A stretch of 28,180 nt of DNA from a virus, in the IMG/VR virus record IMGVR_UViG_3300027622_000002, positions 1-28,180 of that record. One strand, 5' to 3'. This document shows, piece by piece, positions 1-28,180 of the stretch. The notes under the pieces are model-generated. The model saw only the letters and a program-made list of their open reading frames with translations, was not told where the DNA came from and did not search any database. A program made the translations under genes and the position numbers. How positions within the stretch are numbered: the first letter of the stretch is position 1; each line of letters begins with the position of its first letter.

Positions 1-769
1 CCCACCATTGATCTTCAGCAGACCCACCACCACTAGCGTTTACTCTTGATACGTGGAATTCATCGGTTGCTTGAACTTGGTAGTCATGATAAGACGCTTG
101 TCCTACATAATGTGATATACCTAGATTACCTGAGGAAACTTGTACTGGAGTTCCTGATCCATTCATTAAATGACAAGTAAGCATAGTATCAGATTGATGA
201 CGTATCCTTTCCCATGTCACTAAATAATCATATCCAACTGTCATATTTTGTTGAAGTACTAAAATAGAAACTGCTGTAGTTGGAATAACTTTTTCTACAT
301 ATTCCCAAGCACCACTACCACCGCCGCCAGCGGACGCCCAAGATGGTACTCCACTAGCAAGTGTTAATACTTCTCCATCAGTTCCCTTTGCTAATCGTTC
401 AATTGAATCTGTAGCATCAGAATAAATAATATCACCTGCTACTAATGAAAGATCAATTTTAGCTCCTGTTATTGAATCATCAGCAGGAGTTGATCCTGCT
501 ACCCATGATGGGACTCCACTTGCAAGTGTTAATAATTCTCCATCAGTTCCCTTCGGTAGTCTTTCTAATGTATCAGGAGCACTAGCATACATAATATCAC
601 CTCCTACTAATGAAAGATCAATTTTAGCTCCTGTTATTGAATCATCAGCAGGAGTACCAGCTGTAATTCCTGTTAATTGACTACCGTCACCACTTAGAGG
701 TTGTGCCAATGATATATTACCAGTACCACTAGGTGTTTCTATTCGATCTACTTTTAAAACTGAAGCCAT
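1..769 (-). CDS. Tail-fibre-type structural protein, 3' end cut by window edge
   Basis: An open frame of 256 codons starts at ATG 769 and runs off the left edge without a stop. AAGGA lies about 7 nt upstream of the ATG. The N-terminus (MASVLKVDRIETPSGTGN) is of a kind common in fibre proteins of marine myoviruses. Next come two copies of a 55-residue module containing PADDSITGAKIDLSLV and KGTDGE-LTLASGVPSW, then a Gly-Ser linker (AGGGGSGAWEYV) and a more complex C-terminal region that is probably the exposed tip. It is the last gene seen in the late fibre cluster. Its virion location is inferred from this layout. The exact receptor role is unknown. Confidence 0.75.
   Translation of the reverse strand, partial: MASVLKVDRIETPSGTGNISLAQPLSGDGSQLTGITAGTPADDSITGAKIDLSLVGGDIMYASAPDTLERLPKGTDGELLTLASGVPSWVAGSTPADDSITGAKIDLSLVAGDIIYSDATDSIERLAKGTDGEVLTLASGVPSWASAGGGGSGAWEYVEKVIPTTAVSILVLQQNMTVGYDYLVTWERIRHQSDTMLTCHLMNGSGTPVQVSSGNLGISHYVGQASYHDYQVQATDEFHVSRVNASGGGSAEDQWW
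342..655 (-). repeat. Two 149-bp direct repeats (165-bp period) inside the fibre gene
   Basis: Units 342-490 and 507-655 align without gaps at a 165-bp (55-codon) spacing. The last 52 bp (439-490 and 604-655) are identical, while the other part has diverged at scattered sites. The period is a multiple of three, so copies can be gained or lost without breaking the frame. Confidence 0.9.
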
Positions 770-782
770 TTTTTATTTCCTT

Positions 783-1373
783 TTAAATAATAGTCCAAGT
801 GCTACCGGCAGTAACTGTTACATAATATGTTGGATCTATTGTAATAGGTCCAACCGTCATTCCATTTGTATCTGCATCAAATATTATATTTTCTGAAATA
901 TTTTTTGCGTTCGTTCTGATGATACTATTTGTTCCATGAGAAGGTCCGGCAAGCGATAATGAGGAGTTAATATGATTGGCAGAAATAGCACCATCATCAA
1001 TCTTAGGTCCTGTTACAGCATCATCTGCTATTTGTAAAGTTTCAACAGCATTGGCTGTTATTTTTTGTGTCGTTACAGAAAGATCATCAGGTGCACCTGT
1101 ATTAATACTAACAGCTTTAAACCCTAAATGTAAAACTCTAAGTTCATCATTAGCAATTAAATTATTATCAAGTGTAAGTGTTTTGTTTCCTTCCCCCGAT
1201 AAGATATGAGCAGGACCATGTTGTATAACTCCATTGATTGAAATAATAATATCTGATTCGCTTGTAACATTTTTACTTAGAGTAAATACATTCTGTGGAG
1301 TCGTAACAGGAAAAATATCTTCAAAAGTTTCTGGTGAAGCAAACGGTGTTGGTGCTGTTCCTAAATAAGGCAT
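783..1373 (-). CDS. Tail-fibre / appendage protein (196 aa)
   Basis: ATG 1373 is preceded by AAAGGA. Residues 1-90 look like the beta-rich N-terminal module of marine phage fibres (MPYLGTAPTP, then a -SINGVIQ- segment). Residues about 101-140 carry four loose decapeptide repeats of the N-A-V/I-T-x-x-K-I type, also found in the fibre gene at 4302-5390. The C-terminus (MTVGPITID...VTAGSTWTII) matches the closing strand module frequent in such fibres. A structural role in host recognition is inferred from these modules and from the position in the fibre cluster. Confidence 0.75.
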   Translation of the reverse strand: MPYLGTAPTPFASPETFEDIFPVTTPQNVFTLSKNVTSESDIIISINGVIQHGPAHILSGEGNKTLTLDNNLIANDELRVLHLGFKAVSINTGAPDDLSVTTQKITANAVETLQIADDAVTGPKIDDGAISANHINSSLSLAGPSHGTNSIIRTNAKNISENIIFDADTNGMTVGPITIDPTYYVTVTAGSTWTII

Positions 1374-1392
1374 ATATTATTTCCTTTATAAA

Positions 1393-1716
1393 TTAAACAT
1401 CTTCCAAAACAGCAGCAACAACATCACATGTCCCTGTTGCCATTACTTGTACTTTATCTCCTGCTTCTAATATAACTTTCTGTCCTGAAACTACCTGCAA
1501 AGTACCACCAGTCGGTAAAGGAGCTTTCTTAACTAAATGAGTTGATGTATCAGAATTTGAGGAATCAGTTACAGTAACTGTAACCGAAACAATAGCAGTT
1601 GTTACATTCGCAACATCCAATTCCAAAAGGAGAGTAGTCTTTCCTACAGGAGCTTCATAAATATCCCTGATGGTTGTTATACCTTGTTCGTGAGCATTTT
1701 TAAAATCGTTAGCCAT
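1393..1716 (-). CDS. Small beta-rich virion-associated protein (107 aa), function unknown
   Basis: ATG 1716 has AAGGA upstream and a TATAAATA late-promoter box 28 nt before it, so it may be transcribed separately as well as by read-through. The protein is rich in V and T, with alternating hydrophobic stretches (ANVTTAIVSVTVTVTDSS) that suggest a beta-sandwich. It has no signal peptide or membrane segment. Its position between two fibre genes suggests a virion appendage or decoration protein. No family was recognised with certainty. Confidence 0.65.
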   Translation of the reverse strand: MANDFKNAHEQGITTIRDIYEAPVGKTTLLLELDVANVTTAIVSVTVTVTDSSNSDTSTHLVKKAPLPTGGTLQVVSGQKVILEAGDKVQVMATGTCDVVAAVLEDV

Positions 1717-1743
1717 TACGTTATCCTTATATTATGTTACGAA

Positions 1744-1751
1744 TATTTATA
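1744..1751 (-). promoter_or_regulatory. T4-type late promoter box (TATAAATA)
   Basis: The minus strand reads TATAAATA, the exact T4 late-promoter consensus recognised by gp55-type sigma factors. It lies in the intergenic gap, 28 nt upstream of the ATG of the 107-aa gene. Because the region is AT-rich, position supports the call as much as sequence does. Confidence 0.6.
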
Positions 1752-1752
1752 A

Positions 1753-2403
1753 TTAATATCCAAGTGCAACTGCCATCGCTACTGTAAACGCTTGATTAGG
1801 AACACCAGCAGCAACAATTGATCCACTTGCCCATTTTGAATTAGCACTATCATACATTAACAAGTCCTGTTCTTGTGGATTTGATATTACAGTATCAGCT
1901 AATGTATCAATTGTAAGATTAACGCCGTGGGCGTTTTGAATCCCTGTAGTGACATATTCTGTCGTTGCCACCGTTGTATTATTAACAGCAGCGGCTTGTG
2001 TGATAGCAGTTGTAGCAGTATTAATTGTACCAATTAAATCACCGCTAAATGTAGTACCAATATAATTACCGGTAATAGTCATATCACCAGTAGCACCATC
2101 AACTGACCAATTACTACCCGTAACATTACCATTAATTGTTAAATCAGTACCAGTAATATCAGTACCAGTAATATCACCAGTACAGGTAATATTACCATCA
2201 ATATTAATATTCCCTGTTCCGAGAATATCAAAACTACCCGTAAAACCTGTTTCAGTATTATTTAAATATAAATCACCACCAAGTGCGGGCGTTAGATCCT
2301 CATGCACATTTCTAACAGCATCAAAAACATCCAGACCAAGCTGATTTGTTTTTACTCGCCATTGCTCAAAAGTATCTGTGGTGTTAACAACAATTGCTGC
2401 CAT
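1753..2403 (-). CDS. Tail-fibre protein with G-x-I/T repeat shaft (216 aa)
   Basis: ATG 2403 follows GAGGA. The N-terminus includes TFEQWRVKTNQLGLDV, a motif typical of fibre proteins in T4-like marine phages and probably an attachment module. The middle, about residues 55-125, is a low-complexity ladder of G-N-I / G-D-I / G-T-D units, consistent with a left-handed or triple beta-helix shaft. The C-terminal third contains NTTVATTEYVTTGIQN and a short tip module. A fibre or fibre-accessory role is inferred from composition and neighbours. Confidence 0.75.
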   Translation of the reverse strand: MAAIVVNTTDTFEQWRVKTNQLGLDVFDAVRNVHEDLTPALGGDLYLNNTETGFTGSFDILGTGNINIDGNITCTGDITGTDITGTDLTINGNVTGSNWSVDGATGDMTITGNYIGTTFSGDLIGTINTATTAITQAAAVNNTTVATTEYVTTGIQNAHGVNLTIDTLADTVISNPQEQDLLMYDSANSKWASGSIVAAGVPNQAFTVAMAVALGY

Positions 2404-2416
2404 TTAATTTTCCTCT

Positions 2417-2818
2417 TTAATAATCAGGATGTCTAGACCATTGTTCTGGCGGCCGTATGCCACTATCCTCGTTTGTTTCTGACCAATTTTCAATCTCTTC
2501 ATTCCAATGATATATTTTACCATCATCAGGTCGTGCCATCGGTGGCATCCAATCATGTATACTCTCATCCAATAACCAAGACGCAAATGGTTTCGGTGGA
2601 AGGAAAGCATCTCTTTCTGCATCATATGTATAACCAACTCCTGCATAATTTTGTCTTAAAGGTGTTCCACCAAGCACATGTTCACCATGATACGTATTGT
2701 ATGAAGTTTGAATCCAATCAGCAGGATCACCTAAACGACCCGTATTAATAAAATCTTGTTCAACAACAAGTACTTGTACAACGACATTATTCTCATCTAT
2801 TTTAGCAAAGTGTGCCAT
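2417..2818 (-). CDS. Conserved marine-phage hypothetical protein (133 aa) in fibre cluster
   Basis: It begins MAHFAKIDENNVVVQVLVVE, an N-terminus I associate with a small protein family common in T4-like marine phage fibre regions; this is from memory and was not searched. It is rich in W, Y and P in the C-terminal half (WLLDESIHDWMPPM, WNEEIENW), suggesting a compact beta domain. There is no signal peptide. It starts 3 nt after the upstream oxygenase gene and has a weak ribosome site, so translation may be coupled. The function is unknown; a virion component is plausible. Confidence 0.7.
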   Translation of the reverse strand: MAHFAKIDENNVVVQVLVVEQDFINTGRLGDPADWIQTSYNTYHGEHVLGGTPLRQNYAGVGYTYDAERDAFLPPKPFASWLLDESIHDWMPPMARPDDGKIYHWNEEIENWSETNEDSGIRPPEQWSRHPDY

Positions 2819-2821
2819 ATG

Positions 2822-3442
2822 TTATTTACTGTAAAAGTGTGTTATGCAATACCTACCTAATCCTTTGTTTTTATATTCTTCTTCCATTTGTATTTCCGTT
2901 ACCTCATGTAAATAATAACTTGGAAACATTAACATTCTATTATGTATACATTCAACTGTTTCATTTGATTCAGAGAATATTAAATTTCCACCTTTGAATC
3001 TTTTTGGTTCTTTATAAAACCACACAAACACAGTATGCATAAATGAATCAAAATGTTCACCATAATTATGTGAATCATCATAATAATTAATTAAGGTACA
3101 ATCACTACCAGTTATTTCAAATTGTTTACCTGCCGGTGTAGTCTTTTTATAATTCTCTATAACTTCTTTTGATATTATTTTTCTATATGCTGTTAATATA
3201 TTTGAATGTTGTCTATCATCAGGAAATGGATATAGTTCTTCCAAATAAATTCTTTTTAAATTTGCTAATGGCTTATCATCTTTTGTAGCAACACCTTGTC
3301 CATTTGTCTTAGTATCTACTTTAAATAAGTGCTGATACGATTCGAGCTCTTTCCAAATTAAATCTTGTTCAGTTGATGTATAAAAATTATCAACTAATAA
3401 AAAAGGAAATGCTTTATTTTTTGTACATGATATAAATTTCAT
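2822..3442 (-). CDS. 2OG-Fe(II) oxygenase, prolyl-4-hydroxylase-like (206 aa)
   Basis: A non-haem Fe(II)/2-oxoglutarate dioxygenase fold is indicated by H130-x-D132 (NYGEHFDSF), GGNLIF at 151-156, the distal histidine H179 (YYLHEV) and R197 (GLGRYC), which would bind the 2OG carboxylate. This is the His-Asp...His plus Arg set of the P4H-like superfamily. The family hydroxylates peptides, nucleobases or small molecules, and no substrate can be read from the sequence. It sits between a glycine-rich tip gene and fibre genes, so hydroxylation of a fibre or a host surface target is a guess. The ribosome site is weak. Confidence 0.85.
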   Translation of the reverse strand: MKFISCTKNKAFPFLLVDNFYTSTEQDLIWKELESYQHLFKVDTKTNGQGVATKDDKPLANLKRIYLEELYPFPDDRQHSNILTAYRKIISKEVIENYKKTTPAGKQFEITGSDCTLINYYDDSHNYGEHFDSFMHTVFVWFYKEPKRFKGGNLIFSESNETVECIHNRMLMFPSYYLHEVTEIQMEEEYKNKGLGRYCITHFYSK

Positions 3443-3454
3443 TTATTTAATTTA

Positions 3455-4297
3455 TTATCCTGGCTGTGACATATTATATCTTATAACAACAATCCCAGAA
3501 CCACCAGCTCCCGTTCCACCGACTCCTCCTCCGCCAGTATTAAGTTCTCCATGAAAACTTGTACTACTACCTCCGCCGCCTTGACCGCCCGCGCCTCGAG
3601 TTTGGATTCCATAATGACCTGTACTTCCTCCTCCACCTCCTCCATACCAAATACCAGTACCAGTTCTATAAGCGTTTTGTAAACCATCGCCGCCTGCCCC
3701 CGAAGAAGTCCGGCCACTAGGTCCACCCGGTTGACCAGCGCCGCCACCCGCGCCACCGCCACCTTGACTACCACTATCTCTATCAGAACTTGAGCCACCC
3801 GGATTTCCTTGACCCGGTGTCCCTGCTGATCCACCGATTCCGCCGTGATTTCCAGTATTTGCTCCCCCGCCTGAACCACCAACTTGTGCTGACGTGCCTC
3901 CGCCAATTGAAGCAGTTGATGTAATTATATTTGAAGGAATGACAGAGCTCTGACCATTTACTCCTGTCGCAGAGCCAGCTGTCACTAGAACAGTTCCCGA
4001 ACCTTCTGCAATAGCTAAACCTGTTTGTACAACCATCCCACCTGCGCCGCCACCTCCACCAAAAAAACCACCTTCTGGTGAGCTCGTCGACGGATTTCCA
4101 CCACCTCCGCCGGATACAACCATAACATCAACAAGACCTTCATTGCTAGCGGTTAACGTGCCTGTAGTAAGAAAGGTACAAGACTTATAATTAACTCCTC
4201 CAACACTATAAAAATTCTCTTGCCCACCTCCACTACATTCAAGCTCAAAACTTGATCCAGCTCTACCTATATGTTGCGGGGATAATAAAAAACTCAT
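3455..4297 (-). CDS. Glycine-rich tail-fibre tip / adhesin-like protein (280 aa)
   Basis: ATG 4297 is preceded by AAAGG. From about residue 58 (DVMVVSGGGGG) the protein is a succession of polyglycine runs separated by short S/T/N/Q segments. It ends in GGSGIVVIRYN, the typical closing strand of glycine-rich domain phage proteins. The pattern recalls the polyglycine II sandwich of T4-like gp38 adhesins, though this arrangement fuses the domain to its own N-terminus. Host-receptor binding is inferred. The gene is locally GC-richer than its neighbours because glycine codons (GGN) dominate. Confidence 0.75.
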   Translation of the reverse strand: MSFLLSPQHIGRAGSSFELECSGGGQENFYSVGGVNYKSCTFLTTGTLTASNEGLVDVMVVSGGGGGNPSTSSPEGGFFGGGGGAGGMVVQTGLAIAEGSGTVLVTAGSATGVNGQSSVIPSNIITSTASIGGGTSAQVGGSGGGANTGNHGGIGGSAGTPGQGNPGGSSSDRDSGSQGGGGAGGGAGQPGGPSGRTSSGAGGDGLQNAYRTGTGIWYGGGGGGSTGHYGIQTRGAGGQGGGGSSTSFHGELNTGGGGVGGTGAGGSGIVVIRYNMSQPG

Positions 4298-4301
4298 TTA
4301 A

Positions 4302-5390
4302 TTAAACCTTTCCGTTTAGTGTGAATCTAACACCTCCACCGGCAGTGGAACTTCCAACCTGTGTAGTCTTAAATGTAATTCTATCACCCGATACAAAACT
4401 TACGTTTGAAGGATTCAAAATACCATTAGTCAACGAATTTGAACCACTACCAAAAATTGGTTTTGTTGAATAAATTGATGAACCATTTTTTAATATATCT
4501 AAAATCATAGTAGTACCTGTTGGTGCGGTATCAGCATAACCTTCTTCTCCAACGAACGATCCCGAACGAGACATAACCAACTGACCATAATTGCCCGGTG
4601 CGGTCATCTCTATTACTGCCATCTCCGCATCATACCCACCAGTGAAAGCCATATCATAAGGAAGATTGAATATTAGACTTCCATCAAGTGCAGGTAATGC
4701 ACCAGTTAATTTAGTTGCTTGCATATCAACAATTTTAATATCAGTTACTTGTTGATCCCCAATCTTTATAGTACTAACAGCATTAGTTGCCAATTTCTGT
4801 TCTGTAACATTACTATCTAAAATTTTAATTGTCGTTATAGCATTAGTTGTAATTTTATCACCATCAATTGTATTGTCTGGAATCTTATCACCCGTTACAG
4901 CATTGTCAATAATTTTTCCAGTCGTTATAGCATCGTTTATAATCTTATCATTTGTTATTGCATCATCAACAATTTTTAAAGATGTTATTGCATTATCAAC
5001 AATTTTTAAAGATGTTACCGTATTGTCAGCCAATTCAGTTCCTGTTATTGCATTGGCTATAATTTGTGCATTTGCAACAGTACCAGAAAGATCACCACCG
5101 ACAACAGCTGTTGATGCATCCACCGTAGTAAAAGATAAACTACCTGCACCATCAGTTTGAAGTACTTGGTTAAGAAGTCCATCTTGTAAATCTAATTCTA
5201 CAATACCAATTTTATTAACAAGATCAACATTAGATAAATCTTCACGTGCCAATGGAAAGCCTTTTATAGTATTACCATCATGGACAACTACAGTAGCCTT
5301 ATCCAAATCAATAGTAATTTCACCCTCAGCACCAATAAAGGTATTATGTTCTACTGTTGTGCCCCTTCGTCTTTTGACTAGCTTTGCCAT
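4302..5390 (-). CDS. Tail fibre with Mtd_N-like N-terminus and tandem decapeptide shaft (362 aa)
   Basis: ATG 5390 has AAGGA upstream. Residues 3-50 (LVKRRRGTT..., FIGAEGEITIDLDK, VVVHDG, GFPLAR) match the N-terminal domain seen in major-tropism-determinant-type proteins, used to attach to the virion. Residues 101-220 are twelve in-register 10-residue units, mostly (x)DNAIT-x-x-KI, ending in KI or a close variant. Residues 240-362 form a beta-rich C-terminal domain that is probably the tip. It is a modular receptor-binding fibre. No template/variable repeat pair or reverse transcriptase is visible, so diversity-generating activity is not indicated. Confidence 0.85.
   Translation of the reverse strand: MAKLVKRRRGTTVEHNTFIGAEGEITIDLDKATVVVHDGNTIKGFPLAREDLSNVDLVNKIGIVELDLQDGLLNQVLQTDGAGSLSFTTVDASTAVVGGDLSGTVANAQIIANAITGTELADNTVTSLKIVDNAITSLKIVDDAITNDKIINDAITTGKIIDNAVTGDKIPDNTIDGDKITTNAITTIKILDSNVTEQKLATNAVSTIKIGDQQVTDIKIVDMQATKLTGALPALDGSLIFNLPYDMAFTGGYDAEMAVIEMTAPGNYGQLVMSRSGSFVGEEGYADTAPTGTTMILDILKNGSSIYSTKPIFGSGSNSLTNGILNPSNVSFVSGDRITFKTTQVGSSTAGGGVRFTLNGKV
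4731..5060 (-). repeat. Eleven tandem 30-bp coding repeats (decapeptide shaft)
   Basis: Codons 111-220 of the fibre gene form eleven consecutive 30-bp units with no indels. Each encodes a variant of xDNAITxxKI; codons 101-110 look like a degenerate twelfth unit. The DNA copies are diverged, while the frame and period are strictly kept. Confidence 0.9.
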
Positions 5391-5393
5391 TGC

Positions 5394-5597
5394 TTATATC
5401 CTTTTTTTATTGTCATTCTGTAACTGACGTATTGTTTTCTTTAATTCTTCAACATCATTTACCAAAGTATTTATAACATTTATTTCTGATTCTTTTTGCT
5501 TCTTCGCCATCCGATAATTATCCAAAGCTATTCTATCACTTTGCAAAATAGCCTTTGAATTTTTATCTCTTATATATTTTGTTTGTTCAACTTCCAT
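5394..5597 (-). CDS. Small coiled-coil protein (67 aa) between baseplate and fibre genes
   Basis: The protein is strongly helical and charged. The C-terminal half (VINTLVNDVEELKKTIRQLQND) has heptad hydrophobics (I, L, V, L, I, L) and predicts a coiled coil. The N-terminal LQSDRIALDNYRMAKKQ also looks helical. Short coiled-coil proteins at this place occur in T4-like marine phages, and a trimerising or chaperone-like role in fibre assembly is possible but unproven. The ribosome site upstream of ATG 5597 is poor, and the ATG lies 2 nt from the preceding stop, suggesting translational coupling. Confidence 0.7.
   Translation of the reverse strand: MEVEQTKYIRDKNSKAILQSDRIALDNYRMAKKQKESEINVINTLVNDVEELKKTIRQLQNDNKKRI
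5468..5475 (-). promoter_or_regulatory. Possible T4-type late promoter box inside the coiled-coil gene
   Basis: The minus strand reads TATAAATA 78 nt before the ATG of the 362-aa fibre gene. It lies within coding sequence, so it may be a chance match in AT-rich DNA. Confidence 0.3.
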
Positions 5598-5598
5598 A

Positions 5599-8500
5599 TT
5601 AAGCTAATGCAATAACTCGAAGATCCCTAATCAAAGGTACTCTTGTCGTATTAGCAGATGTCATTACAACTTTGATTGCAAAGGTTTTAAATGAATTATA
5701 AGTAACAAGATTCGAAATATAATTTGCGTTAATACCAGCAGGTGAAAATTCTAATTCTAAATATTCTATATCTGCATCAGATCCAGAAACAGAATTAAGA
5801 TTTGATACTTCACCCATTTCTGTCCAAGGTCTATTATCAAAAGTGTCCGTATCAAATTGTGATAGGACTTTATAATAAACTGTTATAGTACTTCCTGCTT
5901 CTCTGATTGCAGTTAGATGTACATTTAAATCAGTTGCATCAAATCCATCTTTAAGATTAACCCGTCTTGTAATATATCTTGCAATTGAATTTCCACCTTC
6001 CGCATCAGTCTCGTTTGTCGTGTCATTATTTATAAGATTCTCAATAGTAATTACACTATTCCTTGCTGTATCAATAACAGGTGAAATATGTGAATTATTA
6101 CTTGTCATAATTGCTCTTGCTTCATAACTTCCCGCGCCTGTAGTTATTCTTCTTTGTGCAGCTAACTTATGATTTGTTTTTTGAACAACATTCGTATACT
6201 CTGCATCCAAAGTAACCGAACCAACATCAGTAAGTTTTACACCCCAATTAATCGAAGTATTATTCATCACAATCTCTTCAGGTACAATCTGAATAATATC
6301 TGCTTTATATTCTACTGGTGAAGTGCCGTCTCTAAATACTGCATATGAAGTTGTATTAATAGTATAATCAGCTCTGTTAATTTTAAAAGTCAAATCCTGA
6401 TTTTGATTAGGAGTCCATGTAGAAGCATTTTGTGATTTAAATAATGAACCCGCATAGGGTTGTGAAGAAACTTTTCTATTAGTACCAATTATATTTTCAC
6501 CATGCTCAGCAATATATGCTTCGTATTTTAAACTATTACTTAATACAACAATTGCATATTCACCGGGCTGCAAATAAACCAAGCCAGGAAATGTAAACTT
6601 CGTTGCCACGCTTGCATCTTCACTAGTATTAACTAGATCAGGAGTTAAGCTAACATCAGAAAATGGTAAAACACTTTGTGCAGGATATCCATTTAGTGTA
6701 TCCCTAATCTGTAATGAGACTGGCAAACCATCTGAATCTTTTGTTTTGAAATACAAATCAACATCACTAATAAATATACCATCTGGGTATAATGTCTGAT
6801 CAACCAAAAATGTTTCTGCCAGAGGATCAACCCATCCAATAATATTTGATCTTGTAAATGTATTTGATTGTGTTCTGAAGTCTGTTGCTGAACCCATACC
6901 AAATTGTTGTACTCTTGGAACCCTCGTTGCAACAATAACATTTTCTTGTGTTTGTAATAACCCCTGTGCTTGATATGTTACCTCTGCATAGGTTGAAGCA
7001 GTAATTAAATCACCTTGTATATTATCAACTAAAAGAAATTGTCGCTCACCAGTTCTAAATCTTATTGTATTAGAATTTGGAATTGAAAAAGTTAGATTAC
7101 TAATTGAACCAGAATCATCAGTATAGATATCATCAGCCATAACACCACCGGACGGTGTACAATATAACGCCACATCTTCACTATCAAAGAATGGATAAAC
7201 TTTTGTATTAGGTTTCATTCCTGTTACAGATATAATTACATCTCTTGCTCTAATAAAAGGAATGATGGAAACATCAACAACTCTATCACCAATACTATTT
7301 CGAACAGTATCAACACCAGTGATTTCATTTCTGATACCTGTTCGTGTTTGTAGTACCTGATTGATAACTGTTTGATCTCGTACAACAGCTAGACCTGCTC
7401 GTCTGACACTAGATGCAGTAACAGTTTCCCTCCCTGTACCATTAATAGTTTCCCAGTCATTAAATTGTGAACCAAATCCTAAACCAACTAAAGCAGCCCA
7501 GCCATCATTTTCACCTTGTAGATTAACAACAACATCTGGCCTAGTAGTTGTATCAATCCAATTGTCGTTTGGTGGATCTAATTCAACTACTCCGATCCAT
7601 GCCAATACAGCAAAGGGATTAATATTAACAGATTTACTTGCCGTAGGCTGATCAATGAATTCCTTAATAGTATATGGCAAGGTAATTAAATCACCTGTCT
7701 TTTGTACACCAACCGAATCAGGTGCTACCATATATAATAGGTCTGTAAGGTTTGATGCAAAAGGTGGTCTTAATATTTTAGCATCAAAATCAATTGAACA
7801 TTTATAGTCAGGTGATAATATATTACCAATACTATGACCATTAAAACTATCAACTAAAATACCATTTTTAAATCTATCTAATCCAGCCGTATCTTTTATT
7901 ACTAATGATTCGGCTTCCTTTTCAAGTAATGAAAGTGAAGTATAATATTCAACATTACTTAATCGCTTTTCTAATTTACCAATGTCCCTCATCGTATATC
8001 GTTTGTTCTCAATATATAATGCCTGAACATCTTTTGCTTTAAATGTATAAGCAGGAATAAAGATAGTATATAAATCCATTGTTCCATTTAATCGGTATGG
8101 AGGTATTTCATGTAATGATGAAACACCTTGATTTACACCAAATACTTTTTCTCTACTTAAATAAACATTATCTACTCTTGGAAGATAATAACTATAATCA
8201 GCAGACCAGTTAGTATTAGGATATGGCAATTCTATATTTTGTAAAGCAGTTCCACCATCTACCCTTCTCGGTCTAAAATCTACACAATCACGTAGCTCTA
8301 CTGTATCACCAGTTACAGGACTTGTAAATGCTGGAACGGCATCATATCCAACTGCTGAAGTATATGAATCAGTAGAAAGATAACCCACACCTGCATGTGT
8401 AAAATAATCAAACACAATTGTAATTCTTCCAACCGGAGCAGTCTGATCTGCTTTTAATTTTATTCTTCCATGATCATAAAAATTATCTCGTTGACCATCA

Positions 8501-10980
8501 TCTAATTCATATCGTGATGTTATATTTGCATCACCTTCTGCCGCGTTAGTTACGTCTTTACTAAAGCCCGCAATAGCACCGCTAATATTTTCTTCAACAA
8601 AAATTCCAGTCAAAGGAACGTAAGTAATTTCAGTTGGTGCTGTGGCCACATCTCCTTCTATAACAATTCCTGTAGCACCTGATGTTGCACCAGTAATTAT
8701 TTCACCAGCTAGGTATGAATCAATTGTAGAGGTTACTGTTAATGTTGGTAATACTGGATCTATGGCAGGATCTTCAGAATCAAATACTGCATGATATTTA
8801 TAGATATCCGAAATTGCTAAATCATCATATTCTAAATTTGTTGTATTTGGAGTTGCATTGATTAATAGATTACTTGGTACAAGCGTCTTAACCTTTTCCT
8901 GTTTAGAATCAATATTAATTGTTGCAATAATATCTGCTGTAAAACTACTAGAGCCACTATTATCGTTAAAGGTAACAGTAGTATTACTCGGTGCATTAAC
9001 TGTTATGGATTGGCCGCCACCATCAAAGGCAACTAATTCTCCAAATGTTAATCCTGAAGTACCAACAGTTCGTATAGTTGTTGTATAAAATTCTTTTTTA
9101 TTACTATCACTTAAAGCACCACTTCCTAAAAATGTTTCTGTAGAACCACCTGTTGCAATAGTAGCTATACCACCAGCAAAGACTACATTTTCAAAAACTC
9201 TTCTTATTGTATAACTAGTATCAATAACTCCCGTATCATCGCGAATCGTTTTAATTGTTTCTTGAGGAAGTTTAAATACTAAACGATTATCAGATGTCTC
9301 AAACATCTTAGCATCACCTCCAGAAGTACCACCCTCTTTACCGCTATCATCAATATTTGCACCAGCTGATATCGATACAGGAGTTGCTGCTGGATCTACT
9401 GGATCTATAATACTCTCTACATCTGCAAATGTTGCAGAAGCACTAGTTATCTTAATATCATACAAATACATATTAAGAATTTGTACAGTACCAGTACCAG
9501 AAACATAATCAATATTTCTTACCCTCGCTGTACCTATTTTAGTTGATGCATAGGTTGTTGGGTTTGTCAAAGTTGTACTAGCGTGTGCTTGATTATGAAG
9601 ATCAACTTCTGTGTGTTCAGTAATATTAAATAATCCAAGATAGTCTTTTACAACAGCATAATTTCCATATTGCATTAGACGATCAAAATTATTTACATTA
9701 ACATAATCCCTTGCCTTGTCTAATGATAAGTCTTTAGAAATAATAGTTTCAAATTCATGTCCTTCGACAAATGCTTTACCCGGATCAAGTCTAACAGTAA
9801 ATTTTGTCGCATCATCAGGGTCATCCTTTATTTGAATATTAAAAGCCCTTACTGTATAACTTCCAGATTCATCAAACGTTCTTCGTGCAAAGGTTTCTTC
9901 CAATACAGAATAAATTGGAATAGTAATATCCTTTTGTTTAATACCATCCTTGACTCTTAACACTTCATAAAAATCTGTATCGTCAATTGATGTTAAAACT
10001 TTCTTTGATAATGTTAATACAAGCATTAATCTATCAGCACCCGGTGCAGCAAAGTTATGTGAGCCCTGAGCATTATCAAGTAATGTAGTATCTGTGCCTG
10101 AATCAACAACAGTCTCCGCCACACCCACACCAATTTTATATGATGGTGTATTTGTAAACTTATCAAGTATAATAAGTTGTTCTGCTATTTGAATAAAATT
10201 ACCATTGATATAAAATACACCTTCATTAATAGCAGCGCTACTACCTTTACCTGTTGGTGAGGTTTCATATGCTTCTGCCGACACACTTCCATCAACTGCA
10301 CTAATTCTTTCACCGCCAAGAAAAGAAGCAGCTGTTGATAATGTTACTGTACCAAAGGCACCATTACCACCACCCCCCACTATCGAAACAGAAGGCGTTG
10401 AAGTATACCCCGTACCTTTACTTGTAATGTCAACACTGATAACAGAACCATTAGCAATTGTAGCAGTCGCGGTAGCACCTAATCCATCACCACCAGAAAT
10501 AGTAACAGTTGGTATTGTTAAATACCCGGTACCTCCATCATTAACTGCAACACCTTGTACCTGCTCAGTCATGGAACCACCTGTAATATATTTTAAGAAA
10601 AGAACATCTGGATCCCCTGTCGCTGTATCAAGTGCTTCGTGATGTAATACAAGAGCTCTTGTACCGGACTGACTACCAACTACTGTCTTACCTTTAAACA
10701 AAGCTACATCAATATCAACAGCATTAAACTGCTGTTGTAATTTAACATATTCAAAATCTAAATTAAGAGTAGTATCAGCACCAGTAACTTTGGAACCATT
10801 CATAAAAACATGATCACCAAAATTCTTTATTTGGTTTCTTAAGATACTTTGTTCTGTAGTGAGTTCTCTTGCTTGGACTGGTAATGCGGGTTTATAAAGA
10901 ACTTGATGATAGTTCTTGGTCTTATCAAAATCATCAAAGTATGGTGATTGATTTAGATTTATAGTAATTTTATTTGACAT
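5599..10980 (-). CDS. Very large DUF4815-type baseplate/structural protein (1793 aa), gp10 position
   Basis: ATG 10980 follows AGGAAG. The N-terminus (NQSPYFDDFD, YHQVLYKPALPVQARELT, RNQIKNFGDHVFMNGSKV) is characteristic of the DUF4815 family found in T4-like marine phages. Two GxGYxxxPxVxIxGGxG repeats lie at residues 147-215. Later regions are long beta-rich stretches, with a helical patch near 'KDVQALYIENKRYTMRDIGKLEKRLSNVEYYTSLSLLEKEAESL' positions (about codons 975-1020). It occupies the place of T4 genes 9/10 after gene 8. It is probably a peripheral baseplate protein that carries the fibres, but clear gp10 homology is not demonstrated. Confidence 0.85.
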   Translation of the reverse strand: MSNKITINLNQSPYFDDFDKTKNYHQVLYKPALPVQARELTTEQSILRNQIKNFGDHVFMNGSKVTGADTTLNLDFEYVKLQQQFNAVDIDVALFKGKTVVGSQSGTRALVLHHEALDTATGDPDVLFLKYITGGSMTEQVQGVAVNDGGTGYLTIPTVTISGGDGLGATATATIANGSVISVDITSKGTGYTSTPSVSIVGGGGNGAFGTVTLSTAASFLGGERISAVDGSVSAEAYETSPTGKGSSAAINEGVFYINGNFIQIAEQLIILDKFTNTPSYKIGVGVAETVVDSGTDTTLLDNAQGSHNFAAPGADRLMLVLTLSKKVLTSIDDTDFYEVLRVKDGIKQKDITIPIYSVLEETFARRTFDESGSYTVRAFNIQIKDDPDDATKFTVRLDPGKAFVEGHEFETIISKDLSLDKARDYVNVNNFDRLMQYGNYAVVKDYLGLFNITEHTEVDLHNQAHASTTLTNPTTYASTKIGTARVRNIDYVSGTGTVQILNMYLYDIKITSASATFADVESIIDPVDPAATPVSISAGANIDDSGKEGGTSGGDAKMFETSDNRLVFKLPQETIKTIRDDTGVIDTSYTIRRVFENVVFAGGIATIATGGSTETFLGSGALSDSNKKEFYTTTIRTVGTSGLTFGELVAFDGGGQSITVNAPSNTTVTFNDNSGSSSFTADIIATINIDSKQEKVKTLVPSNLLINATPNTTNLEYDDLAISDIYKYHAVFDSEDPAIDPVLPTLTVTSTIDSYLAGEIITGATSGATGIVIEGDVATAPTEITYVPLTGIFVEENISGAIAGFSKDVTNAAEGDANITSRYELDDGQRDNFYDHGRIKLKADQTAPVGRITIVFDYFTHAGVGYLSTDSYTSAVGYDAVPAFTSPVTGDTVELRDCVDFRPRRVDGGTALQNIELPYPNTNWSADYSYYLPRVDNVYLSREKVFGVNQGVSSLHEIPPYRLNGTMDLYTIFIPAYTFKAKDVQALYIENKRYTMRDIGKLEKRLSNVEYYTSLSLLEKEAESLVIKDTAGLDRFKNGILVDSFNGHSIGNILSPDYKCSIDFDAKILRPPFASNLTDLLYMVAPDSVGVQKTGDLITLPYTIKEFIDQPTASKSVNINPFAVLAWIGVVELDPPNDNWIDTTTRPDVVVNLQGENDGWAALVGLGFGSQFNDWETINGTGRETVTASSVRRAGLAVVRDQTVINQVLQTRTGIRNEITGVDTVRNSIGDRVVDVSIIPFIRARDVIISVTGMKPNTKVYPFFDSEDVALYCTPSGGVMADDIYTDDSGSISNLTFSIPNSNTIRFRTGERQFLLVDNIQGDLITASTYAEVTYQAQGLLQTQENVIVATRVPRVQQFGMGSATDFRTQSNTFTRSNIIGWVDPLAETFLVDQTLYPDGIFISDVDLYFKTKDSDGLPVSLQIRDTLNGYPAQSVLPFSDVSLTPDLVNTSEDASVATKFTFPGLVYLQPGEYAIVVLSNSLKYEAYIAEHGENIIGTNRKVSSQPYAGSLFKSQNASTWTPNQNQDLTFKINRADYTINTTSYAVFRDGTSPVEYKADIIQIVPEEIVMNNTSINWGVKLTDVGSVTLDAEYTNVVQKTNHKLAAQRRITTGAGSYEARAIMTSNNSHISPVIDTARNSVITIENLINNDTTNETDAEGGNSIARYITRRVNLKDGFDATDLNVHLTAIREAGSTITVYYKVLSQFDTDTFDNRPWTEMGEVSNLNSVSGSDADIEYLELEFSPAGINANYISNLVTYNSFKTFAIKVVMTSANTTRVPLIRDLRVIALA
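10336..10542 (-). repeat. Two GTGY beta-repeat units in the 1793-aa protein
   Basis: Codons 147-215 encode DGGTGYLTIPTVTISGG followed by a related unit, SKGTGYTSTPSVSIVGG, each ending in a G/A-rich strand. Similar units occur in the two upstream baseplate genes. Confidence 0.75.
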
Positions 10981-10998
10981 ATCTTCCTATCTCGTTAT

Positions 10999-12339
10999 TT
11001 AGAATTCAGCAACAATTTTTATATCTTCTGTTGAATCAGATTGTCTATGAATCGGTGCTCTGAATTCGGTATAAATTATACTTCCACTATCTTCATCTAT
11101 TTCATTACTATCATAAGTAGTACCTGTTGCAGGAGTCGGCGGAGTAGTATCTCCAGTCGTCGGATTAACAAGTAAATGTACTTTTCTAAAATGATTCCCA
11201 ACCGGAAAATCATTTCCGTCATTACCTATTAGTCTGACATTCAACATTACAAACGCACCACCTAATTCAACCACTGCATTTGAACCATGTCCACCTTGAG
11301 GACCAATCCTTCCTATAATTGCTGCAGCCGTACCACCACCACTTGAAACTGTAGTAACCACTGAACGATATCCAGTTCCTTCACTTACCATATCAATTCT
11401 AGTAATAGCACCTGTATCAACTCCTGATACCCTTGCAACCGCACCATTGCCATCAGACGATGCAAGCGTCACAGCAGGTGAAACTTCATAAGTACTAACT
11501 GATGTTGGAATATTAATCCAATCACTATTAACAGTTGCTTCTTTAGTTACGTGATTATATCCAGTAATAGTTTTAATCTCACCCTCACCAGGCCCTGTCA
11601 AAATAAAAACTACCATATCATTATAATAATCAACTGTAGTAGTATTTGCATTTGTATCTAAAGTAATTGTCGTTGCTGTACCACCAGCTGCTGTACCATT
11701 ATTCCATTTATAATTAGCACCACCAGACAGTACATCGATATGTTCTAATGCTCCATCAACTGCAGTTGTTTCAACATCTGCTTGATCTGTACCAACAGCG
11801 CCGGGTGCATGTACGGGAATCCAATCAGTAGTAATAAATTTCAACACATCTGCTTGCGCTACTTCATACATAAACTTCCATCTATATCCATCAGGTTGTG
11901 TATCAATAATATCGGTACTTACTCCAGTAGGTTCTACTGTTGATGGTGACCCATCATTATTTGAAATACATTTATATACCCGATAAGCTTCAGTGAATAC
12001 AAAAAAGTTTGTATCAATGATATCATCCTGTAGATGATTATACTCATCATAAGTTTCCCCTGATACCCAATCTACTCTTTTAAGAACATGGGAAACGTCT
12101 CCAATACTAATAAGTTTTGAAGCAATCCCTGAATCGTGATGAATGAATGGTGAGACGGATGTATCAATAGGAATAGGAACATTAGTATCAGAGTATGATC
12201 CGTCTTCATATTCCCCAGAACTGTTTCCAGACCACGGAGAATTTTTACCAATCATTAAATAGATATTAGCTGTACCAAAACTAGCAATGAAATTGTCCGC
12301 GTTAAATTTGCGAAATGTGTTATTGATTATTGCACTCAT
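10999..12339 (-). CDS. 8: Baseplate wedge protein gp8-like (446 aa)
   Basis: ATG 12339 has GGAGG at a good distance. The start MSAIINNTFRKFNADNFIASF, followed by YLMIGKNSPW, matches gp8-type wedge proteins. Further family marks are FTEAYRVYKCISNN (about 115-128), GYRWKFMYEV (151-160), DVLKFITTDWIPV (164-176) and the C-terminal PQGGHGSNAVVELGG (about 347-361). T4 gp8 is 334 aa; this protein is longer because a beta insertion with GxGY-type repeats lies in the middle (about 205-345). Gene order after gp6 and the gp7-position protein supports the call. It forms part of the inner-to-peripheral baseplate wedge. Confidence 0.85.
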   Translation of the reverse strand: MSAIINNTFRKFNADNFIASFGTANIYLMIGKNSPWSGNSSGEYEDGSYSDTNVPIPIDTSVSPFIHHDSGIASKLISIGDVSHVLKRVDWVSGETYDEYNHLQDDIIDTNFFVFTEAYRVYKCISNNDGSPSTVEPTGVSTDIIDTQPDGYRWKFMYEVAQADVLKFITTDWIPVHAPGAVGTDQADVETTAVDGALEHIDVLSGGANYKWNNGTAAGGTATTITLDTNANTTTVDYYNDMVVFILTGPGEGEIKTITGYNHVTKEATVNSDWINIPTSVSTYEVSPAVTLASSDGNGAVARVSGVDTGAITRIDMVSEGTGYRSVVTTVSSGGGTAAAIIGRIGPQGGHGSNAVVELGGAFVMLNVRLIGNDGNDFPVGNHFRKVHLLVNPTTGDTTPPTPATGTTYDSNEIDEDSGSIIYTEFRAPIHRQSDSTEDIKIVAEF

Positions 12340-12379
12340 ACTCTATTTCCTCCAACCTTTTCGTTTAATTTGTTATAGT

Positions 12380-12387
12380 TATTTATA
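12380..12387 (-). promoter_or_regulatory. T4-type late promoter box (TATAAATA) before gp8
   Basis: The minus strand reads TATAAATA in the 83-nt gap, 41 nt upstream of the gp8 ATG. A TTGACA hexamer lies 14 nt upstream of it, too close for a good sigma70 pair. The noncoding position and the late gene downstream favour a real late promoter. Confidence 0.65.
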
Positions 12388-12422
12388 ATACTTTTTTAAC
12401 ATGTCAATATATATTTTACGAC

Positions 12423-14507
12423 TTATACGTCTGGTGGTGGTAATTCTGAATTTTCATTACCAATCAAATATTGTGTGATTGTAGCATTAGTAAGATTCCT
12501 TGATTTCAAACCACGAAACCATGTATAATCAACTATCCTATCCTTAGCAAAACAACCAATGCCCGTACCTGATTGTAGGCCTACACCAATCACCTGACTA
12601 AAGCCACCTTGCTTCTTAAACTTTGATGATTCCAGTCCCCTCTTTAATGGACCCAATCTTAATTGCGTTGTATTTTCTGTTGATCCAGTAAGCTCACCAT
12701 AGTCATCCTGATAGTCATCATTCTCTGTGATCTCACCATAATTCTCACTTGAGGTAACCTCATCTTTAACTAAAAGCCAATCTTCATAATCACCTAAGGT
12801 CAATAGATATTGTATTGCTAAATCTATTTCAAGTGTGAAACATTTAGTAGGAGCAACATAAAAAGAACTTTGTATTGTTAATCCATAATCCTCTTGTTCA
12901 GATATAGTCTCTCCTAATAAGCCCCAATCTTCAGGAGGACCATGTCCATCTGGATCTACTGTTTCTAATTCCGTTATCGAACGATAATCTAAATCATCTA
13001 AGAATATAAGTACTCTTTCACCCTCACAAGAATCTACTTTCAGATCAACTACAACAGGAGGTGTGATTGTCCCCATATGAAAAATAATAGTATAGTGTCG
13101 TCTTTCAGGTATACCCGTAATGCTTAATGTCGTAGCAATATTTGTAAGGAACTGCATATTGCCAAACATAGCAAGACCAGCTGGATGTGCTGTTCTCTTT
13201 ACAACATCTTTCCATAATGAAATAGGATGACTGGCTGTAATTACATAAGAAAATAATTGATAGTAATAACTATCTTGAATATATTTTGTAGAGGAAAGAA
13301 ATCCATCATCACCAATAAAAGATTTATTGTGTTCGTTTTCATAACTAGAAACATCTGCAGTTGCAGATGCAGTGCCATCACCATACCCAGAAAAATCTAA
13401 TGTTGGATTAGATGTATAACCATAACCATTATTAACAATCTTTAATGCTTTAACACCACCAATATTTTCACCGACTAATGTTATAGATAAATTAGATCCA
13501 CTACCACCACCAGACACTGTTGGCATAGCTATGTAACCGCGACCGGGACTTTCTATTGTAATGGATGTAACTCCTCCTGAGCCATCAACTTCTCTTACTA
13601 ATAGACTAACAGTTCTTGCATCAATATCCAACGCGTCTGTATTATCAATATTTATTTTATCACCAACAACATATCCGCTACCACCATTATTAATTGTAAC
13701 AGATTTAATATAACCAGTAGTTAAATCATCAATAGAAATAAAAGCACCAGCGCCAGACGTACCACCACCACTCATAGGAATAACTGTACCTTTCATATAA
13801 TTATTACCTGTAGAGGTAATAGTAGTATCAGTAACCATTCCACCTAATACAAATGTTAATGTTCCATCAGTGATTGTTTCAAATGGTTGAAAGGTAGCAT
13901 TAACATTAGAAAGAAAAATAGTGGATACCATGAATGCACCAATATGTTCTTTTACTATTGTCTCAGCAAGTGCCGTAGCACCAGAAGTAACACCAGTAAT
14001 TTTTTTACCTAACAAATCAAAAACTGCATCAGACCCACTTGTATCAACTACACGAATAATTCTATTCTTAGTATACTTGCCATCCGATACGCGAAGCATA
14101 TCTTTATTAGGATAATAAAAATCTATTTCCTCTTTATAAAGTAATCTAAAAAGAAATTGAAATGCTTTCTCACTACCCTTAGCTCTATAAAAATCTCTAA
14201 GATGTTTTAATACGAATGGTTTATTGGCATTAGCAAAAATAGCTTCAGGAAGCTCTTTGCCAAATTGCTTCTTAAAATAATTTAAAAACTCATCAGTTGT
14301 TTTATCTAGATTACTATACTTAGTAAGATTGCCAACAATCTCATAAGGTTTTCCTTGCTCCTCCATGTATTCATAATATGCTTCAAGGAAAGCAATGAAG
14401 GTGCCGTGGGATTGCTTTACAAAATTAGGTAGTTGACCTTCTACCTTTACACTTATTCTTTCATCCAGTTTAGGATGGATTGGTTGATTGGGAGATACTA
14501 AGGCCAT
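12423..14507 (-). CDS. Baseplate wedge protein at the gp7 position (694 aa)
   Basis: The N-terminal helical part contains LPNFVKQSHGTFIAFLEAYYEYMEE (about 26-50) and LRDFYRAKGSEKAFQFLFR (about 103-121), hallmarks of a large baseplate family in T4-like marine phages. Residues 230-385 hold four GxGY beta-repeat units. Residues 403-450 carry the conserved STKYIQDSYYYQLFSYVI and RTAHPAGLAMFGN segments. The C-terminal 230 residues contain repeated EDYG/ENYG motifs. Lying between gp6 and gp8, it corresponds to T4 gp7 (1032 aa) by synteny. Sequence relation to T4 gp7 itself is not claimed. The start lies 1 nt past the gp6 stop and has a weak ribosome site. Confidence 0.8.
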   Translation of the reverse strand: MALVSPNQPIHPKLDERISVKVEGQLPNFVKQSHGTFIAFLEAYYEYMEEQGKPYEIVGNLTKYSNLDKTTDEFLNYFKKQFGKELPEAIFANANKPFVLKHLRDFYRAKGSEKAFQFLFRLLYKEEIDFYYPNKDMLRVSDGKYTKNRIIRVVDTSGSDAVFDLLGKKITGVTSGATALAETIVKEHIGAFMVSTIFLSNVNATFQPFETITDGTLTFVLGGMVTDTTITSTGNNYMKGTVIPMSGGGTSGAGAFISIDDLTTGYIKSVTINNGGSGYVVGDKINIDNTDALDIDARTVSLLVREVDGSGGVTSITIESPGRGYIAMPTVSGGGSGSNLSITLVGENIGGVKALKIVNNGYGYTSNPTLDFSGYGDGTASATADVSSYENEHNKSFIGDDGFLSSTKYIQDSYYYQLFSYVITASHPISLWKDVVKRTAHPAGLAMFGNMQFLTNIATTLSITGIPERRHYTIIFHMGTITPPVVVDLKVDSCEGERVLIFLDDLDYRSITELETVDPDGHGPPEDWGLLGETISEQEDYGLTIQSSFYVAPTKCFTLEIDLAIQYLLTLGDYEDWLLVKDEVTSSENYGEITENDDYQDDYGELTGSTENTTQLRLGPLKRGLESSKFKKQGGFSQVIGVGLQSGTGIGCFAKDRIVDYTWFRGLKSRNLTNATITQYLIGNENSELPPPDV

Positions 14508-14508
14508 A

Positions 14509-16419
14509 TTAGATTGTCTCTGCTACCATATTAATAACAATTGCTTCTGTGTCATTAACATCATAAGTTAATATCTGTTCTCTTAAAGGAGTAATGTCAC
14601 TATTATTATATGTTGGTGTTACAGTTATTTTAATATAATCATTACCATCTGTAATAGTGACTGGTCGGAAACTATTCAATATAACCTTTCCTGTAGCATA
14701 ATCAATAGTTCCATAATCAGTTGAACCATCCGGTAAAATAAATAAATCTAACAATTGACTTTCAGTGTCATGTACATCTACAGCATAATGATATTCGCCA
14801 GTATGTAAAACACTAGATTCTCTAATATGTACGGGTCCTGTCCAAACCCCACCACTATTTAATTTAACTGCTTTAATATTTCCAATAGTATCATCAACCA
14901 AAGTATATGTATATCCATCAGTAGCAATAAAAGAACTACTAATAAGATTCCCATGCTGCAAGGCATTATTAAAATTCAAAGTATATGTAATTGGTGTATC
15001 TAATGTTTCAATAGCAATCCTTTGCTGATACCTCATAGTTGTTCTATTATTTCTTATGCTATCATTTGTATTATCAATATCCTGTGTCAGCATAGAATAT
15101 CTAAACTTCTGATCAAATTTTTCTAAATTCGTTTGATGATAATTCTGTATAGAAGTATTGATATTAGTCTTCAATGTATTTTCATCAGTTAGATTTGTAA
15201 CAGGATCATAGTTCACAGTAGTATTTAATAGTAAGTAAATAAATATCGGATCAATGATTACAGGTATAACCGTAACAACATTTGATTGTTTAAGTATACT
15301 TTTTTCAATTGCTGCCTTTGCAACATTAGTAAAGACATTATTCCCCGAAGGCTTTACTGCAATAAAAACTTTTCCATATTGAACCGGATCTGCATCCTCA
15401 CCACCATATGCCGTAATAGATTCAATGTCTGGACGCTGCTCTAAAAGAATAGCTTTATAATCATCCCTCGTAGTTGCCCTATTTTGTGCTTGATATAATT
15501 TTGGAGCTTGGAATTTTAAAGAGGTAGTTGTTTGAATATCAGCACCACCTGTCGCCTCGGTATTTGTGGTTAAAATATAATCCGCAGATGTTAATGTGGC
15601 TACCGAACCAACAGCAGTAAATACACTTGCCTTGTTTGCAAGTGTCCCACCAGTAACAATATATTCAATAAAGATAATATTGCCATCCGATAGTTGTTTG
15701 CCTACAGCACCATCGCCAAATGTGATTTCATATTTTCTTCCTTCTATTTCTTGTAGAAAGAAAACCTTATCCGTTCCCTTGATAGTTGTAACATCAATTG
15801 CATTGCCATCCGTATAGATATTAGTATCTGTATCAGAATCAGAATTCTGAACAACTACACTAATAGTAGAAGCATCTACATTTACATTTGGAATAATAAA
15901 CCGTTGAGCAGTATCCTCTGAATCAACCGTATATGATTTATTTAATATCTTTCCTTCTTTAATCTCGACACCCGTTGCCACATAAGAACCATCACCCGCT
16001 CGTGGAACATTTGTAGTTATATTAGTTACAAACGTATAACTTGTTCCATCAATGCTAGTAGTAAATTTTGTATCCTTTGCAATCGTAAGTGACGTTGGTG
16101 CTCCTGATGGTGTGAATGTAAAATTAAGTTCTGCCGTAGGTGTCTTAACTGATGTTGGGGTTACACCTAAATGCTTTGCATGTGATACAACTGAATCCCT
16201 TAAAGAGGAACTATCCATAAACATTTCATTACCAAGCATGTTGGCATAGTATCCAGTATAGTGTGTATTGTAAGCTAATATATCAATCAACACACTCATA
16301 CCAGAACCTTCAAAATCATAATCCTGAAAATCATCCTGTGCTGATAGATAAGCTTTTAAATTAGATTTGATCTCATCAAATTCTAAGTCAGTTACTTTAA
16401 TCTTATTTGAAGTTGCCAT
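14509..16419 (-). CDS. 6: Baseplate wedge protein gp6 (636 aa, J-like)
   Basis: ATG 16419 is preceded by GAGAGG. The N-terminus ITVTDLEF-type start (KIKVTDLEFDEIKSNLKAYL), then DYDFEGSGMSVLIDILAYNTHY and ANMLGNEMFMDSSSLRDSVVSHAKHLG (about residues 36-85), are diagnostic of gp6/baseplate J-like proteins. RATTRDDYKAILLEQRPDIESITAYGGED (about 318-346) is the second conserved block. Its length is close to T4 gp6 (660 aa). It forms the iris-like inner ring of the baseplate together with gp25 and gp7. It lies 1 nt downstream of gp25. Confidence 0.93.
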   Translation of the reverse strand: MATSNKIKVTDLEFDEIKSNLKAYLSAQDDFQDYDFEGSGMSVLIDILAYNTHYTGYYANMLGNEMFMDSSSLRDSVVSHAKHLGVTPTSVKTPTAELNFTFTPSGAPTSLTIAKDTKFTTSIDGTSYTFVTNITTNVPRAGDGSYVATGVEIKEGKILNKSYTVDSEDTAQRFIIPNVNVDASTISVVVQNSDSDTDTNIYTDGNAIDVTTIKGTDKVFFLQEIEGRKYEITFGDGAVGKQLSDGNIIFIEYIVTGGTLANKASVFTAVGSVATLTSADYILTTNTEATGGADIQTTTSLKFQAPKLYQAQNRATTRDDYKAILLEQRPDIESITAYGGEDADPVQYGKVFIAVKPSGNNVFTNVAKAAIEKSILKQSNVVTVIPVIIDPIFIYLLLNTTVNYDPVTNLTDENTLKTNINTSIQNYHQTNLEKFDQKFRYSMLTQDIDNTNDSIRNNRTTMRYQQRIAIETLDTPITYTLNFNNALQHGNLISSSFIATDGYTYTLVDDTIGNIKAVKLNSGGVWTGPVHIRESSVLHTGEYHYAVDVHDTESQLLDLFILPDGSTDYGTIDYATGKVILNSFRPVTITDGNDYIKITVTPTYNNSDITPLREQILTYDVNDTEAIVINMVAETI

Positions 16420-16420
16420 C

Positions 16421-16834
16421 CTATCTTAACCTCTCTAAAAATAATTCAATCGTTACGGGACTAGGCGTACTGATCGGTTGAAATTTTATTGTTACATAAT
16501 AACCATTTTTATCTATGTCACCTAATACTCTTATGTCTAGTAATTTAACTCTTGGTTCAAAGTTAGTAAGTACTTGTCTTATCTCAGATTGTAAAACAAC
16601 AGCAGTAGTAGGAGATACCAATTCAAATAATATACCTGTAATGCCACTTCCAATTTCTGGATGAAATGGTCTTTCATGGGGATTAGTCAATACAAGATTT
16701 CTTACAGACCTCTTGATAGCTTCAACATCTCTTTTTAATACTATATCTTTAGTAACAGGATGAGCTATAAAATCTAAATCAAGATCAGCCCAGCGCCTAG
16801 TATTAGTTGAAAGTGGTTTTGTATATACTGCCAT
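16421..16834 (-). CDS. 25: Baseplate wedge protein gp25 (137 aa)
   Basis: This is a GPW/gp25 family protein. VRNLVLTNPHERPFHPEIGSGI (about residues 45-66) is the classic conserved block, followed by FELVSPTTAVVLQSEIRQVLTNFEPRVKL. The length fits T4 gp25 (132 aa). It nucleates the sheath and links wedge to hub. Its ATG overlaps the TAA of the upstream 47-aa gene (TAATG), with an AAGGGAAGAG ribosome site inside that gene, so translation is probably coupled. Confidence 0.95.
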   Translation of the reverse strand: MAVYTKPLSTNTRRWADLDLDFIAHPVTKDIVLKRDVEAIKRSVRNLVLTNPHERPFHPEIGSGITGILFELVSPTTAVVLQSEIRQVLTNFEPRVKLLDIRVLGDIDKNGYYVTIKFQPISTPSPVTIELFLERLR

Positions 16835-16977
16835 TAGCGTCTCTTCCCTTGTCCTCTATATTTTTTCCAGCTTCGTCTTTTATGTTTATTCTTTGGTCTG
16901 CTTCTGGTTGGGTGATTACCAATAGAGGTAACATGCTTAATCTTATCTCGTTTAACTATTGCTTTATATACTGCCAT
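16834..16977 (-). CDS. Very small, highly basic protein (47 aa) between gp25 and its upstream gene
   Basis: The frame reads from ATG 16977 to TAA 16834. The start overlaps the stop of the upstream gene (TAATG) and the stop overlaps the gp25 ATG in the same manner. The protein begins MAVYKAIVKRDKIKHV, and its last 20 residues are nearly all basic or aromatic (NKHKRRSWKKYRGQGKRR). No acidic residue follows D11. Double stop/start coupling with gp25 argues for real expression. A nucleic-acid-binding role or assembly cofactor is possible, but function is unknown. Confidence 0.75.
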   Translation of the reverse strand: MAVYKAIVKRDKIKHVTSIGNHPTRSRPKNKHKRRSWKKYRGQGKRR

Positions 16978-17474
16978 TATTTTTTAAGTTTCTTATCTGC
17001 TACTTGAAGTGCAATATCAGGACGCTTCTCAATGAATGTAGTTTCAAGACCTAGCTTAGGTTTATGTACAGTAAGTTCAAATCCCTTACTAGTTAAAATA
17101 AATTCTTTAATTTCCCAGCCTTTCTTTTTTAAAGATAGGATAGGTTTCTCATCTGTCTTATCCAGCATACCAATCTTAACTGCTGCTTTGAAATTAAAGC
17201 TAGGCTTGTATGCTTCATTCATTGCTTCACCATGTCGAATCCAACCTTCAACCTTTACCCATTGCATAGCTTTTCCTTTACTACCTTGTTGAGCTTTTTT
17301 AAAATCCTTCTCATCATCAAAGATGGAAAACTCTTGGTGCTCGACACTATAACCAAGTACCTGTCCTACATCAAGTGCTTTAAGAAATTGCGATGCTTCT
17401 TTCTTCGTATTCCTATCCTTAATGTCAGACCATTTCTTGGGCTTTGCTTCAATTAGACTCTTATACGTTTTCAT
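16977..17474 (-). CDS. Late protein of unknown function (165 aa), MKTYKSLIEA start
   Basis: The chosen start is ATG 17474 because GGGAGAG lies 7 nt upstream; an in-frame ATG at 17495 lacks a ribosome site. A TATAAATA box ends 35 nt before it. The protein is lysine-rich with alternating beta and helix predictions (KALDVGQVLGYSVEHQEFSIFDDE). It has no signal peptide, membrane segment or known catalytic motif. The N-terminus MKTYKSLIEA resembles short leaders common among T4-like phage proteins. It heads the gp25-gp6 cluster, so a virion or assembly role is possible. Confidence 0.7.
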   Translation of the reverse strand: MKTYKSLIEAKPKKWSDIKDRNTKKEASQFLKALDVGQVLGYSVEHQEFSIFDDEKDFKKAQQGSKGKAMQWVKVEGWIRHGEAMNEAYKPSFNFKAAVKIGMLDKTDEKPILSLKKKGWEIKEFILTSKGFELTVHKPKLGLETTFIEKRPDIALQVADKKLKK

Positions 17475-17508
17475 ATTCTCTCCCTGTTTAAACATAGATC
17501 CCTCTGTA

Positions 17509-17516
17509 TATTTATA
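17509..17516 (-). promoter_or_regulatory. T4-type late promoter box (TATAAATA) before the 165-aa gene
   Basis: The minus strand reads TATAAATA 35 nt upstream of ATG 17474, overlapping the last codons of the Coq4-like gene. This is the proximal of two copies 20 bp apart. Confidence 0.6.
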
Positions 17517-17958
17517 AGACTTCTTCTATATTTATACCCCATATATTTCTTATAGTTTTGACATCCTGTGATACATCAAAACAAGCAAGATGTATATTCT
17601 TCTTCTCCCGTGAACGGCCATAAGCATATCCCATTTCATACTCCGCCAGATCATTTGGTGTAAAACGATACCCCTCTGGATATAGATATCTTACACAAAA
17701 CTCAAACAACCATTTGACCCAAGGCTTAGTCGTTTCACTATTACCCATAGTGAATCCAATCACCACCGCTTCGTCTTTAACTTCCATACCCCTGTTTAAA
17801 AGGATATGGATGATGTCATGGTGATAGAGGTCTATCGCCCCCGTTAAACTGATAGGTGATTTTGGATTTTCCAATAACCATACAAACCAATGAATCCCTG
17901 ATTGCTTCTTATAAGTCTCTTGATCTCTCCAGCGGTCTATCGCCTTCTGTAAATTCAT
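17512..17958 (-). CDS. Coq4-like protein with complete HDxxH-x11-E metal motif (148 aa)
   Basis: ATG 17958 has GAAGAGGA at a good distance and a TATAAATA box 25 nt upstream. Residues H47-D48-x-x-H51 and E63 form HDxxH-x(11)-E, the exact zinc-ligand spacing of Coq4, the ubiquinone-biosynthesis protein (human H163, D164, H167, E179). EAVVIGF after the Glu and AYGRSREKKN...FDVSQDVKTIRNIWGI near the C-terminus also resemble the Coq4 family. Cellular Coq4 proteins are usually over 200 aa, so this is a compact version. Homology is inferred from the motif and layout; whether it touches quinones or serves as a virion or assembly protein is open. Confidence 0.7.
   Translation of the reverse strand: MNLQKAIDRWRDQETYKKQSGIHWFVWLLENPKSPISLTGAIDLYHHDIIHILLNRGMEVKDEAVVIGFTMGNSETTKPWVKWLFEFCVRYLYPEGYRFTPNDLAEYEMGYAYGRSREKKNIHLACFDVSQDVKTIRNIWGINIEEVL
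17529..17536 (-). promoter_or_regulatory. Second TATAAATA box, 20 bp upstream of the first
   Basis: This is an identical octamer inside the 3' end of the Coq4-like gene. The paired spacing may mean two late start sites, or one real and one chance match. Confidence 0.4.
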
Positions 17959-17982
17959 AGATTCCTCTTCTATTTTTCCCTA

Positions 17983-17990
17983 TATTTATA
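17983..17990 (-). promoter_or_regulatory. T4-type late promoter box (TATAAATA) before the Coq4-like gene
   Basis: The minus strand reads TATAAATA in noncoding DNA, 25 nt upstream of ATG 17958. It marks the right-hand end of the late virion region. Confidence 0.65.
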
Positions 17991-18018
17991 ACATTAACAA
18001 AAATTAATTTAAGGATCC

Positions 18019-18121
18019 TGTAACTCATTGTAAACAAAGGATCTTGCTATATTTTATAACTCATTGTATTATAAGGGGTTACAAAGTATTTTCACTTATC
18101 GTTTGTTTTCAATGGGTTACA
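18019..18121. promoter_or_regulatory. Cluster of TGTAAC(T/C)CATT-type motifs in the divergent control region
   Basis: Related sites occur at 18019-18029 (TGTAACTCATT), 18055-18068 (TATAACTCATTGTA), about 18075-18083 (GGGGTTACA, inverted) and 18111-18121 (AATGGGTTACA, inverted). They lie between the divergent late and early units and surround candidate promoters, so they could be operator or activator sites. The binding factor is unknown. Confidence 0.45.
18044..18072 (+). promoter_or_regulatory. Possible upstream sigma70-type promoter
   Basis: TTGCTA (18044-18049) and TATTAT (18067-18072) are separated by 17 nt. The second TAACTCATT motif lies in the spacer. It is weaker than the promoter at 18136. 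Confidence 0.35.
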
Positions 18122-18135
18122 GTGGCGCTTTTTTG

Positions 18136-18164
18136 TTGACATATATGTTTAAATAGGTTAAAAT
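18136..18164 (+). promoter_or_regulatory. Near-consensus sigma70 promoter for the plus-strand small-gene operon
   Basis: A perfect -35 TTGACA (18136-18141), a 17-nt spacer and TAAAAT (18159-18164) precede the first gene by 34 nt. This strength is typical of phage early promoters that use the unmodified host RNA polymerase. Confidence 0.8.
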
Positions 18165-18198
18165 ATATATATTAACAATGAGAAAACAAGGATATCAA

Positions 18199-18429
18199 AT
18201 GACAACATACAAAGACACAGGGATTGAGATTCAAAAGATTCCAGCAAGAAAGACCCGAACCAAACATATTATAAAGGGTCGGACTTCAAAACAATCTGGG
18301 TGGAAAGCACCTACACAAGTTCGTTGTTCTTCAATTTATGATTCGGTCTTATATATGAAACCACAGACCGGACAAGATTCAAAATCAACTAACAAGATGG
18401 CTCATTCGAGAGAATGGGGACAACAATAA
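18199..18429 (+). CDS. Small basic early protein (76 aa), function unknown
   Basis: ATG 18199 is chosen because AAGGA lies 5-7 nt upstream; an ATG at 18178 in frame has none. It is the first gene behind the strong promoter. The protein is rich in K, R, T and S, with little hydrophobic core (IPARKTRTKHIIKGRTSK), and could be disordered or nucleic-acid binding. No motif was recognised. First-gene position in an early unit fits a host-takeover role, which is inference only. Confidence 0.65.
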   Translation: MTTYKDTGIEIQKIPARKTRTKHIIKGRTSKQSGWKAPTQVRCSSIYDSVLYMKPQTGQDSKSTNKMAHSREWGQQ

Positions 18430-18449
18430 TTTTTGGAGCTATATATATA

Positions 18450-18785
18450 ATGAAAGAAAAAAAATTAAATATTGATCATTCAGAGTCAGCGTCGACTCTA
18501 TCTGATAACTTAAAATATATTAATAATACGGTATCCCATTTGGAGATTAATCGTTTCCAAGGCGTTAAGGACATTATGTTCCAAGTAGTGTGTAAAGCAC
18601 TAACCATTAACGTGGTTACCGGAAAGAAAGCATTTGTAGTTTGGGCAGTCCAAGAACAGGACAGCATGGAAGAAGCAGTACAGATGGCGAAGGATGAATT
18701 ACGAAATCGCATCGTTATGGGTGCGCCGGTTCTTCAATATGCAGGACCGGAAGAAGACATTCACAATTTAGTGGAGTACAAATAA
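18450..18785 (+). CDS. Early protein of unknown function (111 aa)
   Basis: Start 18450 has GGAG upstream at a rather long distance; an in-frame ATG at 18414 would overlap the preceding gene by 16 nt and add a hydrophobic leader, so the start is uncertain. The core (IMFQVVCKALTINVVTGKKAFVVWAVQEQDSMEEAVQMAKDELRNR) looks like strand-strand-helix, a compact alpha/beta domain. The stop overlaps the next ATG (TAATGA). No family was recognised. Confidence 0.7.
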   Translation: MKEKKLNIDHSESASTLSDNLKYINNTVSHLEINRFQGVKDIMFQVVCKALTINVVTGKKAFVVWAVQEQDSMEEAVQMAKDELRNRIVMGAPVLQYAGPEEDIHNLVEYK

Positions 18786-19090
18786 TGATAGTAGGTATTG
18801 ATAAAGTTGAAAAGGTTAATAGACACATTTGTAAACCAGATGGGTCAAGCAACCCGAAATGTAATGATGGTGTTTGTCGAGTAAAAGGAATTAACGAACA
18901 TAGTGAGACATTCACAATTGGATTTGTATGTCAACATCTATGGAGTACGAACAGATATAAATGGCAGCTACGATATCCCAATCACGAATATGTAAAGAGT
19001 GGTTCTGTTGGATATCATAAACTGTATGATTCAAAACCGGAAGCAGTTGAAGCGCTGATGGATCATGTCAACGATATTGGAGTTATATAA
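18785..19090 (+). CDS. Early protein of unknown function with Cys-containing N-terminus (101 aa)
   Basis: ATG 18785 overlaps the previous stop. Cys/His residues occur at VNRHICKPDG, NPKCNDGVCRV and GFVCQHLW, which could bind a metal, but the spacing matches no finger I know. The C-terminal half contains YKWQLRYPNHEYV and a helix with EAVEALMDHV. Soluble, no signal peptide. Function unknown. Confidence 0.7.
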   Translation: MIVGIDKVEKVNRHICKPDGSSNPKCNDGVCRVKGINEHSETFTIGFVCQHLWSTNRYKWQLRYPNHEYVKSGSVGYHKLYDSKPEAVEALMDHVNDIGVI

Positions 19091-19092
19091 TA

Positions 19093-19170
19093 ATGGTAAG
19101 AGAAATTTTGGAAGGGCTATTAGTAATGATGCTATTAGCCATATTGTGTATATTAATGATGGTGATGTAA
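19093..19170 (+). CDS. Tiny single-span membrane peptide (25 aa)
   Basis: The frame from ATG 19093 to TAA 19170 encodes a short charged head (MVREILEG) and then an uninterrupted hydrophobic segment of L, I, V, M, A and C. It starts 2 nt after one gene and ends directly before the next ATG (19171), so it fills the gap exactly. That packing and the clean transmembrane character support a real gene, although 25 codons can arise by chance. There is no strong ribosome site, so coupling is likely. Confidence 0.5.
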   Translation: MVREILEGLLVMMLLAILCILMMVM

Positions 19171-19398
19171 ATGAAACGAAGAGATAAATGGAAACGATTT
19201 AATAAAGAACAGATGGATAAAATGGTAGCCACCTATGTCCGTCGTAATAAGTTAGTACCGATTCAGCAACATGAGACAGCAGAAGGTCGAGCCAATTACG
19301 ATTTGAAAATTACTTATACTGGATATTGGAAAGACGAAGATGGTATGAGGTATCATCGTCAAGAGCTTGAAAAATATTTAACAAGGATGGCAAGATGA
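19171..19398 (+). CDS. Small early protein (75 aa), function unknown
   Basis: It begins MKRRDKWKRFNKEQMDKMV, a basic helix, followed by a strand segment (DLKITYTGYWKDEDG) and a second helix. The overall charge is positive. Its TGA overlaps the ATG of the next gene (ATGA). No motif was recognised. Confidence 0.7.
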   Translation: MKRRDKWKRFNKEQMDKMVATYVRRNKLVPIQQHETAEGRANYDLKITYTGYWKDEDGMRYHRQELEKYLTRMAR

Positions 19399-19676
19399 TT
19401 GTATCGAAAGAAACCTTAAATAAAATTAGTGAGGAGAAAGATGTTACCCTCGCGAAGCGACTTTACCATCTCGTAACAAATTGCGATATGTATAAAGTAG
19501 ATCCGGACAATAACAAATTCTATAAGTGCGGCATTACCGTAGTAATAGAATGGAACAAAAGAACAGAACCACACTATCCGGATTGGGCTCCAGAAAAACC
19601 TTTTGAAATCTGGAACTGTGGTTCTGAGGATGATGCAGTAGACTGTTTTGATAATACAAAAGAGGATTGGAGATGA
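19395..19676 (+). CDS. Small early protein (93 aa), function unknown
   Basis: ATG 19395 overlaps the preceding stop (ATGA). The protein has a helical N-terminus (KETLNKISEEKDVTLAKRLYHLV), then NKFYKCGITVVIEWNKR and an acidic, Trp-containing C-terminus with CGSEDDAVDCF. It is soluble and has no signal sequence. Its own TGA overlaps the next start. The opposite-strand frame here is discarded in favour of this continuous operon reading. Confidence 0.7.
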   Translation: MIVSKETLNKISEEKDVTLAKRLYHLVTNCDMYKVDPDNNKFYKCGITVVIEWNKRTEPHYPDWAPEKPFEIWNCGSEDDAVDCFDNTKEDWR

Positions 19677-19852
19677 CCATAGCAGAATATGCAAAGACAT
19701 TCGGTTTAAAACAAATCGACGATAAAGGTGAATGGTTTGAAAATGAGATCGCTATACATCATGCAGATGATATAGCAGCTCATATATTATGGATGGAAGA
19801 ACAAGAACAGCAGGATAAAATTTTAAAGAGGTATAATTATGAACCGAAATAA
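19673..19852 (+). CDS. Small acidic early protein (59 aa)
   Basis: Start 19673 forms an ATGA overlap with the previous stop; an ATG two codons earlier (19667) is possible but would overlap more. The protein begins MTIAEYAKTFGLKQIDDKGEW and is rich in D/E, with an HHADDIAAHILWMEEQEQQ helix. It could be a small helical regulator or anti-host protein; nothing specific is visible. Confidence 0.65.
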   Translation: MTIAEYAKTFGLKQIDDKGEWFENEIAIHHADDIAAHILWMEEQEQQDKILKRYNYEPK

Positions 19853-20150
19853 TGTAACAGACGATATGGTATATACCTATATCTGTCATAACGACTTTAT
19901 GCGGATTGAAGGAACACAAGAGTTCTACGAATGTCCGGGTGGACACTCTTGGCATTGGGTGAACATTGTAGAACTCATCGAACAGATGAGTGCTCAAGAC
20001 TTTTATAATCTTTGTTTGCAGACAGAACGTGACGCGGAGATTGATAAAGAAACGAAAGCGCGTCAGGCGAAAGCAAGGAATGCCTCCTGTTGTGGAATTC
20101 CGATAGGAGACCAACCTTCTTATCCTTATGAGTTGGGAGACCTTCACTAA
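19839..20150 (+). CDS. Early protein of unknown function (103 aa)
   Basis: ATG 19839 has GAGG 8 nt upstream within the end of the previous gene (14-nt overlap). Cys/His-rich spots occur: YICHNDF, ECPGGHSWHW and ASCCGIP. The central region (NIVELIEQMSAQDFYNLCLQTERDAEIDKETKARQAKAR) is a long charged helix. A metal site is possible but does not match a standard motif. The stop overlaps the next ATG (TAATG). Confidence 0.7.
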   Translation: MNRNNVTDDMVYTYICHNDFMRIEGTQEFYECPGGHSWHWVNIVELIEQMSAQDFYNLCLQTERDAEIDKETKARQAKARNASCCGIPIGDQPSYPYELGDLH

Positions 20151-20386
20151 TGAATAAGACATATACTTTAAAAGTTCCACGTCCACAATATGATCGACTA
20201 GGATCAGCATTCGAATTGGACGATACTTATTTTGAAGAGTTACTACCGGAGACGGATGAAGTAGTTTTTATTGTATCAGAAGATCAAAGGAAACGATTTG
20301 CAGAACATGCAAAGAGAAACAATTCTCATTTGTATTGGATATGCCAAATGTTTCTACCTAGAAATATTAATCAGTTTGAGGTGTAG
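20150..20386 (+). CDS. Small early protein (78 aa), function unknown
   Basis: ATG 20150 overlaps the preceding TAA. The first part (KTYTLKVPRPQYDRLGSAFELDD) alternates strand and loop, then an acidic stretch (EELLPETDEVVFIVSEDQ) and a basic helical end. There is no membrane segment. No family was recognised. Confidence 0.65.
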   Translation: MNKTYTLKVPRPQYDRLGSAFELDDTYFEELLPETDEVVFIVSEDQRKRFAEHAKRNNSHLYWICQMFLPRNINQFEV

Positions 20387-20387
20387 T

Positions 20388-20609
20388 ATGTTTAAAAATT
20401 TTATTATCATTATATTAATTATTCTACTGGGTTCCTTGTTATTCAATAACGAGAAGAACGTAGAACTACTTGTTGGCAATATGGCCGACACAAAAAACAA
20501 AGTTGTTGATGGTGTAAAGTATCTCAATAAAACTTTCGACAAAGAGTTCGAGGTACATGATGAACCTTTCACCGGCATTAAAGAAGATACATTCTTCGAG
20601 GAGAAGTAA
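20388..20609 (+). CDS. Small membrane-anchored early protein (73 aa)
   Basis: The start at 20388 is chosen because GAGGTG stands 5-10 nt upstream; the open frame extends further left only in the shadow of the previous gene. The N-terminus (MFKNF, then about 16 hydrophobic residues of I and L) is a signal anchor or lipid-free membrane span, followed by a charged, probably external domain ending in EDTFFEEK. No signal-peptidase site is obvious. A single-pass inner-membrane protein is likely. Confidence 0.75.
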   Translation: MFKNFIIIILIILLGSLLFNNEKNVELLVGNMADTKNKVVDGVKYLNKTFDKEFEVHDEPFTGIKEDTFFEEK

Positions 20610-20848
20610 TGAACAACGATCATTTTAAATTATGGATGGATGATACATTAAGAAGTTTAATACCTGAGGACATGAATGTTCCTAGGTTACGTTTAAACTT
20701 TAGTACATCTAACCTATCTTGGCTGTGTCGTAATCTCCAGATAAATAATAAACAACATCCAGAGATTAAACAAACCATGGCAAAGCTAAATACATTACGA
20801 ATGAAGTTACTATTTAATAAGGAGAACCAATGGCGAAAAGTCAATTAA
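20609..20848 (+). CDS. Small early protein (79 aa), function unknown
   Basis: The ATG overlaps the preceding TAA (TAATGA). The protein is mostly helical with N- and L-rich segments (LSWLCRNLQINNKQHPEIKQTMAKLNTLRMKLLF). The end overlaps the next gene by 19 nt. No motif was recognised. Confidence 0.65.
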   Translation: MNNDHFKLWMDDTLRSLIPEDMNVPRLRLNFSTSNLSWLCRNLQINNKQHPEIKQTMAKLNTLRMKLLFNKENQWRKVN

Positions 20849-21009
20849 CAAAAAGAGCAGAGAGTCTCTTTGGTAAGGGTGCCAAGAAAAAAGAGATTCG
20901 AGTTTATATGGGACCCGGTCAACTGACCGAGAATGAAATACGAATTCTAAAAGAGAACGGAAGGTTCTTTCGTTGTCCGGATCATATCCCAAAAGAAACA
21001 CATTTTTAA
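20830..21009 (+). CDS. Small basic early protein (59 aa)
   Basis: ATG 20830 has GGAG 6-10 nt upstream, inside the previous gene's 3' end. The protein begins MAKSQLTKRAESLFGKGAKK and continues with EIRVYMGPGQLTENEIRILKENG and FFRCPDHIP. The lysine-rich head and compact C-terminal part suggest a nucleic-acid-associated or regulatory protein, without a recognised family. It is the last gene before a small hairpin at 21019-21041. Confidence 0.7.
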   Translation: MAKSQLTKRAESLFGKGAKKKEIRVYMGPGQLTENEIRILKENGRFFRCPDHIPKETHF

Positions 21010-21018
21010 AAGCACTAA

Positions 21019-21041
21019 ACCAGTATCATATCGTTACTGGT
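21019..21041 (+). terminator. Small perfect hairpin after the first gene block
   Basis: ACCAGTA (21019-21025) pairs fully with TACTGGT (21035-21041) across a 9-nt loop. Only a short AT stretch follows, so it is a weak terminator or an mRNA processing or stability element. Confidence 0.4.
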
Positions 21042-21061
21042 AATTTAAAATGGAGAAGCGT

Positions 21062-21151
21062 ATGAACGATGTAGCTATAGACATCTATCCACTTACAGTG
21101 GAAGAATACGAGTCAGCAGAAGTTGTTGCTGAAGATGTAGAAGTAGAATAA
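21062..21151 (+). CDS. Tiny acidic peptide (29 aa) between two hairpins
   Basis: ATG 21062 has a good GGAG 6-9 nt upstream, and the frame ends at TAA 21151. The peptide (MNDVAIDIYPLTVEEYESAE...) has about nine acidic residues and no basic ones. It is flanked by a hairpin at 21019-21041 and a terminator-like hairpin at 21160-21226. A clean ribosome site and flanking hairpins support expression. It could be a small antagonist or a leader peptide, which is inference. Confidence 0.5.
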   Translation: MNDVAIDIYPLTVEEYESAEVVAEDVEVE

Positions 21152-21159
21152 CCTTAGAG

Positions 21160-21226
21160 ACCGGCTGTATGCAACCTCAATACTACTACCGTCCTGTGTG
21201 CAGTCGGTTTTCTAAATTTTTTTTTG
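21160..21226 (+). terminator. Rho-independent terminator-like hairpin with long T run
   Basis: ACCGGCTG (21160-21167) pairs with CAGTCGGT (21201-21208), with one G-U wobble, across a long loop, and is followed by TTTC, then a run of nine or ten T. It would end or attenuate the first half of the operon. Confidence 0.55.
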
Positions 21227-21239
21227 AAGGAGTACCATA

Positions 21240-21362
21240 ATGAAAAAAACTAAATTAGAATTAGCACTTGACAAATGTAATCACACCATGGAACTCGTAC
21301 GTACCATAGTACCAATTCTTGTTTTAATAATCCAGATCGTAATACTATTTAAAATATTATGA
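21240..21362 (+). CDS. Small membrane protein (40 aa)
   Basis: ATG 21240 is preceded by a strong GAAGGAG. The N-terminal half (MKKTKLELALDKCNHTMEL) is amphipathic, and residues about 23-40 are a single hydrophobic span of I, V, L, P and F. The TGA overlaps the next ATG (ATGA). It restarts translation right after the terminator-like hairpin. A small inner-membrane effector is plausible. Confidence 0.65.
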   Translation: MKKTKLELALDKCNHTMELVRTIVPILVLIIQIVILFKIL

Positions 21363-21616
21363 AGACAAAATGGAAACCTACTAGACATTATATAGTAGTG
21401 AATTATACGGATAGCCAGAAAGAACTTATCCAAAAAGAATTTAATACAAGTCCTTATAACTTCTCCGAGCCTCTCAAAGGTTGCACAGAGGGATTGTTTA
21501 TAAGGGACACTTGCGACTACAAAGATATAGTGAAGCGGATTGATGGTTGCTTCAATTATGAACTGTTGGAAACCTATACCGGAGTCCACGTTATTTTTTT
21601 AAAGGAGGAAGAATGA
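21359..21616 (+). CDS. Early protein of unknown function (85 aa)
   Basis: ATG 21359 overlaps the previous stop. The strand pattern RHYIVVNYTDSQKELIQKEFN...VHVIFLKEEE suggests a small alpha/beta fold, with three cysteines (GCTEGLF, DTCDY, GCFNYE). The stop overlaps the next start (ATGA). No family was recognised. Confidence 0.7.
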   Translation: MKTKWKPTRHYIVVNYTDSQKELIQKEFNTSPYNFSEPLKGCTEGLFIRDTCDYKDIVKRIDGCFNYELLETYTGVHVIFLKEEE

Positions 21617-21873
21617 AGAACATGGATCTAAAAATACTAACTGATATTATCCACGAGGCAGATACCTCCAAGACAGAGATCGCCAAGGATAAATGGAGAC
21701 TCCAATTATGTAAGATGATTGGAGAGATGAATATACAAATTGAAAAGCAAAACAAAGATATTCAAATGTTAAAGACCATCTTGCTCACCGCAGCAGAACG
21801 GATGGAGTATGTTGAAACCTTTCTTGATTCCATGTTTGGTGAGGACAAGGATAAAGAAAAAACTTTACATTAA
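21613..21873 (+). CDS. Helical coiled-coil early protein (86 aa)
   Basis: Starting at ATG 21613 with GGAGGAAG upstream, the protein is almost wholly helical. MIGEMNIQIEKQNKDIQMLKTILL has heptad I/M/L positions typical of a coiled coil, and the C-terminus is very acidic (GEDKDKEK). It may oligomerise. Function unknown. It lies 11 nt upstream of the nuclease-like gene and may be its partner. Confidence 0.7.
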   Translation: MKNMDLKILTDIIHEADTSKTEIAKDKWRLQLCKMIGEMNIQIEKQNKDIQMLKTILLTAAERMEYVETFLDSMFGEDKDKEKTLH

Positions 21874-21884
21874 GGAGTACGCCT

Positions 21885-22622
21885 ATGCAACAATCAGAAA
21901 AAGGGTATGGCCATATAGCCAAGGTTGGCCAAGATGGTAAATATACCTACGAACAATATTATCCAGAGAGGAAAAGAGTTATAGTTTCCCAATTGCATGA
22001 AGGTACGCATTGGAAAAAATTCTCTGCCCACGCTGAGGTAATAGTGCAGGAAACCATTTGTAACGAATTTGGTTTAACTAAGGGTAAACACACAGAAGGT
22101 TATGCACCGGAGTATGATTACCTAATTAATAACAAAAAGGTTGAACAGAAGATATCTCTTAAACAAGGTCTACAGATAGAGTTTAGTACCTATGATGGAA
22201 GACCTTCAGGGATTAATTTAACCTCAGCCGACTATCATGTATATGTAACCCCTTGCTGGTCTACAAAGGCAAACAAATTTGTAGGTAAGGTAAGACTATA
22301 CAAGACTTCAGACTTACTTAAAGTTTTGGGTAAGTTTGATAACTATGATGAAGACTCTAGGTTTGTGAAAGTATTTTCGCCAACGGACAGGAGTCCGGGC
22401 TCGAGGGTTCTTTCATTCGAAGAGGAAGACCTTCATCCTAAAACTGGCATTCTCAAAGGTACATTAGGTTCCAAGAATGTTGACATCAATTTACATATGT
22501 TAGAAGTTTCCACAATTGTGGAAAAGGGGAAAAGGGTAGGATTCGATTTCAACTTTCCGCAATGGGGAACCTTCAAAAATTATAATTGGTGGTTACAAAA
22601 AGAATTAAAGAAACTTTTTTAG
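21885..22622 (+). CDS. Candidate PD-(D/E)XK-type nuclease (245 aa)
   Basis: ATG 21885 follows AAGGAG. Residues 75-91 (PEYDYLINNKKVEQKIS) hold D78 and E87-x-K89 around a beta hairpin, and E51 sits in the preceding helix (AHAEVIVQETICNEFG). This is the layout of the PD-(D/E)XK fold: acidic helix, D, then ExK. A further strand (SADYHVYVTPCW) follows. It is the largest product of the early operon and its last gene. Such phage enzymes degrade host DNA or process branched DNA. The call rests on motif reading only; the full family is not identified. Confidence 0.55.
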   Translation: MQQSEKGYGHIAKVGQDGKYTYEQYYPERKRVIVSQLHEGTHWKKFSAHAEVIVQETICNEFGLTKGKHTEGYAPEYDYLINNKKVEQKISLKQGLQIEFSTYDGRPSGINLTSADYHVYVTPCWSTKANKFVGKVRLYKTSDLLKVLGKFDNYDEDSRFVKVFSPTDRSPGSRVLSFEEEDLHPKTGILKGTLGSKNVDINLHMLEVSTIVEKGKRVGFDFNFPQWGTFKNYNWWLQKELKKLF

Positions 22623-22651
22623 GAGAAATTTTTTTAGAGAAATTTTTTTTA
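22623..22651. repeat. Tandem GAGAAATTTTTTT repeat
   Basis: GAGAAATTTTTTTA (22623-22636) is followed directly by GAGAAATTTTTTTTA (22637-22651). A shorter relative (AGAGAAATTTT) recurs near 22983-22993. Confidence 0.7.
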
Positions 22652-22660
22652 TAAAGTTTT

Positions 22661-22696
22661 ATAGAGGTCCTCAGGAGAAATTCTGGGGGCCTCTAT
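22661..22696 (+). terminator. Long 14-bp hairpin ending the plus-strand operon
   Basis: ATAGAGGTCCTCAG (22661-22674) pairs over all 14 positions, with two G-U wobbles, with CTGGGGGCCTCTAT (22683-22696) around an 8-nt loop. It lies about 40 nt past the last stop. The T tract after it is poor (TTGTCTT), so it may act as an mRNA 3'-end stabiliser as well as a terminator. Confidence 0.65.
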
Positions 22697-23131
22697 TTGT
22701 CTTCGCGCGAGTAAGCCCACCAAGTATACCCCCCATCATTCCTATTGACTGTTGTTTTGCATAAATTTCTAAACACACTTTATTTCTCCGAGGTACTCTA
22801 TGGGCCTTGGAAGGGGAACTATTCAGATATTCTCCAAGTGTTTTAGTTGTCCTGGGAGTGTCATGGAGAGTCGCGGTGTCATATAGTGTCGACACTCCCG
22901 GTATTTTCTCTAAGAATTTCCGAGAAATACTTCAGAGAGTCAGGGCGTGTCACAGAGTGCAACCGTCTCGACGGAGTTTTTTAGAGAAATTTTCAGAGAA
23001 AACTTTTGGTGTGAGTCCCTTAGCTCCGCGACAACGGGTGGCATCAGGTGCTCAAAGGTACACTAATGTGGCTAATTGTGGCTAATTGTGGACTGGAATG
23101 GCTAATCAAAAAGAATATTTGATTATATAAC
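22697..23131. other. Gene-poor convergent intergenic region with hairpins and short repeats
   Basis: No frame here looks like a phage protein. Visible structure includes an 11-bp stem (22852-22862 with 22891-22901), the palindrome AGTGTCGACACT about 22885-22896, a short CCGT/ACGG hairpin (22963-22974) followed by AGTTTTTT, and direct copies of TGTGGCTAAT near 23064-23085. Base composition is less AT-rich than in the flanks. It separates convergent operons and might encode a structured RNA. Confidence 0.5.
22852..22901. other. Strong stem-loop with internal palindrome
   Basis: CTGGGAGTGTC pairs with GACACTCCCGG across 28 nt, with one wobble pair; the 3' arm is part of the palindrome AGTGTCGACACT. 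It could be the core of a noncoding RNA or a protein-binding site. Confidence 0.45.
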
Positions 23132-23194
23132 TTACATATTAAGAAACAACCATGCTAATGCTAATAAAATAACGATACCTATAAATAATCTCAT
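23132..23194 (-). CDS. Tiny membrane peptide (20 aa)
   Basis: ATG 23194 has AGGAGG 8 nt upstream, embedded in the end of the previous gene. The peptide (MRLFIGIVILLALAWLFLNM) is one hydrophobic span with a single Arg at the N-terminus. The excellent ribosome site makes expression credible despite the size. It is the last gene of the right-hand minus-strand operon. Function unknown. Confidence 0.5.
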   Translation of the reverse strand: MRLFIGIVILLALAWLFLNM

Positions 23195-23195
23195 A

Positions 23196-23426
23196 TTATG
23201 ATCCTCCTAGGGTTGTGTAGTCTACAGTCTCTGATCCTCCTAATTGCTCACAGGCATGGGATTCATCAAAGAGCTTCATTTGTTTGTCTATTTCTTTTAA
23301 TGGTAATCCTTTTCCTTCTTTAGTCTTCCATATATGTTCTATTAATACATGGGTTAAATGGTGTAGTCTATCGTTCTCTTGTTGTAATAATTCAATTTCC
23401 TTTGTATCAGAATAGGTAGTTGTCAT
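23196..23426 (-). CDS. Small coiled-coil-like protein (76 aa)
   Basis: The start overlaps the stop of the upstream oxygenase gene (ATGA). The N-terminal half (TKEIELLQQENDRLHHLTHVLIEHIW) is a leucine-rich amphipathic helix, probably a coiled coil; the end is flexible and Gly-rich. It may be a partner of the oxygenase just upstream, but nothing proves it. Confidence 0.65.
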   Translation of the reverse strand: MTTTYSDTKEIELLQQENDRLHHLTHVLIEHIWKTKEGKGLPLKEIDKQMKLFDESHACEQLGGSETVDYTTLGGS

Positions 23427-24085
23427 GGTCTCCTCCGATCAATTACGTTTTCAGTTGGATGACCTAGATAGGGTCTACCATCAAATATTGTATTCCCATT
23501 AGGTCCATCCTTATCAGTCCAATGGAAGAATACTTGTGCTACGTATTCTCCTTTATAGGGTTCTCTCCAGTGTTCATGTTCTCTTCCTTGGTATATTACT
23601 CCATCTCCGGATTCTAGATTGAATTCTTCTCCACTTATATAGATTGGCCATGGTTTTTCAGGGCTTTGTCCTAGGCATATGGATAGGGTTACCTCACAGT
23701 CTTCTCTATCTATATGTTTTTCTAGGCTATTGCCGTGTTCATACAGGGAAAAATAGGAGTAATTAGGGTTGAGGTTGAGTTGGGTTATCTCTTCTACGAT
23801 AGGGGTAAAGGTATCTAGGAGGTCTTCCATGATTAGATTGCCATACATGGAGTAGGCGACGGAGGAATGGTCTTTCCTATAGTAACCATATCGCTCTGGG
23901 TCGGCTAATACTACGTCTTCTCCCTTGTGTTTTATGGCTAATCGGTAGCGACGATGGCATTTCATTATATGGTCGGTTAATAGGTCTCTTACATCCTTCT
24001 CCATCATATTCTTCATTAGGAAGAAATCACATATTTTAGTACTCATTTCCTTCAATTGTCCTGATAAGAACGTTGTATCATGCAT
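23423..24085 (-). CDS. 2OG-Fe(II) oxygenase family protein (220 aa)
   Basis: ATG 24085 follows GAGGTAAAAC. The C-terminal half has the double-stranded beta-helix marks: NYSYFSLYEHGNSLEKHIDRE with H124-x-D126, then LESGDGVIYQGREHEHWREPY with distal H172 (or H170) and VAQVFFHWTD. The N-terminal 100 residues are helical. This subtype, with a Y-x-G-x-E-HWR distal motif, is common in marine phages and their hosts and differs in sequence from the other two oxygenases in this window. The substrate is unknown. Confidence 0.8.
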   Translation of the reverse strand: MHDTTFLSGQLKEMSTKICDFFLMKNMMEKDVRDLLTDHIMKCHRRYRLAIKHKGEDVVLADPERYGYYRKDHSSVAYSMYGNLIMEDLLDTFTPIVEEITQLNLNPNYSYFSLYEHGNSLEKHIDREDCEVTLSICLGQSPEKPWPIYISGEEFNLESGDGVIYQGREHEHWREPYKGEYVAQVFFHWTDKDGPNGNTIFDGRPYLGHPTENVIDRRRP

Positions 24086-24088
24086 GTT

Positions 24089-24250
24089 TTACCTCGTATA
24101 ATATAACATTAATAATTTAGTCAATCCCCAGCACATCACAATTATGGCCATTAGTCCTATCGTCGCCCCTAGTAATTGGGCTAATAAGTGTGAGGTAATC
24201 ATAGATACGTCCTCCAGTTGATCGTATGGTTTGATAATCCAGTTAAGCAT
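24089..24250 (-). CDS. Small membrane protein (53 aa; 37 aa from internal start)
   Basis: The frame is open from ATG 24250, 3 nt past the previous stop, to TAA 24089. An in-frame ATG at 24202 has a much better ribosome site (GGAGG, 8 nt), so the product may be only 37 aa. Both versions share one hydrophobic span (LLGATIGLMAIIVMCWGL) and a basic end (YYTR). No family was recognised. Confidence 0.55.
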   Translation of the reverse strand: MLNWIIKPYDQLEDVSMITSHLLAQLLGATIGLMAIIVMCWGLTKLLMLYYTR

Positions 24251-24253
24251 TGG

Positions 24254-24457
24254 TTACTTTCTTGTTTTCCAGTATGACCAAGGTTTTCCTTCAAACGACC
24301 ATTCTACAGTCTTTGATTTTTCTGTTCTGGTTAGCTTATAGAAAAAATAGGGTACTCCTATGCAATACAATAGAAGAACTAGTAAGAATAGGAACCCTAG
24401 TATATCATGTAGCCATGGTATATCTATGATATAGCGACTGACCCTCCAATCAATCAT
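24254..24457 (-). CDS. Small single-span membrane protein (67 aa)
   Basis: ATG 24457 overlaps the preceding TGA (ATGA). Residues about 17-42 (LHDILGFLFLLVLLLYCIGVPYFFY) form a transmembrane helix, followed by a charged tail with aromatic residues (VEWSFEGKPWSYWK). Positive charge after the span suggests the C-terminus is cytoplasmic. Function unknown. Confidence 0.7.
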   Translation of the reverse strand: MIDWRVSRYIIDIPWLHDILGFLFLLVLLLYCIGVPYFFYKLTRTEKSKTVEWSFEGKPWSYWKTRK

Positions 24458-24756
24458 TTAGTGTAATGCTTTAATGCCTTTATAAGTTTTATCCGCTTAT
24501 TCTTCGCCAGTTTAAACTTACGGGGCATCCACATAGGGAGTACCCCTTGAGTTATATCTGATATATCACGGATAATTCGTTTCTTTATTATATCGGGTTG
24601 ATGGTCTATGATAGATAAGTCCATATTCCCGTCTAAAATACCACGAATCATATACTGGATCGGATCCACATTCCGTATAGACCTACCGGAGAATCCGACC
24701 TCAGTTACGTAGTTATAGCTATCTAAACCTCGCATGTAGTTAGTATAAGTTTTCAC
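24454..24756 (-). CDS. Protein of unknown function with GTG start (100 aa)
   Basis: The start is GTG 24756, overlapping the TGA of the upstream gene (GTGA). The protein is mixed alpha/beta, with a basic C-terminal helix (PRKFKLAKNKRIKLIKALKHY) that could bind nucleic acid or membrane phosphates. There is no signal peptide. The first internal ATG (eighth codon) is an alternative start. No motif was recognised. Confidence 0.65.
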   Translation of the reverse strand: MKTYTNYMRGLDSYNYVTEVGFSGRSIRNVDPIQYMIRGILDGNMDLSIIDHQPDIIKKRIIRDISDITQGVLPMWMPRKFKLAKNKRIKLIKALKHYTK

Positions 24757-24911
24757 TTAACCACTTCCACTACGCCAGTAGTTAGACCCAATAGAACTGA
24801 GAAATAATCCCAGTAATACCATACAGATCCAGCTAGGAATACCCATACTGGCCATAGTGGCCATCCTACAGAATAGGCTCCCGGAACGTAGTTTTTTGGT
24901 AACATGCCCAT
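24753..24911 (-). CDS. Small Trp-rich membrane protein (52 aa)
   Basis: ATG 24911 has AAGGAG 7 nt upstream. The protein (MGMLPKNYVPGAYSVGWPLW...) holds five tryptophans and a hydrophobic span over about residues 18-47, ending in VVEVVK. Its stop overlaps the next gene's GTG. It is packed between the cNMP-binding gene and the 100-aa gene. Likely inner-membrane; role unknown. Confidence 0.65.
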   Translation of the reverse strand: MGMLPKNYVPGAYSVGWPLWPVWVFLAGSVWYYWDYFSVLLGLTTGVVEVVK

Positions 24912-24926
24912 AATACTTCTCCTTTT

Positions 24927-25262
24927 TTAAGTTGCTTTACCTATTTTCTCCAACATCTCTCCCATACGAGTACATATGATCTTCAATATAGGTATGAGAG
25001 CCTTGGGATTATGCTCTATGAATAACGGCGCATCTTCAGGTTTAATAACATATAGATGACAATCAGTATTGGCTTTAACCGTAGCAGTTCTAGGTATATG
25101 TTGTAACCATCCTATCTCGCCGAAGATCGAATGTTTCTCTAATATACATAATTGTATATCATTCTTCAGGACTTCAACTTCGCCTGACTCAATGATATAG
25201 GCTTCCCTATCGGTATCGCCATCTTTAATAATTATATCACCCTTCTTATAAAACTTTATCAT
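24927..25262 (-). CDS. Stand-alone cyclic-nucleotide-binding domain protein (111 aa)
   Basis: ATG 25262 follows GAGGTG. The whole protein is one CAP_ED/cNMP-binding beta-roll: KKGDIIIKDGDTDREAYII at the start, ESGEVEV at about 25-31, and the phosphate-binding cassette FGEIGWLQHIPRTATV (47-62), with E49 and R58 at the canonical nine-residue distance. The C-terminal helices follow, but there is no helix-turn-helix, channel or kinase domain. Family members bind cAMP or cGMP; here the domain could sense or sequester the host's cyclic nucleotides. Function beyond binding is inference. Confidence 0.85.
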   Translation of the reverse strand: MIKFYKKGDIIIKDGDTDREAYIIESGEVEVLKNDIQLCILEKHSIFGEIGWLQHIPRTATVKANTDCHLYVIKPEDAPLFIEHNPKALIPILKIICTRMGEMLEKIGKAT

Positions 25263-25270
25263 AATTCACC

Positions 25271-25873
25271 TCATCCCATAGTCCAAAATGACTCCTTACG
25301 AGTAACGGACGTGACTAAATGTACACGATCCTGTTCACCGCCATTAAATTGGCTATGATAAAATATAGTATTCGTGTACCATGCTCTACCTATTGGTAGA
25401 TGTTTGACTTCATCTTCAATAACCATCTTGGCTCCTATATTGGTAACAATAGGTACATGAAGTCGTGGCTCTGGATCTCTATGCCAAGATAAACAATTCC
25501 TCGGAACGGATTTAATCAATCGTACCCTACCCAATTGACCCTCATATTGTTGACTAACAAATTCTCGTAGGGTATCATAGACTATCCTGAAATAGGTATG
25601 ATTTATCTCGGGTATAAACGTACAATAATCCCGTTCATCTAATTCCTGTTGACGTATTACCTCTTGTCCATCTACCATAGTTCGGTATATACCACCACTT
25701 CCCTCATAGAAACAATCAGGAGCTGATTGACCCTCTCTCTTGGTCAAGCATATCTGATGGTATTTCTTATGTATAGATTCTTTCGGCCATGGAGCAATCT
25801 CTTCTACCTGTTTAAGAGCCTCAACCAATTTTAATTCATCGAATATAACCGGTAGTTTTGTAAAGTATTTCAA
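25271..25873 (-). CDS. Aspartyl/asparaginyl beta-hydroxylase-like Fe/2OG protein (200 aa)
   Basis: The start appears to be TTG 25873, overlapping the endolysin stop (TTGA), with GGGGA upstream; no in-frame ATG occurs before residue 66. LSWHRDPEPRLHVPI (128-142) gives H131-x-D133, and DRVHLV (182-187) gives the distal H185, while GRAWYTNTIFYHSQFNGG fits the Asp/Asn beta-hydroxylase cupin pattern. It is therefore a third Fe(II)/2OG-type enzyme. The substrate may be a protein side chain or small molecule and cannot be read here. Confidence 0.75.
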   Translation of the reverse strand: MKYFTKLPVIFDELKLVEALKQVEEIAPWPKESIHKKYHQICLTKREGQSAPDCFYEGSGGIYRTMVDGQEVIRQQELDERDYCTFIPEINHTYFRIVYDTLREFVSQQYEGQLGRVRLIKSVPRNCLSWHRDPEPRLHVPIVTNIGAKMVIEDEVKHLPIGRAWYTNTIFYHSQFNGGEQDRVHLVTSVTRKESFWTMG

Positions 25874-26238
25874 TATAAGAACATCCCCTGTGTTTTATCG
25901 TAGTCTACGTCTACATGAATAAACTCACTATGAAGTCCTATTCGGGTAAACTCTCCATCCCTCAATAATCGCTTTACCAATTCTAATCGGGATACCATAT
26001 CCTCACAATATATATCTGCGGCTAATCCTGTGATATGACTACTAGTATCACTACTACCTATTGCCCTATTATGAGATAAGCAACGAATACCACTCGTGAT
26101 CTTCATAGGCTTTCCATAGTATTCACGAACAGTCTCTAATTCATACACTAATTTCTCACTAATCACTACATCACCATTACCACATCCACATTTGCAATCG
26201 AATTCTTCCTTAGTAAAATGCTCGGTTAATTTAGTCAT
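25870..26238 (-). CDS. Endolysin, peptidase M15 family (122 aa)
   Basis: A zinc peptidase of the M15 (VanY / D-Ala-D-Ala or L-Ala-D-Glu) type. The N-terminus FTKEEFDCKCGCG is family-typical; KITSGIRCLSHNRAIG (46-61) precedes SSHITGLAADI with zinc ligands H68 and D75, and EFIHVDVD supplies H108. The length suits a single-domain peptidoglycan hydrolase. There is no signal peptide, so release needs a holin. The upstream genes encode membrane proteins (TM, TM plus coiled coil) that may be lysis partners. The ATG overlaps the upstream TGA. Confidence 0.88.
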   Translation of the reverse strand: MTKLTEHFTKEEFDCKCGCGNGDVVISEKLVYELETVREYYGKPMKITSGIRCLSHNRAIGSSDTSSHITGLAADIYCEDMVSRLELVKRLLRDGEFTRIGLHSEFIHVDVDYDKTQGMFLY

Positions 26239-26474
26239 TTTTTTTTACCTGATGGTCTATTGGGTACCTCTGGATCATTAAATGGTTTATCCAGAGATGG
26301 TGTAAATGGTGTACCTTCTTGATAATTAGGTTCCACATCTTCCCCTGTCCATTGTTCTTTCTCAGTTTGAGCCCATTTATCTAACCAAGGTCCTACAATA
26401 GACGTCGGAGAAAACAATATATATGTAAGTATCCCCACTAATACCAATAGTAATGCTACCATGGCAGGTTCCAT
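26235..26474 (-). CDS. Small membrane-anchored protein beside the endolysin (79 aa)
   Basis: The start overlaps the upstream TAA (TAATGG). Residues 4-22 (AMVALLLVLVGILTYILF) form an N-terminal transmembrane segment; the rest is a hydrophilic, proline-rich tail ending in SGKKK. The layout, short anchor plus soluble extension directly before the endolysin, would suit a holin-like or spanin-like lysis partner, but the Pro-rich tail is not diagnostic. Confidence 0.65.
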   Translation of the reverse strand: MEPAMVALLLVLVGILTYILFSPTSIVGPWLDKWAQTEKEQWTGEDVEPNYQEGTPFTPSLDKPFNDPEVPNRPSGKKK

Positions 26475-27031
26475 TACTTTGTTTTGCTCATGGCAGCTAA
26501 AGGATTCTCTAATGCTTTAGTAATCTTCTTATCTAATTTCTTCTCGAGATTCTCTATCTGTGTATCTACCTTAGTCAATTTATCGTCCCACCTTTTAGAG
26601 GTTTGTGTGATTAAATCCCTTACTTCATTCTCTGCGTTTCTCATAGCTGTTCTAGTCTCTAAGCCATCTTCTCTTGATCGCTTATCAATATTAGCTATCT
26701 GATCATGTTGTGAATTAACCTCATTCTTTATATCTGTACGTATATCCCTCGCTGTTTCCTGTGCAGCATTTACAAGTTCCTTTAATGCATCAACCTCAGT
26801 ACTTAGAACTTTTAATTCTTTATTTAATTTCGTATCAAATACCTCTAATCGTGTATTAAATCCGGATAGATCAGGTTCCTTGTACTCGCTTACCAGTTTT
26901 TCCATATCCTCATATCGCTTAAACAATTCAAATCCACCCCATAATCCAGCAACAATTGTACCTATCAATGGAAATATAAGTATCCACTTAGTACCGGATA
27001 TATGAAGTCCCTTATATTCTAGTTCAGCCAC
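26474..27031 (-). CDS. Membrane-anchored coiled-coil protein (185 aa), possible lysis-associated
   Basis: The start is GTG 27031 inside the end of the HAD gene, with AGGGG at a good distance. Residues 16-36 (WILIFPLIGTIVAGLWGGFEL) are one transmembrane span, followed by about 140 residues of charged coiled coil with regular heptads (LEVFDTKLNKELKVLSTEVDALKELV, VDTQIENLEKKLDKKI). Similar anchor-plus-coil proteins occur near endolysins in T4-like marine phages. An i-spanin or holin-related role is plausible but unproven. Confidence 0.7.
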   Translation of the reverse strand: MAELEYKGLHISGTKWILIFPLIGTIVAGLWGGFELFKRYEDMEKLVSEYKEPDLSGFNTRLEVFDTKLNKELKVLSTEVDALKELVNAAQETARDIRTDIKNEVNSQHDQIANIDKRSREDGLETRTAMRNAENEVRDLITQTSKRWDDKLTKVDTQIENLEKKLDKKITKALENPLAAMSKTK

Positions 27032-27542
27032 TTATCATCCCCTTTAATTCTTTAATAGTCTTAATCGCGGATTTATGTACTATACCAAGACCACCAGCTG
27101 ATTCAAAATCCCTTGTATTCCTTATATGGTCATCAATCAATATATGATTAGGTGCAGCAAACTTCTTCTTATCCTTTCTCTGTACTATATTAACTTTAGA
27201 GGGTGATGGTTTACAATGTTTCTTAATCCATGCTTTCTTTCCTTCCATAACCGCTTTATCATTACGACAAATGGATGGACAAGCTGAGAGTATCTCTATA
27301 TTATATTGACTTATGTATTTCCATAGGGTCTTTTGATCAGGTAAAGGATCTAATGCTACCCACCATCCCTTAGAAGTACCAGCATCAGTTAATAATACCT
27401 TATCTATATCGCCTTGTTCAAACTCTTTCTTTCCTAGATGTCTCGCGATACCGCCTAAGAAATTAGTCAATACACCATCCATATCACAAAAAATAGTGAT
27501 ATCATCCTTCTTAAGTTTTTTAAATTCTTTAAATGTTATCAT
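27024..27542 (-). CDS. 5'(3')-deoxyribonucleotidase-like HAD hydrolase (172 aa)
   Basis: Start ATG 27542 is preferred because the upstream 42-aa gene ends 1 nt before it; a longer frame to 27581 lies inside that gene. MITFKEFKKLKKDDITIFCDMDGVLTNF carries HAD motif I (D20-x-D22-G-V-L); ILSACP holds the motif II Ser (S86); ILIDDHIRNTRDFESAGG gives the motif IV acidic pair (D137, D138). This fits the NT5C-type phosphatase that removes phosphate from dNMPs. Phage versions may tune nucleotide pools. Substrate assignment is by family. Confidence 0.82.
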   Translation of the reverse strand: MITFKEFKKLKKDDITIFCDMDGVLTNFLGGIARHLGKKEFEQGDIDKVLLTDAGTSKGWWVALDPLPDQKTLWKYISQYNIEILSACPSICRNDKAVMEGKKAWIKKHCKPSPSKVNIVQRKDKKKFAAPNHILIDDHIRNTRDFESAGGLGIVHKSAIKTIKELKGMISG

Positions 27543-27543
27543 A

Positions 27544-27672
27544 TTAACTAAATTTCTTATTAACCCATTTATAAAATACATACAATCCCATCAATAATAT
27601 GATATAGATGATACCATCAAACCACGGAATTTCATTTAGAAAATCAGCGGTATCACCAGTTAACTCAACCAT
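27544..27672 (-). CDS. Small single-span membrane protein (42 aa)
   Basis: The frame runs from ATG 27672 to TAA 27544. An acidic head (MVELTGDTADFLNEIPWFDG) precedes a hydrophobic span (IIYIILLMGLYVF) and a basic end (KWVNKKFS), which suggests N-out/C-in topology. It overlaps the end of the preceding 49-aa gene and abuts the HAD gene. Consistent packing and topology support it. Function unknown; it is one of several tiny membrane genes in this operon. Confidence 0.65.
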   Translation of the reverse strand: MVELTGDTADFLNEIPWFDGIIYIILLMGLYVFYKWVNKKFS

Positions 27673-27809
27673 TTTATTAATCCCCATATAATACCTATAA
27701 TTATAGCTAAACCTACAGCAGCAATAATGAATAACTCAACCATTGCCCCCATGGCTCCAGCAGAGTTACCTAATAAAAATGGTATTAATGGTAATAGATA
27801 TTTTGTCAT
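27660..27809 (-). CDS. Small membrane protein with two hydrophobic segments (49 aa)
   Basis: ATG 27809 has GGAG 7 nt upstream. Two hydrophobic stretches (YLLPLIPFLLG at 4-14 and LFIIAAVGLAIIIGIIWGLI at 26-45) flank a small linker with NSAGAMGAM, which could be a signal-peptide cleavage site or a turn between spans. The C-terminus is KWLS. It could be a tiny holin-type protein or a simple membrane peptide; the evidence does not decide. Confidence 0.6.
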   Translation of the reverse strand: MTKYLLPLIPFLLGNSAGAMGAMVELFIIAAVGLAIIIGIIWGLIKWLS

Positions 27810-27916
27810 AGTCTTACTCCATATAATTTAGCCATCCGGTTATAATAAGTTTCGTGTATAAACGATTCATCAGGAAAGTGGTGAAGTTTTAGTACGTTCT
27901 GCAATTTGTTCTTCAT
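27806..27916 (-). CDS. Short overlapping gene (36 aa) at the end of the NifU-like gene
   Basis: ATG 27916 to TGA 27806 encodes a peptide starting MKNKLQNVLKLHHFPDESF and ending NRMAKLYGVRL. It overlaps the last 47 nt of the NifU-like frame in another frame and its stop overlaps the next ATG (ATGA). The amino-acid sequence looks like real protein and occupies the gap before the next gene. The ribosome site (GGTGG) is weak. Alternatively it is the C-terminus of a frameshifted NifU-like product. Confidence 0.5.
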   Translation of the reverse strand: MKNKLQNVLKLHHFPDESFIHETYYNRMAKLYGVRL

Positions 27917-28180
27917 ATGTTTTACCACCAAACGGATGCTGTGTACCAAATCGATTAGTCATTTCATCTTCCACTTCTTTCATACCATAAGCATTGGTTG
28001 GTATAACAACAGCCTCTGGAAATACATTCTGTTGTATTGCACGTTCTATTCCTGCTAATGTTGCACCAGCTGATGATGGACAATGACCACATGCTCCTTG
28101 AAATGAAATAACTACTTCATTACCCTTAACTAAATCCAATTCAATATCACCACCATCACTCACAAGAGCAGGACGAATTG
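27870..28180 (-). CDS. NifU C-terminal-domain Fe-S protein, 5' end cut by window edge
   Basis: The frame stays open to the right edge. Its first visible residues IRPALVSDGGDIELDLVKGN are the conserved beginning of the NifU C-terminal (Nfu) domain, so the true start lies outside; a GTG at 28163 falls inside the motif and is not the start. GACGHCPSS supplies the CxxC pair that holds a transient [4Fe-4S] cluster. A 40-residue tail (MKEVEDEMTNRFG...) follows the domain. Such proteins carry clusters to target enzymes; in a phage it may support Fe-S enzymes during infection. Confidence 0.88.
   Translation of the reverse strand, partial: IRPALVSDGGDIELDLVKGNEVVISFQGACGHCPSSAGATLAGIERAIQQNVFPEAVVIPTNAYGMKEVEDEMTNRFGTQHPFGGKTYEEQIAERTKTSPLS

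Follow-up and report, generated by a model that had tools for sequence, protein, structure and literature searches.

A near-core, putatively late gene of uncultured T4-like phages encodes a candidate metal-binding protein of the Coq4 superfamily

The window analyzed here, the whole 28,180-nucleotide stretch of the IMG/VR virus record IMGVR_UViG_3300027622_000002, harbors on its minus strand an open reading frame of 148 amino acids that starts with ATG (N-terminus MNLQKAIDRWRDQ). Its product is referred to as COQ4L, the name used here for this Coq4-superfamily protein. In accordance with the preliminary description of this DNA, the gene lies in a baseplate neighborhood, as the genes of gp25 (PF04965) and gp6 (PF21379, phrog_219) were identified downstream of it (Table 1). 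For the 172-aa ORF located in between, no significant match was found in Pfam, PHROG or NCBIfam. Elsewhere in the window, the minus strand encodes a 97-aa protein with a NifU-like domain (27870-28163, PF01106, 2e-13), which is a candidate phage-borne Fe-S scaffold; in a contig of a SAR11 SAG (L074) a full Nfu gene is found directly downstream of COQ4L. A stand-alone cyclic-nucleotide-binding domain of 111 aa (24927-25262, PF00027, 6e-18), three oxygenase-like genes (2822-3442, 23423-24085 and 25271-25873; 2OG-Fe(II) oxygenase PF13640, weak PF13532 and aspartyl/asparaginyl hydroxylase PF05118) and an NT5C-type 5'-nucleotidase (27024-27581, PF06941), relatives of which adjoin COQ4L in many sister phages, were also detected on this strand.

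Table 1. Features of the COQ4L locus, with positions as numbered in the window.
Feature	Position	Strand	Evidence or remark
T4-type late-promoter-like box TATAAATA	17983..17990	-	24 nt before the COQ4L ATG; position suggestive
Ribosome-binding-site-like AAGAGG	17964..17969	-	Read off the sequence, before the COQ4L ATG
COQ4L coding sequence, 148 aa	17512..17958	-	ORF; conserved family in IMG/VR and GTDB; dN << dS; AlphaFold pLDDT 93
HDIIH-x11-E, putative metal site, codons 47-63	17770..17820	-	Sole six-frame occurrence; in register with true Coq4
EAVVIGFTMG, codons 63-72, signature separating the COQ4L family from Coq4	17743..17772	-	65-row alignment
172-aa ORF between COQ4L and gp25	16977..17495	-	Relatives near COQ4L in other phages
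Baseplate wedge gp25	16421..16834	-	PF04965 1.1e-12; phrog_261 3e-44
Baseplate wedge gp6, synteny anchor	14509..16419	-	phrog_219 1e-159; PF21379

Between phages, COQ4L showed a dN of 0.20-0.30 with saturated dS, and a dN/dS of ~0.24 was obtained for the comparison with its closest relative. Since dN is low relative to the saturated dS, COQ4L is a real gene, and it is under strong purifying selection. The residues of the HDxxH-x11-E pattern, which had been reported for the 148-aa ORF before, were in place (H47, D48, H51 and E63), and the pattern HD..H.{11}E occurred a single time in the full six-frame translation of the window. The late-promoter box reported upstream of the gene was likewise found, although nine copies of TATAAATA in the window are not above chance (6.2 +/- 2.5 expected). 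Because the minus strand carries eight of these nine and several copies shortly precede ORFs (copies at 17529 and 17509 the 172-aa ORF, at 12380 gp8 and at 1744 a 107-aa ORF), a T4-type late promoter upstream of COQ4L appears plausible.

As a single sequence COQ4L had no match in Pfam, NCBIfam, PHROGs or the PDB; tblastn against INPHARED gave nothing useful, with no match among 50,697 named phage records. With iterated searches of IMG/VR and GTDB, relatives were recovered on ~60 viral contigs and 34 genome contigs, the cellular hosts being cyanobacteria (mostly Nostoc), Planctomycetes, Spirochaetes, Nitrospinae, a Silvanigrellales MAG, Cellvibrio and a SAR11 SAG. One contig binned in an Acidimicrobiaceae MAG (L076, PBHE01000047.1) is this phage itself, with 100% identity over the compared genes. 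In a 65-row alignment E30, G40, H47, D48, H51, A64, V66, I67, G68, T70, M71 and G72 were invariant and E63 was kept in at least 90% of the rows, so that the catalytic-looking residues form the most conserved part. The proteins constitute a distinct, unnamed family with the signature HDxxHxLL followed by EAxVIGFTMG. The bacterial homologues (Nostoc, Cellvibrio, Pirellula, Leptospirales, Nitrospinae and the plasmids CP108401 and AP018319) are uncharacterized and, where annotated, are called 'hypothetical protein'. They share the signature and 33-45% identity over the domain with COQ4L, but differ from it in that they are mostly longer (~145-260 aa), are located on chromosomes or plasmids and in many cases carry a C-terminal tail ending in S.RL. 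Their occurrence is rare and patchy (1/398 Proteobacteria, 9/343 genomes of the order of Cellvibrio, 2/199 Planctomycetes). In a quick tree with many weak forks, window-type phages clustered together, and a second group of phages (L016-L024) joined the SAR11 SAG and a Nitrospinae sequence; therefore at least two COQ4L lineages are held by phages. A Streptomycetaceae plasmid (L172, CP108401.1) contains two family-matching places that are probably arranged in tandem, with a gene for an AarF/UbiB-type kinase adjacent to them; as this is a single case, it was not considered a functional link.

In the literature, the Coq4 metal-ligand motif is given as HDxxH-x10-13-E, and the metal site of Alr8543 (PDB 6e12) is assigned to H120, D121, H124 and E136 (PMC9774615). 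COQ4L carries this motif, which aligned column for column with that of 35 true Coq4 sequences. The Pfam profile PF05019 did not match COQ4L at an E-value of 1, nor at 10 when the record was searched. With the gathering cut-off of PF05019 (22.9 bits) as the threshold for Coq4 membership, the entire family remained below it: the best score was 19.4 bits (E 7e-4, a Spirochaete member, L097), two further members matched weakly, and all matches began at profile position 101 or beyond, the N-terminal half (positions 1-100) being missing. An HMM of the COQ4L family in turn matched true cyanobacterial Coq4 proteins among 692 ORFs (L161, 3e-7; L154, 2e-6; L156, 9e-6), the HD..H and E positions being in register and the alignment extending to the C-terminal LR..LG. 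Profile-profile comparison with hhalign yielded P 1e-7 (score 53) for 41 phage rows and P 1.9e-9 (score 67) for the cellular rows, each against 36 Coq4 sequences, whereas 60 column shuffles per set and reversed alignments reached at best P 0.04 and scores of at most 18.6. Thus the proposed kinship with PF05019 was borne out at the level of profiles and not for the single protein, and the Coq4-identical spacing of the metal site as well as the Coq4-like C-terminal pattern, both asserted earlier, were recovered in register.

It could be argued that the resemblance is convergent, with an unrelated helical protein sharing no more than a short metal motif, as the single sequence matched neither Pfam, NCBIfam nor the PDB and the 65-row profile retrieved no Coq4 chain from the PDB by sequence (CcpA-like PDB matches at E ~1 were attributed to chance). 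However, the shuffled and reversed profiles scored far below the real ones, and the hhalign match spans ~100 residues beyond the motif. The structural data bear on the same question. An AlphaFold model built from the 65 rows was essentially all-helical (pLDDT 93.4, pTM 0.88), with H47, D48 and H51 on a helix formed by residues 44-54 and E63 on the following helix (60-73); an earlier model from seven near-identical rows (pLDDT 42) was discarded. When this model was compared with 350,542 PDB chains using Foldseek, the two Coq4-family entries ranked first (3msq; probability 0.98, E 0.15, TMq 0.57) and second (6e12; probability 0.80, E 0.62, TMq 0.44). Since these E-values are weak and not significant alone, and the superpositions gave an rmsd of 4.5-6 A, the predicted Coq4 fold of COQ4L rests on rank and probability. 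A fold search of BFVD returned no credible viral match. Foldseek E-values above 0.1 would be compatible with convergence, yet both Coq4-family PDB entries top an unbiased fold search, and we regard a convergent origin as highly improbable. The profile comparisons point to common ancestry with the Coq4 proteins, that is, to distant but genuine homology.

COQ4L is nevertheless placed in the Coq4 superfamily and outside the Coq4 family proper, because its family stays under the Pfam threshold, is devoid of the N-terminal half of the Coq4 domain and has EAFVIGFTMG where the Coq4 consensus reads GE.gl.aF.l.Q. Both families (Coq4: PF05019; PDB 6e12, Alr8543, and 3msq, both from Nostoc) have the motif HDxxH-x11-E and a C-terminal half ending in G...G...(F/W)...L..LR..(L)GI. 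Unlike Coq4, the COQ4L family has a conserved N-terminal block of its own, ENPxSP, and has members in genomes that lack UbiG, a true Coq4 being encoded in some of them as well. Literature searches retrieved no publication that describes Coq4 in phages.

The kinship with Coq4 raises the question of a role in ubiquinone synthesis. Among 21 genomes with a member of the COQ4L family, UbiG was detected over the cut-off in eight, six of them proteobacterial and two cyanobacterial, the two latter assemblies probably being contaminated. The other 13 include assemblies of Nostoc, Planctomycetes, Spirochaetes and Nitrospinae. As most bacterial genomes with the family thus have no UbiG over the cut-off, a ubiquinone-pathway role is unlikely. 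Such a role would make COQ4L an auxiliary metabolic gene that performs the C1 oxidative decarboxylation of COQ4 or acts as a scaffold of the host CoQ complex, sustaining respiration during infection. It would account for the homology, motif and predicted fold shared with Coq4; human COQ4 is described as an oxidative decarboxylase (review PMC11495197), the gp6 of the window is nearest to that of phages of Proteobacteria (38% to Pelagibacter phage HTVC008M, the nearest named phage for this clade), and the group-B relatives include a SAR11 SAG with UbiG. Against it, apart from the distribution of UbiG, stand the sub-threshold PF05019 scores, the missing N-terminal half, the family's own motif, the true Coq4 held by genomes such as Nostoc beside the COQ4L family, and the neighbors scanned, among which no other ubiquinone gene was seen. 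We therefore depart from the quinone-pathway role suggested earlier and give it a distinctly low probability. A viral metabolic gene with a ubiquinone-associated name is known in ubiG, an auxiliary metabolic gene of Baltic Sea viruses (PMC9301287); UbiG, however, is a methyltransferase of a family unrelated to COQ4L.

To describe the phage context, IMG/VR relatives of the window gp6 were chosen regardless of COQ4L and those with at least 2.5 kb upstream were retained (n=22). COQ4L was located 0.5-3.2 kb upstream of gp6 on the same strand in 21 of these 22 contigs, and because of this it is near-core in this clade of uncultured T4-like phages; its position upstream of gp25 and gp6, which the preliminary description had proposed to look for in related phages, is thus near-universal there. 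The genes that separate COQ4L from gp25 vary between phages and often include a RimK-type ATP-grasp ligase of ~485 aa (L012:764-2218, with relatives in L039, L043, L047, L049, L051, L053 and L054). A late gene fixed beside gp25 would also be compatible with a structural or assembly role, and recruitment of the Coq4 fold as a structural part or chaperone of baseplate or tail assembly was one of the two options raised in the preliminary description. Besides the near-universal location upstream of gp25 and gp6, the late-promoter-like box speaks for it, as does a phage of the second group (L017) in which COQ4L follows TerL and lies between terminase and a virion-structural gene. The constant association with virion genes, however, holds for the clade of the window and is absent from the bacterial and cassette loci: the position of COQ4L differs between phage groups, being elsewhere after the terminase, in metabolic cassettes or in bacterial genomes, and the bacterial members had no phage genes among the neighbors scanned. 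The ligase inserted in front of gp25 in some phages looks metabolic, and it is the catalytic-looking residues that are most conserved. Since adjacency to gp25 is limited to one phage clade, recruitment to virion assembly is unlikely and COQ4L is probably not a baseplate part.

The other option, an auxiliary metabolic role, is better supported. In three group-B phages (L021, L023 and L024) the gene order is aldehyde dehydrogenase (ALDH), a thioredoxin-like gene, two small ORFs, COQ4L, proline dehydrogenase (ProDH) and a saccharopine-dehydrogenase-like gene, with one extra ORF between COQ4L and ProDH in L023. In L021, where the cassette extends over 3047-8403, ALDH scored 568 bits (PF00171) and ProDH 70 bits (PF01619), and the records of L023 (126 kb) and L024 (108 kb) also contain a T4-type terminase (TerL). 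Further, a window-type COQ4L (L046) has ALDH 21 nt upstream. Across 49 records with COQ4L, whole-record searches detected ALDH in nine and ProDH in six. Neither gene is present in the window or in most window-type contigs, and since the record is a 28-kb fragment, the metabolic link of this phage is drawn by kinship, leaning on relatives at ~40% identity plus L046, L005 and L030. Alpha-ketoglutaric semialdehyde dehydrogenases are closest to the phage ALDH, which scores below every NCBIfam cut-off listed and, in the phage cassette, matches phrog_15577, a group with no function assigned.

Similar partners were found in cellular and other loci. PutA lies 7 nt upstream of the COQ4L homologue in Cellvibrio (L101), is also upstream in L175 and overlaps the homologue in an IMG/VR contig (L060), and ALDH and a saccharopine-dehydrogenase-like gene are upstream in L065. 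The family thus adjoins PutA (Cellvibrio, L060) or, in the three group-B phages, ALDH and ProDH encoded as separate genes; to our knowledge, COQ4L is part of no described PutA system. Most cellular loci have mixed neighborhoods with no consistent neighbors. An ALDH several kb from the Nostoc loci, being one conserved locus on the other strand, was excluded as support. The proline/aldehyde oxidation cassette was not found in named phage genomes, and ALDH/ProDH matches in INPHARED appear to be mostly mislabelled bacterial contigs: Microcystis phage MaAM05 (MW495066.1, L269) carries FliM, PomA, MurJ, BioD and proline dehydrogenase and looks like a bacterial contig deposited as phage. An SMR-family transporter gene abuts the COQ4L homologue in Nitrospinae and four gammaproteobacteria (L075, L176-L179) and is possibly a second functional link of the family.

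The same neighborhoods were considered with respect to a host-takeover or counter-defence protein, in which the Coq4-like site would act on a host metabolite or signal. This idea draws on the occurrence in phages and, patchily, in bacteria (the proteobacterial and planctomycete counts given above), on the Nitrospinae homologue (L075), which is positioned between a SieB-like superinfection-exclusion gene and the SMR transporter gene, and on histidine kinases that adjoin the homologue in some cyanobacteria. Known defence genes, however, were not enriched among the neighbors scanned, and the genes that recur next to the family encode dehydrogenases and SMR transporters, which makes counter-defence a quite unlikely function.

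Most likely, COQ4L is a candidate metal-dependent metabolic enzyme. What auxiliary metabolic genes are recognized by was found for its family, namely cellular homologues (GTDB) and ALDH, ProDH and saccharopine-dehydrogenase neighbors in related phages, the activity itself being predicted. With somewhat better than even confidence, we favor as the best explanation a Coq4-superfamily metal-binding candidate of a distinct family, encoded by a near-core late gene and having a metabolic role rather than one in assembly or ubiquinone synthesis. COQ4L would have been acquired by an ancestor of the uncultured T4-like phage clade and retained as a near-core late gene. The HD-H-E residues may bind a divalent metal for the activation of a small substrate, and the step would probably be a redox reaction or decarboxylation of an amino-acid-derived carboxylate or semialdehyde, which is a reasonable guess because oxidative decarboxylation by COQ4 is the only reported chemistry found for the fold (PMC11495197). 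Such an activity could support energy supply or detoxification during infection. A more far-reaching proposal, which we put forward tentatively and consider rather doubtful, is that COQ4L founds a new family of Coq4-fold enzymes that have proline or aldehyde (semialdehyde) dehydrogenases as working partners. In that case ALDH, ProDH, a saccharopine-dehydrogenase-like protein and COQ4L would form a module for amino-acid oxidation in marine phages, in which COQ4L would either catalyze a metal-dependent reaction of an intermediate resembling a semialdehyde or imino acid, or couple the oxidation to a quinone.

The chemistry of Coq4 in ubiquinone synthesis has long been unsettled. A compact sister family that has the metal site, stands outside ubiquinone pathways and is present in phages and several bacterial phyla may offer a simpler model for the role of this site. 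Within an uncultured phage clade, a near-core gene that escapes detection by Pfam, PHROGs and NCBIfam probably encodes a metabolic enzyme, and its relatives point to a phage-borne cassette for proline/aldehyde oxidation.

Follow-up and report, generated by a model that had tools for sequence, protein, structure and literature searches.

We found that the viral stretch analysed here (the window, a linear IMG/VR record of 28,180 bases) encodes a free-standing cyclic-nucleotide-binding domain (CNBD), the product of 24927..25262 on the minus strand and hereafter the window protein, and that this CNBD represents a family spread across unrelated phages and is not a singleton. The best reading of the protein is a receptor that either interferes with host cyclic-nucleotide/CRP-type signalling or reads it. 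In its specific form, to which we assign a probability of roughly two in five, it would be a minimal cyclic mononucleotide (cNMP) receptor that dimerises via its C-helix and disturbs host cyclic-nucleotide signalling; this is the simplest job for a protein that combines an intact pocket with a pairing helix of the CRP type and has no output domain. A receptor-only protein of 111 aa, retained in two or more unrelated phage lineages, provides a compact handle on cNMP signalling as a phage target, and to our knowledge host cAMP/cGMP signalling has rarely been regarded as a direct target of lytic phages. The protein is informative either way, whether it points to CRP interference, to a new anti-defence class or to control of phage-borne metabolism.

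When searching Pfam-A, PF00027 (cNMP_binding) was the sole family in the window protein, matching residues 3-77 (E 5.9e-18, 65.1 bits, against a curated cut-off of 27.5 bits). Residues 78-111 form helices B and C of the CNBD in the structural model, which leaves no space for a second domain. The sequence-only reading had described a CNBD without an effector domain in a phage, and this agrees with what we observe, namely PF00027 alone, a length of 111 aa and T4-type baseplate genes in the same record. It had also called the phosphate-binding cassette intact, and the window sequence bears this out: the cassette residues F47-G48-E49...P57-R58-T59-A60-T61 are present, including the two residues, E49 and R58, that it had quoted. 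A chance open reading frame is ruled out by the 65-bit profile match, the Shine-Dalgarno-like sequence and purifying selection, and a truncated CRP pseudogene by the end point common to unrelated phages and by the low dN/dS. A scan for promoters and terminators gave counts close to those in shuffled sequence. The features of the gene, its product and its neighbours are collected in the table.

Table. Coordinates of the CNBD gene, the parts of its product and the neighbouring genes in the window.
Feature	Position	Strand	Basis or remark
Free-standing CNBD protein	24927..25262	-	ATG start, 111 aa; PF00027 65.1 bits; AlphaFold2 (AF2) model with CNBD fold
Phosphate-binding cassette FGEIGWLQHIPRTATV, residues 47-62 including E49 and R58	25077..25124	-	Sequence
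Long C-helix, residues 86-110	24933..25007	-	DSSP of model; gap-free against CRP 110-134, dimerisation helix
Shine-Dalgarno-like GAGGTG of the CNBD gene	25267..25272	-	Sequence; 4 bases ahead of ATG, overlaps the stop codon of the upstream (hydroxylase) gene
Aspartyl/asparaginyl beta-hydroxylase-like, directly upstream of CNBD	25271..25873	-	PF05118 36.7 bits
M15 peptidase, endolysin family	25870..26238	-	PF08291; phrog_894 endolysin
Upstream neighbour, function unknown	26474..27031	-	66-69% identical homologs
5'(3')-deoxyribonucleotidase-like	27024..27581	-	PF06941; phrog_2643
NifU-like iron-sulphur scaffold domain, truncated at the end of the window	27870..28180	-	PF01106 50.6 bits; 94% identity with the copy in L087
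Downstream neighbour, 52 aa, hydrophobic, own Shine-Dalgarno-like AAGGAG	24753..24911	-	No Pfam match

Next, we investigated the conservation of the pocket. Scans with cassette patterns select for parts of FGE...PRTAT, so that conservation in those sets proves little alone, and to avoid selecting on the cassette we used the motif [DE]AYII[LED]xGE, which covers the N-terminal half only. The G-E...R-[ST]-A residues were kept in all 31 loci recovered by this cassette-independent motif. Within sub-groups, dN/dS ranged from 0.039 to 0.195 in the 25 computable pairs out of 28, and the family is under purifying selection. Together, the 31 cassettes and the low dN/dS indicate that the pocket is maintained and in use, and we consider it likely that the window protein binds a cyclic nucleotide. 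At position 59, where the window protein has Thr, its three closest new relatives have Ser, as does CRP; in eukaryotic CNBDs, a Thr after the cassette Arg favours cGMP.

Upon aligning the window protein with CRP, we observed that the similarity extends beyond the pocket into the C-helix. The NCBIfam CRP model aligned residues 3-109 of the window protein with its positions 26-138, at 29 bits, which is under its cut-off. From Asn85-Pro86 onwards the alignment to E. coli CRP Asn109-Pro110 is free of gaps, and the last residue is equivalent to CRP Ala135. The phage protein has in common with CRP the beta-roll, the phosphate-binding cassette and a C-helix matching CRP 110-135. Its reading frame stops shortly ahead of the point equivalent to the CRP hinge. 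In contrast to CRP, the phage protein has neither the leading helix ahead of the beta-roll, as seen in the alignment, nor the helix-turn-helix of the CRP/FNR C-terminus, as seen from the end of the reading frame and the lack of any further Pfam domain. The anatomy is that of the N-terminal domain of CRP, C-helix included. Given the C-helix homology and the stop at the Ala135 equivalent, the window protein corresponds to the half of CRP that senses and pairs, and it has no output part.

The C-helix carries marks of its own in the phage family. Among 14 non-redundant members, a stripe formed by residues 93, 96, 100, 104, 107 and 110 is mostly hydrophobic to the helix end, and Pro91 is invariant (14/14). 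We regard pairing of the receptor through this helix as rather probable; the stripe could alternatively be a lid or a docking site for a different partner. At the CRP-equivalent positions of this helix, 21 of the 22 aligned rows were readable, and in these the CRP Arg123 position is Arg or Lys throughout, the Ser128 position is Leu (16 rows) or Met (5 rows), and the Thr127 position is Thr in 14. The window protein has Met103/Leu104 at CRP 127/128, so that neither of the Thr127/Ser128 base contacts is provided, and since this pair is not conserved in the family, CRP-like adenine reading is not predicted. The uracil-reading Asn of PycTIR was found in 0 of the 21 readable rows. According to the available text of PMC11224242, Ser128 of CRP reads adenine, Asn143 of PsPycTIR, at the equivalent position, reads uracil, and Glu146 of XC_0249 reads guanine. 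For the phage family, going by the residues seen there, base specificity cannot be inferred from the base-reading position.

The AlphaFold2 model, built with 22 family members as input, consists of a beta-roll and a single long C-helix (mean pLDDT 85.5, pTM 0.69). By ten-residue block, pLDDT is at least 86 in the beta-roll, 63-75 in helix B and the start of helix C, and about 84 in most of the remaining helix C; a rerun with closer relatives (85.0) did not raise the confidence. Using Foldseek, 554 PDB chains matched the window model at E <= 0.001. With VIA-align 2 the model superposed on PKA RI-alpha (3pna_A; Z 12.9, rmsd 2.9 A, 89 residues) and on cAMP-bound Bd1971 (6hq5_A; Z 11.9, rmsd 0.8 A, 74 residues, 35% identity), and because VIA-align 2 rows less than 1 Z unit apart are ties, the comparison identifies the fold but does not single out a nearest family. 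The best PDB sequence matches were apicomplexan PKG and PKA regulatory subunits (5dyk_A, 109.5 bits summed over domains), whose CNBDs have the PRTA-type cassette in common with the phage protein, whereas the latter is a single domain with no kinase or docking part. Similarly, the beta-roll superposes on that of Bd1971, a Bdellovibrio EAL enzyme with an N-terminal CNBD, but the EAL output domain is found in Bd1971 only; the CNBD of Bd1971 forms a dimer around the C-helix, as described in the accessible part of PMC12750041. In BFVD, the sole structure at E <= 0.001 was the Crp of an uncultured Caudovirales phage (A0A6J5RKH2), which at 216 aa has about the length of whole CRP and is 17% identical to the window protein. 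None of the 50 matches listed in the structure searches was a Tad or Acb entry, which excludes nothing. Identity with the anti-Pycsar nuclease Apyc1 was also considered and rejected: Apyc1 has a metallo-beta-lactamase fold with HxHxDH (PMC9117128, available portion), a motif absent from the window protein, whose fold is that of a CNBD.

Besides the window, 42 IMG/VR contigs carry relatives of the CNBD gene. A scan with the window protein itself returned one contig, 99% identical, and an alignment scan 23 relatives. The cassette-pattern scan yielded 27 loci, comprising 22 CNBDs and five unrelated loci (L003, L008, L009, L017 and L023) that encode a 441-aa protein, named terminase-like by eye, in which an FGEIGWF stretch mimics the cassette. 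With a wider version of the pattern, 40 stretches were recovered, of which 37 proved to be CNBDs and three were chance hits. The C-helix pattern yielded one new CNBD fragment (L078) together with a chance match (L079), and the N-terminal-half scan added three contigs. Among the 42 contigs, L078 holds a C-terminal fragment only and L031 is known from a tblastn match only. Complete frames span 109-148 aa, with the exception of L055, an 85-aa frame that stops before the helices. Each of the 24 records searched, all of them among the 42, has exactly one CNBD, and all 22 members scanned match PF00027 and no other Pfam family. Among GenBank phages, the window protein had no match at E up to 10 and the L005 CNBD a single one at E 0.8, and none of the PHROGs covers the window protein. 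In open-licence PMC papers, searches for published phage or marine-phage CNBDs, CNBD auxiliary genes, stand-alone CNBDs and phage CNBD/Crp found nothing on such a family. Stand-alone CNBDs are known in bacteria, so the architecture itself is not new; the phage family, set apart by its C-helix marks, appears to be undescribed.

Upon partitioning the records by phage type, we observed that the CNBD occurs in two or more mutually unrelated lineages of phages. T4-type baseplate genes (phrog_219, phrog_438 and phrog_17744) lie at 10999-16419 of the window, and the gp6-type protein encoded there is closest to Pelagibacter phage HTVC008M (38.5% identity). A gp6-type baseplate gene is present in 9 of 28 CNBD records, at about 9 kb from the CNBD in the window, G004, G005, G007 and G013 and at 20-32 kb in G011, G014 and G027. 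The contig behind L088, of 59.8 kb, carries further T4 genes, and Gp23 (PF07068) occurs in 1 of 24 records; the T4 portal family PF07230 had no match in the records and none in the controls either. T7-type relatives are marked by an RNA polymerase gene, found in 5 of 24 records, and the L040 polymerase is closest to those of Pelagibacter phages (about 36%). In L032, L040 and L041, the CNBD immediately precedes the RNA polymerase gene or is separated from it by one gene; in L034 it likewise lies upstream of the polymerase, with the terminase gene on one side and a ferredoxin gene on the other. This early-region position in T7-type relatives agrees with disturbing host cNMP signalling. On one contig (L076), an SU10-type portal gene adjoins the CNBD. 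A class III cyclase was absent from all 28 records, which are fragments, and this fits a host-made ligand.

Under the preferred reading, a host 3',5'-cyclic mononucleotide, with cAMP or cGMP as the first candidates, would be bound by the beta-roll pocket, and the C-helix would pair the receptor into a dimer. The receptor may then hold the ligand, pair with a host CRP/FNR-type subunit to give a mixed dimer missing one DNA-binding half, or do both, with the result that host cyclic-nucleotide signalling would be disturbed during infection. Host CRP-type signalling as the target is a tentative assignment. A broader version, in which the proteins form a phage-specific, dominant-negative receptor family consisting of the sensing-and-pairing half of CRP or of Pycsar receptors and bring about early host cNMP shut-off in T4-type and T7-type phages through dead mixed dimers and ligand holding, is doubtful.

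A different role would be that of an anti-defence sponge or decoy, which soaks up the cUMP or cCMP of Pycsar or, being a receptor-domain copy that lacks the TIR, poisons the assembly of PycTIR filaments. PycTIR, the Pycsar receptor, combines a CNBD with a TIR domain, must oligomerise through the CNBD and has G-E...R ligand residues in common with the phage protein (PMC11224242, as far as the accessible text goes). A phage CNBD with a C-helix and no N-terminal extension has a fitting anatomy for a poison subunit, and the early position of the gene in T7-type relatives would also suit anti-defence. The PADLOC PycTIR profile matches the CNBD part of the window protein with 36 bits and that of L050 with 56 bits, but it also matches in seven of the 14 genomes used as controls, E. 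coli among them, and ordinary Wallbacteria CNBDs score higher; we therefore rejected this match as evidence and treat it as a generic CNBD match. Compared with PycTIR as described in the same available text, the phage protein is without the TIR domain, the 21-30 aa N-terminal extension and the uracil-reading Asn. That Asn, the cUMP-reading residue N143 of PsPycTIR at the CRP S128 position, is replaced by Leu or Met in every readable row. A scan of four neighbours in the window recognised no defence or anti-defence gene, and the one at 26474-27031 gave weak coiled-coil-like matches only. A dedicated anti-defence sponge is thus possible, without specific support, and we consider it rather improbable. 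Of the functions suggested by the sequence-only reading, interference with CRP-type regulation fits the anatomy of the protein, a CRP N-terminal domain with its C-helix, while the countering of defences loses ground, the cUMP-reading Asn being absent and the PycTIR match generic. In several T4-type phages, moreover, the gene is surrounded by iron-sulphur and folate genes and not by known anti-defence genes. We judge it improbable that the gene is an ordinary auxiliary gene, that is, a captured bacterial stand-alone CNBD keeping an unknown host function. Such bacterial proteins do exist (e.g. WP_001093846.1, a single CNBD of about 120 aa), with 119 aa in Leptospira, 154 aa in Sinorhizobium and a 114-aa frame in Wallbacteria. 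However, the Leptospira, Sinorhizobium and L044 Wallbacteria proteins lack two marks of the phage family, Pro91 and the Leu/Met at CRP S128, and the C-helix of bacterial stand-alone CNBDs, unlike that of the phage family, is polar at the base-reading positions and has no Pro91. Additionally, a scan of 84,980 species genomes found one relative only, a weak result because the phage-derived patterns used were narrow.

The genomic surroundings bear on the remaining alternative, a metabolic regulator in which the CNBD would be a cNMP-sensing subunit tuning adjoining phage iron-sulphur, folate or 2-oxoacid genes. Of the 39 records with a CNBD, 9 have a NifU-like domain, compared to 0 of 5 control records, and the NifU-like gene directly adjoins the CNBD in four (G002, G005, G007 and G013); IscA-like Fe-S_biosyn domains occur in 5 of 39. 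A ferredoxin gene lies directly downstream of the CNBD in L034, and in L087 genes for PFOR alpha, two TPP-binding subunits, ferredoxin, NifU and IscA form one run ahead of it. A 5-formyltetrahydrofolate (5-FTHF) cyclo-ligase gene is found by the CNBD in L064, directly downstream and with a pterin dehydratase gene close by, and in L088. Against this, no neighbour is constant across lineages, 30 of the 39 records show no NifU, some records are near relatives, and the controls number only five. Moreover, in the available text of PMC8940887, nifU is present in all samples and ferredoxin-type domains are reported among ocean viruses, so that such genes are common in these viruses generally. The iron-sulphur neighbourhood may reflect a functional link or the ordinary auxiliary genes of ocean T4-type phages, five controls being too few to decide, and we regard a metabolic regulator as unlikely compared with a receptor that disturbs host cyclic-nucleotide signalling.

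In the window, the CNBD gene belongs to a tightly packed minus-strand run (approximately 23.2-28.2 kb) of NifU-like, deoxyribonucleotidase, unknown, 79-aa protein, M15 endolysin, beta-hydroxylase, CNBD, small and phrog_2954-type genes. The 26474..27031 neighbour has homologs adjacent or close to the CNBD in L087, L088 and L091, and a 29.8% identical homolog is present in Pelagibacter phage HTVC115P, whereas the beta-hydroxylase-like gene has no homolog adjoining the CNBD in L087 or L088. The 220-aa protein encoded at 23423-24085 matches phrog_2954 and phrog_3531, labelled ferrochelatase in PHROGs, a label that is doubtful since there is no Pfam match.

Several side observations concern metabolic genes in the related contigs. 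Positions 1947-6108 of L107 (3300032073_003525) correspond to 107-4268 of L087 and encode PFOR alpha (POR_N, PFOR_II), two TPP-binding subunits, a 4Fe-4S ferredoxin, a NifU-like and an IscA-like protein; the contig also has a T4-type exonuclease gene (phrog_107). Among GenBank phages, the L107 PFOR alpha had three weak matches only, all in unannotated faecal contigs. In the T4-type L088, genes for an aldehyde dehydrogenase (550 bits) and the 5-FTHF cyclo-ligase lie near the CNBD, at 6750-8249 and 1509-2021. Finally, the T4-type viral contig L063 carries an FTR1-type iron permease gene at 10385-11041, three genes from the CNBD.
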